A stretch of 64,000 nucleotides of DNA from a virus. Below the pieces are notes generated by a model. That model searched no databases and was not told where the DNA came from. It saw nothing but the letters and a program-made list of their open reading frames with translations. The position numbers and the translations under genes are program-made. Below are positions 1-64,000 of the stretch, one piece after another; positions within the stretch are counted from its first letter, which is position 1; the number at the start of each line of letters is the position of its first letter. The stretch covers positions 30,369-94,368 of the IMG/VR virus record IMGVR_UViG_3300028146_000008; one strand, 5' to 3'.

Positions 1-104
1 GCGTCTTCTCGCTTAGTCTCTCACGCTGCGATTTCTCGCTTGCGCCTCGTTGCCATTTCAGGGTTCGAGTCAATCAGAGAAGATTTTAGGAACACCGAGT
101 TTTA
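1..104 (-). ncRNA. Group I intron in capsid gene (third element), 5' part only
   Basis: The capsid frame loses its expected C-terminal part here. The last exon bases GGAACAT (111-105) can pair with GTGTTCC (95-89), ending in the U·G pair that marks a group I 5' splice site. TCTTCTC (83-77) and GAGAAGA (10-4) can form P3. Between them lie a Q-like element (AATCGCAG, about 34-27) and an R-like element (GAGACTAA, about 20-13). P7 3' strand, P8, P9 and the 3' splice site are outside the window. Intron identity is inferred from these pairings and their order. Confidence 0.75.
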
Positions 105-798
105 ATGTTCCGCCAGTTACCGTCTTCGATTGCATTGTCACCACGTCCGCCTAGGCGAATCGCTATGACTCCGTCTTTACCGAAGATGTAGGTACGGTAC
201 GCAACCACCGAAGCCGCCGAACCCTGATACGCCGTTGTGAGCGTAACCAAGTTCGACTGGAAGAACGCGACACCAGATGCTGGGAACTCCAGCGTGTCCG
301 CGAGGTCAACCGAGACCAAATCATCCATGCGCTGGAGTCCAGGCACGGTGTGCTTCAGTACGTCGATTGCTGAGTTGTTGCTGGAATCGTTCAAGAGGTC
401 GCCAACGGCGAACGGGTGAATGACGCCTGCGAAAAGTGCTTCCGCTTCGTTGAAGGGCTGCACTGCGCGGCCAGCCAGAGACTGGACCTGAGCGCGAATG
501 TTGGCGAGAGCCAACGAAGTACCACCAGTGATCTTGACCGACACGGAGCTGTCAACGCTGGAAGCGCCGTCAGCAACCGCACGGGTGATCGCGGACAGAG
601 ACTGTCCAAGGCGATACGAAAGTTCGCGACCGACGTTTTCAACAACCGGGTCGATTGCGGTAGCGAGGGAAAGGCTGGAGAAGTTCGCGTAGTCCGCGTA
701 CTCACCTATCGTGGCAGTCGTAGTTCCGACTGACGCGCTGATGCCCGTGGGCACCGTGCCTTCGGACACTTGGGCGGTGTTCGCGCCAAATGTGTTAT
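105..798 (-). CDS. Major capsid protein (N4 gp56-like), internal exon
   Basis: Encodes most of the shell protein that forms the head. The translated exon resembles the N4 gp56-like capsid family: a SEGTVPTG stretch, then IGEYADYANFSSLSLATAID, PVVENVGRELSYRLGQS, and near the end an FGKDGVIAIRLGGRGD segment. The family normally continues for about 50 residues after the DGNWRN motif, but here a stop follows, which agrees with the intron starting at 104. The open frame also extends upstream past the first GTG to a stop at 815-817, so 798 is set by splicing logic, not by a start codon. It joins the 5' exons at 1410-1620. Confidence 0.85.
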
Positions 799-1409
799 TA
801 GTTGTGTTTAGGGTTTAAAGCGAGGCTTCCTGTGTCACCACAGGATCACTCTTACGGTCACCCGTAAGCTCGGACTCTATCTTCTCTTCGGTTTCCCGAA
901 GGTCTTGCGTATTAGTCTCTACGGAGTTATCTTGTCGATTCAGTAGGCGAATTTTATTGGCCAGTTCTTGGCGTTTCTGAGGACTACCATAAGGTAGCCG
1001 CAAAAACTCTAACGCAAGAATGGCTTGTTCTCTTTTCATTAGCAGGTATGGAACAATTGCGAGTAGAAAATTCTCTCGGTTCTTCTTGCCTGCGGGCATC
1101 CACATATACTGGGTACGCCCCGGTTTTCCGCCGTATCCGATTAGGGATCGAACGTAAAACCGCCCCCCGACATTTTTAACCAACCACTTCATCAGGAAGA
1201 GAGATGTATTGTAAATCGCTACTTGGAGTTGAAAGTCTCCTTGCGCTCTTTTGTTAGCGCAAATAGTTCCTTCTCCATCGACTATCCCGGCCAGATACGA
1301 CCATAAATGTTTTTCCATTTTAGATATTTCCTCGGTATTGTCTGATAATGATTGTATCAGAGATCCACCGATATAGCAAGATTTTTAATTCATGCATAAC
1401 TGTAGGTCT
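799..1409 (-). ncRNA. Group I intron (611 nt) with LAGLIDADG gene
   Basis: The exon end ATTCATGT (1417-1410) pairs with GCATGAAT (1395-1388), eight pairs ending in U·G: a classic P1. The bases just 5' of that guide, GTTAT (1400-1396), pair with the downstream exon start ATAAC (798-794): P10. Core helices follow in order: P3 TCTTGCGT/ACGCAAGA (1019-1012 with 910-903), R-like GAGACTAA (919-912), P8 CTTCGG-GAAA-CCGAAG (901-886), S-like AAGATAGAGTCC (883-872), and two GTGA-capped hairpins (868-851, 845-828). Splicing here restores a Met-Tyr-Asn-Thr-Phe-Gly reading. Odd: the last intron base is A, not the usual G. Confidence 0.88.
815..1318 (-). CDS. LAGLIDADG homing endonuclease inside capsid-gene intron
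   Basis: A 167-residue protein with one motif, LAGIVDGEGTI (residues 9-19), so it should act as a homodimer cutting intron-free capsid genes to spread the intron. The rest (VGGRFYVRS, YMWMPAGKK, LAIVPYLLMKREQAI) fits the single-motif family. ATG with GAGGAAA about 9 bases upstream. Its last 65 or so codons also encode the intron core helices P3 to P9, so the RNA structure and the protein tail share the same bases. It is not an intein: it has its own start and stop and no splicing-domain blocks. Confidence 0.9.
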   Translation of the reverse strand: MEKHLWSYLAGIVDGEGTICANKRAQGDFQLQVAIYNTSLFLMKWLVKNVGGRFYVRSLIGYGGKPGRTQYMWMPAGKKNRENFLLAIVPYLLMKREQAILALEFLRLPYGSPQKRQELANKIRLLNRQDNSVETNTQDLRETEEKIESELTGDRKSDPVVTQEASL

Positions 1410-1620
1410 ACATGAATAGTTCCAACTGATTACCGGAATTGAGAGGGAGTTCCCGACGTTCTGCACAACGAACGAAAGGAGTCTGCGCTTTCAAATTCTC
1501 AATAAAACGCTTCTTCTTTCAGTTGGTTTGATCTACGACAAGCGTTGTTTAATCGTAGTAAATTACTCGCGATTGCGGTAAGTTGGAAGTAGTGTTTGAA
1601 GCTGGATTAAATCCGGCCAT
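1410..1620 (-). CDS. Major capsid protein, 5' exons (broken by a 39-nt insert)
   Basis: Start of the capsid gene: ATG at 1620 with AAAGG seven to ten bases upstream. The first 23 codons (1620-1552) read MAGFNPASNTTSNLPQSRV then IYYD. A TAA follows at once. The family-like sequence resumes in the same frame at 1512 with KRFIENLKAQTPFVRCAERR and ends LNSGNQLELFM before the large intron. Removing exactly 1551-1513 gives YYD-KR-FIENLK, which matches the YYKKVFLERLK-type spacing of the family. Without removal of the insert the capsid protein cannot be made from this start. Confidence 0.82.
1513..1551 (-). ncRNA. 39-nt intron-like insert with P1, P10 and terminal G but no core
   Basis: The upstream exon end CTACGAT (1558-1552) pairs with GTCGTAG (1539-1533), seven pairs closing with U·G as in a group I P1. 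The seven bases before that guide, AACGCTT (1546-1540), pair perfectly with the start of the downstream exon AAGCGTT (1512-1506), as a P10 would. The last base of the insert is G. The boundaries given by RNA pairing and by protein homology are identical. There is no room for P3-P9. It could be a core-deleted relic, an intron that uses another intron's core in trans, or an assembly loss. Confidence 0.7.
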
Positions 1621-1663
1621 TGTACTACCTTTTAATTCTGTTTATTTGTACGATCCGAGATAT

Positions 1664-2584
1664 CTATTTTTTCTTCGCGTAGAGTTCTTCAACTGCTTTG
1701 CGGAAGTCAGGGTCTTTCAACTTCGCTTCGTACTCTGCCGCGCTCATTTTGTTGATATCTCTGTGAGTAATCCCAGCGGTCTTGGGCGCGGTCGCTCCAG
1801 GTACTGCGCTGGAATTACCTCGTCCCAATCCGGATGACGATTGCTGTGGTCGCACTTCTGTAGGCTCGCTCGGGATCGCCGGGGCCGAATTTGTCGCCGG
1901 TTCCGAGATCGTCGGAACCGTAGCAGGTGCGGCGGCAGCGGGTGCTGCCGGTGATACTGGTGTTTCCGCTTTTGGAGCCTGTAGCACTAACAAATCGTCA
2001 GCGGCTAAGTCTTCAAAAGCTAATCTCAAGTTTTGTGCGGTCCAGCGCCGATTGTTTTTCTCCATCCATTTCTGGATGTGATCTCGGTTGGACTCGCATT
2101 CCACATACTGTGGGGTGGCGGCGATGAATTCTCTAACCGCCTGTTGGATCTTTCCTACACGCTTATCAATATCAATGTCCCGGAGTTTTCCGCGAACTAC
2201 GTCTAGCGGGGCTCCGAGCTGGGCTTCGAGAAGGAGTTTTTGTCCTTCTGCCACCGTAGCGGGGTCTCTCAAGAGTTTTTCTATCTTGATCCGCTCATCG
2301 GCGGTAAGTGGCCGCTCCTCGTAGGAATAAAGCGGTTCTTCTTCCGGTTCGGGTTCCAGCATTTCGCCGAGCTTGGCTGCCCTGCGGGTTTCGTAAAGCT
2401 TCACTGCCGCGTTTCGGTGGGCAGCATCTTTCTTTTCCAGCAAGTCTTCGAGTGTGTCAGCTTCAAAGTACTGCAGAGGGCCGACTGGGAGGCCGTTGTT
2501 GTCGGTCAACTGAGTCTGGATTACAAACTTCTTTTTATCTTCATTCCAATACTTGGATTTAGGCGTAGCTACTGCTTCGGACAT
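1664..2584 (-). CDS. Capsid scaffold / assembly protein candidate
   Basis: A 306-residue, charged, largely helical protein between portal and capsid genes, the normal place of a scaffold. Residues about 205-265 are an Ala/Pro-rich linker. The C-terminus (MSAAEYEAKLKDPDF, then RKAVEELYAKKK) is a short basic helical unit of the type scaffolds use to bind the shell. A close copy of this unit occurs in the membrane protein at 22069-22860. No catalytic motif seen. Role inferred from position and composition. Confidence 0.65.
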   Translation of the reverse strand: MSEAVATPKSKYWNEDKKKFVIQTQLTDNNGLPVGPLQYFEADTLEDLLEKKDAAHRNAAVKLYETRRAAKLGEMLEPEPEEEPLYSYEERPLTADERIKIEKLLRDPATVAEGQKLLLEAQLGAPLDVVRGKLRDIDIDKRVGKIQQAVREFIAATPQYVECESNRDHIQKWMEKNNRRWTAQNLRLAFEDLAADDLLVLQAPKAETPVSPAAPAAAAPATVPTISEPATNSAPAIPSEPTEVRPQQSSSGLGRGNSSAVPGATAPKTAGITHRDINKMSAAEYEAKLKDPDFRKAVEELYAKKK

Positions 2585-2686
2585 ACTTGCTCCTTGCGCT
2601 TAATCGGCGCGTGGTTCGATACAAGTGGCCTGTTCAGTACAAAGAGTGTTTGTAGTGAGCGGTTTACTTGTAGTGTTTGATTTGTG

Positions 2687-3067
2687 TTATCTTTGATCGA
2701 GAATGATTGCTTCGATCACTTCTTGATCTTGTAATTCTTCTTGTGCGACTTTCAAACGGACATCGGCAAGATGATTCTGTTTTTCAAAAGTGACTTGGCC
2801 GCGAAGACTTTTGTAGAACTCGTTCATCGCATGGGCGATAGTCATGGATGTGGTTTGTTTCTTCTCTTCCGTGGGGTCGCACTCCATAGCGGCGTTTCGA
2901 GCTTTGACGATTTCAAGCTTCATCAGCTTGTCTAAAGCGCGTGCGTAGGGGGACTGATCCCCTGCCATCAAATCCATCTTCTCGGAGTCGGTTAGCTCAC
3001 TCGGAGGGCTGAACATTAGGCGTGGGTCGGTTTGTTGGGGTCGGGCGAATGCCTCGGATCCATTCAC
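2687..3067 (-). CDS. Head-module protein, unknown
   Basis: 126 residues, mostly helical, between portal and scaffold; function not recognised. The start is GTG at 3067. The ribosome site AAGGAG lies about 11 bases upstream because a copy of the genome's dispersed palindrome (3063-3075) sits between it and the start codon and includes the GTG. Confidence 0.6.
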   Translation of the reverse strand: MNGSEAFARPQQTDPRLMFSPPSELTDSEKMDLMAGDQSPYARALDKLMKLEIVKARNAAMECDPTEEKKQTTSMTIAHAMNEFYKSLRGQVTFEKQNHLADVRLKVAQEELQDQEVIEAIILDQR

Positions 3068-3075
3068 TTTGTGAA
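3063..3075. repeat. Dispersed palindrome copy
   Basis: TTCACTTTGTGAA followed by GTACT; overlaps the GTG start of the gene at 2687-3067. Confidence 0.7.
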
Positions 3076-3082
3076 GTACTCC

Positions 3083-5209
3083 TTATCCAACCATCTGGCC
3101 GGAACCGAGGCCCATCGTTGGCGCGTTAGCACCTAGAAGGGCTTCTGGTTCGGCGGATTTTTCTGCGATGACTCGGAAGATGTCTCGAACCGCTCTGGCT
3201 TCGTTTTCCTGGTCAATTAGCTGTTGGCTCTCTTGCATCTTGCGGGCGTCCGCTTGCTGGTCTATTTGCGCCTTCATTTGCATTTGAGCGGCAGGCGAGT
3301 TAGCTTGCAGACGCTGAATTTCTTCCGCACTCATATCTTCAATAATGCTGTAGTAGTTCTTCCAGCCTGAGATGTCGTGAACCATGTGGAAGAGTTCTTC
3401 CACGTTCACTTTCTTCTGGTTCACTTCGTTCAACTGTTTCATCAGCGGTTGATTCTCGAATAGCTGCAGCATCATAAAGAGTGACTGCGCCATCTGAGAT
3501 TTCGCGGCTAGGTGGGACCCGGCCAATACTTCAAATTCCGCAGGCGAATTCAGGAAATCGCCGGAATCAAAAGTCGCCCATTCTTTTCCAAAATGCTCGC
3601 CGAGAAGTTGCTTGATATACGCCATCGGCATCTTCTCTTTGTTGAGAGTATGCATTTTGTAAATCAAGGGCTCGTAGACTTGGCGCACAAACGCTTCGGC
3701 GAATCCACCGATGCGGTTCATCGTGGCTTGGATGACGCCCGCTGCGCCCGTGCCGGTACGCATTGCGCCGCCACGAGTGGTGGAAGCGCCCATCGTAAGT
3801 TGCTGGTTTGCGCCCGAGGTCATTTCGACCCGGCTCTGGGAGAGAGCGATTTGCTGTACGACTTCCGCAGGAATGTTCGGCTGCTGCATTAAGGTCAGAG
3901 CCTTAGTGGTGTCGCCGTCTACCGCGATAATCCCGCCGATTCGTTGTCTGATTTGTTGTTCCTGAACGTTAGCCCCGCGAGAGCGAACGAACATAGGATT
4001 GACAATGAGATCAGCCAAATCCAGGCAGGCGTTGATGAGACCGGCTTGAACACGTTGTTCGACCCCGATAACGCGACCAAGACCCAGACCCCAAAAAGCG
4101 TTAGGTATGTTCCACCAGTTGACACTAAGGAATGGAATACATCCGAACTCGTTTGGCTCATTACGGATTACCTTGACGCGCTGGAGAACGGTGATTACTT
4201 TGTCGTTGTCCCAGCGTTCCAGAACTTCCAGCGGTTCATCGAGTGGATCCGCAGTAGATGCTTCAAACTGAGGCTTCGCGTGATGGACCTGGGTGGTTCC
4301 CTGGCTCCCCATCATTTCGGTGCTTCCACCGACCGTCGCAGCTTCCTTGGGCCTCTCGAACCAAGATTTAATCGTGGCTTCGCTCGGGAGGTCGTACCGC
4401 TTTTTCAGTACCTGTTTGCCGTTTTCGGTGGTGACGTACTCTTCATCCTTCAACTTAATGAGGTCTTTGTACGTCAGATACATTTTGTCGATAACAAACT
4501 TCGCTTTGCGAATGTCAGGGACTTTTAGTCCCGGATCGACGAGTGTGAACCGGATATCTTTTGCTTCAAATGTGGTGCGATGAACCTGTTTGTCTTTTTC
4601 TACTTTTTTGTACGTTTGGGAGTCTTTGGTTTCGATAACCGTGGGTTCGGCTCCGGGGACTGGGAGGGCGGCAATCTTAACCCCCTTCTCCAACGGTTCA
4701 TATTTCGTTTCTTTTTTGACAAAGCTTTCAAAGCCCCACTTCCAAATACCAGTGCCAAAGTTCAGGGCCGAGAAAAGGCCCCAATCGGTTTCTTGGCGGA
4801 AACCCATCTCATCTTGTTCGATTGAAATCAGCGACCGGATCGCTCGGGTTATGTTTTCGCTTCTGGACGGGCGTGGTCGCAGAATGAAGGCCGGTGTTTC
4901 GTAAAACAGACCGTTCATCACCTGGGGGTGGATGGAGTTAACTGTTTCGGCGACTACGAACCGGTTCACATTGGAACGGGGGACCGTAGTTTGCTCCCAC
5001 ATCCGGATAGACGGTGGGGATTGATACAGCCCATCGGCTTCGCGCCACCGCAGCGTCCAATAATTTGTTTGCAGCCAAGCCTCTGTGTTGATCGTATCGT
5101 TCACGCAGAGTTGAAGTGCGCCGTCCTTAGTTACTTCGCTAGGACTTTTAAATTGGCTTACTTCCGGCTGCTGATTAGGATTTGCTGGATCGGGCGTGAC
5201 GTGGGCCAT
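3083..5209 (-). CDS. Portal protein
   Basis: 708 residues, the size of a large portal protein, placed between TerL and capsid. It has the portal layout: an N-terminal wing (RWREADGLYQSPPSIRMWEQ), a central stretch ending in NEFGCIPFLSVNWWNIPNAF and WGLGLGRVIGVEQRVQAGLI, then a Gly/Thr-rich part (TMGASTTRGGAMRTGTGAAG) and a long C-terminal helix rich in Gln. This ring protein is the DNA gate at one vertex and the docking site of TerL. Its end overlaps the next gene start by a base or so. Confidence 0.85.
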   Translation of the reverse strand: MAHVTPDPANPNQQPEVSQFKSPSEVTKDGALQLCVNDTINTEAWLQTNYWTLRWREADGLYQSPPSIRMWEQTTVPRSNVNRFVVAETVNSIHPQVMNGLFYETPAFILRPRPSRSENITRAIRSLISIEQDEMGFRQETDWGLFSALNFGTGIWKWGFESFVKKETKYEPLEKGVKIAALPVPGAEPTVIETKDSQTYKKVEKDKQVHRTTFEAKDIRFTLVDPGLKVPDIRKAKFVIDKMYLTYKDLIKLKDEEYVTTENGKQVLKKRYDLPSEATIKSWFERPKEAATVGGSTEMMGSQGTTQVHHAKPQFEASTADPLDEPLEVLERWDNDKVITVLQRVKVIRNEPNEFGCIPFLSVNWWNIPNAFWGLGLGRVIGVEQRVQAGLINACLDLADLIVNPMFVRSRGANVQEQQIRQRIGGIIAVDGDTTKALTLMQQPNIPAEVVQQIALSQSRVEMTSGANQQLTMGASTTRGGAMRTGTGAAGVIQATMNRIGGFAEAFVRQVYEPLIYKMHTLNKEKMPMAYIKQLLGEHFGKEWATFDSGDFLNSPAEFEVLAGSHLAAKSQMAQSLFMMLQLFENQPLMKQLNEVNQKKVNVEELFHMVHDISGWKNYYSIIEDMSAEEIQRLQANSPAAQMQMKAQIDQQADARKMQESQQLIDQENEARAVRDIFRVIAEKSAEPEALLGANAPTMGLGSGQMVG

Positions 5210-5520
5210 TATCGAGTGATCTTTATTCCTGAGAAATCCGCTTTATTTGTGCATTGTTCACAAGGTGCGTATTTCTTCTTCAATTCGTAAAAGACGCTGC
5301 CTAGAAAACCTACGGCCAACGTTTGATAGATGTCGCCCTTACAAAGAATGAGCGAAATCCAAAATCCCGTGCATACGGGGCAATCCCACAACTCTTTAAG
5401 AAGATTTGGTAGCTTCGGCAGGCGGGACTTGAGCTTGTGGGCTAGGCTGCTGTCCACCGCCAAATAGACCGCTTGAGTTTGCGCCAACGAGATCAAAATG
5501 ATTTTTAGCAAGTCGTTCAT
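5209..5520 (-). CDS. Small membrane protein, CPVCTGFW motif (DUF1360-like)
   Basis: Carries CPVCTGFWISLI, typical of a small phage and bacterial membrane-protein family (DUF1360), then a hydrophobic segment LAVGFLGSVFYEL and a second Cys pair (PCEQC). ATG at 5520 has AGGA just upstream; a TTG at 5541 is a poorer alternative. Its first 40 codons overlap the tail of the glutaredoxin-like gene in another frame, a long overlap even for this compact genome. Role unknown. Confidence 0.6.
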   Translation of the reverse strand: MNDLLKIILISLAQTQAVYLAVDSSLAHKLKSRLPKLPNLLKELWDCPVCTGFWISLILCKGDIYQTLAVGFLGSVFYELKKKYAPCEQCTNKADFSGIKITR

Positions 5521-5761
5521 ACGCTTCCTGATTGAATCCAATCACTATCTCGTTGCTGGCTCGGTGCCAAAGTACGGGATAGTTTTCTTGGCCGGTGACT
5601 TCCTTAATTCCTTTAATGATGATCGGATCGTTGTTGGCAATTACTAGAAGGGCGGGAATATTTCGGGCTCGCAAGAATGTCTCCGCTTGGGAGCAGTGCG
5701 GGCACCCGAGTAATCCGTAAAGCGTGAACTGCGGTATAGTGACTTGCTGTGTTTGTTCCAT
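5396..5761 (-). CDS. Glutaredoxin/thioredoxin-like protein
   Basis: 121 residues with a redox-type CPHC at residues 20-23 in the first strand-helix (LYGLLGCPHCSQAETFLRAR), then VTGQENYPVLWH, where the Pro resembles the cis-Pro of the thioredoxin fold. Predicted to reduce disulfides, perhaps for the phage ribonucleotide supply or virion proteins. The last 35 residues are a Gly/Gln/Pro-rich tail without fold. It sits between TerL and portal, an odd place for a redox gene. Confidence 0.75.
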   Translation of the reverse strand: MEQTQQVTIPQFTLYGLLGCPHCSQAETFLRARNIPALLVIANNDPIIIKGIKEVTGQENYPVLWHRASNEIVIGFNQEAYERLAKNHFDLVGANSSGLFGGGQQPSPQAQVPPAEATKSS

Positions 5762-5783
5762 TGTTCCTCTTGGGAGCGTGTAA

Positions 5784-7640
5784 TCACGTTCCTAGTAACT
5801 GCTCGTCGTAATTTTTTATAATCGGCATCCCTTCCCAGTGAGTGGGAGGCGGGACCACGACTTCTTTCGGAAGATCGTAGCCGTCTGTTTTCCAGTGCTG
5901 GCCAGTCTCGTTTAGCGGATTCTCGCGGTGCCCGAACTGGCGCTCGCTTCTTTGCTTTTGCGCCAACACGTCCCAAGCCGCCGTGACTTTTTCTTGTTCC
6001 GTTTGCGGAATAGTTATGTCTTTCGGCAAGAATCGGCGAAGATGGCCAATCATGTCCACCGAATCATCTTTACGGTTGGTTCCGGCTTTGAACTGAACGA
6101 ACTCCCGAATGACTTGATTCATTACTTCTTTCGGAATCTGATCCGAGAAGAAGATTTGGTTATTCAGAAAGAGATTTTCAGTTCCTTCCGCGCGGGCGTT
6201 CTTAGCGCCTTTTTGGTTATCGACGGGGAACCATTCGATAGGCGGACAGTCGTGGTATCCGACCTTGGCCAATGCTCGGAGAATATCGTTCTCTAAGAAA
6301 TCAGCTCCTGGAGATTTTTCGACGCTTAATTTTTCTAGCGGACGCCACTGAACCGCTAAACCTGCAAACTGGTGGGGCAGATCGGACTTGCTGTACCGAC
6401 CGAGTTTAATCGCGGCTATGTACATCCGACCGGCGTATGGTCCTTTGTCTGTAAAGAACGCTACGCCGCCCGATGAACGGTCACTGTCCGGATTATCGGT
6501 TTTTGCGAAGTCCCATGCCATTCCGACAAAATAGGTTCCAGGTTGTGGGAACTGCTCGTGCGGAATAATCACCGCTTCGATCATTTCCTTAGTGAACTTC
6601 ACGACCTTGGTTAGAGTCGGGTTGATGAGGTACTGGCAACTGAAAATGTAGGCATCTACGTTGAGTTCGGTTTTTAGGTTCTTAAAAGACAACCGTTCAA
6701 CGCCGTCGCCATCTTTCTCAAACAAAAGGCTCGCGATATCGTCTTGCGTGATCTGGTCGAGCTGCTTATTCCATGCGGATTTCTTTAGAACCCAGGCGGC
6801 TGCTTTCAGCACCTTCAGGTCTACGATTGTTTCTTCCAGCGATGAGTAAGCATCCGAAATGTCATACGGAGTACCCACATAATCACGGTAGCCGTACAGA
6901 TCGACAATTGGACGAGCAAGCTTAATTTCAGCAGTAACTTTCTTGCGCGACTCTTCGTTGGCTTTAGGACCGGAGTTCGTGTTACTGACGCAATCATCGA
7001 ACTTACCTACGTCGGCGTGTTTACCTGCGGTGCTCATTCCCAGGGACAGGGCCAGCAGAGTAGGTTGGGGTTGCTGTTCTTTGCGAGACCGAGACATGAA
7101 TTCAAACTCGGACTCTTTTTTCTTCGCCGGTACACAATGGGCGAAGTACAACATTTGAAATCGAGTGAGTTGTTTGTCGTCTTCGACTTGGAAGTGGGAC
7201 TTGGTTTGCCGAACGAAATCGGCAGCCAATCCTTCTTCCGCCGTCATGTAGAAAACGCGAATGTTCGGAAAGCAGATGATCCACTGAATCGCATCCGCCA
7301 TGTCAATGGAGGATTTGAATGTGCCGCGCGGATAAAGAAGTAGGCGGTTCTTGATTGTGCTCTGCTTCGCTACCGCGTCTTTCCAGTTCTTCGCTTCGAT
7401 GTATGGGTTCTTTTTTACGAAAAAATCATCCGTGATTGGCCGGTGGGTTTCGTCAACGAGAGATAACCCGAGAAGGTCCGTACATAGCCAGTAAAGGTCT
7501 TGCTGGCCTCGGCGGAACTCCTCTTCCCAAACTTTCGGATCGTTGTAGCCGTATTTGAGCCAGTCCGTAGAACCCGTCTTTTCGGCAGCGCCTTTTGCTT
7601 CCTGGTAGAGCTTGTCGAAATCAAACGGGTTGTACGCCAT
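5784..7640 (-). CDS. terL: Terminase large subunit (TerL)
   Basis: 618-residue packaging motor with ATPase and nuclease parts. Walker A-like LLYPRGTFKSS at about residues 101-111, Walker B-like region GKFDDCVSN about 212-220, and a C-terminal RNase H-like nuclease starting GMAWDFAKTD (about 372) with further acidic residues near DMIGHLRRFL. The P-loop is the variant type common in phage TerL. Starts the head module and binds the portal. Confidence 0.88.
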   Translation of the reverse strand: MAYNPFDFDKLYQEAKGAAEKTGSTDWLKYGYNDPKVWEEEFRRGQQDLYWLCTDLLGLSLVDETHRPITDDFFVKKNPYIEAKNWKDAVAKQSTIKNRLLLYPRGTFKSSIDMADAIQWIICFPNIRVFYMTAEEGLAADFVRQTKSHFQVEDDKQLTRFQMLYFAHCVPAKKKESEFEFMSRSRKEQQPQPTLLALSLGMSTAGKHADVGKFDDCVSNTNSGPKANEESRKKVTAEIKLARPIVDLYGYRDYVGTPYDISDAYSSLEETIVDLKVLKAAAWVLKKSAWNKQLDQITQDDIASLLFEKDGDGVERLSFKNLKTELNVDAYIFSCQYLINPTLTKVVKFTKEMIEAVIIPHEQFPQPGTYFVGMAWDFAKTDNPDSDRSSGGVAFFTDKGPYAGRMYIAAIKLGRYSKSDLPHQFAGLAVQWRPLEKLSVEKSPGADFLENDILRALAKVGYHDCPPIEWFPVDNQKGAKNARAEGTENLFLNNQIFFSDQIPKEVMNQVIREFVQFKAGTNRKDDSVDMIGHLRRFLPKDITIPQTEQEKVTAAWDVLAQKQRSERQFGHRENPLNETGQHWKTDGYDLPKEVVVPPPTHWEGMPIIKNYDEQLLGT

Positions 7641-7648
7641 GTCTCCTC

Positions 7649-8296
7649 TTAGGGCATTGAAGGTGCGGCGGCTGCGGGGGCCGGTGCTGCGCTTGACGGG
7701 GCCGGGGCTGCTGGAGCCGCTTCGCCCGCGCCGAGCATCTGCTTTAGTTTCTCAACCAGATCGCCGCCATCTTTCACAGCGTAACTGTTTTCGTTATCGT
7801 CCATTCCGACCTTATCCGGACGGGTGTGCATCTGGTGCTTCACAGTGTGTGAACCATCGGAGTGGTGCTCGATGTGTGTATGCTTGATTCCGTGCTTCGG
7901 CTTCTTGCTGCCACCCAGACCGGAGGTTGCTTTGTCCATCACGGCTTTCTTCATTTCTGGCTTGGCTTCGGACTTCATCGCGGGCTTTGCTTCTTTGTTA
8001 TCTTTTGCGGGAATCACTTTTTCATCCTTATGTAATTCATATAAACCTGTTTTTGGAACCGTTCCGCCCTTTTTGAAACTTCCAAGGGCTTTCGCCTGTT
8101 CGCCGCGATACTTGATTCCAGCGGCGGCATCGCTTGCTTCTTTTCCGATTCCATTTGATGGAGCGGGAGAAGCAGGAGCGGCAGGTTTAGGAGACGGTCT
8201 TTCGGGTCCACGAACGGACGCTTGAAATCTGTTGGCATCAGCCAGTGTGTTCTTAGCAGAAGCTAAGGCGCGTTTGACAAAATCGTTATCCGGCAT
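7649..8296 (-). CDS. Head-module protein with His-rich centre
   Basis: About 215 residues from ATG at 8296 (GAAGAAG eight bases upstream; a GTG at 8335 also exists). It has the segment KKGGTVPKTGLYELHKDEKV, seen in other phage virion-associated proteins, and a His-rich run KHTHIEHHSDGSHTVKH; both ends are Ala/Pro-rich and probably disordered. The His run could bind metal. Its gene starts one base after the previous stop and ends nine bases before TerL. Confidence 0.6.
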   Translation of the reverse strand: MPDNDFVKRALASAKNTLADANRFQASVRGPERPSPKPAAPASPAPSNGIGKEASDAAAGIKYRGEQAKALGSFKKGGTVPKTGLYELHKDEKVIPAKDNKEAKPAMKSEAKPEMKKAVMDKATSGLGGSKKPKHGIKHTHIEHHSDGSHTVKHQMHTRPDKVGMDDNENSYAVKDGGDLVEKLKQMLGAGEAAPAAPAPSSAAPAPAAAAPSMP

Positions 8297-8297
8297 G

Positions 8298-8477
8298 TTA
8301 GGTCTTCTTCGATCTGGCTCTAAAATCGGCTTCACGAAGAACGCGGCCGGGTGTTGCTTTCTCAGGCAAGTTTTTACCCTTGGCTTCTTGATCCCACTCT
8401 TTTACTTTTTCTTTTCCGAGTGCTTTGACTCCAGATGGAGAGTTCGCCCACCGAAGTTGTTTTTTACTTAGTGGCAC
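8298..8477 (-). CDS. Small basic phage protein (59 aa)
   Basis: GTG start at 8477 preceded by AAGGAGG, stop one base before the next ATG. The protein begins VPLSKKQLRWANSPSGVKAL and is rich in Lys and Arg. It resembles small proteins often found beside phage TerL genes. No domain recognised. Confidence 0.7.
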   Translation of the reverse strand: MPLSKKQLRWANSPSGVKALGKEKVKEWDQEAKGKNLPEKATPGRVLREADFRARSKKT

Positions 8478-8498
8478 GGTTCCTCCTTAGACCGAAAC

Positions 8499-8518
8499 GG
8501 GGCGGGGTGAGCCGCCCC
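8499..8518 (-). terminator. GC-rich hairpin, possible terminator
   Basis: GGGGCGG/CCGCCCC stem downstream of the gene at 8567-9163, followed on the minus strand by GTTT. The T-run is short, so termination may be partial. Confidence 0.5.
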
Positions 8519-8566
8519 TTCGGGTTACGTTGTGGGGATTTCACCCACACTCTTTTAATTGGTTGA

Positions 8567-9163
8567 TTAGGCTTCGAGAAGGAACTGAGTCAGAGTTACG
8601 GTCGCACCGCTAAGGTTGTTGGCGGCTGCCGAAACAACACCGACTGCAAACTGAACCGGGGGTTCAGCCGCGTAGTTGGCTGTGGTGAGCGGGTTAGTGA
8701 TGATGGCGCGGGCCACTGGAACGTTGGTTCCGCCGTTGGGTCCCAAACCTTCGTACCCTTGGAACACGCCCGTAAGAGCTTTGGATACGTTATCGCCTGA
8801 AAGTTCCGCTTCGATTTCCCACGGAATAGAAGCCGCAACAGCCGCTGCGTAGGTGAACACAGGCACGGCAGTTAACGCGCCGATCTGGTTACCAGCAGCC
8901 GCTGCGAAAGACGCGGTGTTGGACGCATACAGACCGATCTGAACCGGCGTGGCCGCGCTGGTATAAGTGCCCGCGCCGAACGTGATGTAGCCTGCGGCGC
9001 GAACAGTAAACGGTTGGCCGTTCAGTTTGTTTGAACCAGGGGCGTTGAGGTTAAGCTGCGTACCGGCTCCGGGTTCTCCGGCGATAACGGTAAAAGCGGT
9101 AGTAGCTGCACCTGCGGGAACTGTCAGAGAGGCAGCAGCCGGTGCTTGAGCAATAGTATACAT
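8567..9163 (-). CDS. Virion-type beta-rich protein (decoration or spike candidate)
   Basis: 198 residues, very rich in Ala, Thr, Gly and Val with almost no Cys or Lys; alternating strands such as FTVRAAGYITFGAGTY and PVQIGLYASNTASFAA suggest a beta-sandwich. Gene order (just upstream of the head module) and composition fit a head decoration or minor virion protein. ATG at 9163. No family named with certainty. Confidence 0.6.
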   Translation of the reverse strand: MYTIAQAPAAASLTVPAGAATTAFTVIAGEPGAGTQLNLNAPGSNKLNGQPFTVRAAGYITFGAGTYTSAATPVQIGLYASNTASFAAAAGNQIGALTAVPVFTYAAAVAASIPWEIEAELSGDNVSKALTGVFQGYEGLGPNGGTNVPVARAIITNPLTTANYAAEPPVQFAVGVVSAAANNLSGATVTLTQFLLEA

Positions 9164-9249
9164 TGAGATTTTTTCCTTATTTGTTACTGATGTTTATTGG
9201 TGTTACGGAGACGTGCGCGAACGCGGACGTTTAAAACTGAGGAACTAAA

Positions 9250-10437
9250 CTACCAAGCCGATCCGTTGCGGATGGCCGAAATCAATTCAGAAATTGCGCC
9301 TTCAAAGCCGCGCGTTTCATTTCTGTAAAAAGTAGCGGACGGATACCACTTCAATTTTTTTCCCGTTCTTAGATACTTCCAGCAACTGTTTCCAGCGAGC
9401 AAGCAGGCAACGGGTTTTCCCATAGCCCCGGCTAAATGCAAAATGCTGGTATCAACGGTTACCACCGCGTCAAGATTCGCAATCAATCCTGCGGTGTCAT
9501 CCCATGTGTGAAACGGGAGATTTGAAACAGGATATGGAAGGTTTTCGCCGTGCTGTAGATTGACCCATTGTATTTTGTCGCCCGTCATGCAAACCAAACG
9601 CATGGCCTGCCCTTCGCTCAGAGAGCGAAACTTTCTTCCTCCCTGGTGATCCTCTCGGGCGGCATAACACAACCCGACAATAGGTAAACCTATGCGGGTC
9701 ATTTTATATTTTTCTACGGACTCCGGTTTGGCTGTAATCGGAAGCGGATCGGGAACTTCGTGCGGCCCGATATCTAATTTAGCGGGCAAGGAAAAAGCCG
9801 TACACCAGTGGGTGGCGTTTATCTGCTCCCCATCGGCGACCAACTTCTCTCTGGGAAACACTCTTTCAAAAAAAGAAAACAATTCGGCGTATGGATAGAA
9901 TTTCCAGTTGACGCCTTTCTTGTCTAGCTCGGGAAGCCACCGGGGATAGGATAGTCGGTCCCCCGCTCCACCTTCATTGATAACCAAAAGTTCGTGGCCA
10001 TCCGGCAGGGGTTCTCCATTCCATTCTTGGACAGCTCTCGGAAGGAGAAGGTGATGAGCTGCGCCTTGCTGAGACGGGCGGCAGTTATCATAGATCGACC
10101 ATGCTTGCTTCCATAGACCGGCTTTCAAAAGAGCTTCGCCGTACCCCATTCGGACATACATATCGCCGGGGTCAAGCCAGTAAGCCTGTTCGACTACCTG
10201 GGTAGATTCTTTATGTCGTCCTAGCTCCTTTAAAACCAAGGCCAGATTCATTCCGATGTCCGCTTGCTTATTCTTTCGCCAAGCTGCTTCGGCTAGAGGA
10301 AGAGATTTCTCTACGTCACCGAGGGTAAAATAGCAAGCAGACAGGTCTTTTAGTAATTCGGCGGTAGGCCGAACTTGGCAAATCGCGTCGAGACCTCGGA
10401 TTACTTGTTTAGCGGTTTCTACAGAAAGCGGCTGCAT
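9250..10437 (-). CDS. TPR-containing GT9-like glycosyltransferase
   Basis: 395 residues. Residues 1-130 are TPR-like helix pairs (CYFTLGDVEKSLPLAEAAW, ALVLKELGRHKES). Residues 150-390 resemble ADP-heptose/O-GlcNAc type transferases: NEGGAGDRLSYPRWLPEL, then TAGLIANLDAVVTVDTSILH and LAGAMGKPVACLL, the sugar-nucleotide site of the GT9 fold. Predicted to move a sugar to protein or glycan. Starts a four-gene run with methyltransferase and cupin genes, so it probably acts in glycan decoration. Confidence 0.75.
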   Translation of the reverse strand: MQPLSVETAKQVIRGLDAICQVRPTAELLKDLSACYFTLGDVEKSLPLAEAAWRKNKQADIGMNLALVLKELGRHKESTQVVEQAYWLDPGDMYVRMGYGEALLKAGLWKQAWSIYDNCRPSQQGAAHHLLLPRAVQEWNGEPLPDGHELLVINEGGAGDRLSYPRWLPELDKKGVNWKFYPYAELFSFFERVFPREKLVADGEQINATHWCTAFSLPAKLDIGPHEVPDPLPITAKPESVEKYKMTRIGLPIVGLCYAAREDHQGGRKFRSLSEGQAMRLVCMTGDKIQWVNLQHGENLPYPVSNLPFHTWDDTAGLIANLDAVVTVDTSILHLAGAMGKPVACLLAGNSCWKYLRTGKKLKWYPSATFYRNETRGFEGAISELISAIRNGSAW

Positions 10438-11027
10438 TATACTTTCTTAATGAACTTCATGTTTGGCGAGGTTTCATACCCGCCGAGTTCAATAAAATCT
10501 TCTTTCGGGATTACTTCGTTCACCGCTGCCTGAACTCCTGGAAAAGCCCAATCGTGGAATACCACGATCCCGTCATGCGACAGCATCGGCCAAAAATGAG
10601 TGAGCGCTACTTGGTGAGAACTGTAGTGGTCCGAATCCATGAAAATCAGGGATAGCGGACGTGGAGGGAAAGTCGGAATCGTGTCTTCGTGCTTTCCGCG
10701 AACTAAAACAATTTCAAAAGGTTTAACGGTTTCCTTTATTTCTTCCCAATCCGTGTTCGCGAAGTTCTCAAACCCGACTCCTTCGCCATAAGGCAAGCCG
10801 CCAAAAGTATCGAAGGCGTAAACTCTTTTTTCGACTCGGGGTGTTCTCTGATATTCGAGAACCGTCGCCGCCATCGCAATGGATGCTCCGCATTTGTAAC
10901 TTCCGACCTCAACGATATCCCCTGGGATATGCGTAACGTGGGAGACCGCCTTGGTTAGATCAATTATGTTATTTGGGTGGCAATCCGAACGGGACTTAGC
11001 GAGTTCTATGGCTTCTTGAAAATTCAC
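10437..11027 (-). CDS. TylF/macrocin-type O-methyltransferase
   Basis: 196 residues with a class I SAM fold: GDIVEVGSYKCGASIAMAAT (SAM loop, residue 36 on), FDTFGGLP, RPLSLIFMDSDHYSSHQ and GIVVFHDWAFPGVQAAV. This pattern fits the TylF family that methylates sugar hydroxyls. Adjacent to the glycosyltransferase and cupin genes, so a glycan substrate is likely. Confidence 0.78.
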   Translation of the reverse strand: MNFQEAIELAKSRSDCHPNNIIDLTKAVSHVTHIPGDIVEVGSYKCGASIAMAATVLEYQRTPRVEKRVYAFDTFGGLPYGEGVGFENFANTDWEEIKETVKPFEIVLVRGKHEDTIPTFPPRPLSLIFMDSDHYSSHQVALTHFWPMLSHDGIVVFHDWAFPGVQAAVNEVIPKEDFIELGGYETSPNMKFIKKV

Positions 11028-11488
11028 TCCGGTCTCCGAAGAATGTTAAAGTCTGAACGAAACCCGACGTATTTCCATCCGAGGTCTTTCGCTCGCTTGA
11101 TGGCTTGTGCGGATTTGGTTTGATAGTCTGACATCGCTATTACCTTAGCGCCTGTGGAACTAGCGATTAGAAATTCCGTAAGGCCTGTCTGCAGGTCCGG
11201 TGGGTCCAAGAAAACAGCGTCTACCCACGTTCTGGTGCTCAAGTACCGGATGTGGTCTTGAGTCAGGAAGCGGCAATACTTCGCTGTGTCTTCCCTTTCC
11301 AGTTCGCGGTGAGTGCGAAGTTGATTCTGGAAGTCCAGGTCCACTGAAATGAATTCACTTGTGAACTGCTGCTGTGCGACCCATTTTGCGATTGGCTGCG
11401 TAAACGCACTGCCAGTTTCTACAATCTGTAAACTCTTCTTATCGAACCCGTCTAGGAGTTCGGAGATTTCTGTTTGCAAGGGGTGCAT
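11024..11488 (-). CDS. Methyltransferase-like protein (possibly inactive)
   Basis: 154 residues with Rossmann features: LQIVETGSAFTQPIAKWVA, FISVDLDFQNQL, and WVDAVFLDPPDLQTGL. The glycine-rich SAM loop is weak. Overlaps both neighbours by a few bases and probably belongs to the glycan set. A copy of the dispersed palindrome lies inside and encodes Phe-Thr-Ser-Glu-Phe. Confidence 0.55.
   Translation of the reverse strand: MHPLQTEISELLDGFDKKSLQIVETGSAFTQPIAKWVAQQQFTSEFISVDLDFQNQLRTHRELEREDTAKYCRFLTQDHIRYLSTRTWVDAVFLDPPDLQTGLTEFLIASSTGAKVIAMSDYQTKSAQAIKRAKDLGWKYVGFRSDFNILRRPE
11354..11365. repeat. Dispersed palindrome copy (in gene)
   Basis: TTCACTTGTGAA inside the coding region at 11024-11488. 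Confidence 0.65.
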
Positions 11489-11859
11489 TCGATTGGCCCC
11501 GATTCCGTGATCCGAAAAACATCTGATTCCCGATGAGTTGTTGATATTTCGAGAATCACTGCCCCCTCTTTGCTAGAAAATCTGTGCAAAGTGTTTGGCT
11601 CGATGGTGCGCTTATCTCCGATACTTAAAAACTCTTCAAACGGGTTTCCGCGAACATCGCGTTGTTCCAGAGTCAGAGCCCCGCTAAGAATCAGAAAATC
11701 TTCCTTCTTTTGTTCGTGCCGATGCAGGGATGATTGAAACCCGGCGTTCAAAAACAAAATCTTGGCGCAATACGAATCCGTATTCGTCAGCCACCATTCT
11801 TCCCCGTAAACTTTCGGAACTCGGTGGATTGGCCGAAGATGATCTAGTTCGATCTTCAC
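11452..11859 (-). CDS. Cupin-domain protein
   Basis: 135 residues; cupin motif 1 is SSLHRHEQKKEDFLILSG with two His and one Glu for a metal, and motif 2 is IEPNTLHRFSSKEGAVILEI. Similar to the C-terminal domain of sugar-phosphate isomerases and to small sugar cupins. With glycosyltransferase and methyltransferase neighbours, a sugar substrate is the best guess. Confidence 0.75.
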   Translation of the reverse strand: MKIELDHLRPIHRVPKVYGEEWWLTNTDSYCAKILFLNAGFQSSLHRHEQKKEDFLILSGALTLEQRDVRGNPFEEFLSIGDKRTIEPNTLHRFSSKEGAVILEISTTHRESDVFRITESGPIECTPCKQKSPNS

Positions 11860-12236
11860 AGAGTTATTCCAGAAATCGCGCTTACTTCGACTTCGAGGTG
11901 ATGAATCGTGGTGAGCGGGTAGATGTGAACCTTGCCGTTTGCATCGCGAAACGTCATTCCGCCATTGTTAGCGATCAAACTCCACGCTTGGGCCACGCTC
12001 ATTCTGTCAGCTTCGAGAGTGGGTAAACCTTTAGGCCGGTCCATCGGAACGATCTGTGGGGCGAGCGCGTAATAGCTGCCATCAGATGCTTTTTCGTTTA
12101 GAACCGCTGAGATCGTGATGTTGACGGTTTCTTTCGGGGTTGCCAGTCCGCTGGACCCTTGCGCTACTTTGGCAGCACTCGCTTCAGCCACTACTTGTGC
12201 TGCGATCTGTTCTTCCTGGGTTTTTGCTTTGCTCAT
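11856..12236 (-). CDS. Unknown phage protein
   Basis: 126 residues from ATG at 12236 (AAGGAAAT upstream; the frame is open further). Helical N-terminus (EEQIAAQVVAEASAAKVAQG), then strands including MTFRDANGKVHIYPLTTIHH. Not recognised. Ends with a four-base overlap into the cupin gene. Confidence 0.55.
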   Translation of the reverse strand: MSKAKTQEEQIAAQVVAEASAAKVAQGSSGLATPKETVNITISAVLNEKASDGSYYALAPQIVPMDRPKGLPTLEADRMSVAQAWSLIANNGGMTFRDANGKVHIYPLTTIHHLEVEVSAISGITL

Positions 12237-12416
12237 GTTTTGATTATTTCCTTGACGCCGTTGTGCGGGGTCTAATCTTGGAGAAGCTTTTAACTTCTCC
12301 ATGCGTTTGCCTTTGCGCCACACGCTCTACTTCCTTACGGTCATTGCACGACCTGTTGCACCAAATCGCGCTACGTAAGTTTTCATGCATGGTGGGAATC
12401 GAACCCACAGTTCTCT
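12237..12416. other. Intergenic, with a tRNA-like T-arm
   Basis: Contains on the minus strand GTGGGTTCGATTCCCAC (about 12403-12387), a perfect tRNA T-stem and loop, but no matching acceptor, D or anticodon arms upstream. Probably a tRNA fragment. Otherwise I see nothing coding. Confidence 0.4.
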
Positions 12417-12620
12417 TTACGAATACCTAAAATCTACTGGCCTTTCGTTCACAAACTGATCTATTCGGGACTTCATCGTATCTGCCCACAATTGTTCATC
12501 CGTGGAAAAAGCGTGACCGGATAAAAGCCCCTGGCCGCGACGGTCGTAAACGTCGAAGAGGATTTGCCCATTTGGTTGAGCGTTCACTTCAATTTTAAAC
12601 GACCGATAAAATGTGACCAT
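12417..12620 (-). CDS. Small unknown protein (67 aa)
   Basis: ATG with GGAG upstream. Compact alpha/beta look (FKIEVNAQPNGQILFDVYDR). Not recognised. Follows a promoter and a terminator-like hairpin, so its transcription may be controlled separately from the genes upstream. Confidence 0.5.
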   Translation of the reverse strand: MVTFYRSFKIEVNAQPNGQILFDVYDRRGQGLLSGHAFSTDEQLWADTMKSRIDQFVNERPVDFRYS

Positions 12621-12630
12621 GATTCTCCGT

Positions 12631-12662
12631 TTTTAAAAGGCCGCCCCGGTTAAGAAGCGGCC
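12631..12662 (-). terminator. Terminator-like hairpin before gene 12417-12620
   Basis: GGCCGC/GCGGCC stem (12662-12639) followed on the minus strand by TTTTAAAAA. It lies between a promoter and the next gene, as an attenuator would. Confidence 0.6.
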
Positions 12663-12697
12663 CCAAGGAGGTGACTGCTATGCTGAACTACTAAGAC

Positions 12698-12726
12698 AGA
12701 GTATCACTACTCCATCTTATTGTCAA
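12698..12726 (-). promoter_or_regulatory. Sigma70-type promoter
   Basis: TTGACA (12726-12721), 17-base spacer, TACTCT (12703-12698), reading leftward into the hairpin at 12631-12662. Confidence 0.5.
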
Positions 12727-12740
12727 CCATTTACTTCAAT

Positions 12741-12860
12741 TTATACTTTCTTTACGGCATTCACGACTGCGGAGGCTTTCTTTTCAACAGAAGCGCCCCA
12801 GCGGTAGCCACCATATCCACCGGCACAAACGCCGATTACAAAAGCAATGAAAGTGACCAT
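12741..12860 (-). CDS. 39-aa membrane peptide
   Basis: ATG at 12860 with AGGAG six bases upstream. One hydrophobic Gly-rich segment (TFIAFVIGVCAGGYGGYRWG), then a short Lys-rich tail. Likely a single-pass membrane peptide. Too small to assign a role. Confidence 0.6.
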   Translation of the reverse strand: MVTFIAFVIGVCAGGYGGYRWGASVEKKASAVVNAVKKV

Positions 12861-12868
12861 TTATTCTC

Positions 12869-13075
12869 CTATGCGGGATTGTTTACCACAACTGATGTGC
12901 CAGAAACTTGTCCGCTTACAGAACCGTTCGGCTGGCCGACTGTTTTGGTTGTGGCCGCAACTGGTTGGCCTGCGCCCTTCGGGAGCGGGTGTACTGCGGG
13001 ATTTGAAAAAAGCACTTGACTGCCGGATTTGTTGAGGGTGATGGTAGCCATTGTTTGATTGGGTCCCTGTGCCAT
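12869..13075 (-). CDS. Short Gly/Val/Pro protein ending NNPA
   Basis: 68 residues, ATG with GAGGT upstream. Rich in Ser, Gly and Val; ends SVVVNNPA. It is one of five proteins here that differ in body sequence but share a C-terminal strand plus Asn-Pro-Ala/Ser. An internal FSNPAVHP echoes the motif. Perhaps a virion decoration or fibre-associated protein. Function unknown. Confidence 0.6.
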   Translation of the reverse strand: MAQGPNQTMATITLNKSGSQVLFSNPAVHPLPKGAGQPVAATTKTVGQPNGSVSGQVSGTSVVVNNPA

Positions 13076-13085
13076 TTGTTACCTC

Positions 13086-13370
13086 TTAGGCGGGGTTGGC
13101 GAAGCGAACTTGAACCCCTGGGGCGTTGTTAAACGAGAAGTTGGTCCGGATCGGTACTAGAGCATTTCCGGAAATTGACGTTGGTGCGATGTTCGGATCG
13201 GAGAAGGGAGCATCAACCGGGGGAAGTGGGTTCACGCCGGTAGCGTAATCCCCTGCGCTAAAACTCGGGGGGTTGCCGGTGTGAATTTCCAGACCTGTAA
13301 CGACCGGGCCTCCGGGTAGTGAAAAAACTGTTTGGGGCTGGCCAGTGGCCGCTCCTGAATCGAAAGCCAT
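13086..13370 (-). CDS. Short Gly/Pro protein ending ANPA
   Basis: 94 residues from ATG at 13370 (AGGAG upstream). Pro-, Gly- and Asn-rich with beta-like pieces (PVVTGLEIHTGNPPSFSAGD); ends VQVRFANPA. The EIHTGN piece resembles EVHTAN in the protein at 23696-24025, a further link within this set. Confidence 0.6.
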   Translation of the reverse strand: MAFDSGAATGQPQTVFSLPGGPVVTGLEIHTGNPPSFSAGDYATGVNPLPPVDAPFSDPNIAPTSISGNALVPIRTNFSFNNAPGVQVRFANPA

Positions 13371-13374
13371 AATG

Positions 13375-13584
13375 TTACTCTCCTGCCCTTCCGCCATCTA
13401 GCGGACGGACGTTCCCGCCTCTGCGGGATTTAGTGGTTGCTTTTTCCCGAGCGGCATCGAGTCCTGCTTCTTTGGCGCTCAACATCTGTTTCTTTTTTGT
13501 CTGCATCGGGGTTGCGGTTGTAATGTAATCCGCGTCGTCTCGACTGGTTCCGAGAACCCGACAATTCGTTGGTTTGAGTTTCAT
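13375..13584 (-). CDS. Small basic protein (69 aa)
   Basis: ATG after AAGAGGAAAT. Hydrophilic, with a Lys/Arg-rich second half (TKKKQMLSAKEAGLDAAREK). Lies between two Asn-Pro-Ala genes but lacks the motif. Not recognised. Confidence 0.5.
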   Translation of the reverse strand: MKLKPTNCRVLGTSRDDADYITTATPMQTKKKQMLSAKEAGLDAAREKATTKSRRGGNVRPLDGGRAGE

Positions 13585-13592
13585 ATTTCCTC

Positions 13593-13994
13593 TTAGGCTG
13601 GGTTCTTCCAGTTCACTGTCGCCGATAGCGCGTTTGTGAGTACCTTCGTTACCGTGGCGTATGTGGGTTGAACGTTGGAGACCGGATTCCCTTTTACTGT
13701 GGCCACTGCTGGGTCTGCGTAAACCGTGTCGTTTCCGGATGCGTCCACAAGGACCGAACCGGTATCTGCAAAAGGATTGGTTCCTTGGGATTGCGTTCCA
13801 CCTGATGTCAGATCGAACCCGCCCGAGGTTGCACCTGGGCCGGTCCAGTTTCCCGATCCGCCACCTGTTGGGGGTCCGCCCGAACCGGGGGAGTATGCCG
13901 CCCCGTTGGTCGAAGTGACTCCCGGAGTTCCATTGTCGATTACAATGAATCCGTTGTCAGGGAGAGTGAATTTTACTTGTTGCGCTTGAGCCAT
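13593..13994 (-). CDS. Gly/Ser/Thr-rich protein ending KNPA
   Basis: 133 residues with a flexible middle (GSGGPPTGGGSGNWTGPGAT) between beta-like ends; C-terminus ATVNWKNPA. Third member of the local run with the C-terminal Asn-Pro-Ala tag. Composition fits a surface or fibre component. Confidence 0.6.
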   Translation of the reverse strand: MAQAQQVKFTLPDNGFIVIDNGTPGVTSTNGAAYSPGSGGPPTGGGSGNWTGPGATSGGFDLTSGGTQSQGTNPFADTGSVLVDASGNDTVYADPAVATVKGNPVSNVQPTYATVTKVLTNALSATVNWKNPA

Positions 13995-14030
13995 GTTGCT
14001 TTCCTAATTTCCTAATTTCCTGATTCCCTA

Positions 14031-14043
14031 TTCACTTTGTGAA
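14031..14043. repeat. Dispersed palindrome copy
   Basis: TTCACTTTGTGAA in the gap between genes at 13994 and 14077; a threefold CTAATTTC-like repeat precedes it. Confidence 0.65.
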
Positions 14044-14076
14044 CTACTGAGGGCAGGCAACGCTGGCCTTAGATGT

Positions 14077-14598
14077 TTATGCTGTTGCTTTGTATTCTTG
14101 CCGGATGCGGACACACGAAAAATAAAAACGATAAGCAACCCAAGCAAACGTTTCTCGGATGGGAGAGGTTGCAAGTGGCGGGTTGGTTGCGGCTAGCAAA
14201 TTCAGATTTCGCTTGCCTTCCCGCATTTCAAAGATGTCGGTGACGATTGTGTTCTTTGTGTCTCTGGGATCAGTCGAGTCGCGCTCTTTGGCGTTTTCTT
14301 TGCGGATCAGACCATCTACAAACGTTCCTGCGTCTCTCGCGAGCTTCTTTGTATATTCCAGAAATATCGAGTCCACGCCCATTTTGTTTAGCACTGCTTC
14401 GGACTCAGAGATCACTTTGTAATCTGAAATCAGTTCAACGATGTTTCCACACTCTTGAAGGCTGCCGCGATACATCACGAACTCGACCTTGGGTCGCAAG
14501 TCTTCCGAACCGAGTTGAATTTTTTTCGACGCCACGTAAAGAGGTGCGTTGTCAAGAAACTCGTTCTTGAAAACCGCCTCTAGGTATTCAACATCCAT
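14077..14598 (-). CDS. Unknown protein (173 aa)
   Basis: Mixed alpha/beta, ATG at 14598. Middle part has a helical charged region (LARDAGTFVDGLIRKENAKE). No motif recognised. Part of the virion-type block. Confidence 0.5.
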   Translation of the reverse strand: MDVEYLEAVFKNEFLDNAPLYVASKKIQLGSEDLRPKVEFVMYRGSLQECGNIVELISDYKVISESEAVLNKMGVDSIFLEYTKKLARDAGTFVDGLIRKENAKERDSTDPRDTKNTIVTDIFEMREGKRNLNLLAATNPPLATSPIRETFAWVAYRFYFSCVRIRQEYKATA

Positions 14599-14617
14599 TG
14601 GGGTGCCTCCGCACGCC

Positions 14618-14932
14618 TTACAGTTCTCTTAGTTTGTGGAGCCTCCCATCTTTATCCAATCGGTAGATCGGCTTCGATGGGTCGGCAGAACGGTTGACTG
14701 CTTTTACTGCTTCCGCGACTGCGGGTTCGGGCGTAGGTATGCTTGTACGCTTCTGTGCATTTTGTAGAAATTGTACGGGATCATGCACCGGGCGCGGATC
14801 TTCGGAAACCTTGACTAACTTACCCGCGCGGTTAAGAGTGCAATCCACCCCATCATCGTCTTGGAAGATGAGGTGGCTGCTCAAGGAATTGCTTCCTTCG
14901 GAAAAGGTTATGGTTCGGTCTGTTGGTTTCAT
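14618..14932 (-). CDS. Unknown protein (104 aa)
   Basis: ATG at 14932 overlaps the previous stop as ATGA, which decides the start over an upstream ATG. Contains VQFLQNAQKR and ends PIYRLDKDGRLHKLREL. Not recognised. Confidence 0.55.
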   Translation of the reverse strand: MKPTDRTITFSEGSNSLSSHLIFQDDDGVDCTLNRAGKLVKVSEDPRPVHDPVQFLQNAQKRTSIPTPEPAVAEAVKAVNRSADPSKPIYRLDKDGRLHKLREL

Positions 14933-15807
14933 AAAATAGTTAGCGACGTGCCGCACTGCGAGCAGAACTTCGCGTTTGCTTTATTCGTCTTGCTGCAGGT
15001 GACGCATTTGTTTTTTACGTCCACGGTTTTCGGCTGCTTGACTTCAACCTTTCCGTGTCGGCCAACGAGTTTGAGCACGATGACTTCGGTTTGGTTCTCG
15101 GTCTCAAATCCAGCAACGTTCTGAAATTGCTGGTTACTAACCGAACCCGGAACCGTGATGCCCGCGTCGTTCATGTTCTGCGGTGCCCAATCCATCGTTA
15201 CCGAGCCTTCGGATTTAGGCTGCGCCGAGCGCAACAGAGACTGGGCTTTCATTTGGCCACTGGATGTATTAACCGCGTTGGCGGAAATAGATCCTGAAGT
15301 TGAACTGTTTACGGTGTAGCTCGAATTCTGCAAGCCACCCGTCAGGGTCCAGGTCGTTTTCGGATACTTCGGCCAGTATGGATACCAATATCCATGTTGC
15401 CAGTCATAGTGATAGTGGTCGTAATGATGGGTTTCCGTGACCGTAACAATCGGCTGTTTCTTTTCAAATCTGTACTCGACGCGGATCAGACCGTCTTCGG
15501 CTTCGATGCCGCGCGTCTCTTCGATCTCGGATGTCCGCTCGATAAACTTAAACCGGTTGCCTTGGCTCAGGTTTCCGTTCTTCAGAAACCGCTCGATCTC
15601 CACACTCTGGTTCGGACCAACCACAAACCAAGTGCCGGAAGTATCTTTGCCGTCTATTTGAATCCGGAATTCGGCGCGGACTGAGTTCAGGTTCTTGACC
15701 AGAACCGAGTACTCCGAACCGAACGGTAATTCTACTCGGTCATTGGACTCGCGGAGAACCTTTCCATTCACTTTTAAACACACTACTAGATTCTTCTTGA
15801 ACATCAT
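14929..15807 (-). CDS. Phage protein with C-terminal zinc ribbon
   Basis: 292 residues. The first 100 form a beta domain (VLRESNDRVELPFGSEYSVL) of a type I have seen in other large phages. The middle is aromatic and His-rich (HHYDHYHYDWQHGYWYPYWP). The end is a two-CxxC zinc ribbon (CVTCSKTN then FCSQCGTS). Possibly a virion protein exposed to ligands. Function unknown. Confidence 0.65.
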   Translation of the reverse strand: MMFKKNLVVCLKVNGKVLRESNDRVELPFGSEYSVLVKNLNSVRAEFRIQIDGKDTSGTWFVVGPNQSVEIERFLKNGNLSQGNRFKFIERTSEIEETRGIEAEDGLIRVEYRFEKKQPIVTVTETHHYDHYHYDWQHGYWYPYWPKYPKTTWTLTGGLQNSSYTVNSSTSGSISANAVNTSSGQMKAQSLLRSAQPKSEGSVTMDWAPQNMNDAGITVPGSVSNQQFQNVAGFETENQTEVIVLKLVGRHGKVEVKQPKTVDVKNKCVTCSKTNKANAKFCSQCGTSLTIL

Positions 15808-15880
15808 ACTATCTCCTTTTAACGACTCACCGACTAGGAGTCCATTGTTTAAAGTCGGTTGGTTTTTTACTTCTACAACA

Positions 15881-15955
15881 TGGGGCCCAGTGATGGATTT
15901 GAACCACCGACCCGCTGTTTACAAAACAGCCGCTCTGCCTCTGAGCTAACCGGGC
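15881..15955 (-). tRNA. tRNA-Thr (UGU)
   Basis: Cloverleaf: acceptor GCCCGGT/ACTGGGC, anticodon stem GCTGT/ACAGC with loop TTTGTAA, T-arm GGTTCAAATCC, CCA encoded. First of three adjacent minus-strand tRNAs. Confidence 0.9.
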
Positions 15956-15961
15956 AAAACT

Positions 15962-16035
15962 TGGCGGGGTCGAAGGGAATCAAACCCTCGTTTTTCGAGC
16001 GACAGTCGAGCGTCTTGTCACTAGACGACGACCCC
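15962..16035 (-). tRNA. tRNA-Asp (GUC)
   Basis: Acceptor GGGGTCG/CGACCCC, discriminator G as usual for Asp, CCA encoded, D-stem CGTC/GACG, anticodon loop CTGTCGC. Confidence 0.85.
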
Positions 16036-16041
16036 TAAATT

Positions 16042-16115
16042 TGGAGCGAGACGTGAGAATCGAACTCACTTCTTCAGTTTGGAAGACTGAGGCACTGCCA
16101 ATATGCCAGTCCCGC
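16042..16115 (-). tRNA. tRNA-Gly (UCC)
   Basis: Acceptor GCGGGAC/GTCTCGC, anticodon stem TCAGT/ACTGA with loop CTTCCAA, T-arm GTGAG/CTCAC, CCA encoded. Confidence 0.9.
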
Positions 16116-16121
16116 GAACTC

Positions 16122-16802
16122 TTAAAATTCTTCGTAAGTCAGTTTCAATTCCAGCGGGTGATGTCTACGGTGTTCGCGAACCATCGCAAGTCCGGGGTAC
16201 TCCCAGGAGGCTATCCGAGGTTCGTGCTGAACCGCGCGGCTACTGATACCAGGAACGTTGTTGGACTTAATCCCGGCGTTCTTCATTACCGTGGCGATCC
16301 ACCAGTCTTCCTGCATCAGCCTCCACCCTGGATTCGGGTTGCTGTGGAAGTACTTGTAGTGAAGTTTCTTGTCAGAGGTGACCACGGCTTTCAGAGCCCT
16401 GCGGGACAGCCAGTATCCACCACCGGAACAAATCTTGGATCCGAGCCCGTCGAACTCCCGAGCCTCCCCTGCGTAGTCGAACCGCTTCAGAGCGGCCAAC
16501 CTTTCGGGGAACAGGTAGGTGTCATCGTCGCACTTGAACACCGCGTCGAAACCTTCCTGGTACGCCCAGGTGAGCATCGCCCGAATCTTCAGAGCCAGAT
16601 TGTCGTAATCATCCGGAACATCCAATTGGACTTCATCAGGGTAGTTGAAGGGGTGTGACCCGGCACCGTAAAAGAAACGATGCTTATAGGGTCCCCCAAT
16701 TTTGGTAACCCAGGCTCCGCGCTGGTAGTTGCAATAGTCGGCCCGCTTATGGCAGGCGGTGATGGCGATTAGGATTTTCAAGGTTAGTGCTGGATGACGC
16801 AA
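16122..16802 (-). CDS. GT31-like (galactosyltransferase/Fringe type) glycosyltransferase
   Basis: 226 residues. Shows the metal-binding acidic motif FKCDDDTYLF (residues about 90-99) and the later GGGYWLSRRALKAV and MQEDWWIATVMKNAG, which fit the GT31 acceptor and catalytic region. Predicted to add a sugar from a nucleotide donor. Overlaps the small gene upstream by 19 bases. Another member of the scattered glycan set. Confidence 0.75.
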   Translation of the reverse strand: MRHPALTLKILIAITACHKRADYCNYQRGAWVTKIGGPYKHRFFYGAGSHPFNYPDEVQLDVPDDYDNLALKIRAMLTWAYQEGFDAVFKCDDDTYLFPERLAALKRFDYAGEAREFDGLGSKICSGGGYWLSRRALKAVVTSDKKLHYKYFHSNPNPGWRLMQEDWWIATVMKNAGIKSNNVPGISSRAVQHEPRIASWEYPGLAMVREHRRHHPLELKLTYEEF

Positions 16803-16966
16803 ATATGAGGAATGTGGCCTTCGGGTGTGACTTTAAAAAACACACCCTCGGCTAAGAGCTGCCGGATCGCTTCGTCCTGGTCAAACCCTTGCTTCATGCG
16901 GGTGTCAAGTTTGAAAAAACACTCGGGAGCAATCCGCCACGCTATTCCGTCAATGATGGTTTCCAT
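16784..16966 (-). CDS. Small unknown protein (60 aa)
   Basis: ATG at 16966 lies eight bases after the previous stop; an earlier TTG would overlap that gene. Helix-rich (MKQGFDQDEAIRQLLAEGVF). Not recognised. Confidence 0.45.
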   Translation of the reverse strand: METIIDGIAWRIAPECFFKLDTRMKQGFDQDEAIRQLLAEGVFFKVTPEGHIPHICVIQH

Positions 16967-16974
16967 AGAAGGGT

Positions 16975-17202
16975 TCAGACCCCATTGTTCAGCAAATCGA
17001 CGGCGGGCAGAGAGTCCCAACTGTTACAAATCACGGTCGCCATTTCGGTGGGTTCGAGAAACCATTTCTGTTTGCCGTATACGATACGGGCCAGCTTCGG
17101 GGACATATTTCTAAAAGTCCAAGACAAGCCCGAGGGATCCATCGGACTCAATTGCTCGAACACTTCCACGCCATCTGGCAGAATTAATCTTCGGTGCGCC
17201 AT
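16975..17202 (-). CDS. Small unknown protein (75 aa)
   Basis: ATG at 17202 with AGAGAG upstream. Beta-rich (RLILPDGVEVFEQLSPMDPS). Two variant copies of the dispersed palindrome lie just upstream. Not recognised. Confidence 0.5.
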   Translation of the reverse strand: MAHRRLILPDGVEVFEQLSPMDPSGLSWTFRNMSPKLARIVYGKQKWFLEPTEMATVICNSWDSLPAVDLLNNGV

Positions 17203-17219
17203 GTCTCTCTTTCATTTAG

Positions 17220-17262
17220 TTGTTCACTCAGCGGAGTACTGTACTTCACTGTGCGGAGTGAC
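17220..17262. repeat. Two palindrome variants (GCGGAGT form)
   Basis: GTTCACTCAGCGGAGTACT and ACTTCACTGTGCGGAGTGAC in tandem between genes at 17202 and 17246; the right arm GTGAA is replaced by GCGGAGT. Confidence 0.55.
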
Positions 17263-17512
17263 TTAGTTCTCGGCGGACAAGTTCCTGTGCTTCTTCGGTG
17301 TAATCGAACCACTCGTTGTGGCAGCGGATATGTTCTAGTTCACTGTGTAAACAACGTTCGTCTTCTATTTCTCCCGAAATGCGCCCGATCAAATCCAAGT
17401 CATCTGCGTTCTCTCGGAGAAGGAAGTTAAAGCGCCGGTCTACTTCGCTGGCTGATTTCGAGTAACCAATTTTCAAGCGGTTTGTTTTCTGGGCTAGGAT
17501 GAAATAGATCAC
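17246..17512 (-). CDS. GIY-YIG-like (T5orf172/Mug113) protein
   Basis: 88 residues: IYFILAQKTNRLKIGYSKS resembles the N-terminal strand pair of the short GIY-YIG relatives, followed by RRFNFLLREN and a helix with ERCLHSELEHIR and the NEWFD ending typical of T5orf172/Mug113. A possible small nuclease; the key Tyr and Glu positions are not all certain. Confidence 0.65.
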   Translation of the reverse strand: MIYFILAQKTNRLKIGYSKSASEVDRRFNFLLRENADDLDLIGRISGEIEDERCLHSELEHIRCHNEWFDYTEEAQELVRRELSHSAQ

Positions 17513-17961
17513 TAGTTCACTCAGTGAAGTGCTAGGGGACTTGATAATGAGAATTTTCCTTAAAGGTACTCGGGGGGCTCCACCCGGCTAGGCGTACTGG
17601 TACGAATAGGGTCCCCTATCTAATAGTACTAGAACTCTCAGTAGCTATATAACCGTCTGTAACTTACTGATTCAATTGAGCATACCTCGTCAGACGCGCG
17701 GGGAGTATGCAAGGGGTTTCGGATCTATGCGGGGGATTCGAGACATTGCGGCCATGCGAAGAGAATGCGATAAAATACACATAGAGTCGTATGGTAAGTT
17801 ATTGAAAACATTGGCCGATTGTTTTTGAAACCCGCTAACTAACTGATTCGGCGCAAGATGCGTTTATTCGCATGTTAAGTTATTGATAAGATTCGACTTA
17901 AAACTGCAAAAACCCGGCAATATGCGGTTACTTTTAGTAACTAGCTTACTTTGGCCGCGCC
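17513..17961. promoter_or_regulatory. 449-bp non-coding region with paired direct repeats
   Basis: No gene seen. It separates leftward and later rightward transcription. A palindrome copy lies at 17516-17528. Two repeat types each occur twice: AACTTACTGATTC/AACTAACTGATTC (about 17660 and 17837) and GGTAAGTTATTGA/GTTAAGTTATTGA (about 17793 and 17874). Repeat pairs, AT-rich patches and position suggest an origin or switch region. Inference only. Confidence 0.45.
17516..17528. repeat. Dispersed palindrome copy
   Basis: TTCACTCAGTGAA followed by GTGCT, just upstream of the gene at 17246-17512. Confidence 0.65.
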
Positions 17962-18357
17962 TTAAAAGCATTCGCCGCCTGGTTGCTCTGCCGTCTCTGA
18001 TTCCATTAGACTTATATCGCTAGTTCCCTGCCCTATTGTCTTCGGATCAAACACTTGCTCAAAAGCACGGTTTACAGCCTCGCTGACCTCTTCCTGTGTC
18101 GGGTTAGCTCGTTTCCTTAATCTCTCGTCCGATAACTCTCTATCAGTCACGTATTGCACGTCTACGGGTATTCCTGCTTTCCTCAGCATCTCGTGACATT
18201 CTGACTGGTGCGGTCGAACTGTATCAGGTCCGTATTTAACTTCTACGGCGATTACTCTGCCGTTCAATTCTACCAGTAGATCCGGCCATCCTTTATTCAC
18301 TACTCGGCAACCTGCCCGGATTAGGCGATTATAGACTACTTCCTCTGCAGGTGTCAT
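17962..18357 (-). CDS. VRR-NUC type nuclease
   Basis: 131 residues. Conserved order of the VRR-NUC (PD-(D/E)XK) fold: GWPDLLVELNGRVIAVEVKY with the catalytic Asp, Glu and Lys, then RPHQSECHEMLRKAGIPV with the Gln-bearing helix. Probably a structure-specific DNA nuclease. Four-base overlap with the gene upstream. The C-terminal 40 residues are extra and look unstructured. Confidence 0.8.
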   Translation of the reverse strand: MTPAEEVVYNRLIRAGCRVVNKGWPDLLVELNGRVIAVEVKYGPDTVRPHQSECHEMLRKAGIPVDVQYVTDRELSDERLRKRANPTQEEVSEAVNRAFEQVFDPKTIGQGTSDISLMESETAEQPGGECF

Positions 18358-18623
18358 TCTGAGAATAGTCCTGTTTTCGCCTTAGCTCTTTTTGGCCGGG
18401 TTGCCTTAATGCTCGTTAGCTTTTCGAGTGTGGCCAAGAGCTTAATCCTATCTCCCATGCCTAGCGTGTCGGTTTCGAGCAATTCCATAATCTGCCGCGC
18501 GGCGTCCATCCTCATATCCTGCCGTTTGTAGCCTCTGCCGTCCTTGCCGGGTTTCGGGTTTGGTTCGACTACTTCACTAAGCGGAGTGCTTATCTCTTCC
18601 TTTATTTGTTCTATTTCGTCCAT
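18354..18623 (-). CDS. Unknown helical protein (89 aa)
   Basis: Acidic N-terminus, then basic helices (MRMDAARQIMELLETDTLGM) and a Lys/Arg-rich tail. Co-transcribed with the VRR-NUC gene. It could be a DNA-binding partner. Not recognised. Confidence 0.5.
   Translation of the reverse strand: MDEIEQIKEEISTPLSEVVEPNPKPGKDGRGYKRQDMRMDAARQIMELLETDTLGMGDRIKLLATLEKLTSIKATRPKRAKAKTGLFSE
18571..18589. repeat. Palindrome variant (GCGGAGTG form, in gene)
   Basis: ACTTCACTAAGCGGAGTGC inside the coding region at 18354-18623. Confidence 0.55.
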
Positions 18624-18691
18624 GCAATTAGTCTACCATACTTCGCTTTATTCTGCCATCCATATTTTTAGTACTATCTGTATTTTGGTAC

Positions 18692-18719
18692 TTGACATTA
18701 TTTCTCTATGCTTTATAGT
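18692..18719 (+). promoter_or_regulatory. Promoter of the small-gene operon
   Basis: TTGACA (18692-18697), 16-base spacer, TATAGT (18714-18719). A palindrome variant (18736-18753) follows, where a repressor could block transcription. Confidence 0.65.
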
Positions 18720-18735
18720 TGTCTACTGTAAGGCA

Positions 18736-18753
18736 GTTCACTAAGCGGAGTGA
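18736..18753. repeat. Palindrome variant after the operon promoter
   Basis: GTTCACTAAGCGGAGTGA between promoter and first gene of the plus-strand operon; a plausible operator. Confidence 0.55.
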
Positions 18754-18762
18754 GGGATATAA

Positions 18763-18954
18763 ATGCAAAATGAATGGATTCGTACTAACCCGGCAATCCC
18801 CCGCGATTGTCTGACGCGCGGTTGCTTGATTACATATCTGGACGAAAATAAGGAATTTTGGCGTGCAGAAGTAGACGCGGTTTTGTCTGACCGCGTTCTG
18901 ACCGTTTATGGTCTCGAAATTCCGTTTTCCATGATTACTTTGGTTCAATCGTAA
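18763..18954 (+). CDS. Small phage protein (63 aa)
   Basis: First gene of the plus-strand operon. Beta-rich, small SH3-like look (RGCLITYLDENKEFWRAEVD). No domain recognised. Probably early host-takeover or regulatory function by position. Confidence 0.6.
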   Translation: MQNEWIRTNPAIPRDCLTRGCLITYLDENKEFWRAEVDAVLSDRVLTVYGLEIPFSMITLVQS

Positions 18955-19002
18955 GACGAGAAGACTAAACCAGTTCACTCACTAAACAGGAGAATAGATA
19001 AT

Positions 19003-19200
19003 ATGACTTGGAAACCGTTTATCGTAATTTGGGCCGTCGAGAAGGATTCTCCCGCGATAACCCGCCGATTGATCTTCTCTCTGCAGGATTTTGACTTCGC
19101 CTATGCCGCGTACAACTCATTCCGTGGCGACGTGGCTATCGGATCTAAGCTCGCTTGCGGGTTTTATCGTACACACCAATTGGTGACGAAAGGAAACTAA
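19003..19200 (+). CDS. Small phage protein (65 aa)
   Basis: ATG with AGGAG upstream. Compact alpha/beta (FIVIWAVEKDSPAITRRLIF). A degenerate palindrome half-site lies just upstream. Not recognised. Confidence 0.55.
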   Translation: MTWKPFIVIWAVEKDSPAITRRLIFSLQDFDFAYAAYNSFRGDVAIGSKLACGFYRTHQLVTKGN

Positions 19201-19201
19201 A

Positions 19202-19318
19202 ATGCCCTCTATGCAACTATCATTCTGGCAGTGGTATCAGGTTCTAAGGTCTCATGGGCACTGGAGTATGCTTGAGTCTGTTTGGTACGCTTTGTACCTG
19301 AAAGGGTTAGTTCGATGA
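19202..19318 (+). CDS. 38-aa peptide
   Basis: ATG one base after the previous stop, with AAAGGAAA upstream. Trp/Tyr-rich (FWQWYQVLRSHGHWSMLESV). Ends ATGA into the next gene. Coupling supports it as real. Confidence 0.55.
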   Translation: MPSMQLSFWQWYQVLRSHGHWSMLESVWYALYLKGLVR

Positions 19319-19620
19319 TCACGAAACACACGCCCGGACCTTGGGAAACCGTATTTGAAGGGCATCGTCTATCCGTTTGGTCTGAAGGATACGGTTTCGT
19401 ACACTCGCATGAAGTACCGCAAGTAAACATAGGTGCCACACAAACCGCGAACGCTAACGCGCGTCTTATCTCTGCTGCGCCTGAATTGCTGCAGGCATTG
19501 CGCGACTTGCAAAAAGAGCTTCGCGACGCCATAAAACTAGACGTTAAAAAACACTATTCCTTAATGGTTGCCGATGCTTGTGCGAGTAAGGCAATCGCCA
19601 AAGCAGAAGGGAAAGACTAA
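19315..19620 (+). CDS. Phage protein with TPGPWE and NARLISAAPELL motifs
   Basis: 101 residues; ATG overlaps the previous stop as ATGA. Begins MITKHTPGPWE and contains NARLISAAPELLQALRD, a pair of motifs common in a widespread small phage protein family of unknown role. Confidence 0.75.
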   Translation: MITKHTPGPWETVFEGHRLSVWSEGYGFVHSHEVPQVNIGATQTANANARLISAAPELLQALRDLQKELRDAIKLDVKKHYSLMVADACASKAIAKAEGKD

Positions 19621-19829
19621 TGAAACGAACTGTTTGTATCACACTCCCCGACCTAGCATGGCCAGTTACACTCGAACAAACGGGAATAGACCGCTTTACC
19701 GTGACTTACGGGAAACAAGTCAAAAGCGGATTGCGGTATGGGCAAGCGGCAACAGAACTAGGTGCATGTATCATGCACGCTCTTGCTTGTGACGGAAAAT
19801 TAGACAATCGTGAGAAAGGCGAGAAGTAA
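19620..19829 (+). CDS. Small phage protein (69 aa)
   Basis: ATG shares its A with the previous TAA. Beta N-terminus (RTVCITLPDLAWPVTLEQTG), helical end. Not recognised. Confidence 0.6.
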   Translation: MKRTVCITLPDLAWPVTLEQTGIDRFTVTYGKQVKSGLRYGQAATELGACIMHALACDGKLDNREKGEK

Positions 19830-20047
19830 TGTCTAACCCCTATACCGTCGAATCCTTGCGCCAGTATGTAGGGTTAACTGGTTTGTTGTCTTCGGACAAA
19901 CTACAGTTTAACGTTTTGATTCTAGACGCGAAAGTCAGTTACGGGAATTCTAGGTTTCTTGTAATACCTGTAAGCGGATCCGGGGAAGTCTGGGTAGATT
20001 CTAGTCGGGTTTCGGTTTCGAGTACTTCACTTAGTGAACGGCTGTAA
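19829..20047 (+). CDS. Small phage protein (72 aa)
   Basis: ATG overlaps the previous stop. Beta-rich (NSRFLVIPVSGSGEVWVDSS). Its last codons (SSTSLSERL) are encoded by a copy of the dispersed palindrome, suggesting the repeat entered the 3' end of the gene. Confidence 0.6.
   Translation: MSNPYTVESLRQYVGLTGLLSSDKLQFNVLILDAKVSYGNSRFLVIPVSGSGEVWVDSSRVSVSSTSLSERL
20026..20038. repeat. Dispersed palindrome copy (gene 3' end)
   Basis: TTCACTTAGTGAA with AGTAC before and CGG after; encodes the C-terminus of the gene ending at 20047. Confidence 0.7.
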
Positions 20048-20093
20048 AATGTTTTCAATTCGTGCGGCCAGCACGTTAAACACGGAGGAAGTT

Positions 20094-20312
20094 ATGTATA
20101 CGACTCAAAAGCAGGTTAGGGAAGCATTCTGGGATGCATGGCGCGATGGGCAGTTTAAGGGTATGAACGTCACACCTCGACTCATTACCGATTACAGCGG
20201 CAAAGGCAAAATGCACAACACAGACACGCGCACGGCATTTTGTGATTTCGTGGATATGCTTTTCAAGTCTGGCCAATTGGCTGAAGGTCTGGCGGAAAGA
20301 GTGACGCTATGA
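20094..20312 (+). CDS. Small phage protein (72 aa)
   Basis: ATG at 20094 with GGAGGAAG upstream, preferred over an ATG at 20034. Aromatic helix at the start (QVREAFWDAWRDGQFKGMNV). Not recognised. Confidence 0.6.
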   Translation: MYTTQKQVREAFWDAWRDGQFKGMNVTPRLITDYSGKGKMHNTDTRTAFCDFVDMLFKSGQLAEGLAERVTL

Positions 20313-20686
20313 GCACGCGAAAAGAACGTCACGAATTCATTGCAATGCTTTATGAGCACTCACCGCACAAGTGGCAGGAATCTGACCCGCCGATGTTCAT
20401 TCAACGGCAAGCGGAATTGCTCATGCGCTACAGCGCGACGTTGCACCGTCTCGCGGAAGAACTGTGCAATGGCTATCAGGATTACAAAGGCAACTGGGAC
20501 GAAAAACGTACAACTTTGGCCGAAAAGAAGCAAGCTCGAATCGAACAACGTGCGGCAGAGGTAGCAGCGGCCATCGGCGGAAAAGTTATCACTGGCGGGG
20601 ATCCGCGCGGCTGTGTGCTCAAAGTTGTGTTCCCAGACGGCTATACAAATGACTGGGGGAGAGAAGGAATCTGCGTACCAGCCTAA
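20309..20686 (+). CDS. Unknown phage protein (125 aa)
   Basis: Four-base overlap with the gene before. Helical (FIQRQAELLMRYSATLHRLA), ending in strands (GGKVITGGDPRGCVLKVVF). Not recognised. Confidence 0.55.
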   Translation: MSTRKERHEFIAMLYEHSPHKWQESDPPMFIQRQAELLMRYSATLHRLAEELCNGYQDYKGNWDEKRTTLAEKKQARIEQRAAEVAAAIGGKVITGGDPRGCVLKVVFPDGYTNDWGREGICVPA

Positions 20687-20698
20687 GTATTCCACACT

Positions 20699-20726
20699 CT
20701 TACCCTATAGTGACAGGTAGGGTAAG
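20699..20726. promoter_or_regulatory. Perfect 9-bp inverted repeat
   Basis: CTTACCCTA and TAGGGTAAG around a 10-base centre, between two operon genes. No T-run follows, so it is more likely an operator or RNA hairpin than a terminator. Confidence 0.45.
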
Positions 20727-20775
20727 TACGGGGAGTATTCAGTTCCCTTGTAAAATCAAACTGGAGGAAACGCTA

Positions 20776-21081
20776 ATGGGCACTCAGAAACTAGGACGTA
20801 GCAGAGCGGCGAAGCGAGCAAAAGACATACACTTTCATAGTGACAATATGCTAGGTACTGACGGGCACCCGGCTATAAAGGTTAAGTACTATGGTTCAGC
20901 TCCGAGCGAATACGCTTGGGATGCAACCGTAGAGGATTTTTGGTTTAGCGCAAAGATGATCGCGCACGAACATGGATACTCAGGCGTTTTTAGCGAGGGC
21001 CGCTCCGGTGGCTGGCTTGTTCCCTTCTCTCAATATCAAAACGGCAAGCTCAAAACACGCGGCCAAAGGACAGGTACCTAA
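20776..21081 (+). CDS. Unknown phage protein (101 aa)
   Basis: ATG at 20776 with GGAGGAA upstream. Basic N-terminus (MGTQKLGRSRAAKRAKDIHF), alpha/beta middle. Last gene of the plus-strand operon. Not recognised. Confidence 0.55.
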   Translation: MGTQKLGRSRAAKRAKDIHFHSDNMLGTDGHPAIKVKYYGSAPSEYAWDATVEDFWFSAKMIAHEHGYSGVFSEGRSGGWLVPFSQYQNGKLKTRGQRTGT

Positions 21082-21459
21082 GTATCTCTGGCGCTATGCC
21101 CGCTGAATTGATCCGTGCCCGCTTACCTGGAGGTGTCTAACGCTGGCCGATAGCACAATTCGCGTGTACTCGCACGGCGGAATATGCTTGTGTTCGCGCG
21201 TGTCAGAATACGTGTAAGTATTACCGTGTCAAATATACACGTCCTATGCGTACTGGTGTACTAGAACTAAGAAATACCCTCGGCCATCGTCTGGAAAAAT
21301 TCCAAATCCTGAAAAACCTGGGCGCTCAAAAACACTTGCGCGATTGAATTCGGGGGAGCAAAAAGTCTTGCGCTTTGTTTTTAAGCCTACTTTATTAGGT
21401 TTTATATGCGAAAGTATATCTAATACCTAATATGATAGGTCTTAACATATCACGCGCGG
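21082..21459. other. Convergent intergenic region with hairpins
   Basis: 378 bp without a gene, between the ends of converging operons. It holds an inverted repeat TATTAGGT/ACCTAATA (21393-21432) with an inner ATAT/ATAT pairing, and a second ACCTAAT...ATAGGT block next to it. Could end transcription or bind a protein. No T-run terminator seen. Confidence 0.4.
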
Positions 21460-21855
21460 CTATTCGGATTGCTCTTTGGAAACTCGGCGGGGCTTTGGGA
21501 CTTTGCGGCGTTGCCGCTTAAATCTTGTGATCTCATCCACCAGATAACCCAAGTGATACGCCACTACCTCGTTTTGCTTTTTCACGTCCATTACGTCGAA
21601 CATGCGTTTGATTGCGTGGTAGCTCTCATGCGCGATAGTTCCCGCGCTTGCGTTGGGTTTTAGAAATATGAAACTGCAATCTTCGTCGCTGTGTACGGTC
21701 AACGCTTCTGTGTATTCGAGACCATCTATGCACGCGGTCGGGGGGTATTTTTTCGTTGCCGCTGCGATGTCTGATGCGAACTCGACATGCACCCAGTAAT
21801 TCGAGAAAACGGGAAATTCAATTATTGTGAACCGGCTCCTCGGTTTTGACCTCAA
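21460..21855 (-). CDS. Zinc-peptidase-like protein (HESYH)
   Basis: 131 residues with AHESYHAIKRMFDV, an HExxH-type zinc site, and a further Glu in the next helix (KQNEVVAYHLGYLVDEITRF), the third-ligand position in many metallopeptidases. Basic tail. Start is uncertain: TTG at 21855 with GGGG upstream fits best. Could be a small protease or a fold relative. Confidence 0.6.
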   Translation of the reverse strand: MRSKPRSRFTIIEFPVFSNYWVHVEFASDIAAATKKYPPTACIDGLEYTEALTVHSDEDCSFIFLKPNASAGTIAHESYHAIKRMFDVMDVKKQNEVVAYHLGYLVDEITRFKRQRRKVPKPRRVSKEQSE

Positions 21856-22159
21856 TTGGAATCCCCTGGGCTATGCCGTTCTTTTCTACGATTGTTACTT
21901 TAACCGTTTTAAAACTGTATTTGTTCTCGTACCCGCGCAAACACAGACGTTGCTTCACTAAGTGAATAGCTTGCTCGGGATCGTCCGTGATGACGGTCCA
22001 AGTTATGAAATTCGTGGAGAATCGTTTACCGAGTGAAGTGATTGTGACCAGGTAGCCAGTTTCAGGATCTACCGGCCTAACAAGTTCGTTACTGACAGGT
22101 ATCGGAACAACGCGGCCCCTCCGGTTAGAATCACGAGCACTAACACCGCGAGCAGCCAT
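21818..22159 (-). CDS. Unknown protein (up to 113 aa)
   Basis: Beta-rich (GYLVTITSLGKRFSTNFITW). The first 30 codons overlap the membrane gene upstream in another frame, so translation may begin further in. A palindrome copy lies inside. Not recognised. Confidence 0.45.
   Translation of the reverse strand: MAARGVSARDSNRRGRVVPIPVSNELVRPVDPETGYLVTITSLGKRFSTNFITWTVITDDPEQAIHLVKQRLCLRGYENKYSFKTVKVTIVEKNGIAQGIPIEVKTEEPVHNN
21954..21966. repeat. Dispersed palindrome copy (in gene)
   Basis: TTCACTAAGTGAA inside the gene at 21818-22159. Confidence 0.65.
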
Positions 22160-22860
22160 GATTTCCCCTCGGATTTGGGTTCTGAAATTACTGGAACCGA
22201 TTTCGGTTTATACAGAACATCTACCGCTTTGCGATTCGCCGGATCTTGAATGAAGTCCTCGAACTCTTTTGCGGTCATTGCTTGAATCGAAGAGAACGTT
22301 ACGGTCGGTGCTTTCGCGTCCGCGAAAAGGGGATACTCTGATTTCCAGCCAGTCAGTTTGACGAAATCTTCTACAAATTGAACCGCGTTAGATTGTGGCA
22401 GTCCATTCCATTGGAGTTCGGCAGCTCGGGCGGGCGGAACATCTAAACTCTTTTTGAGATCGTTTAGTTCTTTTTCTGTGTTCCAGAGTTTGCCGCGCAA
22501 TTCTTCAATAATATTGTTCTGGTTCAGTACGGATTGGAACAGACTCCCCCCGAGATCAAACAACATGCGGCCATTCGCGTCTCTGACTTCCGCAATTTGC
22601 TTCCAGTTATCGCTCGTAACCTTATACGTCGCTGCTTCATTCTCCGCGCGGGCAAGGTTTACATGAACTACTTCGAGCGTGTTCTTTAGGGATTCTACGT
22701 CTTTGCGTAGTTGCTCGACTTCGCGGCGCGTGATTGTGCGACCTGCGATTGTAGCGTCAACGAGTTCTGTCGCTTTTGCTACGATCCCCTCATCCGTGAG
22801 AATTTGTGAGGCGTCGAAACCCTGCAAAGCGGCGACGATCTCTTTAGCTATCTTGCTCAT
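22069..22860 (-). CDS. Coiled-coil membrane protein with scaffold-like motif
   Basis: 263 residues: helical N-terminus, long coiled coil (ITRREVEQLRKDVESLKNTL), then MTAKEFEDFIQDPANRKAVD plus VLYKP, and a C-terminal membrane segment (SWLLAVLVLVILTGGAALF). The MTAKEF unit matches the C-terminus of the scaffold candidate at 1664-2584. It may link the membrane to an assembling or entering head, or bind the same partner. Function inferred only. Confidence 0.6.
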   Translation of the reverse strand: MSKIAKEIVAALQGFDASQILTDEGIVAKATELVDATIAGRTITRREVEQLRKDVESLKNTLEVVHVNLARAENEAATYKVTSDNWKQIAEVRDANGRMLFDLGGSLFQSVLNQNNIIEELRGKLWNTEKELNDLKKSLDVPPARAAELQWNGLPQSNAVQFVEDFVKLTGWKSEYPLFADAKAPTVTFSSIQAMTAKEFEDFIQDPANRKAVDVLYKPKSVPVISEPKSEGKSWLLAVLVLVILTGGAALFRYLSVTNLLGR

Positions 22861-23002
22861 TGCTTTCCTTCTGTTGCTCGTTAATACGAGGAACGTATTC
22901 GATATGCTTCATTACAGTCAGGTCCGGGCAATTGTGCGTTTCGTCTTTGTAGAAAATCGTTTCGCACACTGGACAAATCAAATAATCCTTCAACTCAATC
23001 AT
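22844..23002 (-). CDS. Small zinc-ribbon protein (52 aa)
   Basis: ATG at 23002 overlaps the previous stop (ATGA). Starts MIELKDYLICPVCETIFYKD, with Cys/His ligands CPVC and HNCPDL. Probably binds one zinc. Role unknown. Confidence 0.6.
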   Translation of the reverse strand: MIELKDYLICPVCETIFYKDETHNCPDLTVMKHIEYVPRINEQQKESNEQDS

Positions 23003-23259
23003 GCCCGACTGATCTCCTCTTGCCTGACTTGTTCTATTTCGTTCACTGAACAAAATGGCAAGAATTTGCGTCCGCCTTCGTAGACCAGCATCCCTGCTAC
23101 TAAATCCCCACCCTCGGGCTCCGGGACTTGTTCGAGGAATAGTGTTACCCGATTGTCCTCGAATAAATGTTTTTGAAGATTCCACTTCAATCCTGCAGAG
23201 CGAAGCGAGTGCTTAACTTTTAGCCACGCTTCACTCTCTGATTGGATCTCAATTATCAT
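22999..23259 (-). CDS. Unknown protein (86 aa)
   Basis: ATG at 23259. Alpha/beta (EAWLKVKHSLRSAGLKWNLQ). A short palindrome GTTCACTGAAC (23041-23051) lies in the coding region. Not recognised. Confidence 0.5.
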   Translation of the reverse strand: MIIEIQSESEAWLKVKHSLRSAGLKWNLQKHLFEDNRVTLFLEQVPEPEGGDLVAGMLVYEGGRKFLPFCSVNEIEQVRQEEISRA

Positions 23260-23301
23260 TTTTGAATCGTAGCACAATTCGTGAACTAATTCAAGAACTA
23301 A

Positions 23302-23559
23302 TTAGCTCGGAGATGTCATCGCGTAACCCCTGGAGGTCCACTTGCGCGGATTCTTCGGGACTTTGGGCATAGACTTAGGGATCGCACCCATTCCAGTCTT
23401 GGGCGATTCCTCGCTGCGCGTGCCGTTGTGCTTTAGCTGGCCTTCGCCTGTGCGGGATTTGCCGATTACTTCAAAGTACGTTGCGGGTGTTTGCCGCCAA
23501 CTCTTGTTTACGCCTTTGGGATTGCCACTTCCGGTTTTCGACTTCGGTACTGGTTTCAT
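23302..23559 (-). CDS. Basic low-complexity protein (85 aa)
   Basis: ATG at 23559. Rich in Lys, Pro, Ser and Gly (KPVPKSKTGSGNPKGVNKSW), no fold expected. It might bind nucleic acid or pack with the virion. Not recognised. Confidence 0.5.
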   Translation of the reverse strand: MKPVPKSKTGSGNPKGVNKSWRQTPATYFEVIGKSRTGEGQLKHNGTRSEESPKTGMGAIPKSMPKVPKNPRKWTSRGYAMTSPS

Positions 23560-23596
23560 TGTGTTTCTCGTTTGTTTCTGTAATTTCGTTGCGTGG

Positions 23597-23614
23597 CACT
23601 TCACTTGTGAAGTG
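23597..23614. repeat. Longest palindrome copy
   Basis: CACTTCAC-TT-GTGAAGTG, eight-base perfect arms, between a promoter-like region and the gene at 23302-23559. Confidence 0.7.
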
Positions 23615-23695
23615 GCTTGTGGAATGACCTATTTCAGTAAATTGGCCAATTTCAGCAACTGTTGAAATGGCATGTTTTAGTGAAATTCATTGTAT

Positions 23696-24025
23696 CTAGC
23701 TTGGGTTTTTGAAACGGAACAGTTGCAAATTCGCCGTACCTTCTGGATTGGTCGGACCCGCTGCGCTCGTTCCACCTAGATTGAACTGAGGCGTGACCGC
23801 GCTGCCATCTGGTTTGGATCCGTATGCGCCTGGGTCGTAGCCAGAAAAATCGGTAGGCCCGAGATTGTTCAAACCTGCGGCTTGCCCTGCTAAACCACCG
23901 GGAACGCCCGTAGTAAGCGGCGTAGAAATGCTGTTCGCTGTGTGAACTTCTAAAAATACTGGAGCTGTAGCGTTCGCGCCTACTTGAAGTTCTGGTGTAT
24001 TGCTTGCCGGTCCAAAGTCTGCCAT
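23696..24025 (-). CDS. Gly/Pro-rich protein ending KNPS
   Basis: 109 residues, low in charge, Gly, Asn, Thr and Pro-rich with short strands (TAPVFLEVHTANSISTPLTT); C-terminus LQLFRFKNPS, a variant of the Asn-Pro-Ala tag. Lies 10 kb from the three-gene run that shares the tag. Confidence 0.6.
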   Translation of the reverse strand: MADFGPASNTPELQVGANATAPVFLEVHTANSISTPLTTGVPGGLAGQAAGLNNLGPTDFSGYDPGAYGSKPDGSAVTPQFNLGGTSAAGPTNPEGTANLQLFRFKNPS

Positions 24026-24101
24026 TTGAATACCTCGGTGGTACTAATTAGGTGTACTATACGGCTGCTCCGAGGCAGGCGGAAATGATGCAAACTAATA
24101 C

Positions 24102-24130
24102 TTGACAAATGCGAATAAACGTTTTACAGT
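24102..24130 (+). promoter_or_regulatory. Sigma70-type promoter
   Basis: TTGACA (24102-24107), 17-base spacer, TACAGT (24125-24130), 20 bases upstream of the GTG at 24150. Confidence 0.65.
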
Positions 24131-24149
24131 TCGCGTATGGAGGTGGTCA

Positions 24150-24353
24150 GTGCAACCGATCACAAAAGAACAAGGACTGGTTATCACGGGCTTTACGGGT
24201 GTTACGGCTGCGAACTTCGGAGATTTTCAACTCGATGTTGAAAAGAGACTTGGACGCCCCGTATTCACTCACGAACTGGCCGATAAAAATCTTTGGGAAG
24301 AAATTAAGGAACTTTACCGTGCGGACTTTCTCGATATGGTACGAGAAGCATGA
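24150..24353 (+). CDS. Small phage protein (67 aa)
   Basis: GTG start with GGAGGT seven bases upstream and a promoter just before. Opens QPITKEQGLVITGFTGV, resembling a small phage family seen with integrase and early genes. First gene of the recombinase operon. Confidence 0.65.
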   Translation: MQPITKEQGLVITGFTGVTAANFGDFQLDVEKRLGRPVFTHELADKNLWEEIKELYRADFLDMVREA

Positions 24354-24769
24354 ACTCCCGAGAATCAGCATCACTAGACCGATACATCACTGGAAACTAC
24401 GGTGAAGATCAGTTCCATAATGAAGATGAAGTTATCTGTCAAGATTGCGGTTGCCCGCGCTCGATGCAACAGCGAAGAGACGCCCTACGATTGCTACGAA
24501 GACAATTGCGAGTGCAAAGGTTTTTCTTACATCCCGAGGAAACAAGCATGAGCTGGCAAACTCTACTAAACCAAACCGCTGATACTCTCTCCACTCGGGA
24601 AGAGTTGTTGCGGTCTTGCCGTGAGTTATTGGCGGTGGTTAAAACTATGCCACATCATGCTAAGACTCAAACCGCGCGTGAACTGATAGTATTGCGGGCA
24701 CAACAAAATATTGCCAAAGCTGCTCAAGAGAGCGGTTTAGAGATTGACTTCGGACATTTGGTGCGATGA
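24350..24769 (+). CDS. Phage protein with GNYGEDQF motif (possible two-gene fusion frame)
   Basis: ATG overlaps the previous stop. The start (MNSRESASLDRYITGNYGED) and CQDCGCPR look like a known small phage family with a zinc ligand pair. After about residue 40 this frame turns into Arg/Leu-rich text while another frame (24419-24551) carries a Cys-rich sequence. An internal ATG at 24548 with GAGGAAAC begins a normal-looking protein (MSWQTLLNQTADTLSTREEL). So this stretch is probably two genes, or one with a frameshift near 24455, plus a gene at 24548-24769. Confidence 0.5.
   Translation: MNSRESASLDRYITGNYGEDQFHNEDEVICQDCGCPRSMQQRRDALRLLRRQLRVQRFFLHPEETSMSWQTLLNQTADTLSTREELLRSCRELLAVVKTMPHHAKTQTARELIVLRAQQNIAKAAQESGLEIDFGHLVR
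24419..24551 (+). CDS. Cys-rich overlapping frame
   Basis: Reads RCNSEETPYDCYEDNCECKG before ending TGA, which overlaps the ATG at 24548 as ATGA. The Cys pattern continues the CQDCGC of the other frame if one base is skipped near 24455. Likely the true 3' end of the gene starting at 24350. Confidence 0.4.
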
Positions 24770-24927
24770 TGCGATTTATAGATTTGAATCCGGATTTGCA
24801 AGACGCGCCGCTGTTTCCAGAAATTTGGTATTACGTTCGGCGTTTTCAAAAATGGTATGCACTAAAACGCTACGGCGTTATGGTGCTGTACCCCGAGACT
24901 GATCGGATCGGTCGGCTGGGAGGCTAG
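24766..24927 (+). CDS. Small protein (53 aa)
   Basis: ATGATG overlaps the previous stop. Aromatic and basic (FPEIWYYVRRFQKWYALKRY). Stops three bases before the recombinase start. Not recognised. Confidence 0.55.
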   Translation: MMRFIDLNPDLQDAPLFPEIWYYVRRFQKWYALKRYGVMVLYPETDRIGRLGG

Positions 24928-24930
24928 CCT

Positions 24931-25512
24931 GTGCAATTCCTAACCACATCTGAACTGTTGGCCGTTCTTAAAGTTGCTCGCGACCGTTCGCTTCGAGATT
25001 GGCTGCTTATGGTCGTTCAGTTCAACCACGCTCTGCGGCCATCCGAGGTTTGTGCAATCAAGATGGACGATATCAAAAACGGTTCGCTTACTGTTCAACG
25101 TCGAAAGGGATCGAAGCTAACTTGTCAGCCGCTCCGGAAACATAAGGGCCAAACACTTCTGGACGAAGTTCGCGGATTGTCCGAGTGGGTTAAGGTTCGG
25201 CCCCGAGACTGTGGTTCAGCGTTGTTCTGTAGTGCAAAAGGTGGACCGATCACTGCGAAGCACTACAACTTTCTGTTTAAGAAGTACGCGCTGTTGGCGG
25301 GATTGCCACAATCTAAAGCTCATCCTCATGCCATACGCCACACGAGCGCCACGTTAATGGCTCGCCAGGGTATGGACATCGGATGGATTCAAACACATTT
25401 AGGCCATACCTCAATTACGAGTACGGCCATCTACACACATTTGAACTCAGAAGAAGTTTCTGCAAAAGCCCATGAAGCTTTCATGGACGCGTTTAAAGAT
25501 CCGACCACGTAA
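24931..25512 (+). CDS. int: Tyrosine recombinase (integrase), catalytic domain only
   Basis: 193 residues, GTG start with GGGAGG upstream. Has the full catalytic set: Arg in ALRPSEVCAIK, Lys in the beta turn, HPHAIRHT (His-x-x-Arg), LGHTSITST and the nucleophile Tyr in AIYTHLN. The usual N-terminal SAM-like core-binding domain is absent. It may act as an integrase, a resolvase or a helper of host Xer. It ends four bases before a tRNA, a common arrangement near att sites. Confidence 0.88.
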   Translation: MQFLTTSELLAVLKVARDRSLRDWLLMVVQFNHALRPSEVCAIKMDDIKNGSLTVQRRKGSKLTCQPLRKHKGQTLLDEVRGLSEWVKVRPRDCGSALFCSAKGGPITAKHYNFLFKKYALLAGLPQSKAHPHAIRHTSATLMARQGMDIGWIQTHLGHTSITSTAIYTHLNSEEVSAKAHEAFMDAFKDPTT

Positions 25513-25516
25513 ACTG

Positions 25517-25601
25517 CTGGGGCAGCAGGAGTCGAACCTGCAATGTCCTTTCGGACTGTCGCCTTAACGGGGCGATGCTGTGCCAGTTGAGCCACACCCC
25601 A
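25517..25601 (-). tRNA. tRNA-Asn-like (GUU) with extended variable arm
   Basis: Acceptor TGGGGTG/TGCCCCA with two wobble pairs, D-arm GCTC/CAGC, anticodon stem TCGCC/GGCGA with loop CCGTTAA, T-arm GCAGG/CCTGC. Base 33 is C instead of the near-universal U. The variable loop is 17 bases and holds a perfect hairpin GTCC-GAAA-GGAC; removing it leaves a normal 5-base loop. No CCA encoded. May be an altered decoding tRNA, an att-site copy or a degraded gene. Confidence 0.7.
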
Positions 25602-25619
25602 GCACTTGACGCGGTGTGT

Positions 25620-25625
25620 TATAAT
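25620..25625 (+). promoter_or_regulatory. Extended -10 (TGTTATAAT), six bases before ATG
   Basis: TATAAT preceded by TGT, followed by CCCGCC and ATG. The transcript would start at or next to the ATG (leaderless). Confidence 0.55.
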
Positions 25626-25631
25626 CCCGCC

Positions 25632-25811
25632 ATGATTCTAATATGCGAACACTGTGCCTGTGGTTTGAATATTTCTGAACCTGCTGGATCACCGTTCGGC
25701 CAAGTTCAGCGCGGGGTTTGTCAGGTTTGCAGAGAAACGTGCGAGTGCTGGGAAGTAGAATTTGAACTGTCTAAGCTGGGTTCTTCAGATGCAGGCCCCC
25801 GCCTGCTGTAA
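25632..25811 (+). CDS. Zinc-ribbon protein, probably leaderless (59 aa)
   Basis: MILICEHCACGLNI with a second pair CQVCRETCEC: four or more zinc ligands. No Shine-Dalgarno; the -10 box is six bases from ATG. Its 3' end overlaps the convergent gene at 25771 by 41 bases. Possibly a small regulator. Confidence 0.6.
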   Translation: MILICEHCACGLNISEPAGSPFGQVQRGVCQVCRETCECWEVEFELSKLGSSDAGPRLL

Positions 25812-26013
25812 TTTTCACGTCCACTGGTTTAGCTGGCGGCGCGTTGAGAAATACTTCTTCCCTTCCTTCGGGTTCTGGTTCGCTAAAATCCTGTTCACTT
25901 AGTGAACGGTCGGGCGTCATGGGTGTTGCACCCGGACCCAGCGGACCCATAGGTGTGGATGTCTTCAAAACTTCTTTGTCAGACAATGCGCCGATTGCTC
26001 TGTTGAACATCAT
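25771..26013 (-). CDS. Protein ending KNPA (80 aa)
   Basis: Acidic and Pro-rich; C-terminus GGGLHLKNPA matches the tag of four other small proteins here. A palindrome copy in the middle encodes DRSLSEQDF. ATG overlaps the previous stop. Function unknown. Confidence 0.6.
   Translation of the reverse strand: MMFNRAIGALSDKEVLKTSTPMGPLGPGATPMTPDRSLSEQDFSEPEPEGREEVFLNAPPAKPVDVKITAGGGLHLKNPA
25893..25907. repeat. Dispersed palindrome copy (in gene)
   Basis: GTTCACTTAGTGAAC, seven-base perfect arms, then GG. Confidence 0.7.
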
Positions 26014-26108
26014 TTCCCCATTTCATACCGGACAAATTTAATTTTTGGCGGGTTCTTTCTCTGCGGGCACTTCTTTAGTGCTTCGATCAATACGTCAAGA
26101 AAATTCAT
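26010..26108 (-). CDS. 32-aa basic peptide
   Basis: ATG at 26108; begins MNFLDVLIEALKKCPQRKN and ends ATGA into the next gene. No strong ribosome site. Accepted because of the tight coupling. Confidence 0.4.
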   Translation of the reverse strand: MNFLDVLIEALKKCPQRKNPPKIKFVRYEMGK

Positions 26109-26125
26109 TGCTGCTTGTTTAGATG

Positions 26126-26422
26126 TCAATTGAAGTACTCGCCACCGGGTTTGAGCCGGTTCATTTTCTTGTGTAAATCTTTCCACTCTTGGTGCGCTTG
26201 CCTTAGTCCTGGTTGCTGTTTAGCCGCGTCTTCCAGTGTGTGGCAGGCATCGCAAATCCGCGCTTCGGCGTATACGGAGTAAAAACCCCCACCTTCAAGT
26301 GCAGAAATTGGATACCCACAGTTCTTACACTTGTTCGAGCAATGCCTGAAATCGGCCATGTAGCTGCGAAGATTAGCGGCGCAAAGTATTTTTTCGCTGT
26401 GCAGGAGTGTCCGGGTGTCCAC
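26126..26422 (-). CDS. Zinc-finger protein
   Basis: Cys pairs CKNCGYPI and CDACHTLEDA in an alpha/beta context, then a charged helix. Start uncertain: ATG at 26359 (MADFRHCSNKC) or GTG at 26422, which would lie 15 bases after the upstream glycosyltransferase stop. Role unknown. Confidence 0.55.
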   Translation of the reverse strand: MDTRTLLHSEKILCAANLRSYMADFRHCSNKCKNCGYPISALEGGGFYSVYAEARICDACHTLEDAAKQQPGLRQAHQEWKDLHKKMNRLKPGGEYFN

Positions 26423-26437
26423 GATTACGCTTTCGAT

Positions 26438-27304
26438 TTAAGCTTTCAGTTTCTGGTCTTCGATCTCCTGCCATTCCATAGTCAAACGCCGCATTCTTTT
26501 ACGGTTTCCGTTTGCGCGGGAGTACCGTGTTGCTAGGCGGTTGTTGTCACCTGGATTGGTTTGGTTATCCCAGAGTCGTTTGTTCCAGGTCACCCATGAT
26601 TTCATTCCGGTTTTATGCCCCTCTTTACCCATCATTGGGTGCCAAAGATGGAGGATCTGACCGGGCAAGGTTTTATGCGGAGCGTACAAAGTATCCATTG
26701 CACGCATCGCTGAGTGGTCTTCGCCACCCCAACCCCGGAATCTTGTGTCCCAGCCGCCGACAATATCAAATGCTACGCGCGGGAAGATTTGCATCATCGC
26801 GCCGTACCAGTGTCCGCGTCCGGATCCTAGACGATTTTGAATATCGCAAGGATTAGGCGGCTCGGGAAAAACGTATGGGTCGCACGGTTTGGAATCTAGT
26901 ACGCGCTGCGAGGCTTCGTCTGTTAGCCGGTAGAATTGGCGATACGGAACGAACCACAGTTTGTGGCCACGTCTGATAGCTTTGCGGATTCGCTTCGCAC
27001 ACAGGAGTACTGCTTCTATTTCGATGTATCCGTCCGCGTCGGCCACTACGATAATATCGCCGTGGGATTTCTTCACGCCTGCATTCACCGCAGCGGACTT
27101 GGAGAATGGCAGCTTCTTATCCGGATCGGTGCCTACGATTATTTCCGCGCCCGGTAGCTGGCACTCCCAGTATTTCTGAACCCACTTGAAATTCTTAGCT
27201 TGCCGTTTGTAGTGCTTGGACGGCTTGAACGGAATTACGATGCTGATTCCTTCGCCCTTTTTGTGCTTCTTTCTCAGCTTCTTCAGAAGTTTGAGTGATT
27301 TCAT
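26438..27304 (-). CDS. GT2/GT7C-like glycosyltransferase
   Basis: 288 residues. Starts with a basic helix, then GISIVIPFKPSKHYKRQAKN (donor domain), VVADADGYIEIEA (DxD-like) and the C-terminal GGWDTRFRGWGGEDHSAMRA, a hallmark of the galactosyltransferase C-terminal (GT7C) domain. Predicted to transfer a sugar from a nucleotide donor. Four-base overlap with the pyruvyl transferase gene, so the two probably act on one glycan. Confidence 0.8.
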   Translation of the reverse strand: MKSLKLLKKLRKKHKKGEGISIVIPFKPSKHYKRQAKNFKWVQKYWECQLPGAEIIVGTDPDKKLPFSKSAAVNAGVKKSHGDIIVVADADGYIEIEAVLLCAKRIRKAIRRGHKLWFVPYRQFYRLTDEASQRVLDSKPCDPYVFPEPPNPCDIQNRLGSGRGHWYGAMMQIFPRVAFDIVGGWDTRFRGWGGEDHSAMRAMDTLYAPHKTLPGQILHLWHPMMGKEGHKTGMKSWVTWNKRLWDNQTNPGDNNRLATRYSRANGNRKRMRRLTMEWQEIEDQKLKA

Positions 27305-28059
27305 CGGGCAGGCTCCAGAATGATATTTTCAAGAGCCTGATACGCATCGTAGATTTCAAACTTAGCGTCTTCGACATGGCCGCGAACTGGGTGAACCATT
27401 ATTCCTGGTTCAAATGGTGTGTGGATCGACGCGCTGTAATCGCGAAACTTGAAATCGCCGCCTTCAGTGCGGTTATCCAACGCTTTTGCTAGTTCCACGC
27501 GGCGTGGCAGTCCGAATGCGTCGGCCACGATCATGCCATGCAGCGATGATGTAACAATCCTCTCGCACGCGCCGATTTGCCGGATTACGGTGATCGGATC
27601 TTCTTGCGGGTCGATAACCCGTAGCTTTGCTTTACTCTTTTTGAACAGTTCTAAAAATCTAGGCGCGAGTTCTTTGTCTTTCCAGTGCGGAACGATGCCG
27701 AGGTCCCACTGTTTATCTTGTGGACCAACCAGCTCGTCGGCCAATAGTCCGGGATCGCCGAGTGCGTAATCTCCCTTGATTCCCTTTGCGGAGAGTGGGC
27801 CGCGTAATGCTAAAATTGTTGCGTCGGGCAAATTGATTGTGCTCGACTCGCGGATTTTCCCGGAACCGAGTATGTAGCCACTGTAATCGGACGGGATGTG
27901 TTCAAGAACTGAACCGACCGAAACTACTTCGGCTTCTGCAGCGGGTGTCCATTCAACTTTGGCATTCGCAAATCTTTCCAGCAGAAACGGGGCAAGGGCA
28001 TCGCCAAAATTAGAAACTCCCCGCCACCAGTAGCCCTTTACTTCGCCCATTTCTTCCAT
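27301..28059 (-). CDS. Polysaccharide pyruvyl transferase
   Basis: 252 residues with NFGDALAPFLLERF near the start, LGDPGLLADELV in the middle and the conserved SSLHGMIVADAFGLPRRVEL: the PS_pyruv_trans family, which adds ketal pyruvate to sugars in capsules and exopolysaccharides. In a phage this suggests changing host surface glycans or decorating virion glycans. Confidence 0.85.
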   Translation of the reverse strand: MEEMGEVKGYWWRGVSNFGDALAPFLLERFANAKVEWTPAAEAEVVSVGSVLEHIPSDYSGYILGSGKIRESSTINLPDATILALRGPLSAKGIKGDYALGDPGLLADELVGPQDKQWDLGIVPHWKDKELAPRFLELFKKSKAKLRVIDPQEDPITVIRQIGACERIVTSSLHGMIVADAFGLPRRVELAKALDNRTEGGDFKFRDYSASIHTPFEPGIMVHPVRGHVEDAKFEIYDAYQALENIILEPAR

Positions 28060-28082
28060 TGGCCCGGATCCTCAGTTAGTCT

Positions 28083-28349
28083 TTACTGTCCTCCAGAATG
28101 CGAATCGTCGCTCTGGTTGTTTCTCTCGTGGTAGTCCTGCCCGAGCGAGTGCGCTAAAATTATGGCTTGGAGCGCGGTGATTACTTCTGCGTATGCGCTT
28201 GTCAATTTTCCGAACCACGCTAAAATGGTCGCGGACAAACTAAAGAACACGGCGAACGCTACGGTGCGCCCGCTTAATTCATCGGTGAGTAGAGTTAGTA
28301 GCGGTTTTTCTGGAAACTTTTTTCTTAGTTTTTTTAGGAGTCGAAACAT
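28083..28349 (-). CDS. Small membrane protein (holin-like?)
   Basis: 88 residues from ATG at 28349 (another at 28379). Basic start (FRLLKKLRKKFPEKP), hydrophobic stretch VAFAVFFSLSATILAWFGKL, a second weaker one, and a His/Asp tail. Its 5' end overlaps the 57-aa gene in another frame. Could be a holin or membrane anchor. Confidence 0.5.
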   Translation of the reverse strand: MFRLLKKLRKKFPEKPLLTLLTDELSGRTVAFAVFFSLSATILAWFGKLTSAYAEVITALQAIILAHSLGQDYHERNNQSDDSHSGGQ

Positions 28350-28452
28350 CGCGGGGTCCGAACGCGCGATCCCAAACATCCTGCGCGATATGACTGTTTG
28401 ATGGAAATGTTACCGAGCGGGCTCCTCTTGCGAGCGCGTCATTGGCTGCCAT
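28279..28452 (-). CDS. Small basic protein (57 aa)
   Basis: ATG at 28452, GGAAGG six bases upstream, two bases after the previous stop: strong translation signals. Ends in a Lys/Thr-rich tail (VSTPKKTKKKVSRKTATNST). Overlaps the following membrane gene by 71 bases. Not recognised. Confidence 0.5.
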   Translation of the reverse strand: MAANDALARGARSVTFPSNSHIAQDVWDRAFGPRDVSTPKKTKKKVSRKTATNSTHR

Positions 28453-28454
28453 AT

Positions 28455-28649
28455 CTATACCTTCCAGTATTTCTTTGCTTCTTCTGTTGCGGGAACACTT
28501 GGGTCTTGAATGTAGCTTTTACCGTCGATATTGTAGATATCTGTAGAGGCGGCCCTGTCAACCAGGTTCTCGCTAAATACTTTTTCTAGAGGCATCCTGG
28601 TAAGCAGCATCCCGAAGTCGTATGGGTGAATTTTAATTGGATCGGTCAT
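28455..28649 (-). CDS. Small phage protein (64 aa)
   Basis: ATG overlaps the previous stop. Contains KVFSENLVDRAASTDIYNID. Not recognised. Confidence 0.55.
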   Translation of the reverse strand: MTDPIKIHPYDFGMLLTRMPLEKVFSENLVDRAASTDIYNIDGKSYIQDPSVPATEEAKKYWKV

Positions 28650-28792
28650 GCGATCTTCCTAATTACTTTAGTTGGTCCACACTTCTGGCACCGCCAGCCG
28701 TGGAGACCAGCTTTAACTTTTCCTTCGGTGGATCCTGTGGGTGGTTTACGAACGCCTTGTCCGCATGTGGCGCACTGGTAGGAATAGTTCAC
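28646..28792 (-). CDS. Zinc-ribbon protein (48 aa)
   Basis: GTG start overlaps the previous stop (GTGA) and its own end overlaps the next ATG. Ligand pairs CATCGQG and CQKCGPTK. Likely one bound zinc. Typical small phage zinc ribbon. Confidence 0.6.
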   Translation of the reverse strand: MNYSYQCATCGQGVRKPPTGSTEGKVKAGLHGWRCQKCGPTKVIRKIA

Positions 28793-29034
28793 TTCTGGTT
28801 CTCCGGCAAAATAGCCATTGCTTTTTTGGAGAAGAACGAGGCAATTTCTAAATGCGTGCGGACAATGGCTAGTTCCCGGCCATTGGTCCCGCCAGGGAGC
28901 AGAATGTCCCCTCTTGGCCGCGCGGTTAGTGTTTCGATCTCAGTCAAAGCGCGGTCGAAAACTTCGGCCAGCTTCTTAGCCTTCTCGATGCCGCCTTCGT
29001 TCAATATATGAACTGCAAACTCTTTGTGGCTCAT
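28789..29034 (-). CDS. Helical phage protein (81 aa)
   Basis: Alpha-helical (KAKKLAEVFDRALTEIETLT). Overlaps both neighbours by four bases. Not recognised. Confidence 0.55.
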   Translation of the reverse strand: MSHKEFAVHILNEGGIEKAKKLAEVFDRALTEIETLTARPRGDILLPGGTNGRELAIVRTHLEIASFFSKKAMAILPENQK

Positions 29035-29210
29035 ACCGCGTGCTTACTCTGAAACACGATTGCCTTGGCCGGATCCGAATCTTGCACTCGGATAGTGGCT
29101 TGGATATTCAGGTTTACGAACCCCCGAATCTTACGGAGATTAGCCACTTGTGTTTGGAACGCTTTTTCTACTTGTTCGCGGGTGAGCAATTTCTCAGTCG
29201 CTTTCTTCAT
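29031..29210 (-). CDS. Small phage protein (59 aa)
   Basis: ATG at 29210, GGTGGAAA upstream. Helix (LLTREQVEKAFQTQVANLRK) then strands (LNIQATIRVQDSD). Not recognised. First gene of this minus-strand run after a hairpin. Confidence 0.55.
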   Translation of the reverse strand: MKKATEKLLTREQVEKAFQTQVANLRKIRGFVNLNIQATIRVQDSDPAKAIVFQSKHAV

Positions 29211-29235
29211 TTTCCACCTTAAAATTTCTAGATAG

Positions 29236-29260
29236 GGACGGGGTTTTCGAGGCCCCGTCC
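29236..29260. terminator. Hairpin, probable terminator
   Basis: GGACGGGG/CCCCGTCC, eight perfect pairs, between the genes at 29577 and 29210. T-runs on both sides are weak. Confidence 0.45.
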
Positions 29261-29294
29261 AGTCATATCAATTCGCTTCGGACTTAGCACGTCG

Positions 29295-29347
29295 CCCGAT
29301 CCCGTCATAAAAGCACTTTTTCAAATGCGCTTATGACCGTGATCGGG
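29295..29347. promoter_or_regulatory. Long interrupted hairpin
   Basis: CCCGATC/GATCGGG outer stem, CATAA/TTATG middle stem, GCA/TGC inner stem, with internal loops. RNA structure or binding site; not a standard terminator. Confidence 0.45.
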
Positions 29348-29386
29348 AGATATGAAAGACCCCATCTAGCCTATAGGACTTCGTTT

Positions 29387-29401
29387 GTTCACTAAGTGAA
29401 C
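29387..29401. repeat. Dispersed palindrome copy
   Basis: GTTCACTAAGTGAAC then GG, seven-base perfect arms, intergenic. Confidence 0.7.
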
Positions 29402-29576
29402 GGAATATTTGCCGGATCTCTCTCACGAGCCCACCGGCTGGGGTCCATTGGCATCGCTGTAGCTACGAGCGATACCCCTATCACGGACAAGTGAACTTTC
29501 TAAAATTTGGGGTTACTTATTTGCTGCGGCTATCATTGACCGTTGCGCGAACCCCGCGCCCAAGACTCTCTAAACT

Positions 29577-29861
29577 TTAATCATCCGGCCCAGCGCCATT
29601 TGGCTGAACCTTGCCCGTTTCTCGGGTGTACTCTAATTCTTCGATAATTACTAACTCTTTGACTCCACCGCGTAAACTTGCCTTAGTGGACTCCCCTTTT
29701 CGCATTCCAAGTCCATGACTTAAAAGGACTTTTTCCCAATACTCAGCAGACTCATTTTGTACATCCGGATCGGTAATAGGCTTCACTCTATTTCTTAGCC
29801 CGAAATGGGTATCCCCTGAGACGCGCCAAAATGTTACATCGGTACTAGTATTTTCTTCCAA
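29577..29861 (-). CDS. Unknown protein (94 aa)
   Basis: Contains VSGDTHFGLRNRVKPITDPD and LVIIEELEYTRE; acidic. Not recognised. Follows the endolysin gene after a 69-base gap that is AT-rich and may hold a promoter. Confidence 0.5.
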   Translation of the reverse strand: MEENTSTDVTFWRVSGDTHFGLRNRVKPITDPDVQNESAEYWEKVLLSHGLGMRKGESTKASLRGGVKELVIIEELEYTRETGKVQPNGAGPDD

Positions 29862-29930
29862 CTGCTTGAAAACACACCTACTTACTCCGAGAAAAGGTAA
29901 CTATAACAAAATAAAGCACTTAGAAAAACC

Positions 29931-30395
29931 CTAATTGTTATTCCCAAAATACTGATTGTGTATACTTAAAACTTTCTCCGCTCGGGTCGGATCAGTGGAC
30001 CATGTGGCACTCACTTCTGTCACGTAAATACTTCCATTTAAAGCGTTTAGAGCTAATCCATAATGCGGGTAGGCGTGCTGTAGCCGTTGGAGTGTAGCCA
30101 TCCGGTCCTTGAAGCAGGTAGCCACATCCGGATATGCGATCCAGTGCGCTGTGATTGTTACCCACTGGCCGTTCAAGAACTCTTGTGTGGGTAGGTCTAG
30201 TTCACCATACGGGCACCCCTGGCGATACTTCTGGCCGAATAGGTTGTTTGCCTCACGCGCGAGCTTGGACTGGCCCCAATTGCTCTCTAATGCGGCTTCG
30301 CTGGCCGCGTATTCTGGGAAGATGTGGCCCCCCGCTCGGGCTTGGTTTGCTATATCCTGGATCCAACTTTGCCGTTCACTTTGTGAAGTACTCAT
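29931..30395 (-). CDS. Endolysin: glucosaminidase-type cell wall hydrolase
   Basis: 154 residues with the FlgJ/glucosaminidase fold: PEYAASEAALESNWGQSKLA (catalytic Glu region) and REANNLFGQKYRQG, then TITAHWIAYPDVATCFKDRM. Cleaves the sugar backbone of peptidoglycan at the end of infection. No signal peptide, so a holin is needed. The second to eighth codons come from a palindrome copy (STSQSER). Four-base overlap with the holin candidate. Confidence 0.82.
   Translation of the reverse strand: MSTSQSERQSWIQDIANQARAGGHIFPEYAASEAALESNWGQSKLAREANNLFGQKYRQGCPYGELDLPTQEFLNGQWVTITAHWIAYPDVATCFKDRMATLQRLQHAYPHYGLALNALNGSIYVTEVSATWSTDPTRAEKVLSIHNQYFGNNN
30375..30387. repeat. Dispersed palindrome copy at endolysin start
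   Basis: TTCACTTTGTGAA then GTACT; encodes Thr-Ser-Gln-Ser-Glu right after the ATG. Confidence 0.7.
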
Positions 30396-30562
30396 GCTTC
30401 TTTACTGGTCCCCTTTTCCGGTTCAACCCAACTGCGGGGGATCAAAAACGGGGAGATCAAAACCACCCCCAGGGTTAAATAATTAACCCCAAACCCCGAA
30501 ACTAAGACAATCAACAAACAAAAAGCAGCAAACGCTAGTCTAACGATCCATAAACGATTCAT
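30392..30562 (-). CDS. Holin candidate (56 aa, two membrane segments)
   Basis: ATG at 30562 with AAGGAC upstream. Two hydrophobic segments (VRLAFAAFCLLIVLVSGFG and YLTLGVVLISPFLI) with a short turn, then a charged tail: a class II holin shape. Directly precedes the endolysin. Confidence 0.65.
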   Translation of the reverse strand: MNRLWIVRLAFAAFCLLIVLVSGFGVNYLTLGVVLISPFLIPRSWVEPEKGTSKEA

Positions 30563-30594
30563 CGTCAGTCCTTTCCAGGTAAAGTGGAAATTTA

Positions 30595-30616
30595 AGGGGG
30601 TGCTTTCACACCCCCT
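30595..30616 (-). terminator. Terminator after the secreted-protein genes
   Basis: AGGGGGTG/CACCCCCT stem followed on the minus strand by TTAAATTT. Confidence 0.6.
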
Positions 30617-30624
30617 GGTTGGTG

Positions 30625-31320
30625 TTACTGGACGGGTGGAGTTTTCGTACACGCGAATCGAGTGTTATCAGTTACGACGACTGCCGGTCCTGGGGAACAA
30701 TGCCATCCGTAAGGCAAGAAATTTGCGCTAACACAGATCGCATCACCCAGAGTGTAGGACGGAGACGGTTCGCGGCCAAAGTAGACGACCGGTTGGAAGT
30801 TTGGCGGCGTCGTTGTGGGAGTACAAAACGGCGTAAGTACCCACGATCCGACGCTACCACCCACAACTTGGCTTTTAGTGACGGACAAACTTATGTCAAT
30901 TTCCGCGTTTGGCCAGCTAAAGAACAGACCGGCCACGCTGCACGAAACCTGTGAACCAACCGTCGCTTCGATTGCCGTAGAGACGAAAGGTTGCACGGGC
31001 AGGGACAGGGTGTTCGTCACGGAGATATTGCAACTAGGGCAACCCGGCGTGCCGCTGTAGTACTGCCCACCGACCGCCGCGCCGGTTCCCATGTTCTTCA
31101 TGTAGTTATACGCTTTTGGCGTGTGCGTAACGTTTGGTGGGCAACTCCCCATCATGGTTGCATAGCCGGAAGTCTGCACGGTGCTGTAAACGGTCGTTCC
31201 GTCTATGCTTAGGGTTTGCGAGTTGTAATTTGCGTAGTGCAGACCTGTCGGAACGCACTGCGCCCACGCTCCTCCTGCGAATAGCGCCAGGACTGCGAGA
31301 ATTAAGAGTGCTCTTTTCAC
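30625..31320 (-). CDS. Secreted protein with signal peptide (231 aa)
   Basis: Signal peptide KRALLILAVLALFAGGAWA then Gln, a Sec-type export signal with an AWA cleavage site. Mature part is Ser/Thr/Pro-rich with several Cys (PGCPSC, VSCSVAG), beta-like, probably disulfide-bonded in the periplasm or outside. No enzyme motif. Four-base overlap with the second secreted gene. It may act in host envelope defence, superinfection exclusion or lysis. Confidence 0.6.
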   Translation of the reverse strand: MKRALLILAVLALFAGGAWAQCVPTGLHYANYNSQTLSIDGTTVYSTVQTSGYATMMGSCPPNVTHTPKAYNYMKNMGTGAAVGGQYYSGTPGCPSCNISVTNTLSLPVQPFVSTAIEATVGSQVSCSVAGLFFSWPNAEIDISLSVTKSQVVGGSVGSWVLTPFCTPTTTPPNFQPVVYFGREPSPSYTLGDAICVSANFLPYGWHCSPGPAVVVTDNTRFACTKTPPVQ

Positions 31321-31850
31321 AGATCACCCCCGATTTCAAGAGTCATGCCTTTCTTCTCGCTCTTGACGTATGCAGCGAGGAGACTAGCACCGTCCTCGGA
31401 AACACTCGCTTCAATCGCGCTCCACGCCGTTTCCACTAGTTTGTTAAGCCGCTTTTCAAACGCGTTCCGGTCGTAATACGCGCCTTCAAAGTCATGCTTT
31501 GCGGCAGCCTCGTGTTGGTCGCGATTGTACGCAGCATAACCGGCCCCGAAGTAATCCACGCCATTCAGAAAAATGCGCGAATCTTGTTCATTGAGACCGA
31601 TCTTGTGTAAAAATGCAGCACGGCGATCTGAATCAGCTACGTCCTTTGGGTTGCGCTGAAACTGCTCAAGGATTAGCTGCTTCGCCAAAACATCGGGGAT
31701 GTTGTCGGGGTTATTGGACCCCTTCAACTCCCTGGTGTTGTTTAGCTGGTGTTGATGACCCTGTGGCCCCTGTTGCGCCATACACGGCGTGATGCACGCC
31801 AGCATGAGCAACAGTTGTAACATTAGTGTTGCTTTTATTACTTTCCTCAT
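31317..31850 (-). CDS. Secreted helical protein with signal peptide (177 aa)
   Basis: Signal sequence IKATLMLQLLLMLACITPCM followed by AQQG; the Cys in ITPC could also be a lipoprotein site. The mature part is helical (LNEQDSRIFLNGVDYFGAGY). Paired with the other exported protein next to the lysis genes. Function unknown. Confidence 0.6.
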   Translation of the reverse strand: MRKVIKATLMLQLLLMLACITPCMAQQGPQGHQHQLNNTRELKGSNNPDNIPDVLAKQLILEQFQRNPKDVADSDRRAAFLHKIGLNEQDSRIFLNGVDYFGAGYAAYNRDQHEAAAKHDFEGAYYDRNAFEKRLNKLVETAWSAIEASVSEDGASLLAAYVKSEKKGMTLEIGGDL

Positions 31851-31944
31851 TGTTGCTTTCCTTTCGTTGTTAGACTTTGGCCTAAAAACCTAAAACTCGT
31901 TGCTTTTGCCCGGTTCGAGTGGTACGTTAGATACGGGGTGACTT

Positions 31945-32154
31945 ATGGACGAAGCGGAAAATTCCGACCGGGCTGTAGCCGCGAAACTGCGTGCGAGCTG
32001 GACGCCTGAAATGTTCGACAATTTCGAGGCGGATGTGCGATGGCTGTTAGAGAATAGCTCTGACTTCCGCGATCTACCGGAAGCGCGTGAAGAGATAGTC
32101 AACGCACTCAAAGCGAAGGCGATTCTTGCCATGAACGCAGGCAGCGTTCTGTAA
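31945..32154 (+). CDS. Small acidic helical protein (69 aa)
   Basis: Plus-strand gene between minus-strand operons; GGGG upstream of ATG and a weak promoter (TTGCCC, 16 bases, TAGATA). Helical (WTPEMFDNFEADVRWLLENS). Could be a small regulator. Not recognised. Confidence 0.5.
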   Translation: MDEAENSDRAVAAKLRASWTPEMFDNFEADVRWLLENSSDFRDLPEAREEIVNALKAKAILAMNAGSVL

Positions 32155-32167
32155 TAACATTTCCCGC

Positions 32168-32359
32168 TCATGTCCCTTCCTTCCTCTCTTGGCTGGCCAG
32201 CCCGCGCAAGTCCCCACACGGCGCATACACATTCTCTAGGCTCGGCTGAACCCTATGCTTCGTTCCATCTACTCCTGTTACTTCTAGTTCAAACGGCTGA
32301 CCTTCTTGCTCGACCATTACTTTGGCTTTCAGCAGAACATATTTGCTCGTGTCACTCAC
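32168..32359 (-). CDS. Small unknown protein (63 aa)
   Basis: Beta-rich (KYVLLKAKVMVEQEGQPFEL). Overlaps the gene upstream. Not recognised. Confidence 0.5.
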   Translation of the reverse strand: MSDTSKYVLLKAKVMVEQEGQPFELEVTGVDGTKHRVQPSLENVYAPCGDLRGLASQERKEGT

Positions 32360-32484
32360 TTGCCTCCACCTCCAGCTTCGCGCTGCTCCATGCGCTCAAG
32401 CAAACGACTCATCCAACCTGCAATGACATGTGCTGCGATACCAAGCAGCGACACCGCAATAACTAGAATCCAAAGTTGTCTCAC
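32356..32484 (-). CDS. 42-aa membrane peptide
   Basis: GTG at 32484, AAGGAG five bases upstream, overlapping the previous stop. One membrane helix (LWILVIAVSLLGIAAHVIAG) and a charged helix after it. Confidence 0.6.
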   Translation of the reverse strand: MRQLWILVIAVSLLGIAAHVIAGWMSRLLERMEQREAGGGGK

Positions 32485-32684
32485 GTCCGCTCCTTTTCTG
32501 CTGGTGGCTGGGAGGGGCGCAGGAAATTGATGGACAGCTCTACCACGCACAACGCTCCGAATGCGTTGGCCAAGCAGCGCATTTTGTTGCTTCCTTCGAC
32601 AGGAGAAGGCTCTCCGATTAGCACCACACCAGGCTTAATCTCGCGCCCGTCCATCTTCGGCATGTTGACGATTCCTTCGATCAT
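32481..32684 (-). CDS. Small unknown protein (67 aa)
   Basis: ATG at 32684 with GGAGGAG upstream, overlapping the previous stop. Strands in the middle (REIKPGVVLIGEPSPVEG). Not recognised. Confidence 0.55.
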   Translation of the reverse strand: MIEGIVNMPKMDGREIKPGVVLIGEPSPVEGSNKMRCLANAFGALCVVELSINFLRPSQPPAEKERT

Positions 32685-32902
32685 TGCGTCTCCTCCCTCC
32701 CCGGCTGCACGCGCACGGGCTGTTCGACTGAAAGCACTAAGTGATAATTTACGCTCTCGTTTTCTGCTACTTTGCAGCACTCCAAATACTCAGTGCGAAG
32801 CCGCTCGATTGCTTCAAAGAACGCGCCATAGTCCGTACGGTTCTTTCGGCAGACTGGCGTGATAATCGCGTGCTTTGCGGTAATTCCAGGTATTTGGCTC
32901 AT
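32681..32902 (-). CDS. Small unknown protein (73 aa)
   Basis: ATG at 32902 with GGAGGAA upstream. Helical (YGAFFEAIERLRTEYLECCK) with strand ends. Not recognised. Confidence 0.55.
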   Translation of the reverse strand: MSQIPGITAKHAIITPVCRKNRTDYGAFFEAIERLRTEYLECCKVAENESVNYHLVLSVEQPVRVQPGREETQ

Positions 32903-33063
32903 CGCGGTTCCTCCACCATGTACCCGCCGCAATCCGGCTCAGGACAGCCGAAGCCAGTTCCTTCGCTGCCATCAGGCGCAATGCACGGTTCGCAATCGCC
33001 TAAGCGGTTCACTTTTCCGCAGCGCAGGCAGAGCATCAACGCATCAAAAATACTTTGCTTCAT
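32899..33063 (-). CDS. Zinc-ribbon protein (54 aa)
   Basis: ATG at 33063. Ligands CLRCGK and CEPC plus CPEPDCGG. Ends ATGA into the next gene. Likely first gene of this small run. Confidence 0.6.
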   Translation of the reverse strand: MKQSIFDALMLCLRCGKVNRLGDCEPCIAPDGSEGTGFGCPEPDCGGYMVEEPR

Positions 33064-33082
33064 GCGACTTCACAAGAAGTAT

Positions 33083-33112
33083 TTGACATAAACAGCACCA
33101 TTGGTGTATAAA
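33083..33112 (+). promoter_or_regulatory. Strong promoter, leaderless start
   Basis: TTGACA (33083-33088), 18-base spacer, TATAAA (33107-33112), then six bases and ATG. Confidence 0.7.
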
Positions 33113-33118
33113 GCCTGT

Positions 33119-33259
33119 ATGCCTACCAAAAAGCGCCTCGTCTGTGTCTGCTCCCGTTGCGGCCATGAATGGCTCCCTGAATCCCCCAAAGTACTGCCTA
33201 AGCGGTGCGGCAGGTGCAAAAGCCCTTACTGGAACACTCCAAGGCGCAAAAAGAGTTAA
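33119..33259 (+). CDS. Leaderless zinc-ribbon protein (46 aa)
   Basis: Begins MPTKKRLVCVCSRCGHEWLP, later PKRCGRCKSPYW; two Cys pairs and many Lys/Arg. No Shine-Dalgarno; TATAAA is six bases upstream of ATG. A likely DNA-binding zinc ribbon of the small phage-regulator type. Confidence 0.65.
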   Translation: MPTKKRLVCVCSRCGHEWLPESPKVLPKRCGRCKSPYWNTPRRKKS

Positions 33260-33297
33260 ACCGCGCTCCTTTTTGCCCCACAAAGCCGAGAATCAGC

Positions 33298-33314
33298 CAC
33301 TTCACTTGTGAAGT
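33298..33314. repeat. Dispersed palindrome copy
   Basis: CACTTCACTTGTGAAGT between convergent genes ending at 33259 and 33318. Confidence 0.7.
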
Positions 33315-33317
33315 AGT

Positions 33318-33509
33318 TTATCTCAGCTTCCTTTTCTCTTCGGCCAGTTGTTCGACCAGTTGTCCGTGTAGTCTTATTAGCTGGCCTATATTACCTATCA
33401 GGTTGTTTCGATCATCACCATAGTATTCTTGTATGATTTTGTCAAGCTCTAAATCTATGGCTTCGAGTTGATTTTCTAACTGGAGGATTCTTTTTAAAGT
33501 GAGCGCCAT
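33318..33509 (-). CDS. Coiled-coil protein (63 aa)
   Basis: Continuous helix with heptads (RILQLENQLEAIDLELDKII). Likely dimer or trimer. Not recognised. Confidence 0.55.
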   Translation of the reverse strand: MALTLKRILQLENQLEAIDLELDKIIQEYYGDDRNNLIGNIGQLIRLHGQLVEQLAEEKRKLR

Positions 33510-33522
33510 TTAGTTCTCTTGT

Positions 33523-33771
33523 TCACCATGTCGGATTCGGATCGGTCGGGTTGTGCAGGTTGTTCACTGAGTGAAGTACTGTGGGGTCGTGTTCTGGGAT
33601 CATGTCCAAGTTTAAGGCTACCCTGTTTATGGCGTTTTCCCGATCTTGAGCGTTTTCTATGATGGCGCGGCCATGATCTGCGTCGAACCGGTTTTTCGAG
33701 GTTCCTAGTACCCGGCCATCAATAAAGAGACCCCAGAGCTTGGGTTCTAGCTGTTTTACTTCGATATACAC
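33523..33771 (-). CDS. Unknown protein (82 aa)
   Basis: Alpha/beta (LWGLFIDGRVLGTSKNRFDA). A palindrome copy lies in its coding region. Adjacent to the next gene without a gap. Not recognised. Confidence 0.5.
   Translation of the reverse strand: MYIEVKQLEPKLWGLFIDGRVLGTSKNRFDADHGRAIIENAQDRENAINRVALNLDMIPEHDPTVLHSVNNLHNPTDPNPTW
33563..33575. repeat. Dispersed palindrome copy (in gene)
   Basis: TTCACTGAGTGAA then GTACT. Confidence 0.65.
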
Positions 33772-33984
33772 TCAGTGGTCCCCATTCCCGAGGTTGTAAC
33801 CGTAATCCCACTCTTGAAAAAGATAGTCAATAGCGTCGTATTCGCGCACGGTCGGCTTATACTTCGGGTCCCGTTTTCGGATGACGCCACCCCGATCCAC
33901 GAGAAAGTTGGTGGCTATGACCTCTAGCGCCTCACTATCGCTTCCTGGGAACTTCTCTCTCAGTTCATCTGTCGCTTGTGGCAT
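33772..33984 (-). CDS. Small acidic protein (70 aa)
   Basis: ATG with GGAGGAAA upstream and a promoter just before. Helical start (ATDELREKFPGSDSEALEVI). Not recognised. Confidence 0.55.
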   Translation of the reverse strand: MPQATDELREKFPGSDSEALEVIATNFLVDRGGVIRKRDPKYKPTVREYDAIDYLFQEWDYGYNLGNGDH

Positions 33985-33999
33985 TTTTCCTCCATTAAT

Positions 34000-34028
34000 A
34001 CCCTACCATATTTACGTTTATTAGTCAA
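34000..34028 (-). promoter_or_regulatory. Leftward promoter
   Basis: TTGACT (34028-34023), 17-base spacer, TAGGGT (34005-34000). Back to back with the rightward promoter. Confidence 0.55.
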
Positions 34029-34053
34029 TGTTATTCTGTTCGTTGTTTTCTTC

Positions 34054-34082
34054 TTGACATGGTACTGGACTTGGTGTATGTT
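34054..34082 (+). promoter_or_regulatory. Rightward promoter
   Basis: TTGACA (34054-34059), 17-base spacer, TATGTT (34077-34082), before the gene at 34107. Confidence 0.6.
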
Positions 34083-34106
34083 TAAACTGCGCTCGGGAGG
34101 TGAATT

Positions 34107-34409
34107 ATGGCAATTTGGTATCGGGTGTGGTATTCGGGGTCAAAGATAACTCCTGTCGAAGTTGAGAGAGAAACTAAGGACTACGTTTTTGTAAAAAGCA
34201 CGAATATTTATCGCGGTACGACCTCCCTGCGAGAGAAAAAATCATCCGAGTATGAATCCGTCCACCCATCTTTTCGCGCGGCCAAGTTAGAACTGATCGC
34301 TCATCTGAGTAAAAAGCTTCAAAATGCAAAAGACACTGTTTCCCACCTCGAACAACGAGTTCGCGAAGCCAACGAATACCCCGAACCCGCCCAAGAAACC
34401 ACGGCGTAA
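34107..34409 (+). CDS. Unknown protein (100 aa)
   Basis: GGGAGGTG upstream of ATG. N-terminal SH3-like strands (WYRVWYSGSKITPVEVERET), C-terminal coiled coil (KLELIAHLSKKLQNAKDTVS). Its end overlaps the next gene by 86 bases. Role unknown. Confidence 0.6.
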   Translation: MAIWYRVWYSGSKITPVEVERETKDYVFVKSTNIYRGTTSLREKKSSEYESVHPSFRAAKLELIAHLSKKLQNAKDTVSHLEQRVREANEYPEPAQETTA

Positions 34410-34530
34410 AGGTGTTCACAAAACTACTATGGAACGTCTAAACAAAATGTTAGAATCTATGCCAGTATCAAACTATGTGGCCACCGACGATGACCTTCCT
34501 GTTTCGTTGTGGCCGGATCCGGAGTTCTAA
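34324..34530 (+). CDS. Small basic protein (68 aa)
   Basis: Overlaps the 3' end of the gene before in another frame. Pro/Lys-rich (TPNPPKKPRRKGVHKTTMER). An inner ATG at 34429 would avoid the overlap, so the start is unsure. Confidence 0.45.
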   Translation: MQKTLFPTSNNEFAKPTNTPNPPKKPRRKGVHKTTMERLNKMLESMPVSNYVATDDDLPVSLWPDPEF

Positions 34531-34638
34531 CATGAAAAGCGGGCGCAAAAAACCCAAATGGCGCAAGAAGCTTGGTTCCATAACTCGGGATGGCCAGATA
34601 CGGTGGGTGTGTGTAGGAAAAGTGAGGAAAATCCGATG
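34531..34638 (+). CDS. 35-aa basic peptide
   Basis: Starts right after the previous stop and ends ATGA into the next gene. Very basic (MKSGRKKPKWRKKLGSITRD). Possibly nucleic-acid binding. Confidence 0.45.
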
Positions 34639-34851
34639 ACCAAAATAATCACTTGGGTTTTCTTCGTCTGGGTTTGTTACAAATTGTATCGTGTCGTTAA
34701 AAAAGGGGGTCGTTCACTTAGTGAATGGGCTCGGGACCGCCAGTTGAGAAAATCGGACGAAAGATACAAAAAGTGGGAGAAAGAAGTACTGGCCGATCCT
34801 GTGGCCAAGAAAATGATTATGGAAGATGCAGATTGGTTGAGGTCGCGATGA
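34636..34851 (+). CDS. Single-pass membrane protein (71 aa)
   Basis: N-terminal membrane helix (IITWVFFVWVCYKLYRVV), then a long charged helix. A palindrome copy encodes GRSLSEW just after the membrane segment. Confidence 0.55.
   Translation: MTKIITWVFFVWVCYKLYRVVKKGGRSLSEWARDRQLRKSDERYKKWEKEVLADPVAKKMIMEDADWLRSR
34713..34725. repeat. Dispersed palindrome copy (in gene)
   Basis: TTCACTTAGTGAA in the gene at 34636-34851. Confidence 0.65.
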
Positions 34852-35027
34852 CTTGGCAAAGAAGGTTGTTCCTGGAACTTGAAAAATTCGTGATTGGCGC
34901 AGGGGTTCTGGCGCTTGCGGCTCTGTTTATGGTTTTAGTGTATGGCGCACTACGCCGTCCTATCTATTTGTTCGTGTTTTTAGCGGGATTCGTTGCTTGG
35001 GCGATTGGAAACATTCTATTGGACTAG
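34848..35027 (+). CDS. Two-pass membrane protein (59 aa)
   Basis: ATG overlaps the previous stop. Two hydrophobic segments (VLALAALFMVLVYGAL and LFVFLAGFVAWAIGNILL). Role unknown. Confidence 0.55.
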   Translation: MTWQRRLFLELEKFVIGAGVLALAALFMVLVYGALRRPIYLFVFLAGFVAWAIGNILLD

Positions 35028-35035
35028 GAGGCCCT

Positions 35036-35191
35036 GTGGCTCTATGCGAAGTATGCGGTCTGCAGAAAACCTTGATGGTTGATGAAATGATTTGTGTTGA
35101 CTGTTTTGAAGAACTCCCTCACGAAAAAGAAGAAGCAGTATGCTCCGATTTCGAACAATCCCTGGTCTATAACCTAGAAGATACCCCCTAA
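35036..35191 (+). CDS. Zinc-ribbon protein (51 aa)
   Basis: GTG with AGGAGG upstream. Ligand pairs CEVCGLQ and CVDCFEEL; acidic tail. Last gene of this plus-strand run. Confidence 0.6.
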   Translation: MALCEVCGLQKTLMVDEMICVDCFEELPHEKEEAVCSDFEQSLVYNLEDTP

Positions 35192-35265
35192 ACCCTGCAA
35201 AACCCACAGTGTGTAAAAGATTTCTACTTTTAGGCAAAATAGTACAAAATAATCCAAAATAATGC

Positions 35266-35293
35266 TTGACAAATAACAGGCGTTTTGTAGAAT
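35266..35293 (+). promoter_or_regulatory. Sigma70-type promoter
   Basis: TTGACA (35266-35271), 16-base spacer, TAGAAT (35288-35293). A threefold CAAAATAAT-like repeat lies just upstream. Confidence 0.65.
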
Positions 35294-35349
35294 GGTCTCG
35301 CTAAAGGGGCAATCTTAGAACGTCGTTAAAAAACTAATTGGAGGCAGCT

Positions 35350-35748
35350 ATGTCTGCTCGTAAGGCTCAAACTATCGAGTCAGTGGTCAAACCGGACAAA
35401 ACCCTGGGCGTCGAGATTCTTCGGAGATCGGAAATCCCTTCTCCGACAGGTCGAGGCCGCATCGCTAAGATGCCTGAATTGACTGTAGTAAAAGAAGTAG
35501 TTCTTCCCGCTCTGAGAGTGATTGAGGAAAATGGCGGTCTCTCGGCTGCGGAAGAAGGGTTCGGAATTAACCTGGACGCGGACATCACTAGAAAAGAGGC
35601 CGCGAAACTAGGGATCAAGGATCTTGCTTCTTCGTTCTTCCGGTGGTTGAGTACGCAGCTCGAAAATCAAAAGCTGAAAAGCAAAGTCGAGATCATCCGC
35701 CGCGCGAAGGGCAAGAAAGTCTTCTTAGTGGGTCCGGTCGAGGACTAG
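35350..35748 (+). CDS. Single-gene transcript protein, possible regulator (132 aa)
   Basis: Own promoter, TTGGAGG ribosome site and strong terminator: a highly expressed single-gene unit. Basic start, helical middle, and an end (SSFFRWLSTQLENQKLKSKV, then FLVGPVED) that could form a winged or helical DNA-binding unit. No family recognised. Confidence 0.6.
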   Translation: MSARKAQTIESVVKPDKTLGVEILRRSEIPSPTGRGRIAKMPELTVVKEVVLPALRVIEENGGLSAAEEGFGINLDADITRKEAAKLGIKDLASSFFRWLSTQLENQKLKSKVEIIRRAKGKKVFLVGPVED

Positions 35749-35781
35749 CGCCCCTGAGCGTTTGCTGATCCGAGATCGTAC

Positions 35782-35794
35782 TTCACTAAGTGAA
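35782..35794. repeat. Dispersed palindrome copy
   Basis: TTCACTAAGTGAA with GTAC before and CGG after, touching the terminator at 35795. Confidence 0.7.
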
Positions 35795-35835
35795 CGGGCG
35801 AGAGGGACGCGGAACCTCTTGCCCGTCTTTTTTTT
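35795..35835 (+). terminator. Strong rho-independent terminator
   Basis: CGGGCGAGAGG/CCTCTTGCCCG stem followed by TCTTTTTTTT. Confidence 0.88.
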
Positions 35836-35946
35836 GGCTAATTCCCTAGTACTCGCGTAGGACTTCCATTTTCGCCTTGACTTCGACAAAAATTCATTTA
35901 CCCTAGCTGTCAGCGGGCGTGCGTAACTTTTTGTGGCAAGTACGTA

Positions 35947-36468
35947 CTATAACTTATGAGACGCACTAGTACCGAAGATGGAGGACAGAAGTTCCTTAGT
36001 CTTCGTCACAAAGTACCATTTGCGTCTCTTGCCCGTACCTTCACTCTGGAGGCGGGCCAATGTGTAGTCACAATGATTCTCGTAATCCGTTCTTGGGCCA
36101 GTCAAAGGGCCAGCTTCAGAGCGCCCTGTTGCAGCGTCTAGCAGCATTGGCTGATCTACGTTCCGAGTCCCGCCGATATAGGGACCGGTTATCCTCGGTT
36201 CGTTCAAAACTCCAAGAGACTCAGCATGAGATTGAGCAGATCCAGTTTTCCTTGGAGCAAGAAAAAGTCGTCGTTTTCCCTCTTCCTCTGAAAGTTCCTG
36301 AATCCGAGGAGCGGGGTGAACGAATCCTTGGTCGCTGGGGGCAAGTGACTTATCAGACTCAAGAATCCCCAAAGCCCAAATCGCAACGTCCGCCAACCAA
36401 GATAAGAAGCCTTTCACGATGAAGTACGCCAGTCCTAAGCAAATCGCCAGAGTTGGCCCGGAGCCCAT
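35947..36468 (-). CDS. Membrane-anchored unknown protein (173 aa)
   Basis: N-terminal hydrophobic region (LAICLGLAYFIVKGFLSWLA, then WALGI), then a Gly/Pro-rich soluble part and a C-terminal alpha/beta piece (RRKWYFVTKTKELLSSIFGT). ATG with GGGAGG upstream and its own promoter. An opposite-strand frame of 120 codons also looks plausible, so strand choice is not fully certain. Confidence 0.55.
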   Translation of the reverse strand: MGSGPTLAICLGLAYFIVKGFLSWLADVAIWALGILESDKSLAPSDQGFVHPAPRIQELSEEEGKRRLFLAPRKTGSAQSHAESLGVLNEPRITGPYIGGTRNVDQPMLLDAATGRSEAGPLTGPRTDYENHCDYTLARLQSEGTGKRRKWYFVTKTKELLSSIFGTSASHKL

Positions 36469-36517
36469 TTTTTCAATCCTCCCGTTAAGATATCGGGGAC
36501 ATTTCGTTAGTGATATA

Positions 36518-36546
36518 ACCGTAGTCTAGTACCTACACGGTGTCAA
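36518..36546 (-). promoter_or_regulatory. Leftward promoter
   Basis: TTGACA (36546-36541), 17-base spacer, TACGGT (36523-36518), 50 bases before the ATG at 36468. Confidence 0.55.
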
Positions 36547-36611
36547 GGAAATAAATGTCTTTAGTGTCCCTTTAATAAGTACTGTTCTTTCGCAAACTTG
36601 TAGTACTAACG

Positions 36612-36767
36612 TTACTCCCTTCCGCGCATCCCAAAAAGTTTCGCGATTAAGTAAGCTAAGATCGCTACCAATACCGCGAAATGTGTCCACATCGGGTAAC
36701 CTTCCAACGCCGCGCCGATTACTGTCACCACGAGCGCCAAAAGCAATGTGAGTTGTATTTTACCCAT
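36612..36767 (-). CDS. Two-pass membrane peptide (51 aa)
   Basis: Hydrophobic segments TLLLALVVTVIGAAL and FAVLVAILAYLIAKLFG; basic end. ATG overlaps the previous gene end. Role unknown. Confidence 0.55.
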   Translation of the reverse strand: MGKIQLTLLLALVVTVIGAALEGYPMWTHFAVLVAILAYLIAKLFGMRGRE

Positions 36768-36975
36768 CGTCTTTGTTTCCTTCATCTACCGCCGCGTCAC
36801 GAATATCAGCAAGTTCAGCCTGACTGTCTTCTAATACTTCTTTCTGTTCACTCAGTAAACGGATCATCGCTTCCTGAACTGGCCGGTCCTGAATCCTCCA
36901 GTAAATCATCAGGGATATTTCCGAGAGCAGGGCTAATAGGATCAGGATTTCCACTACTTGCATCAGGAGTTGCAT
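36760..36975 (-). CDS. Membrane-anchored coiled-coil protein (71 aa), nested start
   Basis: ATG at 36975 lies inside the gene upstream and overlaps it by 128 bases in another frame. N-terminal membrane helix (VVEILILLALLSEISLMIYW), then a charged helix (EQKEVLEDSQAELADIRDAA). Shape and nesting recall inner-membrane spanins, but no partner lipoprotein is seen. Confidence 0.5.
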   Translation of the reverse strand: MQLLMQVVEILILLALLSEISLMIYWRIQDRPVQEAMIRLLSEQKEVLEDSQAELADIRDAAVDEGNKDDG

Positions 36976-37330
36976 CTTGGGCCTCGGGTAGCTGGGGTTG
37001 GTCCATGTTCTCGATAATGTGTTGAATCTGGTTCGGATCGGCGGGCAGTATTTCAAATGAAACCCGGTTAATCGGGGCGGGCATGGTAAAGTTCTTGACT
37101 GGAACATTCGCGCGGAGAAAGATTTTCACTTCTTGGCCGATTCCGATGGTGTAGGTCCCGATGGTCCGGAGTCCGTCTCGCTTACCGCTCAAAGCGTATA
37201 TTCCGAAACCTTGGGGAACTAGCTTCCCGCGCTCTACTACTTCGCTGTTCTCGATCCGTACCCAATCCAGGTCCTTGGTATCGGTGATGTACAGATTTCC
37301 GTTATCCTCTGTTTGAAACTGTAGATGCAC
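36848..37330 (-). CDS. Beta-rich protein with acidic tail (160 aa)
   Basis: Beta domain (GNLYITDTKDLDWVRIENSE, VKIFLRANVPVKNFTMPAPI) then a Pro/Asp/Ser tail whose bases also encode the nested membrane gene. Not recognised. Confidence 0.55.
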   Translation of the reverse strand: MHLQFQTEDNGNLYITDTKDLDWVRIENSEVVERGKLVPQGFGIYALSGKRDGLRTIGTYTIGIGQEVKIFLRANVPVKNFTMPAPINRVSFEILPADPNQIQHIIENMDQPQLPEAQDATPDASSGNPDPISPALGNIPDDLLEDSGPASSGSDDPFTE

Positions 37331-37496
37331 GAAACTTCCTTTCGGCTACTGAAATCTCTATTTGCGCTTTTCCGGCCAAGTGTTTCAGCCACTCCAGCTT
37401 TCTTTCCAGGTCGAACGGCCCATCGGCTATTTCTTCTATCGTTTGTCGAGCTACGTTTACGAGTCGGATGAGAGGGTCTTTAACTTCGCTCTGCAC
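37302..37496 (-). CDS. Helical protein (64 aa)
   Basis: Helical (IRLVNVARQTIEEIADGPFD). Overlaps genes on both sides by 29 to 40 bases. Not recognised. Confidence 0.5.
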   Translation of the reverse strand: MQSEVKDPLIRLVNVARQTIEEIADGPFDLERKLEWLKHLAGKAQIEISVAERKFRASTVSNRG

Positions 37497-37663
37497 TGGT
37501 GCTCTCCTTCTCTTTCACGGATCCCGCACAGTTTGCATTTACGCATTTTGCCTAGTGTCGGGTTTCGATCTGAAAAACTGCCGTACTTTTGTGTGTCGGC
37601 TTTTTTGTCCACTAGTTCGGTGACTAGCATGGCTTCTTGGACTAATCTTTGAATTTCGCTCAA
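37457..37663 (-). CDS. Zinc-binding protein (68 aa)
   Basis: Helical start (QRLVQEAMLVTELVDKKADT), then CKLCGIRE and EHQC as zinc ligands. Overlaps the next gene by 40 bases. Confidence 0.55.
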   Translation of the reverse strand: MSEIQRLVQEAMLVTELVDKKADTQKYGSFSDRNPTLGKMRKCKLCGIREREGEHQCRAKLKTLSSDS

Positions 37664-37902
37664 TATTCACCCCAGACTTCGACTTGCCCGAACTCGTGAA
37701 TTTTGTTTATTAAATTTTCGTAAGGATTTGGCTTGTACTCATACATAGTGGCCATTCCCTCCAGTTTAGGGATTTGGGATACACTCAACTTTACAGGTAT
37801 TGGCCCAAACGCGCGTCCCAGAGCACTAATGAAAGAAGATGTTGCTGCTTCCAAGTAGTGTTTTTGCGGGTCCACCGGTCGCCAGTAAACTGTTACGCTC
37901 AC
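37660..37902 (-). CDS. Unknown protein (80 aa)
   Basis: Starts VTVYWRPVDPQKHYLEAATS. Alpha/beta. Not recognised. Confidence 0.5.
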   Translation of the reverse strand: MSVTVYWRPVDPQKHYLEAATSSFISALGRAFGPIPVKLSVSQIPKLEGMATMYEYKPNPYENLINKIHEFGQVEVWGEY

Positions 37903-37982
37903 TTCACGTTCCAGGCGACCAGTAATATGTAGCCGGTCAGAATTCCGAAAAATGCGATGATTGACTTCGTGCGTTCGCTCAT
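37899..37982 (-). CDS. 27-aa membrane peptide
   Basis: ATG overlaps the previous stop; CGGA upstream. One membrane helix (IIAFFGILTGYILLVAW). Very short, accepted for its overlap with both neighbours. Confidence 0.45.
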   Translation of the reverse strand: MSERTKSIIAFFGILTGYILLVAWNVK

Positions 37983-38119
37983 TCCGATTTTATTTTCACC
38001 CCGCTGAGAAAAATCACGGCCAGAATACTTCCCGTAATCCAGTGGCCGCTGTGAATGAGTCCTATGCACACCGCCGCGCCGAATGATAGCCATACCAGTG
38101 CTAAAATGAATTCTTTCAT
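37979..38119 (-). CDS. Two-pass membrane peptide (46 aa)
   Basis: FILALVWLSFGAAVCIGL and ITGSILAVIFLSGV are hydrophobic. ATG with AAAGGAAA upstream. Role unknown. Confidence 0.5.
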   Translation of the reverse strand: MKEFILALVWLSFGAAVCIGLIHSGHWITGSILAVIFLSGVKIKSE

Positions 38120-38136
38120 GTTTCCTTTTTTTAGTA

Positions 38137-38168
38137 CCCCGCCTCAAAGTGCCAGCCGAGAGGCGGGG
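38137..38168. other. GC-rich inverted repeat
   Basis: CCCCGCCTC/GAGGCGGGG, nine perfect pairs, between genes. The T-run is on the wrong side for leftward termination, so it is not a normal terminator for these genes. Confidence 0.4.
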
Positions 38169-38183
38169 CGGTTATGCTGTTTT

Positions 38184-38414
38184 TCAAAAAATTCCACTAC
38201 CCGTATTGTGATTGGTCAAGTTGCGTTCGATTTCCTCCTTTAGTTCGGAGATTCGTACTTCAACTTCTTCATTGGTTGGAAGGGCCGAGCTTGTCTTGGC
38301 TTCGTACTCCCCTTTCATCCAAAGACTCAACAAATTCACCCGCAGCGCCTGCTCGGTTTCGATCTGTGCTAATAGACGGCGGCAGCACTCGAATAGAAGT
38401 TTCTCCCTGTTCAT
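38184..38414 (-). CDS. Helical protein (76 aa)
   Basis: Helices (KLLFECCRRLLAQIETEQAL and VEVRISELKEEIERNL). Coiled-coil tendency at the end. Not recognised. Confidence 0.5.
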   Translation of the reverse strand: MNREKLLFECCRRLLAQIETEQALRVNLLSLWMKGEYEAKTSSALPTNEEVEVRISELKEEIERNLTNHNTGSGIF

Positions 38415-38671
38415 CCGTTTCCTTGGGTTCCCAACTGTAGCTGTTCCAATTGTCCACTCTGCTTCTCCTTTTCTACGAGTAGATCAGTGAGCTGGTCGTT
38501 CAGGCGGCGAATCTCGGCGTTTGCTTCCATGAGTTGTTCACTAACTGAACTAAGCCGTTCCTTGGTTTGCAGTTCCGATTCTCGGGAAATCTGGAGAGCT
38601 GCTTCCAGTCCTTCGTACTTGACTTTTAATAGTTCATATAATACTTCCGCGTCTTCGTAATCCGCTCTCAT
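38411..38671 (-). CDS. Coiled-coil protein (86 aa)
   Basis: Nearly one long coiled coil (SVSEQLMEANAEIRRLNDQL). A diverged palindrome copy lies inside. Not recognised. Confidence 0.55.
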   Translation of the reverse strand: MRADYEDAEVLYELLKVKYEGLEAALQISRESELQTKERLSSVSEQLMEANAEIRRLNDQLTDLLVEKEKQSGQLEQLQLGTQGNG

Positions 38672-38778
38672 GCGGGCCTCCCTGATCCTGGGCCTAGTTC
38701 GTCGTCGTTAAGAATTTTCCAAAGTACAAACACCAGCACGAAAATTGGCAGCCAACCTAACAATGACGAAATCACCAC
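38668..38778 (-). CDS. 36-aa membrane peptide
   Basis: GTGGTG start overlapping the previous stop. One membrane helix (LLGWLPIFVLVFVLWKIL). Ends ATGA into the coiled-coil gene. Confidence 0.5.
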   Translation of the reverse strand: MVISSLLGWLPIFVLVFVLWKILNDDELGPGSGRPA

Positions 38779-39281
38779 AAACCCTCAAAGGCACCGTGGA
38801 CCGCTAAGTTCACCATGCACTTTTGAAATTCCAGACCGTCTTCGAGACTTTTATCCCAAGTGGCTAAATGGCATTGCTCGTGAAGGAGTGTCTGCCGCGC
38901 CTGTTTCCCTGTCGGGTGGGTGTCTCGGTCAATTAAAATTTCGTACCGATTCTCGTGCTTTATGGTGTAACCCATGTTGTGCAGCGGCGTTAAATCCGCC
39001 CAGTGAACTTCGGTGTTTGCAGGCAACTGGTTCAGAAAATATTGTTCGTTGTACCCGGCGTACCACTTAGCCCAGTCTTCTTCCGGAAAAGGTGTCTCGG
39101 TTTTCTTGCGGGCGACGTGACGCCCTTGTTGTTCACAAACTGAACTACCACAGCAAGACACTGCTTTAAACGCGGCCATGGCATCCGAGTGCAGCGCGAC
39201 CAACAGTGCGCCGGTCAGCATAATCAGCAGAACCCCGAATACGAATAACCAGAAGCTCAGTTTTTGACGTGTGACGGGCAT
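38772..39281 (-). CDS. Membrane-anchored SprT-like zinc protease
   Basis: 169 residues from ATG at 39281. N-terminal membrane helix (FWLFVFGVLLIMLTGALLVA), then a soluble part with TLLHEQCHLATWD, an HExxH zinc site as in SprT-like metallopeptidases, preceded by KHENRYEILIDR strands. Predicted protease facing away from the cytoplasm or a DNA-protein processing relative. Follows a leaderless membrane gene. Confidence 0.6.
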   Translation of the reverse strand: MPVTRQKLSFWLFVFGVLLIMLTGALLVALHSDAMAAFKAVSCCGSSVCEQQGRHVARKKTETPFPEEDWAKWYAGYNEQYFLNQLPANTEVHWADLTPLHNMGYTIKHENRYEILIDRDTHPTGKQARQTLLHEQCHLATWDKSLEDGLEFQKCMVNLAVHGAFEGLW

Positions 39282-39283
39282 AT

Positions 39284-39532
39284 TTAATCGTTCGCCGCGC
39301 ATGTAGCTATAATCAGGAACAAAAACGCTGCAGCAAGCGGTACAGGCCACGGATTCTGAATTTTGGCGGCATACGCGGAAATCAGTCCTATGAAGAAAAT
39401 GAAGACCCGGCACGGACGATCTTCCAGATACCAGAAAATGCTTTTAATCGCGCTCCATGCTTCCTTAACAGAAACAAGGAACAGAGTTGTAAGCGCCCCG
39501 AGTATGAACGATATTGCTATCCAGTGTGCCAT
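39284..39532 (-). CDS. Three-segment membrane protein (82 aa), leaderless
   Basis: Hydrophobic regions WIAISFILGALTTLFLVSV, VFIFFIGLISAYAA and VPLAAAFLFLIIATC. The -10 box TAGTAT is six bases upstream of ATG, so no leader or ribosome site. Role unknown. Confidence 0.6.
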   Translation of the reverse strand: MAHWIAISFILGALTTLFLVSVKEAWSAIKSIFWYLEDRPCRVFIFFIGLISAYAAKIQNPWPVPLAAAFLFLIIATCAAND

Positions 39533-39538
39533 GATTTA

Positions 39539-39567
39539 ATACTATCATTGATTCTGTTATTTGTCAA
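39539..39567 (-). promoter_or_regulatory. Strong promoter, leaderless start
   Basis: TTGACA (39567-39562), 17-base spacer, TAGTAT (39544-39539), then six bases and ATG at 39532. Confidence 0.7.
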
Positions 39568-39609
39568 CACTATTTAATTCATTTATTTCCCGTTAAGCCA
39601 GCTAACAGA

Positions 39610-39642
39610 AAAAACAAGCGGGGTTTTTAGGCCCCGCTTTTT
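39610..39642. terminator. Bidirectional rho-independent terminator
   Basis: AGCGGGG/CCCCGCT stem with T-runs on both strands. It ends leftward transcription that passes through the phased tract. Confidence 0.8.
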
Positions 39643-39660
39643 AGCGGTTCGGTTCCAATC

Positions 39661-39965
39661 CAGTCCGCGCTAGACCCGACCTCTGCTCACCCCGCCCCGC
39701 CTTGCCTGCCGTGCCCCGCCTAGTCGAACTATGCTATGTCGTACCTTTCCTCACCTGCATTGCCTCGCCTGACCGCGATCAACCGCACTATGTCACGCCT
39801 CTCCTCGCCTGCGCTACCTCACTAAACCTCGGCTCGCTCGGCCAGACCAGACCGTCCCTAGCCTGCTTCGCCTTGCTGTATCACACCGCATCGTACCCGG
39901 CCTTCCCTAGCCTGCCCTACTGTTCCGGACCTGTTCGGGTCATGCCGCTCCTCGCCTGCATTACA
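39661..39965. repeat. CC-every-five-bases tract, non-coding
   Basis: About 300 bases in which CC recurs at steps of 5, 10 or 15 bases, with a few 9-base steps often after CCTGC. Five related blocks share CCT-nGCCTGC. Strong C/T strand bias. A five-base period does not fit codons, and the open frame here results from the composition. On the leftward transcript it reads GG every five bases. Function unknown. Confidence 0.6.
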
Positions 39966-40003
39966 ATTCCACGCCCAGCTCCACCGTGTGGAGAAAGTTG
40001 AGA

Positions 40004-40567
40004 TTATGCCGCTGCGGCGGTTCTTCCGTCAACAGCGGCTTGAAGTTTGCGGGCAAGAATGGTTTGCTCCCCCCGCGCCAATTCCGATATGGATTTCTTT
40101 CCTAGTTTGGTTAGCCGTTCTTTCGCATACTCCATAACCTGGAGATGTCGGCGGTGTCCTTCGATCTGTTGTTCGTAACGGTTGATGGTGTAGTTTAGGT
40201 CGAATACTGTGAAAGTGATGAATTTTTTTCTCCGGCCATTGATATCGTAACTGGCGTGGAGCACGCTGATCTCGATGTCAATCGTCTCTTCTTTTGGGCG
40301 CTCGATGGATATAGATCCTGTATATGAAGCTATTGGCTCTGTGTAGGATCTTGCTGGTATTCTCTCAACTCTGCTTTCTGGCTCGGGACGACGTTTTCCA
40401 ACCATCACAGAGCTAAGATGGCTCGCAAGTGCTTGTTGGGCCAGCGTTTTTATATCCGAGTCTGAGAGCGAAAGATCATCCCAGAATTTTCGGACGAGTT
40501 TGATTGCAGCCTCGTCCGAATTCCGAGCGTTTTTCAAAATGTAGTTAACTGACTGAGGAATGCTCAA
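40004..40567 (-). CDS. Unknown protein (187 aa)
   Basis: Helical start (DEAAIKLVRKFWDDLSLSDS), strands in the middle (ISVLHASYDINGRRKKFITF), helical end with an Ala-rich tail. Linked to the gene at 40582-41229 with 14 bases between. Not recognised. Confidence 0.55.
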   Translation of the reverse strand: MSIPQSVNYILKNARNSDEAAIKLVRKFWDDLSLSDSDIKTLAQQALASHLSSVMVGKRRPEPESRVERIPARSYTEPIASYTGSISIERPKEETIDIEISVLHASYDINGRRKKFITFTVFDLNYTINRYEQQIEGHRRHLQVMEYAKERLTKLGKKSISELARGEQTILARKLQAAVDGRTAAAA

Positions 40568-40581
40568 GATTTATCTCCAAG

Positions 40582-41229
40582 TTACTTCAATTCAAACAAA
40601 CCCCAGCCCATGCCAGCGGAGTTCTTGCTGTCGGGTCGGCCTTCGCCGATTCCGACTTGCTGGCCCACGCGCATCAGAAGGTTGGAAATATCTGCTGCCG
40701 TGAATTGGTCGCCATCCCAACGGATTTTAATTTTCGCGGACCAATCGTAATATGCGGGCCGAACACACAGATACGGCTGACCGGTTTCAACACGGGCAAC
40801 ATCTTCCTGCTTCGTCGGCTTCCCATAAATCCTGATGAGCGGGATTTGCGGTTCTTTGGCGTCCCGACCGTCCGCCAGCACGAAAATCGAGAGCTTGGCC
40901 AATGTCATTTTGAAGTTCACTAAACGGCAAGCTGAAATCATGGCGTTGCGAACGGATGCCGCGTGGAACCCATCCCATCCTTCTTCCGAGATGTATCGGG
41001 CTTCGTTGTAAATCTCGTTCGTATCTTTTGCTTCCCGATTTTTCTTGCTACCGGCAGCCTTTCCTGTTTCCATCTTCTGTTTGAACTGTTCTTTGAGCTT
41101 TTGGCTCATGCGGTGGATCACCAGCGGAGCGATCCCTTTAACTTCAAACATTCCATTCTGGAATTTTGGAGCTGGGATAGTTACGCGGGTCTTTGATTCA
41201 GATGTGGTGATTGTATTTGTCGTTGCCAT
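40582..41229 (-). CDS. Widespread phage protein with GIGEGRPDSKNSAG motif
   Basis: 215 residues of a family I know from many phages without assigned role: PLVIHRMSQKLKEQFKQKME, VRNAMISACRLVNFKMTLAK, and the end VGIGEGRPDSKNSAGMGWG. The last Gly-rich motif may bind nucleotide or nucleic acid. ATG with AGGAGAAT upstream. Possibly early, in a unit with the gene at 40004. Confidence 0.7.
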   Translation of the reverse strand: MATTNTITTSESKTRVTIPAPKFQNGMFEVKGIAPLVIHRMSQKLKEQFKQKMETGKAAGSKKNREAKDTNEIYNEARYISEEGWDGFHAASVRNAMISACRLVNFKMTLAKLSIFVLADGRDAKEPQIPLIRIYGKPTKQEDVARVETGQPYLCVRPAYYDWSAKIKIRWDGDQFTAADISNLLMRVGQQVGIGEGRPDSKNSAGMGWGLFELK

Positions 41230-41302
41230 TGCTATTCTCCTGTTCAGCTAGTAGGCGGTTGTGTGTGCCTTTGGTGCCGAACAGTTCACACACTAACAGA
41301 GC

Positions 41303-41611
41303 TTAAATAGTCCTGTCAAGTGCTATTTTGTTTGATAATTCTGAATGTATTCGATTTCGACGTGCTTTTGGAGTTTTACTGCGCCGTTTTGGTTGGTCAC
41401 TGTGCGCGTCTATAACCTCTTGTCTTGGCAGTTCCCCAAAAGAAACTCCTGTTAGACCCAGTTTGTCCTCCGTCCGAAGAACAGGTAGGATGTGTTTCCC
41501 CATTTTCCCCTGCAGCGTGGTTAGAACTTTTAAAAATTCAGATTCATGCCACTTTACTGTTTCGGTTTCGATGATGTATCCGTTATTGATTTGTTCGATT
41601 GTTATTTTCAT
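41303..41611 (-). CDS. Unknown protein (102 aa)
   Basis: ATG at 41611 with AGGAG upstream. Beta start (ITIEQINNGYIIETETVKWH), basic C-terminus (SDQPKRRSKTPKARRNR). May bind nucleic acid. Not recognised. Confidence 0.55.
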   Translation of the reverse strand: MKITIEQINNGYIIETETVKWHESEFLKVLTTLQGKMGKHILPVLRTEDKLGLTGVSFGELPRQEVIDAHSDQPKRRSKTPKARRNRIHSELSNKIALDRTI

Positions 41612-41627
41612 TTTTTCTCCTGTAAAA

Positions 41628-42200
41628 CTATTTTGTATATCTAGTTCTCGGGTCCCATCCGAACGGAACACTGATTACTGGTTTGCCTTCGGTTGGGTCA
41701 TGGATATGTTCCACGGTTACGGTCAAATCCCGAATGACGCCCCGAGCGAGGTCGCCCCAAATCTCGATACGGTCAATCTCGTCTTGTTGGCCGTCCAGAT
41801 ACGCCCTTTGAATATTGGCCTTTTCGATGGTCATCACGCGCGGCGTTTTCTGGGCCTTGGAAGATCGAACCAACCCCAGGTCTTCCGCCTGTTTGCCGCC
41901 CCATACTAGGTTCGGGTTCGGGGCGGGGAAGAATCGTTTCTTTTCTTCATTGAACCGCCACTCCGTAATCAGATAGTCCGCGATACCATGTTTCACCAGA
42001 ATTTCGGCTTCGTCGGTGGTCACGCGGTAACTACACCGGCAGTTTGGTTTGCGAGTCTCCCCTAGAACCTTGGCGGCGTCTTTCCAGAGTTTGTTGAAAT
42101 CTTCCTTAGTGAGATGACCGTCTTCGAGCCAGGGCTGGACAAATCGGAGCACCTTCTGTTGATCGGTACAAGCGTGAACGAGCGACGGGCGCAAACTCAT
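41628..42200 (-). CDS. Unknown protein (190 aa)
   Basis: Helical N-terminus (KEDFNKLWKDAAKVLGETRK), a CRCSYRVTTDEAEILVKHGI middle, beta C-terminus. Overlaps the HNH gene upstream by four bases. Not recognised. Confidence 0.55.
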   Translation of the reverse strand: MSLRPSLVHACTDQQKVLRFVQPWLEDGHLTKEDFNKLWKDAAKVLGETRKPNCRCSYRVTTDEAEILVKHGIADYLITEWRFNEEKKRFFPAPNPNLVWGGKQAEDLGLVRSSKAQKTPRVMTIEKANIQRAYLDGQQDEIDRIEIWGDLARGVIRDLTVTVEHIHDPTEGKPVISVPFGWDPRTRYTK

Positions 42201-42844
42201 GCTGCCGCCTTCTGATACGCGGTTAGTTGTGCGATCCAGTCATAAAAATCGGCCACCGTTAAATTGGACTTTGCTCGATTGCAAACGGTACAGCACGGAA
42301 CTACGTTATCGAGTGTATAGTGCTTTGAACTGTCTACTCGATCCAAGCCGTTGTACCAGAATTCTGAATTCTTAATACCACGGCGGGCATAGGAATACAC
42401 GCTGCGCGGCCTCCCACCGCAATACACGCAAGGTTTCTGCGTAAGGGCTAGAAAAATGTCCTTTTCGATGTGCCACTCTAACCCACGTCTTTTTGCGGTT
42501 GTTTGGTAAACTTTATATACCGCATTTTTTGACGCTTCGCCAGGAGGCAGACTGCGCAGTTGTCTCAGTTTTTCTCTCCCTGCGGCGGTCGTTTGCCATT
42601 TTCGGTTTGCCATACATCCGCAACTAATCGGCGCGGTTGGCTTCAACATTATCATTCTCCAAAAGGTTCTCTCTTTCCCACAAACACACCGACATTTCAC
42701 TAAATAGCGACCTCGTGGGTCTTTAAATTCCTCCAGAATTTCGAGGTTGTTTATCTTTTTCCCAGTTAGCGTGATCTTGTTCCACGGTGTACGACCTTTT
42801 CGCGAAGATGTTAGTTTTCTAATAAAGAGAAACTTCCTTTCCAC
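42197..42844 (-). CDS. HNH homing endonuclease
   Basis: 215 residues. DNA-binding zinc-type start (LVKCRCVCGKERTFWRMIML, ISCGCMANRKW), then an HNH core: KPCVYCGGRP, NGLDRVDSSKHYTLDNVVPC, CTVCNRAKSNLT, the layout of phage HNH homing enzymes. GTG start inside the previous gene. Probably a free-standing mobile gene. Confidence 0.85.
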   Translation of the reverse strand: MERKFLFIRKLTSSRKGRTPWNKITLTGKKINNLEILEEFKDPRGRYLVKCRCVCGKERTFWRMIMLKPTAPISCGCMANRKWQTTAAGREKLRQLRSLPPGEASKNAVYKVYQTTAKRRGLEWHIEKDIFLALTQKPCVYCGGRPRSVYSYARRGIKNSEFWYNGLDRVDSSKHYTLDNVVPCCTVCNRAKSNLTVADFYDWIAQLTAYQKAAA

Positions 42845-43061
42845 CTATTTCAATCACGTCTGCTGGCGAGGCTACCTCGGTCGTGTAATTATTTGGTTTT
42901 TCCAGTTCACTTTGTGAGGTAACGAACTTGGAGTGTTTTTCAAAAGGGTGGCCGTGGGTCGGGCAAGAGAGTCTTCGCGGCCAGCGTTTGGAACCAGGGA
43001 CGGGTTCGATTTTTAATTCGCATTGATCCGTGCATTCACTTGTGAACCGGAATTGGCTCAT
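42819..43061 (-). CDS. Small protein with Cys residues (80 aa)
   Basis: ATG at 43061 overlaps the previous stop. CTDQCELKIEPVPG and LSCPTHGHPF could hold a metal. A palindrome copy in the middle encodes VTSQSEL. Its end overlaps the HNH gene start. Confidence 0.5.
   Translation of the reverse strand: MSQFRFTSECTDQCELKIEPVPGSKRWPRRLSCPTHGHPFEKHSKFVTSQSELEKPNNYTTEVASPADVIEIGGKEVSLY
43035..43046. repeat. Dispersed palindrome copy (in gene)
   Basis: TTCACTTGTGAA near the start of the gene at 42819-43061; a second, slightly diverged copy is at 42906-42918. Confidence 0.65.
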
Positions 43062-43234
43062 GGTCTTCCGTCCTCCCAACCTGCGGCGCGGCCCGCCTCC
43101 CACGCTTTGAATAGTGCATAGATAGTTCCTGAGTATTCAGAATCCCAACCGTCCGGATCGAATCGCTTGTACCAAAAAAGAAACTCATCACAGACTTCGA
43201 TGTTTTCGTTCTTCCACTCCAGAAATCGGCTCAT
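43058..43234 (-). CDS. Small aromatic protein (58 aa)
   Basis: ATG overlaps the HNH stop and its TGA overlaps the next ATG. Aromatic/acidic (VCDEFLFWYKRFDPDGWDSE). Not recognised. Confidence 0.55.
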   Translation of the reverse strand: MSRFLEWKNENIEVCDEFLFWYKRFDPDGWDSEYSGTIYALFKAWEAGRAAGWEDGRP

Positions 43235-43578
43235 ACCACCACCTCCACTGTTTCACCGAACCGAAGTTGTTTCTCAGGATGGACGCTTCTTTTACCTAAA
43301 TGGCAGGCATAGCAAAGTCCGATGCTGTTATCTAAGGAATACAGACCGCCGCGTCCGCGATGAACCCGCTCGTGCATGTGAAACCCCGGTTTCGTGATTA
43401 TTTCCCCGCACCGGAAACACTCACCATCTTGGCGAAACCAAATGTCATCTCTGATGGATCTTACTGCGTCTGCTTTTTCCATCAGGATTACTTCCACGTT
43501 TAGTGGTACGGATTTCTCCGTTTTAAAGATTGTATATGGTTTGCCGAAACGGAGTTCCACCAGGACTTGGCTCATGTT
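43231..43578 (-). CDS. HNH endonuclease-like protein
   Basis: 115 residues from ATG at 43578. HNH signs: CFRCGEIITKPGFHMHERVH, LDNSIGLCYACHLGKRSV. N-terminal beta part (VLVELRFGKPYTIFKTEK). Two HNH genes within 1.5 kb suggest a mobile-endonuclease hot spot. Confidence 0.75.
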   Translation of the reverse strand, partial: NMSQVLVELRFGKPYTIFKTEKSVPLNVEVILMEKADAVRSIRDDIWFRQDGECFRCGEIITKPGFHMHERVHRGRGGLYSLDNSIGLCYACHLGKRSVHPEKQLRFGETVEVVV

Positions 43579-43760
43579 TACGCTCGCCTTTCGCTTTGAC
43601 GAATCAACCGAACCACGCATGTTGGCGGAAAGCGCTCGTCAATGGCCGTAATACGCACCGCCTTGATTGGTTCACCAGCAACCCACACTTGCATGTTGCC
43701 GTGATACTTTTTCAAGCTTTTGCGAAGTTGCGCGACGGTGATCGAAGCCTGTGGTTTCAT
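43578..43760 (-). CDS. Small phage protein (60 aa)
   Basis: Contains ITVAQLRKSLKKYHGNMQVW, like a small phage family with a V-x-V-W strand. Role unknown. Confidence 0.55.
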   Translation of the reverse strand: MKPQASITVAQLRKSLKKYHGNMQVWVAGEPIKAVRITAIDERFPPTCVVRLIRQSERRA

Positions 43761-43951
43761 GCTGCGATCCGCATCCCTTTCAGAAGTTGTTTGTCATATT
43801 TACTGAGAACCAGAACGGAAGGGTCGAGCGCCTTAGCCACCGCATAGTGGGATTCGAGCAATCGTTTCTGGGCGGCTCGGATTTTAGCGCGATGAATTTC
43901 TTCTTCGTCGTTCCGCCATTTATTGAACTTGTTGATTTCTTCGTACATCAC
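43757..43951 (-). CDS. Small helical protein (64 aa)
   Basis: Helical and charged (WRNDEEEIHRAKIRAAQKRL). Overlaps genes on both sides by four bases. Not recognised. Confidence 0.5.
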   Translation of the reverse strand: MMYEEINKFNKWRNDEEEIHRAKIRAAQKRLLESHYAVAKALDPSVLVLSKYDKQLLKGMRIAA

Positions 43952-44643
43952 TCCTCCTCTTGGTGCGTGGCCAAGTATTCCATGCTGAGTCTCAGCAACG
44001 CTTCCTTGGTTCTCACGGATTCTTTGACGCCTTTTTCAACCACGGGGTCGGTTCTTAGTGCTGCGCTAAAAGCCCCGTTTATTACTTGGCGTTCTTCGTT
44101 CGTTACAAAGAACCCTGATAGTTCATACCAAGTACCACTTTGTTCTTCCTGTGTCAAGTTATGATTTTGTGCTACGGACTTCCGTACATCAGAAACCGTC
44201 TTTGTCGGGTCCAATGCTTCCTTGATTACTTCGCTATTTGGCGGGAATCCGAGTTGCTGGGTTGCTTTTTTAAGCACATCCAGTTTAGAAATCCCCATTT
44301 GGTTCATTTGTTCTTCTTTTAAGTATGGCCGCATTTCGCGGACACTCGAAAAATACCGCCAGAGCTGGGTCTTGCCCCGATGGTACTTCGCCTGCAGGGA
44401 CTCCATGTATTTGCTCCAGCTCGGAAAGCCTGCTTCGCGCCAGAGTTCTTTTTCGCTCACCTCGGTCAGAAGCAACCCGAGCTTGGCGTAGCCGTGCTCC
44501 AACTTGTCCTCGGCGGCCAGCAGTTTTTGGATCAGATCGTCAATTTGGTCGAAAATAGTAATTGCCTCGGTTTCTAGGATTTTTGTCAATCCCGGTCCAT
44601 AAAAAGTCGGTTCACTTTGTGAAGTACTCAATTCCGTGCTCAT
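43948..44643 (-). CDS. Helical DNA-related protein (231 aa)
   Basis: Residues 5-11 (LSTSQSE) come from a palindrome copy. The rest is helical: FPSWSKYMESLQAKYHRGKT, QLWRYFSSVREMRPYLK, VSDVRKSVAQNHNL. Resembles ParB/RepB-like helical DNA-binding or DUF3102-type proteins, but I cannot fix the family. Confidence 0.5.
   Translation of the reverse strand: MSTELSTSQSEPTFYGPGLTKILETEAITIFDQIDDLIQKLLAAEDKLEHGYAKLGLLLTEVSEKELWREAGFPSWSKYMESLQAKYHRGKTQLWRYFSSVREMRPYLKEEQMNQMGISKLDVLKKATQQLGFPPNSEVIKEALDPTKTVSDVRKSVAQNHNLTQEEQSGTWYELSGFFVTNEERQVINGAFSAALRTDPVVEKGVKESVRTKEALLRLSMEYLATHQEEE
44611..44623. repeat. Dispersed palindrome copy at gene start
   Basis: TTCACTTTGTGAA then GTACT, seven codons into the gene at 43948-44643. 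Confidence 0.7.
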
Positions 44644-44804
44644 TCCAAATCCTCCTTATTAAAACTCCATCCACACTCATCGCACTCCCAGCCGCTCTTT
44701 CGGTTCAAAGGATTCACAAACGGGTACATCAAACCCCCGCATTCGTCACAGATCGGTCTTCCTTCGTCCCATTCGATGTCGTCATCTAGTTCAAGTCCGA
44801 ACAT
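44640..44804 (-). CDS. Zinc-ribbon protein (54 aa)
   Basis: ATG at 44804. Paired ligands CDECGGLM and CDECGWSF in an acidic protein. ATGA overlap with the next gene. Confidence 0.6.
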   Translation of the reverse strand: MFGLELDDDIEWDEGRPICDECGGLMYPFVNPLNRKSGWECDECGWSFNKEDLE

Positions 44805-45163
44805 TCTTCACCTCTGTAGATCATTTCGTCACTGTGTGCATCTTTTATCCAGTTGCAGCGATACTTTTCATATTTTCCGCAATCGCCATAGCTTTCTTCT
44901 TTGCTCGGGTCTAATGCATCAATCTCAGCCTCAGTTTTTCCGAGTGCCCGTTCAAAAAAGAGAAACCGGTTACAGTTGCAGGAATAGTTCCCGTCTTCCC
45001 AGAGAAACCGGGTCGTTTCTTTCCAGCTATTCGGCTCCTTAAACCACACATCAGAGTCGGCGTGAACATCGAAATCTTCCTTCCAAACCACCGTGACGCC
45101 ATCCCGAACGCGGGTCAGAGAGACAAGGTAACTGCCTAGAATTTTAGTCGCTGTATTCGTCAT
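44786..45163 (-). CDS. Cys-containing unknown protein (125 aa)
   Basis: ATG at 45163 with GGAAAGG upstream. Beta start, then YSCNCNRFLFFERALGKTEA and GDCGKYEKYRCNW. Overlaps the primase-helicase tail. Not recognised. Confidence 0.5.
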   Translation of the reverse strand: MTNTATKILGSYLVSLTRVRDGVTVVWKEDFDVHADSDVWFKEPNSWKETTRFLWEDGNYSCNCNRFLFFERALGKTEAEIDALDPSKEESYGDCGKYEKYRCNWIKDAHSDEMIYRGEECSDLN

Positions 45164-47030
45164 ATTTCCTTTCCAATAAACCAAAAGTGCATCGGGCACC
45201 GTCAAAATAAAGCTTTGTTGCTCTGGGTTCTGATTCTCGGGATTTGTCCAGCTTGACCGTTGTGACTGGATCAAAAATCGGAACGTTCGCGTCTTCGCCT
45301 GTGCTTTTACGATCCCGGTGCAGCAGAAAAACTTGGCTGGCATCGGAACCGAACGCTTCGGAGCCCTTCAAATCCTGAGTCACCATCTGCCGTCCCCGGT
45401 GCTGCGGCAATGCTTTGCGCGGCTGGCCAACCACGATAGCGATCACGTTGTAATCGAGCGCCATGTCCTTAATCATTCGCATAGCGTCCGCTTGGGCTTT
45501 GTTTTCGTCGCGCTCGTTACGGGTCAGAAAGTGCAAGTGGTCGATCACCACGATGTCCGCACCTAACCGGCGTTTCGCCCAGATCAGAAGTTCAACAACT
45601 TCTTTCCAGTTCGCGCCCGGTTTGTAGCCAACGTAAAATCGGGAATCCCCCATCAGCGCAGCGGCTGCGTCGAAATCTTCCTTTGCAATGTCGTCTTTGG
45701 GTTTGTTCAGTAAGTAAGCTGCCGCTCGGCGTGCGTACTGTGGCGGGAGAACTTCACCGGAGTAGTTCGCGGGGATCCGGCCAAACTTTACGGCGTTGTA
45801 GAGCAGTACATTCATCAACCAAGAGGTCTTCCCTGCCCCGGTCTCGGTCGCGGATATAGCAACCACATCCCCTGGTACGATAGAAGTCCAGCCGTCCACT
45901 TGTGGCCAAGGGAACCGTAACCGGTCGGCCCGCTCCATCGGCTTAGTGGAGTCCGCCTGCCGGAATGACTCCCGAATATCGAACATAAACGGCATGGGTT
46001 GCTCCAACCCACGCGCCATTGCGGTCTCGACCGTCGCTTTAAATACCCCTAGATCGCTATTAGCGCCCCGTAGGAAGGTTTCATTGGCATCCTTCATGCC
46101 GAGAGGCCAATCGACCTTAAAAGTCCTCTCCCGTAGCTCGTTCCAGAGTTTTGTCATTGCTGTCTGACCTGGAACGTCCGAGTCCCCTGCTAGGAAGATC
46201 CGGTTCGCAGCCAGCAGTTTGTCTTTTTCGTCGGCAGTCGGGTTGTAGCTGGCGCTCGGGTAAGCCACGGCGGTAAACCCGGCCTGGGTCAGAACCATCG
46301 CGTCCGGTTCGCCTTCGACCACGAACACGTCCGAGAAAGGGTCCACGCTCCGAAGATTGAACAAAGAGGGTTTCATTCCCTTTTTGTACAGAAACCCTTC
46401 TTCACCGGTTTCGGGGTGTTTCTTGCCTTGAATCGAGCGATACTTCAGTGCCGTGATTTGGTCGCCGTCGATGGTGGGAAAAACAATCCAACCTTGGTCA
46501 ACCCAGATGTGGTGCGGATTTACCGCTTTAGCTGACTGGACAAACCCAAGCCTAAACTTTTTTGCAGTTTCGAGACTGATTCCTCGTCCAGCGAGCCATT
46601 GTAGTGCAGCGGGTGTGTTTTCAAGGGCTTTTTCAGCGGGCAGGAGTTGTTCAACCGGAATAGTAACCGCTTCTTCCTTTTTAGCGATGCTCTTAAAAGT
46701 CTTTTCAACCTTTTCACTGCCTTCTCTCCACCCTAGAAATTGCTGGCACTTCTCCACGGCTTGCGGCCAACTCAAGTTGTTCGCTTTCTGAATGACTTGG
46801 ATTAAATTTCCCGAAAACTGGCAGCCGAAACAGTGCGCCATCAGAACCCCATCGTCTTCCTGACGGATCGTGAAACTCGGCGTTTTCTCGGAGTGGAGCG
46901 GACAATTTCCCTTGAACTCCGCGCCTTGTTGTTCCAGGCTCGGGACGAACTCTTGGACCAAGGAGACTAGGCCGCGCTCGCGCTTTAAGGATTCGATTTG
47001 TTTACTGGGGATCACAGTTCGTTTTTCCAA
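45144..47030 (-). CDS. Primase-helicase (T7 gp4-like)
   Basis: 628 residues in one chain. CHC2-type zinc finger (FKGNCPLHSEKTPSFTI, LMAHCFGCQFSGNLIQ), Toprim domain (VFVVEGEPDAMVLTQAG, IFLAGDSDVPG), then a DnaB-like helicase with Walker A ATETGAGKTSW, Walker B ADIVVIDHLHFLTR and IVVGQPRKALPQHRGRQ. Makes primers and unwinds the fork for the phage polymerase. Confidence 0.92.
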   Translation of the reverse strand: MEKRTVIPSKQIESLKRERGLVSLVQEFVPSLEQQGAEFKGNCPLHSEKTPSFTIRQEDDGVLMAHCFGCQFSGNLIQVIQKANNLSWPQAVEKCQQFLGWREGSEKVEKTFKSIAKKEEAVTIPVEQLLPAEKALENTPAALQWLAGRGISLETAKKFRLGFVQSAKAVNPHHIWVDQGWIVFPTIDGDQITALKYRSIQGKKHPETGEEGFLYKKGMKPSLFNLRSVDPFSDVFVVEGEPDAMVLTQAGFTAVAYPSASYNPTADEKDKLLAANRIFLAGDSDVPGQTAMTKLWNELRERTFKVDWPLGMKDANETFLRGANSDLGVFKATVETAMARGLEQPMPFMFDIRESFRQADSTKPMERADRLRFPWPQVDGWTSIVPGDVVAISATETGAGKTSWLMNVLLYNAVKFGRIPANYSGEVLPPQYARRAAAYLLNKPKDDIAKEDFDAAAALMGDSRFYVGYKPGANWKEVVELLIWAKRRLGADIVVIDHLHFLTRNERDENKAQADAMRMIKDMALDYNVIAIVVGQPRKALPQHRGRQMVTQDLKGSEAFGSDASQVFLLHRDRKSTGEDANVPIFDPVTTVKLDKSRESEPRATKLYFDGARCTFGLLERKYDEYSD

Positions 47031-47227
47031 GCACCCTCAAAAATGCAGCCAATCAGCAAAGGAGCGCACACAAACAACAGCCCAGCCCCGGCAACGGGAT
47101 ACCAGGGAACCATCCCCAGTAACCCTAAAACTCTTACAAGCCGAAACCGAGAATCCCCGGTCAGTTTTAACGGGAGCGCCACAATATTCTCAAAACTCCA
47201 CTCTAGCCACTCTTCACAGTAGATCAT
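47012..47227 (-). CDS. Small membrane protein (71 aa)
   Basis: Two hydrophobic stretches (VRVLGLLGMVPWYPVAGAG and LLFVCAPLLIGCIF). Overlaps the primase gene start. Role unknown. Confidence 0.5.
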   Translation of the reverse strand: MIYCEEWLEWSFENIVALPLKLTGDSRFRLVRVLGLLGMVPWYPVAGAGLLFVCAPLLIGCIFEGAWKNEL

Positions 47228-47844
47228 ATTTCGTACCTATGTGCTTCCTCGAATTCTTTCTCTTTAGCGATACGAGTCAGTTCTTTTTGAACGTTTTCAG
47301 TTGCGACGGCATTATTTTCGGCCATAACACTCTCTACAACTTGATCGGGTATCCTTGACGCCGCCGCTTTCGTTCTTACACCGATCACAACTTCCGCGCC
47401 GCCATCGGAGTAGAAATTCCGGGTTGCGTATTTCAATTCACGTTCTTCCAACCCACCCACATACTCCGCAAAAGCGTCGAACAGATCGTCTCCAGAAAAA
47501 CTCTGTAGGTTCTTGATAACGTCTGCTCGGATAGGCACGCGGCCCGTCAGAGTAAACGCCTGCGAAGAGAGTCGAACGATTTGTGGATTGTCCTGTTCTT
47601 CGGCAACCCCTCCTGGAACGGTGTTTGTCCGGAACCGGCTATCTACAACTTTTAAATATTCGGAAATTGGGTAAGCAAACCCTCGTTCTTTGACTGAAAC
47701 CGCCCAATCTAAAAAGTCTGCTCTGACCGCCTCCGTCCCATACGCGGCTTCCACGAGCTTCAGTCGATCCTTGTACTGCGGATGCACCCCTCTCGTATTC
47801 TTTAATTCCTTGGCTGCGATACGTTCCAAATCTTTAATCAGCAT
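47224..47844 (-). CDS. Unknown replication-module protein (206 aa)
   Basis: ATG at 47844 preferred over starts in the upstream tandem repeat. Helical (YKDRLKLVEAAYGTEAVRAD, FAEYVGGLEERELKYATRNF), acidic end. Between the initiator-like gene and primase-helicase; could be a helicase loader. Not recognised. Confidence 0.55.
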   Translation of the reverse strand: MLIKDLERIAAKELKNTRGVHPQYKDRLKLVEAAYGTEAVRADFLDWAVSVKERGFAYPISEYLKVVDSRFRTNTVPGGVAEEQDNPQIVRLSSQAFTLTGRVPIRADVIKNLQSFSGDDLFDAFAEYVGGLEERELKYATRNFYSDGGAEVVIGVRTKAAASRIPDQVVESVMAENNAVATENVQKELTRIAKEKEFEEAHRYEI

Positions 47845-47862
47845 TGCGCTCGCGCTCCTAAC

Positions 47863-47912
47863 CAACACCAAACCTATCCAATACCAAACCAATACCAAAC
47901 CAATACCAAACC
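47863..47912. repeat. 11-bp tandem repeat upstream of replication gene
   Basis: Three exact AATACCAAACC units (47880-47912) and a diverged one at 47863-47874. Iteron-like or slippage repeat. A nearby inverted repeat ATCCCGGA/TCCGGGAT lies at 47934-47953. Confidence 0.6.
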
Positions 47913-47931
47913 AGTGGGGACTCGTCCCGGA

Positions 47932-48336
47932 CTATCCCGGATCAGTCCGGGATAAATCCTGTCTTTCTCCCATGAACAATTCTGAAGGCGGGTTCGGGGG
48001 CAGATTCTTGTACCGTGCTAAGTGCTTGGTAGAAGGCAACCTACCTTCTTTTTCGATTCCGATAAAATATCCCCAAGTCTTTCCTTCAGCCTCCCAGACT
48101 TGAACTAAACCCGCCTGAACCATAAGGTCTAGCAGTTCCTTAACCCGTCGCTTGGGCATCGCAGGGCACAAAAACGAGTAGACCTTCGTGAAAATGCGGT
48201 CTGGATCGGCCTCGAAGACCCCGTTTGCCTCAGCCAGTGGCAGCCAGTTGGCATAGTGCATCCGATACGTTTCGGGTAACTTCTTAACTTTATCGGACAG
48301 CCACAACGCATCCCCATCCACCACCCTTTTAGGCAT
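47932..48336 (-). CDS. Winged-helix replication protein candidate (134 aa)
   Basis: Begins VVDGDALWLSDKVKKLPETY and holds MPKRRVKELLDLMVQAGLVQ, a winged-helix pattern seen in phage replication initiators of the DnaD or replisome-organiser type. Good position just upstream of the helicase genes. Confidence 0.6.
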   Translation of the reverse strand: MPKRVVDGDALWLSDKVKKLPETYRMHYANWLPLAEANGVFEADPDRIFTKVYSFLCPAMPKRRVKELLDLMVQAGLVQVWEAEGKTWGYFIGIEKEGRLPSTKHLARYKNLPPNPPSELFMGERQDLSRTDPG

Positions 48337-48883
48337 AGGCGTCTGCCTCTTTTTCAGCTTCTTCTTCCGCCCAGTTAATGAGGATTAGCTGACTTTTGAA
48401 GGAGAACCAACCACTCCATGCTATATCTATAAGATCCTCCAGAACTGCAATCTTCCCGATCTCTCTTTCATAAGAAATGGGATCGAATTCTGTCTTTAAC
48501 TCTTCAAGGGTGCGCTTGGCTGAGTTAATCCGAGAGGCGATCAGGTTGTTAAAGTTACATTGCACCATGTTGATATAGTGTTCTTGCGCCGCTTGACGGG
48601 CGTCACTACTCAACTTAAAGCATTCTGGGCATTCCGCGCCGTGGCTGTGATCGGGGCACTCGACTACCTCCAACACCCCCTTGCCTAGATTACAGTCCTT
48701 GCAGGAAGTTATAAGGTTTTCTTCTTCGTCTTTCCCGCCTTTAGATCGGGCCTGAACATGATCTAAATGAAGACGAACCTCCGGGGCTTTCCGGCCACAG
48801 TATTGGCAGGTGTAATTATCCCTTTTGAAAACCAAAAATCTTAATCTAGGCCCGATAGCCACTTTTAATTTTCCCTGAACCAA
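48329..48883 (-). CDS. HNH endonuclease (184 aa)
   Basis: HNH core YTCQYCGRKAPEVRLHLDHV, QARSKGGKDEEENLITSC, KDCNLGKG: a complete Cys-supported site. The C-terminal half is helical. Lies among replication genes; may be a mobile or repair nuclease. Confidence 0.8.
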   Translation of the reverse strand: MVQGKLKVAIGPRLRFLVFKRDNYTCQYCGRKAPEVRLHLDHVQARSKGGKDEEENLITSCKDCNLGKGVLEVVECPDHSHGAECPECFKLSSDARQAAQEHYINMVQCNFNNLIASRINSAKRTLEELKTEFDPISYEREIGKIAVLEDLIDIAWSGWFSFKSQLILINWAEEEAEKEADAYA

Positions 48884-48977
48884 AACACCGAGCGCACTTC
48901 AATAATACCCACACAGAAGGGAAGTCAATCCATCCAGAACCGTTGCAAAGGGTGCATTTATGTTCACACTGTTTCAT
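48846..48977 (-). CDS. DnaJ-type zinc finger peptide (43 aa)
   Basis: ATG at 48977. Two CxxCxGxG motifs: CTLCNGSGW and CARCFGSGK, the repeat found in DnaJ. Overlaps the HNH start. Could bind protein or RNA. Confidence 0.65.
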   Translation of the reverse strand: MKQCEHKCTLCNGSGWIDFPSVWVLLKCARCFGSGKIKSGYRA

Positions 48978-49009
48978 TTTGGTTATTATACCATGTTTAG
49001 TGGATTTTT

Positions 49010-50305
49010 TCAATCCTCCTGATTGTCCCACTCATCGTCTGTTCTAAAAATCAACTTATCTCGTAGATCATTATTGTTCAAACACAGGCCGCGCATCTGG
49101 CAGTTCAGACATTTTTTGTCCATTCCTCGGATCGAGCCGACTTGGGGCCAGAAATTCTCTTCGTTGGAGTCAAGAATCGCGGCCACGTCTCTTTTTACCA
49201 GTTGCGCGGCTTCGGCTTGTTCGGCCAGTCCGATGTGGGCGTGGACGAACTGGATCCGCTGTTTAGTTAGTGAACTCTTCGGAACCAGTGTTGCGTTTTC
49301 CCGGATGAACAGGTTCCGGGCGTCTTTTTCTGCGTTGGTTTGGCCGGTCCCGCAGCTTTTTTCCATCTGTTCGATGATCGAATCATTTTCGACAATCCAA
49401 ACTTCTTCCGGAACCGCTTCTTTAGGTTTGGACTTCGGCTTGAACGGATCGGCAGGTTCGGCTTCCTTCTCCGCTTGGAACTTGATTACTACAGCCTCGG
49501 ACCCCGCCCAGAATTTGCCCGCATCTTCCAGGAGTGAAATTCGGGACCCTTTTTCCAGAGTGCGCCCGACTTTCTGGAACCATTTGAAAAACCAGTCCGG
49601 AATCGCGGTCGCCCATGCGTAAGTGCGTAGCTGCTGGTCCAGAGCTAAAATTCCAGGTGTAGTGTCCAAACCTACGCTCGCGGTCTTGATGTCAACCCCT
49701 GCTAGACCGCTCACAGCGGCTGCATACGGGGCGATCAGGTCAATGTAGGCTACAAACTCCACACCGGCCCATTCGGTGCCTGGAAACAGCTCCTTGCTGT
49801 ATTTAAGCTGGAACGCTCGATTCTTTCTAACCAGTTCCTGGAATCGAGGGCTAGATAGATCAATCGGCCATGTTTTGTGGCGGACATGGTAAAGCCGAAG
49901 CATTTCTTCCCCGCTCGCCCGCAGCGCACTCCAGCTTCCTTCGGTTTGGGTGTACTTCACCCCAAATCCTGGCCGGAAACTTCTCAACCCCGCATTTTTG
50001 AGATAGGCGAGCGTTTCATTAGAGAACTGGGGCGCAATCGCAAGTTCCTTAGCGTGGTCCCAACGGTCCCGAAAATACTGAACTGTTTGCCCAAGGTCTT
50101 TTTCGTTCTCGTGGTAGAAACGGATGGCCGCTTCGAGATCCATTCCGAACAGTCGCGCCGCGCTGGTTTCTTTTTCGTTCCAGCCGTTGATTTTCTGCAA
50201 CTTATATTTCTGCGGACAGAACCGGTAGACTTCACCCGCTGAAAACGAATGCGACCAGACCTCAGAACCCTTAGAATTTATGTACAAATACTTTTTACTC
50301 ATCAA
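49010..50305 (-). CDS. PD-(D/E)XK nuclease (Cas4/RecB-like)
   Basis: 431 residues. Motifs: EFVAYIDLIAPY with acidic catalytic position, GLAGVDIKTAS (Asp-x-Lys), and QQLRTYAWAT. A C-terminal Cys cluster KKCLNCQMRGLCL plus earlier Cys could hold an Fe-S cluster as in Cas4/AddB. Probably processes DNA ends in recombination. Confidence 0.8.
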   Translation of the reverse strand: MMSKKYLYINSKGSEVWSHSFSAGEVYRFCPQKYKLQKINGWNEKETSAARLFGMDLEAAIRFYHENEKDLGQTVQYFRDRWDHAKELAIAPQFSNETLAYLKNAGLRSFRPGFGVKYTQTEGSWSALRASGEEMLRLYHVRHKTWPIDLSSPRFQELVRKNRAFQLKYSKELFPGTEWAGVEFVAYIDLIAPYAAAVSGLAGVDIKTASVGLDTTPGILALDQQLRTYAWATAIPDWFFKWFQKVGRTLEKGSRISLLEDAGKFWAGSEAVVIKFQAEKEAEPADPFKPKSKPKEAVPEEVWIVENDSIIEQMEKSCGTGQTNAEKDARNLFIRENATLVPKSSLTKQRIQFVHAHIGLAEQAEAAQLVKRDVAAILDSNEENFWPQVGSIRGMDKKCLNCQMRGLCLNNNDLRDKLIFRTDDEWDNQED

Positions 50306-50970
50306 CTCGGCCTCGATAGTGAAATAGACTGTTTTTGATCTGGTTCAATGTCATCGTAAAGAATAGGGATTCGTTCCTTGAATTCTTTGAGCATCGGGAT
50401 AGAAATTTTCTTCATGTCGGGGTGAGTTTCCTTTGTGGTCCTCATCAGAAAAAACCAACGCCATGCTCTTAAATTCCCACTCATCGCGATTGTGGCTGCA
50501 GTGCAAGTAGGCAGAACCGACCGCGCGGCTTGCGGGGGTTGGCCGTTTTTCAAAAGGTCCAGATAAGTCTGTTCACTTGTGAACATGGTGTGCTCCCAGT
50601 CGTACCTTGGGTGGCCAATCTTCACGGATTCCATGTTCCAGGTTGGTTCCACGAATTCGATTTCCCGTTTCCCGTAGTTCACGAACCGAGTCGATTCCTG
50701 GGTGAACGAAAAATGCCGGTGGCGCACGATTTCATGGGTGATGCCCCGATCCGTGCGGATAATTACGCTGGCGGATGCGTGCTCTGTGACGCTCCAATCG
50801 CCCTTAGTTAGCACGACCGCGTGGATGAACCGTTTCCAAGAATCTTCCGTCTGGGCATCTTCGGAGCGGTGCGAGATCCGGGCAAAATGCTCGATCTTTT
50901 TCAAGAGCGCGATTCCACCCTCATTATCACCAGGGTCTAGGAACTCGAAACTAGGGCTGATTATTTTCAC
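50302..50970 (-). CDS. thyX: Flavin-dependent thymidylate synthase ThyX
   Basis: 222 residues; GTG start overlaps the previous stop. Has the ThyX signature EIVRHRHFSFTQESTRFVNY (RHRxxSxxxxSxR) and the FAD-site EHASASVIIRTDRG. Makes dTMP from dUMP using flavin. A palindrome copy encodes part of FTSEQTY. Placed with nucleotide enzymes and the nuclease. Confidence 0.95.
   Translation of the reverse strand: MKIISPSFEFLDPGDNEGGIALLKKIEHFARISHRSEDAQTEDSWKRFIHAVVLTKGDWSVTEHASASVIIRTDRGITHEIVRHRHFSFTQESTRFVNYGKREIEFVEPTWNMESVKIGHPRYDWEHTMFTSEQTYLDLLKNGQPPQAARSVLPTCTAATIAMSGNLRAWRWFFLMRTTKETHPDMKKISIPMLKEFKERIPILYDDIEPDQKQSISLSRPS
50571..50584. repeat. Dispersed palindrome copy (in thyX)
   Basis: GTTCACTTGTGAAC, seven-base perfect arms. 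Confidence 0.7.
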
Positions 50971-51512
50971 GCGGGCAAGTCCCCCATGCACCTAAGACAA
51001 TACCTAATATTTTCTCCACTTATAAGTTTGTAGCAGACGCGTTTTGTTTCCGTGCAGGCGCACACTTTTTTCGCGCGAATCACGTTCCGTTCATTTTTCA
51101 ATTCCGCGAAAAGTTCTTCTTTTTTGAAAAAGATATCCGTCGCGAACTGGTACATCACGTCCACCCGCTCGGGTTCTTTATCGAACAAAATGTATCCAGG
51201 TTTACCGAGACCGCGCACGTAGCCTAATTCGAGGTGTCCACTCTTCCCTGCGGGCATGAGCATGATGGCCGCGTCACAGCGTTTGATGTGGTGTAGATCG
51301 AACTCAAAAATATGGCGGGCAGCGTGGCTCTGAAGGGTTTGTTTGTAATCCCGTCCCCGAGCCTTGGAATAATCCCGTAAGAAATCGTCCGCGTCTGGTC
51401 CGGGAGATTGCCAGTCCGCGAAGGCTTCAAAACCTTGCAGCTCAAGTTCGTTCGCAAACTGAACTACTTCAGGGTTGCGGAGAGAACCGATTATGTAGAT
51501 AGATTTAATCAT
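50967..51512 (-). CDS. Nucleoside 2-deoxyribosyltransferase-like protein
   Basis: 181 residues; TAATG overlap at the start. Begins SIYIIGSLRNPEVVQFANEL and has KRCDAAIMLMPAGKSGHLEL, GYVRGLGKPGYILF, the pattern of the nucleoside deoxyribosyltransferase fold with the catalytic Glu region. A C-terminal Cys cluster (CACTETKRVCY, CLRC) is an extra. Could hydrolyse or modify nucleotides. Confidence 0.75.
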   Translation of the reverse strand: MIKSIYIIGSLRNPEVVQFANELELQGFEAFADWQSPGPDADDFLRDYSKARGRDYKQTLQSHAARHIFEFDLHHIKRCDAAIMLMPAGKSGHLELGYVRGLGKPGYILFDKEPERVDVMYQFATDIFFKKEELFAELKNERNVIRAKKVCACTETKRVCYKLISGENIRYCLRCMGDLPA

Positions 51513-51955
51513 TAGTCGCAATTGTCCTGTGTTAAAATAAAACCCCTCTTTCCGATAACCCAATTCGTAAGCGGAGCGATCTCGAAATCTCGCAATTTCC
51601 TTTTCCCAGGTTGGATAATAACTGGAATTAAGGCCTCTTCCCCCTCACCCATGCGAAGATAGTCCAACGCGATGTAATATGTTTCATACTCTTGCGTTGG
51701 CCACACTTTCTGTAGTTTCTCGTAAGTTTCGAGGGACAGCCCTTTTTGGCAACACCCGTCCGGGCATGTAGATGGCAGATCCATCCATGTAGTGTTCCCG
51801 AAATCTGATAGCGGTATTGCCACACCCTCGATCTCGGGGTGGTTGCACGCCATTCCTTGAGTTTGGCCGGTATGAAAAACGCCGCACTTATGCTCAATAA
51901 TCAAAATTGGTCCGATACGCTCTGAGTACCACTCCACTAGCGGATACGATTTCAC
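51512..51955 (-). CDS. DUF6210-like protein
   Basis: 147 residues; GVFHTGQTQGMACNHPEIEG and VAIPL fit a small family of unknown role. Ends KRGFILTQDNCD. Overlaps the helicase gene by four bases. Confidence 0.5.
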   Translation of the reverse strand: MKSYPLVEWYSERIGPILIIEHKCGVFHTGQTQGMACNHPEIEGVAIPLSDFGNTTWMDLPSTCPDGCCQKGLSLETYEKLQKVWPTQEYETYYIALDYLRMGEGEEALIPVIIQPGKRKLRDFEIAPLTNWVIGKRGFILTQDNCD

Positions 51956-53646
51956 TGGAACATCACCATCTGTCGTTGTAGTTTTTCCACTTGCTCCGAT
52001 CCTTTCGTTAGTTGTGCTTTAATTTCTGGTGTTAGGTGTGGTTCCACGAATTGACTTGGGGACCCTGCGAAAGAAATCCGAAGACGGGTTTTTGGCCTAG
52101 TAATGGCTACGTACCAAATTCTGGACTCCTCGGCTAAGTCCCCTTTTTTGTGTGGCAGTAATCCGTTCTCTACTCCGATTACGAATACGTTAGACCATTC
52201 AAGGCCCTTCGCAGAGTGAATTGTGCACAGCGTTAGTGCATTTTTATTCTTACGTGAGGCGTGGGCAGCTTTGCGGGCATGGTTTAGGAATTCACCGAGT
52301 GAACTGAATTTTTTGGCTATTCCGATCACCGTTTTGATGTTGGTCAGTGCAAAATTCTCGTCATCTGAAAAATCATCGTTGCTGTAGAGTTCGTCCAGTT
52401 TGGCGTGCCGCACAATCATGTCGAGAGCCTTTTCTGGTGGCTGCGAGCGGATCGCGCGGCGATATGGTTCTACTAATTTCTGGGGGTACTTCTCGGGCGT
52501 CTGATTTCCCATGCAGAACGCCGCGAGACTTGTGAGCGAGTTTATTTCCGGTTTTGTCCAGAGCCCGGATTTCCCGAGCAACTGAAAACGAATGTTGTGG
52601 GAGAGAGCTAGGGATTCGTAAATCCCAATCTGATCGTTAGTGCGGGCTAAAATTGCAGAATTCCCCGCGTCCGTTGCGGCCACTGATAAAGTTGCTTCGG
52701 CTTCTTCGGCGCTGTTTGGATACATCCGGAACTCGATCTCGGGACCGACCGGATTGCTGGTGCGAATGTTTTTAGTTAGTTCGTTTTGAATCGGCGCGTT
52801 TAGGCGTGAGAACTCCACCACGTTTTTCTGGCTGCGAAAGTTTTCCGGTAAAATCAGGGTCGTAGCTCCTGGAAAATGCTTCGCGAAGTCCAAAAGAATG
52901 TGCGGATGCGACCCTCTAAATGCGTAAATGCATTGTGAAAAATCCCCGACAACGAAGAGATTTTTATGACGTTCGGTGATTAGTTGGAGCAACCGAACCT
53001 GTAACTCGTCTGTATCTTGAAACTCATCAACCATGCAGAATTTTATCTGCCAACGGTCTCGGACTTCCGCGCTCTTTTCCAAAATGTCCACAGATCGCGC
53101 AATAAAATCATCGAAATCGAGCATCCCGCCGTCATGCAGCAGTGACTCGTATTTTTCAAAAACGGCGGCATATAGCGGATCGTTCAAAGGGTCATCTTGC
53201 GCTTGTGCGGGAGAAATTCTTAGTCGCTTCCACTGCGAAATCGCTGCTTTCACTTCGTCAAATTGTTTTCGGCGGACGCCATTCTCTTTCATGGCTTGGA
53301 GAAGTAGTTTGTATAGAACTGGTCCGTCTGGAAAAGGTTCCGAAGATAGGCCGTAAGGCAGAAACCGAGCTTCTTTTTTAATCAAGTTGAGGCAGAAAGA
53401 GTGGAACGTTCGGAACCCGCCTCTGATGCTCTTATCGGGATCGAGTTTGAGACGGCGCACTAGGTTTTCAGCCGCTTCCCGAGTGAAACTCAGAACGAGT
53501 AGTTCGTCTTGCGGGCACCCCTCGTCCAGAATCTGACGGGTTCGTTGTTCCAACACGGTCGTTTTCCCGCTGCCCGCCGTAGCTTGTAGGCACCAGTAGC
53601 CCGTTCGCGTTGTTATGGCTTCAAGTTGTTCTTTGTTGAGATTCAA
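51952..53646 (-). CDS. UvrD/Rep-type SF1 helicase
   Basis: 564 residues. Walker A QATAGSGKTTVLEQR, motif Ia/III region FVVGDFSQCIYAFRGSH, Walker B-like FCMVDEFQDTDEL, motif IV-VI LPENFRSQKNVVEFSR, CTIHSAKGLEWSNVFVI, WYVAITRPKTRL. Unwinds DNA in repair or recombination. Slightly shorter than bacterial UvrD. Confidence 0.92.
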   Translation of the reverse strand: MNLNKEQLEAITTRTGYWCLQATAGSGKTTVLEQRTRQILDEGCPQDELLVLSFTREAAENLVRRLKLDPDKSIRGGFRTFHSFCLNLIKKEARFLPYGLSSEPFPDGPVLYKLLLQAMKENGVRRKQFDEVKAAISQWKRLRISPAQAQDDPLNDPLYAAVFEKYESLLHDGGMLDFDDFIARSVDILEKSAEVRDRWQIKFCMVDEFQDTDELQVRLLQLITERHKNLFVVGDFSQCIYAFRGSHPHILLDFAKHFPGATTLILPENFRSQKNVVEFSRLNAPIQNELTKNIRTSNPVGPEIEFRMYPNSAEEAEATLSVAATDAGNSAILARTNDQIGIYESLALSHNIRFQLLGKSGLWTKPEINSLTSLAAFCMGNQTPEKYPQKLVEPYRRAIRSQPPEKALDMIVRHAKLDELYSNDDFSDDENFALTNIKTVIGIAKKFSSLGEFLNHARKAAHASRKNKNALTLCTIHSAKGLEWSNVFVIGVENGLLPHKKGDLAEESRIWYVAITRPKTRLRISFAGSPSQFVEPHLTPEIKAQLTKGSEQVEKLQRQMVMFQ

Positions 53647-53789
53647 TCTATCTCTCGGGCGTGCATAACGTCGGCTTTGAAATCCATTGAGTTTTGCGAA
53701 GCTATATCGAGCGCTTTTTCAATTGCTTCATCTTCGGTTTCAGCTTCTACACTGATATAGTCTTCTGCTTCGACGTGTACGAGAAAATC
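53643..53789 (-). CDS. Small acidic protein (48 aa)
   Basis: ATG at 53789 with GGAGGAG upstream. Helix/strand unit (VHVEAEDYISVEAETEDEAI, then EKALDIAS). Like a small phage family. Function unknown. Confidence 0.55.
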   Translation of the reverse strand, partial: DFLVHVEAEDYISVEAETEDEAIEKALDIASQNSMDFKADVMHAREID

Positions 53790-53791
53790 TT

Positions 53792-53962
53792 TCATACTCG
53801 TTTCTCCTCCACTAATTTCGCCTTCCCGCCCCAAAGCTTCGGGTTCCCTGTCCAGCCACGGTTTATTCTTTCCTGGTAGGACAGGGTTTCTCGAAGGTGT
53901 TCACGTTCTATTTTTAACTTTGGTTTCTTTTTTACTGGAAACAGACTAAAAAGGCGGATCAT
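53792..53962 (-). CDS. Small basic protein (56 aa)
   Basis: ATG at 53962 overlaps the SSB tail. Basic (VKKKPKLKIEREHLRETLSY). May bind nucleic acid. Not recognised. Confidence 0.5.
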   Translation of the reverse strand: MIRLFSLFPVKKKPKLKIEREHLRETLSYQERINRGWTGNPKLWGGKAKLVEEKRV

Positions 53963-54314
53963 CGTCACTTGGTGTTTCATCGAATTCACTTTGTGAAGTG
54001 CTTCTCTCAACCTTACTGAGAAGGTCCACCTTATCGGCCACGACTTCCAGAACCGAGCGGGTGTTTCCATCGCGGTCTTCCCAGCTACGTTGTTGCAGCC
54101 GCCCGGTAACGGCTACCTGTGACCCCTTAGCGGTGTATTTCTGGACGATCTCGGCGGTTTTTTCCCACGCTTGGACCGGGATCCAAGAAGTTGTTTTACG
54201 GTCCCCGTAGCCAAAATCCACGGCGATGGTGAAGTTAGCTACGGTTTTGCCCGAGGTCGTGTTGCGAACTTCGGGGTCCTTACCAAGACGGCCAATTAAA
54301 CTGACAGAATTCAC
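53946..54314 (-). CDS. ssb: Single-stranded DNA-binding protein
   Basis: 122 residues; GTG overlaps the previous stop. OB-fold SSB: SVSLIGRLGKDPEVRNTTSG, ANFTIAVDFGYGD, VTGRLQQRSWEDRDGNTRS. Acidic tip DDDPPF, the usual partner-binding end. A palindrome copy lies in the linker (STSQSEF). Confidence 0.92.
   Translation of the reverse strand: MNSVSLIGRLGKDPEVRNTTSGKTVANFTIAVDFGYGDRKTTSWIPVQAWEKTAEIVQKYTAKGSQVAVTGRLQQRSWEDRDGNTRSVLEVVADKVDLLSKVERSTSQSEFDETPSDDDPPF
53985..53997. repeat. Dispersed palindrome copy (in ssb linker)
   Basis: TTCACTTTGTGAA then GTGCT. Confidence 0.7.
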
Positions 54315-55234
54315 TTCACTCCTCCTTCAATAAGTTCGACCACGTTCTGGGGTTCGGTTTGGACCAAGGGTTCGTACTTAGCAAAAAAGCCTTCCCATTC
54401 GGCTACAGTTAGTTCTGTTAATTCTTTCCTGTTTACTGTAGACAAAAGGAACTGCTTTAGTTTCGCGCCTACTTGGAGACCCTTGGATGCCCGGAGTCCT
54501 GCTTTTTCGAGTGGGATTTTCAGGTTCACGGCCCGAGCGGTGTACTGGTCGAATACGGACTTGTCTGGAACATCCCCAGAACTGGCTACAGGGGCGCTGG
54601 CAGGGATTTGGGCCTTGGGTATGCCGTTATCCTTAACCGGTGCCGGATCGGGGCTAGAATCGGCTGGGGGCGCGTTCTGGATAGGTTTAGCAGCAGGTTT
54701 GGACTCCCCTTGCTTCGCTGGAGCTGTGTCCATCTTGGGGGGTTTCGGACGCCGTACTTCACTTTGTGAAGCACCCTGATTCTCACGTTGAGACTCGGCT
54801 GCCGCGTTTCCGTCGTCATCTTCTTCGGCTACTGCGCCGACTTGAGGGCCGTAGGCATAACGGCGGGCATAGGTGATAGCCGAACCGATACTCTGAGCGT
54901 CGAACTTGTCCGCGCGTCCGGGCATCCCCGTGGGTAGCAATAACTCAACTTCCGCGAACTCCCCGGATTTGTGGGCCAACCGCGATACCACCCCGGCCAA
55001 CCGATCCCGCACGATAGGTAGCTGAATTACGGCCAAACCGTGCTTTGCGAGCGCCGGTTGGGTGGCCGCCACAACGTTCTGCAAATCTGCGTATTTTGAG
55101 CTGGTGTGCGGGTTCGTCTTGTCCTTCTTGATCGGCGTGTATTCCTGAGTCGCCGACGCCAATGCTCCAAAAAGCTCCCCCGTCGTCGGGCTGAACTTCA
55201 CTGACTGAACCACTGGTGCCAGTTCTTCACTCAC
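54311..55234 (-). CDS. ERF-type single-strand annealing protein
   Basis: 307 residues. The first 130 match ERF: NPHTSSKYADLQNVVAATQP, ALAKHGLAVIQ, then DAQSIGSAITYARRYAYGPQ. The middle is a Pro/Ala/Asp linker with a palindrome copy, the C-terminus a helical partner domain. Anneals complementary single strands; works with SSB, RecA and the nuclease. Four-base overlap with ssb. Confidence 0.85.
   Translation of the reverse strand: MSEELAPVVQSVKFSPTTGELFGALASATQEYTPIKKDKTNPHTSSKYADLQNVVAATQPALAKHGLAVIQLPIVRDRLAGVVSRLAHKSGEFAEVELLLPTGMPGRADKFDAQSIGSAITYARRYAYGPQVGAVAEEDDDGNAAAESQRENQGASQSEVRRPKPPKMDTAPAKQGESKPAAKPIQNAPPADSSPDPAPVKDNGIPKAQIPASAPVASSGDVPDKSVFDQYTARAVNLKIPLEKAGLRASKGLQVGAKLKQFLLSTVNRKELTELTVAEWEGFFAKYEPLVQTEPQNVVELIEGGVK
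54758..54770. repeat. Dispersed palindrome copy (in annealing gene linker)
   Basis: TTCACTTTGTGAA, encoding GASQSEV. Confidence 0.7.
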
Positions 55235-55442
55235 TCGGGGTCTCCTTCTTTGTGACTTCGATTCCCGAAACTTCGTAGAAAATCCCGTTTTTCAGGTTCT
55301 TCTCGAACGTTTCCCGGTCGTAGTTTCCGATTTGCAGACCCGAACTGAGTTCAAAAACGACCACCATATTCGGCTCGTGTTCAAAAGGTCGGTAGTACGC
55401 CGCGACTTTGCGGTTCAATGTAATATGCTTGTTCTCTTCCAT
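55227..55442 (-). CDS. Small beta-rich protein (71 aa)
   Basis: Alternating strands (KVAAYYRPFEHEPNMVVVFE). First gene of the leftward recombination operon. Not recognised. Confidence 0.5.
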   Translation of the reverse strand: MEENKHITLNRKVAAYYRPFEHEPNMVVVFELSSGLQIGNYDRETFEKNLKNGIFYEVSGIEVTKKETPSE

Positions 55443-55489
55443 TCAATCCTCCACGAACAAGCCTAGCACTAAAGATTCTAAATGTCAAT

Positions 55490-55519
55490 CTTGTTTTTTC
55501 ATCTTATTTGTGCTATTAT
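55490..55519 (+). promoter_or_regulatory. Promoter, leaderless start
   Basis: TTGTTT, 17-base spacer, TATTAT, then six bases (TTCTGC) and ATG at 55526. Confidence 0.55.
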
Positions 55520-55525
55520 TTCTGC

Positions 55526-55675
55526 ATGGAAGATACCTGCTATTTCTGTGGTGCCGAGAACGCTCAATATGCCCGCCGAGAAGACGGGGGATCAAAGCAG
55601 TACTTTCCCGCGTGCGAAAAATGCGCCCGCAAACCTTATTCACACAGTGAACAGGAGAGCCATGAAAAAGTTTAG
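55526..55675 (+). CDS. Leaderless zinc-ribbon protein (49 aa)
   Basis: MEDTCYFCGAENAQY and FPACEKCARKPY: two Cys pairs. No ribosome site; -10 box six bases from ATG. A palindrome-like sequence (55639-55652) lies near its end. First gene of the polymerase operon, perhaps a regulator. Confidence 0.6.
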   Translation: MEDTCYFCGAENAQYARREDGGSKQYFPACEKCARKPYSHSEQESHEKV

Positions 55676-55805
55676 TTTCTATTTTTGGGCGTCACTGATC
55701 TGTTTTGTTGCGGTTTGGTTTTCTCAGAAAGACGAGATTAGACAAGTTGGCCTCCTTCTTCTGGGATGGCAGTTCGCGATAGCAGACGATCTCAAAAATA
55801 AGTGA
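55662..55805 (+). CDS. Two-segment membrane protein (47 aa)
   Basis: ATG with AGGAG upstream, overlapping the previous gene. Hydrophobic (FSFYFWASLICFVAVWF, VGLLLLGWQFAIA). Overlaps the polymerase start. Confidence 0.5.
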   Translation: MKKFSFYFWASLICFVAVWFSQKDEIRQVGLLLLGWQFAIADDLKNK

Positions 55806-57991
55806 ATCTCCTTTTCATCGACTACGAAAGCCGATCTGAGCTCGACCTGAGAGTGGTCGGTTTGGACCGGTACATCAAGCACCCCACAACTCAAGTGCTG
55901 ATGATGTCCTACGCCTTCGGTGACGGTCCTATCGAACGCTGGGAGCCGCACACAGGACCAATGCCCGCAAAGTTGTGCGCCGCGCTCCACGATCCGGATA
56001 CCGTGAAGTTGGCTTGGAATTGGCCCTTCGAGCACGGAATTTCGCTCCACGTACTCGGAATCGAAATTCCACACGAACAAGCCGTGGACATCATGGTTTT
56101 GGCGAGGCATTTGTCCCTTCCTGGAAAACTGGAACTCGCCGGTCCAGCCATCGGTTTGCTTTACGACGAGTTGAAAAAAGCCGAAGGTAAGCGGCTGATC
56201 GAACTTTTCTCGAAACCTTTTAGACTTGGCGGAAAAGCCACGCTATTCGGTACCACGGAACCGGAATTTCACGGCCCGCACGACCGTCCAAAAGAGTGGG
56301 CACAGTTCGGAGAGTATTGCGATGCCGACGTGATTTCGGAACGGGCGATTTACAACATCGTTTCGCAAATCAAATTCCCTGAAAAAGAACGTCGCGCGTG
56401 GTTGCTCGATCAAAAAATCAATGAGCGCGGGATTCCTGTAAATCGCGTCTTCGCGGAGAAAGCTCTTGCACTGTGTCTCAAGTCCAAGGAACGGCTTGTT
56501 CACAAATTAAAGGAAGTCACGCAACTCAAAAACCCTAACTCTCGGCCTCAGTTTTTACCTTGGGCGCAACAACGCGGATTCCCGTTTCTGTCGCTTGGTA
56601 AGGAATTTGTCCGCGCGGCTCTGCAGCCTGATTCTGGAATAGACGATACTTTACGATCCGCGCTGAAACTTCGTCAGCAGGCATCGCGCACTTCATATAC
56701 GAAATTCGAGAAATTGTTGGACCTGCTCAGTGACGACGACCGTCTGCGCCATCAGTTCGCGTTTATGGGTGCGGCCAGAACTGGACGTTGGGCAGGTAAA
56801 GATTTTCAGGCTCAAAACCTCCCGCGTCCGGTCAAAGCGGTCGAAAAGAATTACAACAAAGCGTTGCAGTTTATCGAGAATTGCCCGCTGCCGGTCACGG
56901 ATGCATATCTCGACTTAGTTGAATCCGAATGCAAGAAATGGGATCCGACTCTAACCGTAATGGGTATGGTGATTTCGTGCGTTCGCTCGGCGTTCCAAGC
57001 TCCCGCAGGCAAGAAACTGGTTGTTTGCGATTTGTCGAGTATTGAGAACCGAGTTTTAGGTTGGCTGGCGGGGTGTGACGCAATTGCGAGGGTGTTCAGA
57101 GAAGGGCGAGACGCATACATAGACTTTGCTTCCAAAATCTACAATCGTGCATACCAGACGATGATTCAGATTGTAGAAGGGAAACACAAAGCTAAGGATA
57201 AAGAAGTAGAAGAACAACGGCAGATAGCCAAACCCGGGTCACTTGGCTGCGGCTACGGTTTAGGCCCTGGAGTGATTAAACATCCGGACGGCACTTATGA
57301 AGCGATCCGTGTCAAAGACGCTTATGGCAATGAAGTTTTAACCGGTTTGATGGGGTATGCCGCCAACATGGGAGTTCAGCTTACTCCCGAGCAAGCGTAT
57401 TTAGCGTGGGAAACTTTCCGAAAATCCTATCCAGAAGTGGTCGAACTCTGGAGCAAATACGAAAAAGCCTGCATCAAGGTTCTTGAGACTGGCCGCGCAG
57501 TCCGGGTTGGGCCGATTATTTTTTCTCGGAGAGCTAGGAAGGATGGGAGCGTAATTCTTCGGATCGAACTTCCGTCTGGGCGCGGGCTGCACTACCTCGC
57601 GGCACGGGTGCAAGAAGAAACGGCATATCGTAAATCAGATAAGTCGGAATATAAGAAAAAACTCGTCATATACGATGGCATCGGGCACGGTGTAGGGAAG
57701 ATTGGAAAGGGTTCGGCCTGGGGGCCAGTGAAAACCTACGGGGGGAAAACCACAGAAAATGTGGATCAAGGCCTATCGAGGGACGTTTTAGTTGAGGGGT
57801 TGTTAAGTGCGGACGACGCGGGAGCAACTGTAATTATGCACGCCCACGACGAGATTGTTTGTGAAGAATACGATGATCCTTTCGCTTTCGGGATCATGGA
57901 CTTAAAACGGATTATGGAGTCTCCGATAGATTGGGCTCCAAACTTGACTCTGGGAGCGGAAGGGTTCGAGACCCGTTGTTACAGGAAGTAA
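55802..57991 (+). CDS. DNA polymerase, family A, with exonuclease domain
   Basis: 729 residues, GTG start overlapping the previous stop. N-terminal 3'-5' exonuclease opening LLFIDYESRSELDLR (Asp-x-Glu), polymerase motif A VVCDLSSIENRVLGWLAG, motif B region IAKPGSLGCGYGLGPG, motif C IMHAHDEIVCEEYDD. Replicates the phage genome with the primase-helicase and SSB. The lead replicase of the window, followed by the convergent endonuclease VII gene. Confidence 0.93.
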   Translation: MNLLFIDYESRSELDLRVVGLDRYIKHPTTQVLMMSYAFGDGPIERWEPHTGPMPAKLCAALHDPDTVKLAWNWPFEHGISLHVLGIEIPHEQAVDIMVLARHLSLPGKLELAGPAIGLLYDELKKAEGKRLIELFSKPFRLGGKATLFGTTEPEFHGPHDRPKEWAQFGEYCDADVISERAIYNIVSQIKFPEKERRAWLLDQKINERGIPVNRVFAEKALALCLKSKERLVHKLKEVTQLKNPNSRPQFLPWAQQRGFPFLSLGKEFVRAALQPDSGIDDTLRSALKLRQQASRTSYTKFEKLLDLLSDDDRLRHQFAFMGAARTGRWAGKDFQAQNLPRPVKAVEKNYNKALQFIENCPLPVTDAYLDLVESECKKWDPTLTVMGMVISCVRSAFQAPAGKKLVVCDLSSIENRVLGWLAGCDAIARVFREGRDAYIDFASKIYNRAYQTMIQIVEGKHKAKDKEVEEQRQIAKPGSLGCGYGLGPGVIKHPDGTYEAIRVKDAYGNEVLTGLMGYAANMGVQLTPEQAYLAWETFRKSYPEVVELWSKYEKACIKVLETGRAVRVGPIIFSRRARKDGSVILRIELPSGRGLHYLAARVQEETAYRKSDKSEYKKKLVIYDGIGHGVGKIGKGSAWGPVKTYGGKTTENVDQGLSRDVLVEGLLSADDAGATVIMHAHDEIVCEEYDDPFAFGIMDLKRIMESPIDWAPNLTLGAEGFETRCYRK

Positions 57992-58391
57992 GATAGTGCG
58001 CCGCAGCAATGAGAATTTCGGGAGCATCTTTGAAAGCACCTAGCCCAGTATTACAGCGCCCACAGAGGAGACCTCGAACTTTTCCTGTCTTGTGGTCATG
58101 GTCCACGTTATATCGGTCTGCAGGTTTTGTTTTGCAGATAGCGCACAAGTCACCCTGTTGGGCCACCATTCCTTCATATTGGTCTACAGTTAGATTAAAC
58201 TTTGATTTAATATGATAAAAATATCCTCGGGAACGCTTATAACGCTCTCTTTGATACTTATTCCAATCCTCTCGATTTTTGGCTCTCCACTCTCGCATAT
58301 ATTTAGTTTCTCTTTTTCGATATTTATTCGGGTTTTTAGCCCTCCAGCGTCTCATGTACGCGCGTTTATCTTCTGGATTTTTATGAGGCAT
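57912..58391 (-). CDS. Endonuclease VII-like recombination nuclease
   Basis: 159 residues. Basic helical start, then the endonuclease VII (HNH-type) core: LTVDQYEGMVAQQGDLCAIC, NVDHDHKTGKVRGLLCGRC, NTGLGAFKDAPEIL. Resolves branched DNA in recombination or packaging. Its last 26 codons overlap the polymerase end on the other strand. Confidence 0.85.
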   Translation of the reverse strand: MPHKNPEDKRAYMRRWRAKNPNKYRKRETKYMREWRAKNREDWNKYQRERYKRSRGYFYHIKSKFNLTVDQYEGMVAQQGDLCAICKTKPADRYNVDHDHKTGKVRGLLCGRCNTGLGAFKDAPEILIAAAHYLTSCNNGSRTLPLPESSLEPNLSETP

Positions 58392-58421
58392 TGCCTTTCT
58401 CTAACGGGGATTTGAAGGAAG

Positions 58422-58862
58422 TTATTTCGTGGCGGTGCCCAAGGGTACTTCACTTGCGGAGTGCTCAGATTTCGCTTTAACTTTGGAGTTCAATGCGTCC
58501 ATCAATAGCGCGTGCGCCCCAACATTTTTTGGCCGGTCGTCAATTAAACCGTCGTTAGCTTGGGCGTCCAGAATGATCGCCATGCACGCCATAGCGTGGC
58601 CAAGATGATGAACTCCGCTGTCGGATGCGGTTTCTTCCCCCTCGAACCATGCATCTAGGTGGCGTTTTGCCGCATCAATGTAGATGCTCGCCTGAACTGC
58701 TTTTTCCCGCCAGTTGTAGGGACCGTATTTATTCGCGCCGTCCATCATAGCGTGGGCACCGTGAGCTAAACCGATGGCCGGGAATTTGGAGAGGGAAACT
58801 TTTTTTGCGCCGATCAAATCTTTAGGGTTGGGACCAGTAGCTTTCGAGAACGAACCGGACAT
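58422..58862 (-). CDS. dATP/dGTP diphosphohydrolase-like protein (DUF5664)
   Basis: 146 residues with NKYGPYNWREKAVQASIYID, AAKRHLDAWFEGEETASDSG, VHHLGHAMACMAIIL, the signature of the family called dATP/dGTP diphosphohydrolase N-terminal. Relatives help phages that change their DNA bases by removing normal nucleotides. A palindrome variant lies near the end. Confidence 0.75.
   Translation of the reverse strand: MSGSFSKATGPNPKDLIGAKKVSLSKFPAIGLAHGAHAMMDGANKYGPYNWREKAVQASIYIDAAKRHLDAWFEGEETASDSGVHHLGHAMACMAIILDAQANDGLIDDRPKNVGAHALLMDALNSKVKAKSEHSASEVPLGTATK
58447..58463. repeat. Palindrome variant (GCGGAGTG form)
   Basis: ACTTCACTTGCGGAGTG at the 3' end of the gene at 58422-58862. Confidence 0.55.
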
Positions 58863-58869
58863 TATATTT

Positions 58870-59271
58870 TCAAATCTCCAAAGTTTTCAGGGTATTTTTT
58901 ACTTGTTCAAAATTGTCAAAATGGGTGATTTCGGGAAGGTTGTGAAAAATGTTCTCGATGGGGCCGACCACTAAAATGGTTTTGTTCTCGGCCAGTGCGT
59001 AGCCAAATTCAACATGGCGTCCGCCTCGGCGAGGTTGATTTTCCGGATCCTCGGCAAAAAATACCAAAACGTCGGCATCTTCTACGTCCTGGAGATCGGT
59101 TCTTGCGAACATCACAAGTTCGTTGTACGGAACCTCGCCCATTTGGGTGTTAGGCGAATATTTCTCTTCTAACCAGCGCGAAGTTACTTCGATTCCTTCG
59201 GCCCGGAGTTCCGTCGCGTACACTTTTAGCTGTTCCTTTAGTGAATAGCGGGCGGCAAGATAGACTCTCAA
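58870..59271 (-). CDS. Nucleoside deoxyribosyltransferase-like protein
   Basis: 133 residues from TTG at 59271, whose TTGA overlaps the previous stop with AGGAG upstream. RVYLAARYSLKEQLKVYATE, DVEDADVLVFFAEDPENQPR, GGRHVEFGYALAENKTILVV: second member of this fold in the window. Likely acts on nucleosides or nucleotides. Confidence 0.75.
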   Translation of the reverse strand: MRVYLAARYSLKEQLKVYATELRAEGIEVTSRWLEEKYSPNTQMGEVPYNELVMFARTDLQDVEDADVLVFFAEDPENQPRRGGRHVEFGYALAENKTILVVGPIENIFHNLPEITHFDNFEQVKNTLKTLEI

Positions 59272-59699
59272 GACATCGCTCCTGCCCCAGAGTTTTGTTT
59301 TACGTACTCCCAATACGGCGTTGTCGGCCCAGCGGTGCGGTCGCATGGTTTAAATCCCCACTCCCGGCTTTTTGGGCCTGTAAAAATAATCGACCACGAA
59401 GTTCCGTAAGGAGTGATGACGTTGTGGGCGAAAGTTGCGGGACGCCACAGAATACTTCCTACTCGACGCCGGTAATCCTTAGTTCCAACTCTTTCCAGAT
59501 ATCCGTTCTTCAGAAGAATGGCTAAAAAACTCCACGGATGGTCGTGGCACTCTGGGTGCCAAGCTGGAGCCCATAGTTGATGGAGGTAAATGTTCAGCCA
59601 ACGAGATTTGAACAGTTGATATCGGGTAAACCGCTCTCCGATGTCATACCAACCGATTTCTTTGAAAGCAAAATGCTTCCGTAGAAATGCTTCAAACAT
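59268..59699 (-). CDS. Cupin-like phage protein with HxCHDHPW
   Basis: 143 residues. WAPAWHPECHDHPWSFLAIL and later TFAHNVITPYG supply His residues for a metal in a cupin-type barrel. I have seen this type in other phages without a known role. Linked to MazG and the deoxyribosyltransferase-like gene. Confidence 0.6.
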   Translation of the reverse strand: MFEAFLRKHFAFKEIGWYDIGERFTRYQLFKSRWLNIYLHQLWAPAWHPECHDHPWSFLAILLKNGYLERVGTKDYRRRVGSILWRPATFAHNVITPYGTSWSIIFTGPKSREWGFKPCDRTAGPTTPYWEYVKQNSGAGAMS

Positions 59700-60028
59700 T
59701 AGAACTTTTTCCCTCCGTGTTTATAGGACCGAGTTTGGTTGTAAGCATCCTTTGCCAAAATCGCCTCTCCGATCCGGAAACCGTTCCTCTCCGCGTAGTG
59801 CATGATTCGGATAACCGCATCAGCCATCTCTTCCTCCGCGAGCGAGAAGTTGGGGATTTTGAGGGACTGAGGGTTATTTGTTCTTAATGCTTCCAGAGCC
59901 TCACTAATTTCGCTGTGGATCAAAGCCATGCTGGTGCCGTCTTCGCAGGGTTCTTCGTTCCACCCTTTTTCGGTGGCTGTCTGGAATACTCGGAACTGGA
60001 CTTTATCGAATTCTTCAACGAATGACAT
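59699..60028 (-). CDS. mazG: MazG-like nucleotide pyrophosphohydrolase
   Basis: 109 residues with MALIHSEISEALEALRTN and FSLAEEEMADAVIRIMHYAE, the ExxE/ExxD metal pattern of MazG. Breaks down NTPs or dNTPs, or the alarmone pool. The promoter's -10 box ends about seven bases upstream of ATG, so it may be leaderless. Confidence 0.85.
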   Translation of the reverse strand: MSFVEEFDKVQFRVFQTATEKGWNEEPCEDGTSMALIHSEISEALEALRTNNPQSLKIPNFSLAEEEMADAVIRIMHYAERNGFRIGEAILAKDAYNQTRSYKHGGKKF

Positions 60029-60035
60029 GCTTTAT

Positions 60036-60064
60036 ACTGTACACCAATTACTTCACTTTGTCAA
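60036..60064 (-). promoter_or_regulatory. Promoter overlapping a palindrome relative
   Basis: TTGACA (60064-60059), 17-base spacer, TACAGT (60041-60036), then seven bases and ATG at 60028. TTGACAAAGTGAAGTA differs from the dispersed palindrome (TTCACAAAGTGAAGTA) at one base, so the repeat and the -35 box share bases. Confidence 0.6.
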
Positions 60065-60803
60065 GCTCATTTAGAGAGACTACTTTAGTGCCTACGTATT
60101 CCACGGATATTCCAGCGACATGGTTTGCAAACTCAGCGGATCGGATAAGTCTGGTATTGGAATCGACGTTTGGAGTTAGCAGCCACCAGTGAACGAATGC
60201 AGCCATAAAAATGTCCCCGGCCCCGGAAACGTCCATCACAGCATGGGGGTGATTTTGAGGAACCGGCACTCCGTCCACTAAACAGCCTTTGGCCCCAAGT
60301 TTTTGGATCACATGCTTAAAGTTGAAGGTTGCGAACTCTTTCTCGTTCGGAAACGCGGCATACGCGCCTGAGTAATCCAGCCAGTTGTTTTTAGCGTCTA
60401 CGAATACCGGCAGATTAGCTTTTTCCGCATACTCCATGAGCGATTCGGAGTGCTTCGCGGTTCCCTTCCCGTAGTCAGAAATCACCATCGCGTCGAATTT
60501 GTTGACTCCTGGATCGGGCCATTCCAGATCGGTCGGTACAAAATTGGCGTCCGTGTCAATCCGGAGCATCAACCGGTCATCAGAAAAAATTCTCTCTTTT
60601 CGCGAGATCGTGATTGGAATGAAAAGAACATTCACTCCCAGAGCGGTCAGTTGGGCATCCACTAAACCCGCCCCGCCCGATGTGGAATATGTGTCCTTAG
60701 TCGATTTCAGGATCAGCGCGGGCGCTTCGGGACAGATGCGAGTCGCCGTAAAGTGGCGGTACTCGTCAACAATCAAATCCCCGAATAACAGAACATTGCT
60801 CAC
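60048..60803 (-). CDS. PfkB-family sugar kinase (HldE-like)
   Basis: 251 residues; GTG overlaps the previous stop. LLFGDLIVDEYRHFTATRIC, GGAGLVDAQLTALG, VFVDAKNNWLDYSGA and DVSGAGDIFMAAFVHWW (active Asp and anion hole) match PfkB kinases, closest in look to the heptose kinase HldE. Would add phosphate to a sugar such as heptose. Joins the glycan set. Confidence 0.82.
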   Translation of the reverse strand: MSNVLLFGDLIVDEYRHFTATRICPEAPALILKSTKDTYSTSGGAGLVDAQLTALGVNVLFIPITISRKERIFSDDRLMLRIDTDANFVPTDLEWPDPGVNKFDAMVISDYGKGTAKHSESLMEYAEKANLPVFVDAKNNWLDYSGAYAAFPNEKEFATFNFKHVIQKLGAKGCLVDGVPVPQNHPHAVMDVSGAGDIFMAAFVHWWLLTPNVDSNTRLIRSAEFANHVAGISVEYVGTKVVSLNELDKVK

Positions 60804-61150
60804 TTCACAGCCTCCTGGGTTTTAGCGAGAGCATCTTTAGCGCGTTGTTTTAGCTCGGCTAGTTTGCTCTCTAAGGCTTTTACGGTTTCCCGAGCTTCGT
60901 TCAGATGTGAAGTAGTCACAGCCACGGCTTGGATCGAGTCTGAGTAAATTATGGCTGCGTCGATTACTTGTTGCTGCGCGGGATCCGAAACTTTTAGGGG
61001 TTCGGGGGCTGAGATAACAGGAGAAGAAACCTCAACCCCCTTGCTTGCGCTAGTGGGGGAAGTTGTTTTAACCGGTGGTGGTGGCTCCAGAGGCGCGTCT
61101 TTCTTACAGAGCGGGCAACTTTCCTTCATGTGGGTGTCGCAACGAGCCAT
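60800..61150 (-). CDS. Zinc-binding coiled-coil protein (116 aa)
   Basis: N-terminal CDTHMKESCPLC, Pro/Ser linker, C-terminal coiled coil (TVKALESKLAELKQRAKDAL). Between RecA and the sugar kinase genes, overlapping both by a few bases. Role unknown. Confidence 0.55.
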   Translation of the reverse strand: MARCDTHMKESCPLCKKDAPLEPPPPVKTTSPTSASKGVEVSSPVISAPEPLKVSDPAQQQVIDAAIIYSDSIQAVAVTTSHLNEARETVKALESKLAELKQRAKDALAKTQEAVK

Positions 61151-62136
61151 TACAAAGCCTCCGGAAAGTAAATCTGGCGCAACTGGGTTTCGATCTTCGC
61201 GGTGATTTCGGGGTGTTCTTTCAGGAATATGCGGGTGTTCTCCGCGCCTTGGCCTAGCCGCTCACCTTTAAAACTGAACCAAGTTCCGGATTTCTCAATC
61301 AGGTTGTTATCGACACCGAACGCAATGAGTTCAGATTCCTTAGAAATCCCCTCACCATATACAATGTCAAACTCAGCTTCGCGAAACGGGGCCGACACTT
61401 TATTTTTTACGATCTTAGCTTTTGTTGGGGACCCTGTTTTCACGCCATCCGTTTCATTTGGTCTACCGGTTCGGCGGATATCCACGCGCATGGAAGCGTA
61501 AAATTTCAAAGCGCGGCCACCCGTTGTAGTTTCGGGATTGCCGAACATCACGCCGATCTTGTCGCGAACTTGGTTGATGAAGATTAAAATTGTGCCGCTT
61601 TTTAGAGTAATGGCGGTTAGTTTGCGGAGTGCTTGCGACATGAGGCGGGCTTGCAATCCCATTTGCGGATCGCCCATCTCCCCCTCCAATTCAGCTTTAG
61701 GGACTAGTGCGGCTACTGAGTCGATTACGATCACGTCCACCTGTTTGGACTTAATCAAGGTTTCTGCAATTTCAAGTGCCTGCTCGCCATTGTCTGGTTG
61801 GGAGACGAGAAGATTATCTATGTCCACACCGAGTTTTCTGGCGTATGCCGGATCCAGAGCGTGTTCGGCATCAATGAATGCCGCCTGACCCCCGAGTTTT
61901 TGAGCCTCGGCGATTACGTGCAAAGTGAGCGTTGTTTTTCCACCCGATTCCGGGCCATAGATTTCAATCACACGCCCGCGCGGAAATCCGCCAACTCCAG
62001 TGGCCACGTCTAGGGCAAACGAACCCGTGCTAACTACGTCGCACTCTAATTTCTCCTTTGAGTTCAAAGGTAAAATCGAGGTTTTTCCATATCTCTTCTG
62101 TATGGTTTCGATAGCCGCTGCTAAGTCCTTATTCAA
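61150..62136 (-). CDS. recA: RecA recombinase
   Basis: 328 residues. Walker [16 protein letters not shown], Walker [21 protein letters not shown], loop L1/L2 region [20 protein letters not shown] and [20 protein letters not shown]. Bacterial-like, not the T4 UvsX type, with a short C-terminus lacking the acidic tail. Forms filaments for strand exchange. Confidence 0.93.
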
Positions 62137-63395
62137 TTCGCCTCCACGATGCTGGGTGTTTCTGATGCTCGGTCAATTTTTCCGTCGCTGTCGGTGTAAA
62201 TAATGGTTCCGATCAGTCCTTCTTCGCGATCCCACACAAACGATTCAGAACTCCGCAGGTTTCCTACGTATCCGTTTTCCGCGTGCCATGCGTCGGGTGG
62301 GCATAGCGCGGGCAAAACTCGAATCCGGATACCGTGTTTTTCTTCGAGACGAGTCTGGTGTGTGTGGCCGGTGTGGATTTCGTGGAACCGAGTCGCGCCA
62401 AAGAGAGCCGGTTTCTCGGCGGCCATCAGCAAGGGAAGATCGGCACGTTTTCCCTTGTCCCCGTGCGTGTACATAATCAAAGTTTGGCCGAACTGGTGAT
62501 ATTTTCTCGGGCTCGGTTGGTTGTCTACTTCCACGTCGTCGTAGTTCGTAAAGTAAACTTCAAGCGAATCCCCTAGGTGCCATGTAGCGTTGTGGTCGTG
62601 ATTTCCCGGCACCACGATTACCCGAACTTTGTCGGTCAGGTGCCGCAGTTTTTCAATCGCCTGGATGAGAAGAGTCCGCACAGTGACATAGGTTTTCTCA
62701 TGGCGGACATCGCTTTCGACTTGAGTTCCTGCGGTTGTACGACCCTGCGTATCGTCGGCGTTGAACAAATCGTTTCCGACGATGAACCAGATTTCGTCAT
62801 AGTAAGAGAATGGCGACCGATCCAGTGTGGTATCCAGAGCGCGGTGAAAAACGTGGGTGGCGATTTTCACATCGTAATTCGCCCAGCCGGTTTCGAGTCC
62901 CCACGCCAGCTTGCCGAAATGGTGATCGGTGAAGTTGATTTCCAGCATTCCGCCTTTATGTTTGACGGACTTTTTAATAGGTTTAGGAAACGAAGACGTG
63001 GTTTTGGCGATCTTTTTCAGTTCTTCGATTTCGTTCTTGGCCGCAGCGATGTTCTTTTTACGGCGCAGAAACGCTTTGACTTGGTATAGTTCTTCGACTT
63101 TTGCTTCCTTGTCGGTATTCTTGTAGCCCATCTCCCATTTGTTGGCTACGAAGCGTTCAACTTCCCAAATGTCCTGATCTACTTCAAAGTACGCCAGAAG
63201 CTGGTCCAGAGTGTGTATTCGCGTCTTTGGGAGCGTAATGTTCCAAGCATCGCCGCGCACTTCATTTTGTTCCACTAATCCTGAAGCCGGAATCGGATCC
63301 GTTCCGCCGCCCTTCTTGCAGCACGTTTTGTAGTCGTTACGAAACTTTGACGTTCTCCCGCAAGCGGGGCATAGTCGAGTGGAATATCCGGCCAT
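62133..63395 (-). CDS. Metallophosphoesterase with zinc ribbon
   Basis: 420 residues from ATG at 63395 (AGGAG upstream). N-terminal zinc ribbon ([20 protein letters not shown]), middle helices, then a calcineurin-like fold: [54 protein letters not shown]. All usual metal motifs are present. Could be a nuclease or a phosphatase. Four-base overlap with recA. Confidence 0.85.
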
Positions 63396-63405
63396 GTTTC
63401 TCCTG

Positions 63406-64000
63406 TTAGAATTTCGCTCTGTCGAATACAACGCCCGCCGCGAATCCGATAATTGCTAAAATAATGTTTCGTTTGCGGTTCTGGGCTTTCACGTCTTTTA
63501 GTTGTGCGTTCGCTGATTTCAAATCCGCTTGGCAAGAAGTGTTGTCCGAAACGTGTGCTTTTACTTCCAGATCGTACTTAGACTCGGAGTTAGCAACTTG
63601 ATTGGTTAAATTCGCGTTAGCGGTTTGCAGATCGTGTTTGTCCTGCTCTAAAACGGGAACGGATTCTAGGGCTTGGACGGTCGCCACTGCCGCAGCTTGG
63701 TCGGCGGTGTAGCCATTTGGGGTGGGAGTTATCTTGCCCGCGTTTTTGATGCGGGTGGACCATTCTGCGGAGAGCTGGTCCGGTGTTAGGGTGGGAACTT
63801 GCTGTTGGGTTTTTTGGAGCTGGGAGTCGCGCGTAGCGATAGCGTTGGCCAATGAGCCAATTTCCTGCTGCAGCGCGAGATTGGTTTGGGTAAGGGAGTC
63901 TATCTGAGCCTTGGTTTGTTGCTGGAGGGTTTGGTTCTGCTGGGCAATTTGTTGAGCGATAGATTGGAGTTCTATCGCTCGCTCGTGGTCATGGTCAGCG
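63406..64000 (-). CDS. Coiled-coil membrane protein, N-terminus outside window
   Basis: The frame is open to the window edge. Gln-rich coiled coil (IAQQNQTLQQQTKAQIDSL, TNANLTNQVANSESK), then a C-terminal membrane helix NIILAIIGFAAGVVFD. Orientation and build resemble the coiled-coil protein at 22069, without the scaffold-like motif. Role unknown. Confidence 0.6.
   Translation of the reverse strand, partial: ADHDHERAIELQSIAQQIAQQNQTLQQQTKAQIDSLTQTNLALQQEIGSLANAIATRDSQLQKTQQQVPTLTPDQLSAEWSTRIKNAGKITPTPNGYTADQAAAVATVQALESVPVLEQDKHDLQTANANLTNQVANSESKYDLEVKAHVSDNTSCQADLKSANAQLKDVKAQNRKRNIILAIIGFAAGVVFDRAKF

What the first reader, a model, noticed from the sequence alone, without database searches (positions are those of the whole stretch)
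1506..1558. 39-nt coreless intron-like insert with perfect P1 and P10
TAA follows the YYD codons at once and a TGA lies in the insert, so it must be bypassed for capsid synthesis. Exon CTACGAT pairs with guide GTCGTAG; the next seven bases AACGCTT pair with downstream exon AAGCGTT; the insert ends in G. Protein homology and RNA pairing give identical borders. There is no core. It might be spliced by another intron's core in trans, which would be a new kind of minimal parasite intron, or be a deletion relic or an assembly loss.
Basis: partly seen in the sequence, partly recalled or inferred. Interest (0 to 1): 0.92.

Follow-up and report, generated by a model that had tools for sequence, protein, structure and literature searches.

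The report
Coreless phage introns spliced by neighbours
A phage capsid gene carries a 39-base intron that has the pairing signals of a self-splicing group I intron but no catalytic core; 45 such mini-introns turned up in this phage and its relatives, and every one that could be checked sits just upstream of a complete group I intron, which suggests that one ribozyme removes both introns, in a way not described before.

Summary
The 39-nt insert is real (window 1513-1551, minus strand). It splits an N4gp56-like major capsid gene after codon 23, with a 7-bp P1 (U·G at the 5' site), a 7-bp P10 and a terminal G. It is too short to hold a group I core.

It is not an assembly error or a lone relic. 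This and related phage contigs, from many metagenomes, carry 45 distinct coreless mini-introns of 32-98 nt at about a dozen capsid-gene sites. All have U·G at the 5' site and a terminal G. Of their own P1 cells 99.6% pair, and of P10 cells 96.9%, against 52% and 44% for mismatched combinations. A hold-out set of 32 new loci gave the same picture.

In every testable case the next intron downstream is a full group I intron, 15 to about 220 nt away. Genes with several minis alternate strictly mini-full. P10 is longer in minis than in full introns (6.4 against 4.0 bp). The genes are under purifying selection.

Best reading: non-autonomous group I-type introns, made by core loss, whose P1/P10 cassette is spliced by the downstream neighbour's core. 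Splicing itself is inferred; no RNA data were available.

The parts
1552..1620 (-). capsid exon 1 (codons 1-23, ATG at 1620)
   Evidence: homologous to uninterrupted L003, L004-L008
1513..1551 (-). 39-nt coreless mini-intron
   Evidence: protein and pairing borders agree
1552..1558 (-). P1 exon strand CTACGAT, U of the U·G pair at 1552
1533..1539 (-). internal guide sequence GTCGTAG (P1 intron strand)
1540..1546 (-). P10 guide AACGCTT, directly 5' of the P1 guide
1506..1512 (-). P10 exon strand AAGCGTT (start of exon 2)
1513..1513 (-). terminal G of the mini-intron (omega-G equivalent)
1410..1512 (-). mini-exon 2, 103 nt, encodes KRFIENLKAQTPFVRCAERRELPLNSGNQLELFM plus the first base of Y58
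799..1409 (-). 611-nt group I intron with its own P1 (ATTCATGT/GCATGAAT), proposed helper; its last base is A
   Evidence: Rfam RF00028 weak hit
851..1065 (-). best-matching part of the group I core (P3-P9) of the 611-nt intron
   Evidence: RF00028 20.2 bits, E 0.04; 3e-4 for one genome
815..1318 (-). 167-aa ORF in the 611-nt intron with a LAGLIDADG-like motif (LAGIVDGEG)
   Evidence: no Pfam hit at E<=0.001
105..798 (-). capsid exon 3 (end of codon 58 to the first two bases of codon 289)
1..104 (-). first 104 nt of a third intron (205 nt, ORF-less type), running out of the window to about G000 30268

Best explanation
The 39-nt insert is a non-autonomous, coreless group I-type intron made of P1, P10 and a terminal G. 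It is removed from the capsid pre-mRNA by the catalytic core of the next full group I intron downstream (here the 611-nt intron 103 nt away), whose P1 and guanosine-binding sites accept the upstream P1/P10 cassette as well as its own. It most likely arose when a full group I intron at the same site lost its core after a neighbouring core made that core dispensable. Shown here: the insert, its borders, the conserved P1/P10/G anatomy across 45 distinct minis, purifying selection on the genes, and the invariable full group I intron next downstream. Inferred: that RNA splicing occurs, that the neighbour's core does it (in cis, before its own excision), and the core-loss origin.
For: (1) 45 distinct minis, 32-98 nt (median 45), with 20 different P1 exon 6-mers and 17 different P10 exon 5-mers. 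U·G at the 5' site in 45/45, terminal G in all, own P1 99.6% and own P10 96.9% paired, mismatched combinations 51.7% and 43.9%. (2) Shuffled inserts reach the observed score in 0-5 of 2000 trials for each of the first 22. (3) Hold-out: 32 new loci brought 24 more minis with the same anatomy. (4) The next intron downstream is a full group I intron in every testable mini, with strict mini-full alternation in multi-mini genes; label-shuffle log10 P about -12.6 before correction for shared ancestry. (5) P10 is longer in minis than in 52 full introns (6.4 against 4.0 bp, p = 7e-5), as expected if the 3' site is not tethered to its own core; engineered trans-acting ribozymes benefit from stronger P10, with an optimum near 6 bp (PMC6155759). 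(6) Downstream introns have a real group I core: RF00028 59.5 bits, above the cut-off, for L106; the ORF-less type shows P3, P6, P8 and P9 covariation around an invariant P7 (99.2% of cells paired, 22 pairs with double changes). (7) Capsid genes sharing a mini have diverged to 70-83% nucleotide identity with mostly synonymous change (e.g. L177/L182: 152 against 33 codons). (8) Full introns occupy the same sites: L077 at site 23, with TCAAACC right after the guide as in the window; L092 against L106 at site 31.
Against: No RNA evidence of splicing. No P9.0-like contact between mini and helper was identified. The window's helper scores weakly against RF00028 and its own last base is A, not G. 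Many minis share ancestry, so the independent origins are fewer than 45 (about a dozen sites). Insertion hot spots could inflate the neighbour association.
Confidence: 0.8

Rival explanations
1. The mini is spliced in trans by any group I core made by the phage (excised intron RNA or a core in another gene), not by its neighbour.
For: Engineered group I ribozymes remove 64-100 nt introns in trans (PMC4094466), and P1 docking does not depend strongly on sequence (own knowledge).
Against: A core free to act anywhere would not need to be the next intron downstream in every testable case, with strict alternation in genes with several minis.
Confidence: 0.12
2. Deletion relic or assembly collapse: a full intron lost its core in the reads or in a dead genome, and the gene is not expressed.
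For: Full introns occupy the same sites in relatives, and some mini tails resemble pieces of full introns.
Against: 45 distinct minis in many contigs and metagenomes, several shared between genes diverged to 70-83% nucleotide identity under purifying selection. P1, P10 and G are kept while the rest decays.
Confidence: 0.03
3. Translational bypassing: the ribosome hops over the insert, as in T4 gene 60.
For: A stop codon follows the upstream exon at once in the window, and 44 of 45 minis have an in-frame stop.
Against: Take-off codon and landing triplet match in 0 of 45; 28 of 45 lengths are not multiples of three. Bypassing does not predict U·G, P10 or terminal G in all cases, nor a group I intron next door.
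Confidence: 0.02
4. A protein-based splicing system (endonuclease plus ligase) recognises the P1/P10 hairpin.
For: The P1-P10 helix would present both junctions in one place.
Against: It does not explain the U·G wobble, the terminal G or the obligate group I intron downstream. No candidate enzyme was sought.
Confidence: 0.03

Closest known systems
Self-splicing group I introns of phages (e.g. Twort, T4, Bastillevirinae)
   Same: P1 with U·G at the 5' site, guide with P10, terminal G; full members lie at the same capsid sites in relatives.
   Different: The mini has no P3-P9 core: 32-98 nt in all, 39 nt here.
Exon skipping between the group I introns of one Twort gene (Landthaler and Shub 1999, as cited in PMC3073962)
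   Same: Suggests that splice sites of neighbouring group I introns in one transcript can be used together.
   Different: There each intron has its own core; here the upstream intron has none and its mini-exon must be kept.
Engineered spliceozymes and trans excision-splicing ribozymes (PMC4094466; Bell, Johnson and Testa 2002 as cited in PMC6155759)
   Same: A group I core removes a short intron that is not its own; stronger P10 helps.
   Different: Laboratory constructs in which the ribozyme carries the guide; here the substrate carries both strands of P1 and the P10 guide, and the pair occurs in nature.
Natural trans-spliced group I introns of organelles (e.g. PMC3873408, PMC10027690, found; only the start of the abstracts read)
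   Same: Group I splicing with parts on more than one RNA.
   Different: The pieces together make one core for one intron (own knowledge); here one complete core appears to serve two introns.
Group III introns of Euglena plastids (degenerate group II; own knowledge)
   Same: Short introns that lost catalytic domains and are thought to depend on parts supplied in trans.
   Different: Group II lineage; no group I counterpart was found in the library searched.

Membership tests
Group I intron | P1 with U·G at the 5' splice site | tested here: met
   45 of 45 minis
Group I intron | P10 between guide and 3' exon | tested here: met
   96.9% of the first five P10 cells paired; window 7 bp
Group I intron | terminal guanosine | tested here: met
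   all minis
Group I intron | catalytic core P3-P8 with P7 guanosine site | tested here: not met
   only 20 nt lie between the P1 guide and the 3' site in the window insert, too short for a core; no Rfam hit in the insert
Group I intron | self-splicing | not testable with these tools
   needs in vitro transcription or RT-PCR
Group I intron (the downstream neighbours) | P3/P7 pseudoknotted core | tested here: met
   RF00028 59.5 bits for L106; P3, P6, P8, P9 covariation with invariant P7 in the ORF-less type; the window's 611-nt intron only weakly
Translational bypassing element | matching take-off and landing codons | tested here: not met
   0 of 45
Trans-spliced split group I intron | one core assembled from pieces on two transcripts | tested here: not met
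   the mini lies within one continuous gene with no missing half; the neighbour is full-size with its own P1
Spliceozyme-type substrate | excision by a core that belongs to another RNA element | not testable with these tools
   supported only by the obligate neighbour

The most novel reading that the evidence does not exclude
A natural division of labour among group I introns: coreless P1/P10 introns that rely on a neighbour's ribozyme, a group I parallel to the step from self-splicing group II introns to introns spliced by an external machine.
Probability: 0.78. Interest if true: 0.96.

Novelty: categorically new. Interest (0 to 1): 0.93.

Why it matters
Group I introns are taken to carry their own catalyst, and group I ribozymes that remove a foreign intron are known (as far as found here) only as engineered constructs. 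If confirmed, one natural ribozyme core excises two introns, and introns can shrink to about 32 nt once a neighbour supplies catalysis. That gives an observable, testable case of self-splicing introns becoming dependent on an external machine, the step proposed for the origin of spliceosomal introns. It also means that intron finders based on core models, such as Rfam RF00028, miss such introns and that genes carrying them will be called broken.

Tried and rejected
A free genome scan for P1+P10+G cassettes gives chance hits at the shuffled rate (25 against 19-29), so it was not used as evidence alone. A search for minis in other genes of about 1.8 Mb of flanks and genomes gave only in-frame, stop-free indels at low identity or chance matches. 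Cores outside the capsid gene showed one upstream cassette, in L200, which is a chance match inside an intact reading frame. DNA similarity search in phage records: no match to the insert region. The genome collection gave one further relative, without an interruption in the part aligned. A P7-strand exchange idea: AGTC occurs in 16 of 44 mini tails (shuffled mean 4.2, maximum 12) but is missing in the rest, so it cannot be required; it fits remnants of the lost core. The Twort paper itself was not held. A literature search on introns that end in A found nothing useful.

Full report
What is there. The window is bases 30369-94368 of a 94,368-base virus record. Its first 1.6 kb, minus strand, hold an N4gp56-like major capsid gene (that family name is from own knowledge; Pfam gave no hit). 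The closest isolate in the phage collection is Tunturiibacter phage Tunturi_3 (63% protein identity, annotated major head protein), a podovirus of Acidobacteriota (PMC11924767). The gene is cut three times: by the 39-nt insert after codon 23 (window 1551-1513), by a 611-nt intron after the first base of codon 58 (1409-799), and by a 205-nt intron in codon 289 that starts at window 104 and runs out of the window. Relatives with 94-99% identical protein have the gene uninterrupted over this part.

It is not alone. Two near relatives carry coreless inserts at another site: 46 nt in L014 and 42 nt in L018, after GAGAACCT. Their borders are defined by P1, P10 and G and differ from the window's in sequence. 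Scans for the capsid protein gave 132 distinct loci, from which, with the window, 22 mini-introns of 33-94 nt were defined. Each has P1 of 6-10 bp with U·G at the 5' site, P10 of 3-8 bp directly abutting the guide, and a terminal G. Shuffling the insert reached the observed score in at most 5 of 2000 trials per mini.

Hold-out test. Three further scans gave 32 new distinct loci with 24 more minis (32-98 nt), all of the same anatomy. Over the 45 distinct minis, own P1 cells pair at 99.6% and own P10 cells at 96.9%; combining the exons of one mini with the guide of another gives 51.7% and 43.9%. The 20 different P1 exon sequences and 17 different P10 exon sequences make this a covariation result. 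In-frame stops occur in 44 of 45, and 28 of 45 lengths are not multiples of three, so the inserts must be removed or bypassed. Bypassing is not supported: take-off and landing triplets never match (0 of 45).

The neighbour rule. In every mini that could be tested the next intron downstream is a full-size group I intron, after a mini-exon of 15 to about 220 nt. L018 and L441 cannot be tested because the contigs end. Genes with several minis alternate strictly: L361 is mini-full three times; L103, L106, L325, L368, L381 and L382 are mini-full twice; L357 is full-mini-full-mini-full. No two minis are adjacent and none is last. Shuffling labels within 35 loci (46 minis) gives log10 P of about -12.6, an overestimate of significance because loci share ancestry. 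The rule was seen on the first set and held on the second.

The neighbours are real group I introns. L106's 203-nt helper scores 59.5 bits against RF00028, above the family cut-off. The window's 611-nt intron scores only 20.2 bits (E 0.04; 3e-4 for one genome). The ORF-less ~200-nt type is poorly seen by Rfam, so 20 examples were aligned and a P3/P5/P6/P7/P8/P9 structure tested. Of cells, 99.2% pair (78.0% after shuffling), 22 of 33 pairs show changes on both sides, and the P7 strands are invariant. Most full introns also show their own P1 and usually P10.

Selection and origin. P10 is longer in minis (mean 6.4 bp) than in 52 confident full introns (4.0 bp; p = 7e-5). The hold-out minis also average about 6.4 (values). 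Designed trans-acting group I ribozymes benefit from stronger P10, with an optimum near six pairs (PMC6155759). Pairs of genes that share a mini have diverged to 70-83% nucleotide identity with mostly synonymous change (L177/L182, 152 synonymous against 33 nonsynonymous codons), so the minis have persisted in working genes. Full introns lie at the same sites in relatives, and in two cases the mini looks like a shrunken form of them: after the guide, the window reads ATCAAACCAACTGA where L077's full intron reads TCAAACCCACTCTGA, and L106 reads TATATTGGTTGA where L092 reads TATATCGGTGGA. Core loss next to a second core is therefore the likely origin; this is inference from few cases.

Mechanism. 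Best reading: the downstream core docks the upstream P1/P10 cassette. GTP cuts at the U·G, the freed exon attacks after the terminal G aligned by P10, and the core then (or before) excises its own intron. The polarity and the closeness favour action in cis, before the helper leaves; action in trans by excised intron RNA is not excluded. Shown: anatomy, recurrence, neighbour rule, selection. Inferred: splicing, helper, order of events. Known relatives are full group I introns, Twort exon skipping (cited in PMC3073962), engineered spliceozymes (PMC4094466) and naturally split group I introns. No description of coreless group I-type introns was found in the library searched, which does not hold most subscription papers. 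By the membership test the mini is not a group I intron (no core), although it works like the substrate half of one; that is why it is rated categorically new rather than a new member.

Limits. There is no RNA or protein evidence. Insertion sites number about a dozen, so independent origins are far fewer than 45. Minis were found only in the capsid gene; the other genes examined have few introns, so generality is open. Some borders were chosen among near-equal options (for example L118 with a 3-bp P10 and L231 with 4 bp).

Noticed in passing
window 799-1409; L010, L012, L092, L138, L159, L178, L184, L187, L231, L234, L249, L250: Twelve of 52 confidently bordered full introns, at several unrelated sites and of the LAGLIDADG-ORF-related core type, appear to end in A instead of G; so does the window's 611-nt intron.
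   Followed up: partly
window 1-104 and L020 12300-12452: Third intron of the window's capsid gene, an ORF-less ~205-nt group I type that RF00028 barely sees; other related capsid genes hold up to six introns.
   Followed up: yes
mini tails, e.g. L177, L178, L114, L216, L240: AGTC, the P7 3'-strand motif, occurs in 16 of 44 mini tails (shuffled mean 4.2); either a remnant of the lost core or a contact with the helper.
   Followed up: partly
L097, L103, L106, L361, L368, L382 near residue 315: A 94-98 nt mini is nearly identical in several phages; an 83-nt shortened form is in L325, which looks like stepwise shrinkage.
   Followed up: no
L186 near residue 54-58: The tail of the full intron holds a copy of exon sequence (GGTAATCAATATGAA), perhaps left by homing or recombination.
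   Followed up: no
L099 310, L200 740, L234 907, L368 201: Full ORF-less group I introns also interrupt a gene upstream of the capsid gene (portal-like in L200), without minis.
   Followed up: partly

Follow-up and report, generated by a model that had tools for sequence, protein, structure and literature searches.

The window, by which we mean the whole stretch of DNA analysed here (64,000 bases, corresponding to positions 30369-94368 of a virus record of 94,368 bases), carries on its minus strand a locus formed by the vipr gene (40582-41229), which encodes a 215-aa Cas7-like RAMP protein, a 187-aa ORF (40004-40567) and a repetitive tract (39652-39985), vipr lying two genes upstream of the tract. 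Two other genes of this strand are found nearby, namely an HNH/endonuclease VII-like gene (42197-42844) and a SprT-like metallopeptidase gene (38772-39413) whose assignment is below the Pfam cut-off.

An earlier note on this DNA had reported CC dinucleotides at steps of 5, 10 or 15 bases over a non-coding tract of about 300 bp. The autocorrelation of CC between 39661 and 39965 confirms the periodicity: lags 5, 10 and 15 count 25, 21 and 18 pairs respectively, and lags 6-8 count 2-5 each. The lag-5 count is far above the 7.9 ± 2.5 (sd; maximum 19) obtained in 5000 dinucleotide-preserving shuffles, and the pairs summed over lags 5, 10, 15 and 20 amount to 78, against a mean of 30.8 and a maximum of 53 in 3000 shuffles. 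A sliding scan along the window, made for CC, GG, AA and TT, gives an excess of 13.5 at the tract and of 3.7 at the runner-up for any of the four. The tract is thus real, and its true limits are slightly wider than those first given, the pattern covering about 330 bp (334 bp, 39652-39985); the six one-base shifts in its phase correspond to 4-nt junctions and are not noise. The 99-aa plus-strand ORF that spans it has no Pfam match above the cut-off and therefore gives no sign of coding, in agreement with the earlier view. The tract has no Rfam match either, and a DNA similarity search among phages returned no match, an absence that is expected because the repeats are hypervariable.

On the minus strand, a small HMM resolves the tract into 62 five-nucleotide units of consensus GG-Y-NN, all in register, and six four-nucleotide junctions (nGCA); GG is present in 68% and Y in 81% of the 62 units. 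The junctions, in the order TGCA, GGCA, AGCA, CGCA, TGCA and GGCA, close a short leading piece and guides a to e respectively, and so divide the tract into six guides of 8-11 units each. The leading units (39961-39985) have NN = GG TG GT AT AA. Guide a (39917-39956; NN = GA GC AT CC CA CC AC AG) is made of the units GGCGA GGAGC GGCAT GACCC GAACA GGTCC GGAAC AGTAG; guide b (39868-39912; NN = TA AA CG AC GC GT AC AA GA) of GGCTA GGGAA GGCCG GGTAC GATGC GGTGT GATAC AGCAA GGCGA; guide c (39814-39863; NN = TA AC CT CT CG GA GA TT GA AG) of GGCTA GGGAC GGTCT GGTCT GGCCG AGCGA GCCGA GGTTT AGTGA GGTAG; guide d (39760-39809; NN = GA GA GT AT GC TG GC CA GA AA) of GGCGA GGAGA GGCGT GACAT AGTGC GGTTG ATCGC GGTCA GGCGA GGCAA; guide e (39711-39755; NN = GA AA AC AT AT TC TA GG AC) of GGTGA GGAAA GGTAC GACAT AGCAT AGTTC GACTA GGCGG GGCAC; and guide f, the last in the array (39652-39706; NN = AA GG GG GA GA CG CT GC CT TT and, in brackets, AC), of GGCAA GGCGG GGCGG GGTGA GCAGA GGTCG GGTCT AGCGC GGACT GGATT GGAAC.

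This is the sole segment of its kind in the 94-kb contig, where a search for a second array gave none. An 11-bp tandem repeat (47861-47913, minus strand TTGGTTTGGTA, 4.8 copies) at the start of the ORF 47224-47898 is G-spaced too, yet it is not segmented as a guide array. Just past the array, an intrinsic terminator (AAGCGGGG-CCTAAAAA-CCCCGCTT, then T-rich) is found at 39616-39639; a bidirectional terminator had been claimed here, and the scan detects it in the minus-strand orientation only, downstream of the array on that strand. Just upstream, also on the minus strand, a consensus scan finds a promoter-like site, TTGACG-18-CATAAT (40003-40032; 10/12), which is suggestive by its position only, the scan yielding 2 sites in the region against a chance expectation of 1.9. 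No separate structured 3' tail is seen on the guides, only the nGCA between adjoining ones. The array RNA does not fold better than its shuffles (z = +0.45; 65 of 100 fold as well), so that the structured RNA among the earlier guesses was near the truth as regards RNA and wrong as regards self-structure.

The vipr product belongs to phrog_4652, a class of conserved phage proteins without assigned function, and its description as a Cas7-like RAMP protein comes from sequence and structure comparison. It matches the PDB entry 36pp, 'SUSP1 Vipr protein', with an E-value of 0.005 by phmmer and of 1.7e-4 by profile; the direct sequence homology is weak, and we count this against the identification proposed below. 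In a Foldseek search with its AF2 model (pLDDT 86), every match with E<=0.001 was a CRISPR effector entry, chiefly of type III/VII (Csm, Cmr, type VII), the TM-scores of about 0.4-0.5 indicating a distant relation. The family possesses an invariant G-rich region, GxQxGxxEGRPxSKNSxGMGWG. In named Gordonia phages the gene has homologues whose products match those of felixounaviruses (and their relatives) of Escherichia and Salmonella, a similarity that links the Vipr branch of the window towards SUSP1. PADLOC gave no cas match for vipr or for the next ORF.

This next ORF (40004-40567) occupies the slot that in many relatives belongs to Vap, the accessory gene typical of such loci. The candidate Vap family, defined by the motif SPLHxxFxWDDxEAAExxRLxQARxLIR and the invariant residues H34, W39 and R49 (alignment A2), has homologues in 51 fetched loci and adjoins vipr in those examined (e.g. 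L002, 654-1058); it has no Pfam or convincing PDB match. A homologue sought in the 94-kb contig was not found, which we also count against the identification. The 187-aa ORF itself has no PHROG, Pfam (above the cut-off), PADLOC or phage tblastn match and no homologue among the fetched loci. The reading of this ORF as a divergent Vap finds no support, the hhalign probability against the family profile being 0.2% and the single-sequence model poor (pLDDT 48); the ORF might encode another kind of Vap, unrelated to that of the family. In another locus, the gene that separates vipr from its array (L025, 3180-3850) looks ParB/Srx-like by eye and unlike the usual Vap.

Sixty IMG/VR loci encode relatives of the vipr product, and in 59 of them an array of the same kind is present within 2.5 kb of the gene, mostly downstream (median 486 bp); in the sole exception, L017, the sequence stops 0.8 kb past the gene. 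The arrays of relatives reach 142 units with 13 junctions. An array also stands beside the Vipr homologue in named Gordonia phages, in a cyanophage and in a Rhodoplanes plasmid. In ten loci (L015, L018, L022, L030, L035-L039 and L046), an array lies upstream of vipr, on the same strand and 42-708 bp off, either alone or in addition to a downstream one. The segmenter, applied to opposite strands over 635 kb, returned, beyond the window's own tract (in L001), only four short segments, in L005 and L006; the two short GGYNN-like segments on the strand opposite vipr in L005 and L006 are possibly further vrRNAs transcribed the other way.

The VIPR system, as described in PMC13142463 (bioRxiv 2026.04.26.720920), associates a RAMP protein, Vipr, with vrRNAs of alternating GGY/NN motifs, which it coats. 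According to this account, each vrRNA contains 9-16 tandem YNNGG repeats, the NN dinucleotides base-pair with double-stranded DNA and leave out one base of the target at each unit, and the targets inferred in nature are for the most part competing phages and satellites; experiments established the reading rule and the repression for SUSP1, and vrRNA expression for P. fulva. We are highly confident that the tract of the window is a vrRNA guide array of such a system. The presence of a VIPR array and of its Vipr gene is firm by anatomy and synteny, and the function is inferred. Sequence match, Foldseek and the invariant G-rich region agree with Vipr, a single-RRM RAMP with a G-loop; beside its gene stand tandem five-nucleotide units, 62 in number, arranged in six guides of 8-11; and the NN positions are hypervariable on a conserved backbone (about 0-0.3 bit for NN and 0.7-2 bits for GG in 117 junction contexts from the window and its close relatives). 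Matches to other mobile elements under the one-nucleotide skip are found for the Gordonia relatives. The guides of the window have candidate targets only, which weighs against the identification, as do the units that lack GG and the want of a separate structured tail.

As far as the account of the type II system of the Escherichia phage SUSP1 goes (PMC13142463, PDB 36pp), it shares with the window a single phage-borne RAMP gene and, nearby, non-coding GGY/NN repeats with hypervariable dinucleotides and several guides per locus. It differs in that its vrRNAs, about 100 nt long, are separate and bear a structured 3' tail, invariant in SUSP1 and P. fulva, where the window has one continuous array with nGCA junctions and no recognisable tail, and also in its strict GGY and its Vap1, where the window has 68% GG and no family Vap. 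Since the same source mentions other VIPR types, with 'a related consensus' and with staggered overlapping vrRNAs, the missing tail argues against the SUSP1 type and not against VIPR. Further counterparts are the VIPR loci that we identify here in the Gordonia phages Pipp, UmaThurman, Ecliptus, ODay and in Cyanophage Cy-LDV1, which resemble the window by a homologous Vipr (28-48% identity), an array that directly follows its gene on the same strand, junctions of GGCA and mostly 7-11 units per guide. Unlike the window, they have a nearly strict GG backbone, and the Gordonia loci carry the family Vap and two guides with clear rival-phage targets. The arrays of Pipp and UmaThurman are annotated as genes 43 and 40, 'hypothetical protein' (L072, 4569-4838, and L074, 33362-33685), annotations that are probably spurious.

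These Gordonia phages provide the support for the one-base-skip rule in relatives of the same branch, as judged by comparison of sequences. Scanned against IMG/VR with one skipped base and 18 specified bases, a Pipp guide gave 11 matches, against 0-2 for the guides of the window. In most of the 11, the peptide LTVRNG[D/E]IV can be encoded by the opposite strand, the skipped base then falling at the wobble position, and several of the contigs belong to Gordonia phages, namely Blueberry, Azula, Utz and relatives. On whole genomes, the same guide matches four rival Gordonia phages in one and the same small gene, located after the antirepressor, at 20/20 in Blueberry and Utz and at 19/20 in CarolAnn and KappaFarmDelta; with other skip lengths or after shuffling, it does not exceed 16/20, scores of 19-20/20 being obtained with the 1-nt skip only. 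A UmaThurman guide matches at 18/20, 17/20 and 16/20 in the gene before the antirepressor, in the same operon as the Pipp-guide targets. Most Gordonia phages in these matches list the same laboratory host. Because LTVRNG[D/E]IV is shared by other phages among the 11 matches, the argument lies not in the number of matches but in the clustering in Gordonia phages and the specificity for the skip.

The guides of the window itself, scanned against IMG/VR for exact matches under the one-base skip, yield candidate targets only. Guide d has two matches, in L065 (20/20), where the skipped base falls at the third codon position within a gene with an Acb1 anti-CBASS domain, and in L064 (18); guide e matches two related phage contigs, L066 and L067, at 18/18; and guide f matches L068 at 20/20 over ten units, with the skip at codon position two. 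The candidates that we retain are L065 for guide d, L066/L067 for guide e and L068 for guide f. By a composition-aware estimate scaled to the hit numbers of the same few scans, the probability of the 20/20 of guide d arising by chance is about 0.01, and that for guide e is similar. The two matches of guide a (16/16) are not interpretable, and guide b and the first nine units of guide c have no IMG/VR match; guide c was also compared with the four candidate target contigs, allowing up to 3 mismatches, and found in none. In bacterial genomes, guide d has one 20/20 match; it falls within a Spo0A-like gene from a gut genome bin, and we take it as chance. The guide has no match in its own genome, and hence no self-targeting. 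When 301 guides were compared with the fetched vipr loci and the 94-kb contig with skips of 0-3 bases, no signal rose above that of shuffled guides, and the only perfect matches were those to the window's own array. Kinship with the window phage was sought for the candidate target phages: L065 and L068 have none, and L066 shows two protein matches, both weak and generic, which are not used as evidence.

About one third of the units of the window lack GG, most of them keeping one G (GA, AG), and one may ask whether the array is a decayed one, once functional and now drifting. The loss of GG anchors, kept in only 68% of the units, the absence of Vap from the contig and the lack of a firm target for the window guides would be in keeping with such a decay. 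We nevertheless consider it unlikely. The five-base register and the six nGCA junctions are unbroken over the 334 bp, free of the small deletions of neutral drift, and the vipr ORF is intact, with the invariant residues of its family. Furthermore, the close relatives are equally relaxed (mostly 55-75% GG, other relatives having 95% or more), and many of these carry Vap. In the orthologous guides of L035-L039, 25 differences affect the backbone and 2 the NN (seven pairs, not independent), so that drift is tolerated in the anchors and the read-out is preserved, a pattern that speaks against decay. A vrRNA array with a relaxed backbone and tail-less junctions may represent a variant of VIPR. We tentatively suggest, at somewhat less than even confidence, that this branch has dropped the strict GGY anchor, its Vipr recognising the register of five bases and not the precise bases of the anchor, that the continuous tail-less nGCA array works from one promoter, and that at least this phage does without the usual Vap.

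The other explanations concern the period itself. The earlier note had proposed a protein array in the DNA groove or a primase-loading site, with phased protein sites on the duplex or a G-rich single strand for the priming of replication; in favour of this are a period close to half a helical turn and the strong strand bias of C and G. Such a DNA element is very improbable, since the tract accompanies a RAMP gene in 59 of 60 loci and does so in diverse phages as well as on a plasmid; it possesses its own terminator and promoter-like site, and a groove code would leave unexplained the NN matches to rival phage genes under the 1-nt skip. The idea of a protein lined along the array was near the truth, the support probably being RNA and not the groove of DNA. 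TRAP recognises G/UAG triplets that recur with a period of five nucleotides, but a TRAP-like regulatory RNA, in which a ring protein would bind NAG/GG repeats of this period and so control a transcript, is the least credible of all, the linked protein being a RAMP, the arrays of relatives (up to 142 units and 13 junctions) exceeding a ring of 11 sites, and the NN letters carrying target information.

The mechanism that we propose for the VIPR array of the window is the following. The array would be transcribed on the minus strand, probably as one RNA of about 390 nt, from the promoter near 40003-40032 to the terminator at 39616-39639. The vipr product is the subunit expected to coat this guide RNA; its copies would line up along it, one per five nucleotides, each of them holding GG(Y) and exposing two nucleotides per unit. 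The period of five would follow from the five guide nucleotides that each RAMP subunit is expected to take, three of backbone and two of read-out, if what PMC13142463 describes applies here. The exposed dinucleotides would pair with the DNA of a competing phage, every third target base remaining unread, the skip rule thus holding for the window's own guides as well, and this pairing would block transcription. The RAMP fold, the expected filament on a guide RNA and the periodically disrupted pairing are likenesses to the CRISPR class 1 effectors (Csm, Cmr, type VII), whose Cas7-like backbone assembles on the crRNA; the window differs from them by its unit of five and not six nucleotides, its non-contiguous guide information and the absence of a visible repeat-spacer array. 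A CRISPR-Cas array was indeed rejected for the tract, the unit being 5 nt and the tandem-repeat scan giving no repeats of tens of bp alternating with spacers.

In conclusion, VIPR was described only in 2026 and has been proposed as the viral ancestor of the CRISPR class 1 effectors; the locus of the window and its relatives show how widespread and loosely built its guide arrays can be. The natural variation of the anchor bases makes the recognition rule testable, and the Gordonia phages that carry VIPR, together with the matched rivals that grow on the same laboratory host, offer an immediate test bed for phage-phage warfare by non-contiguous guides.
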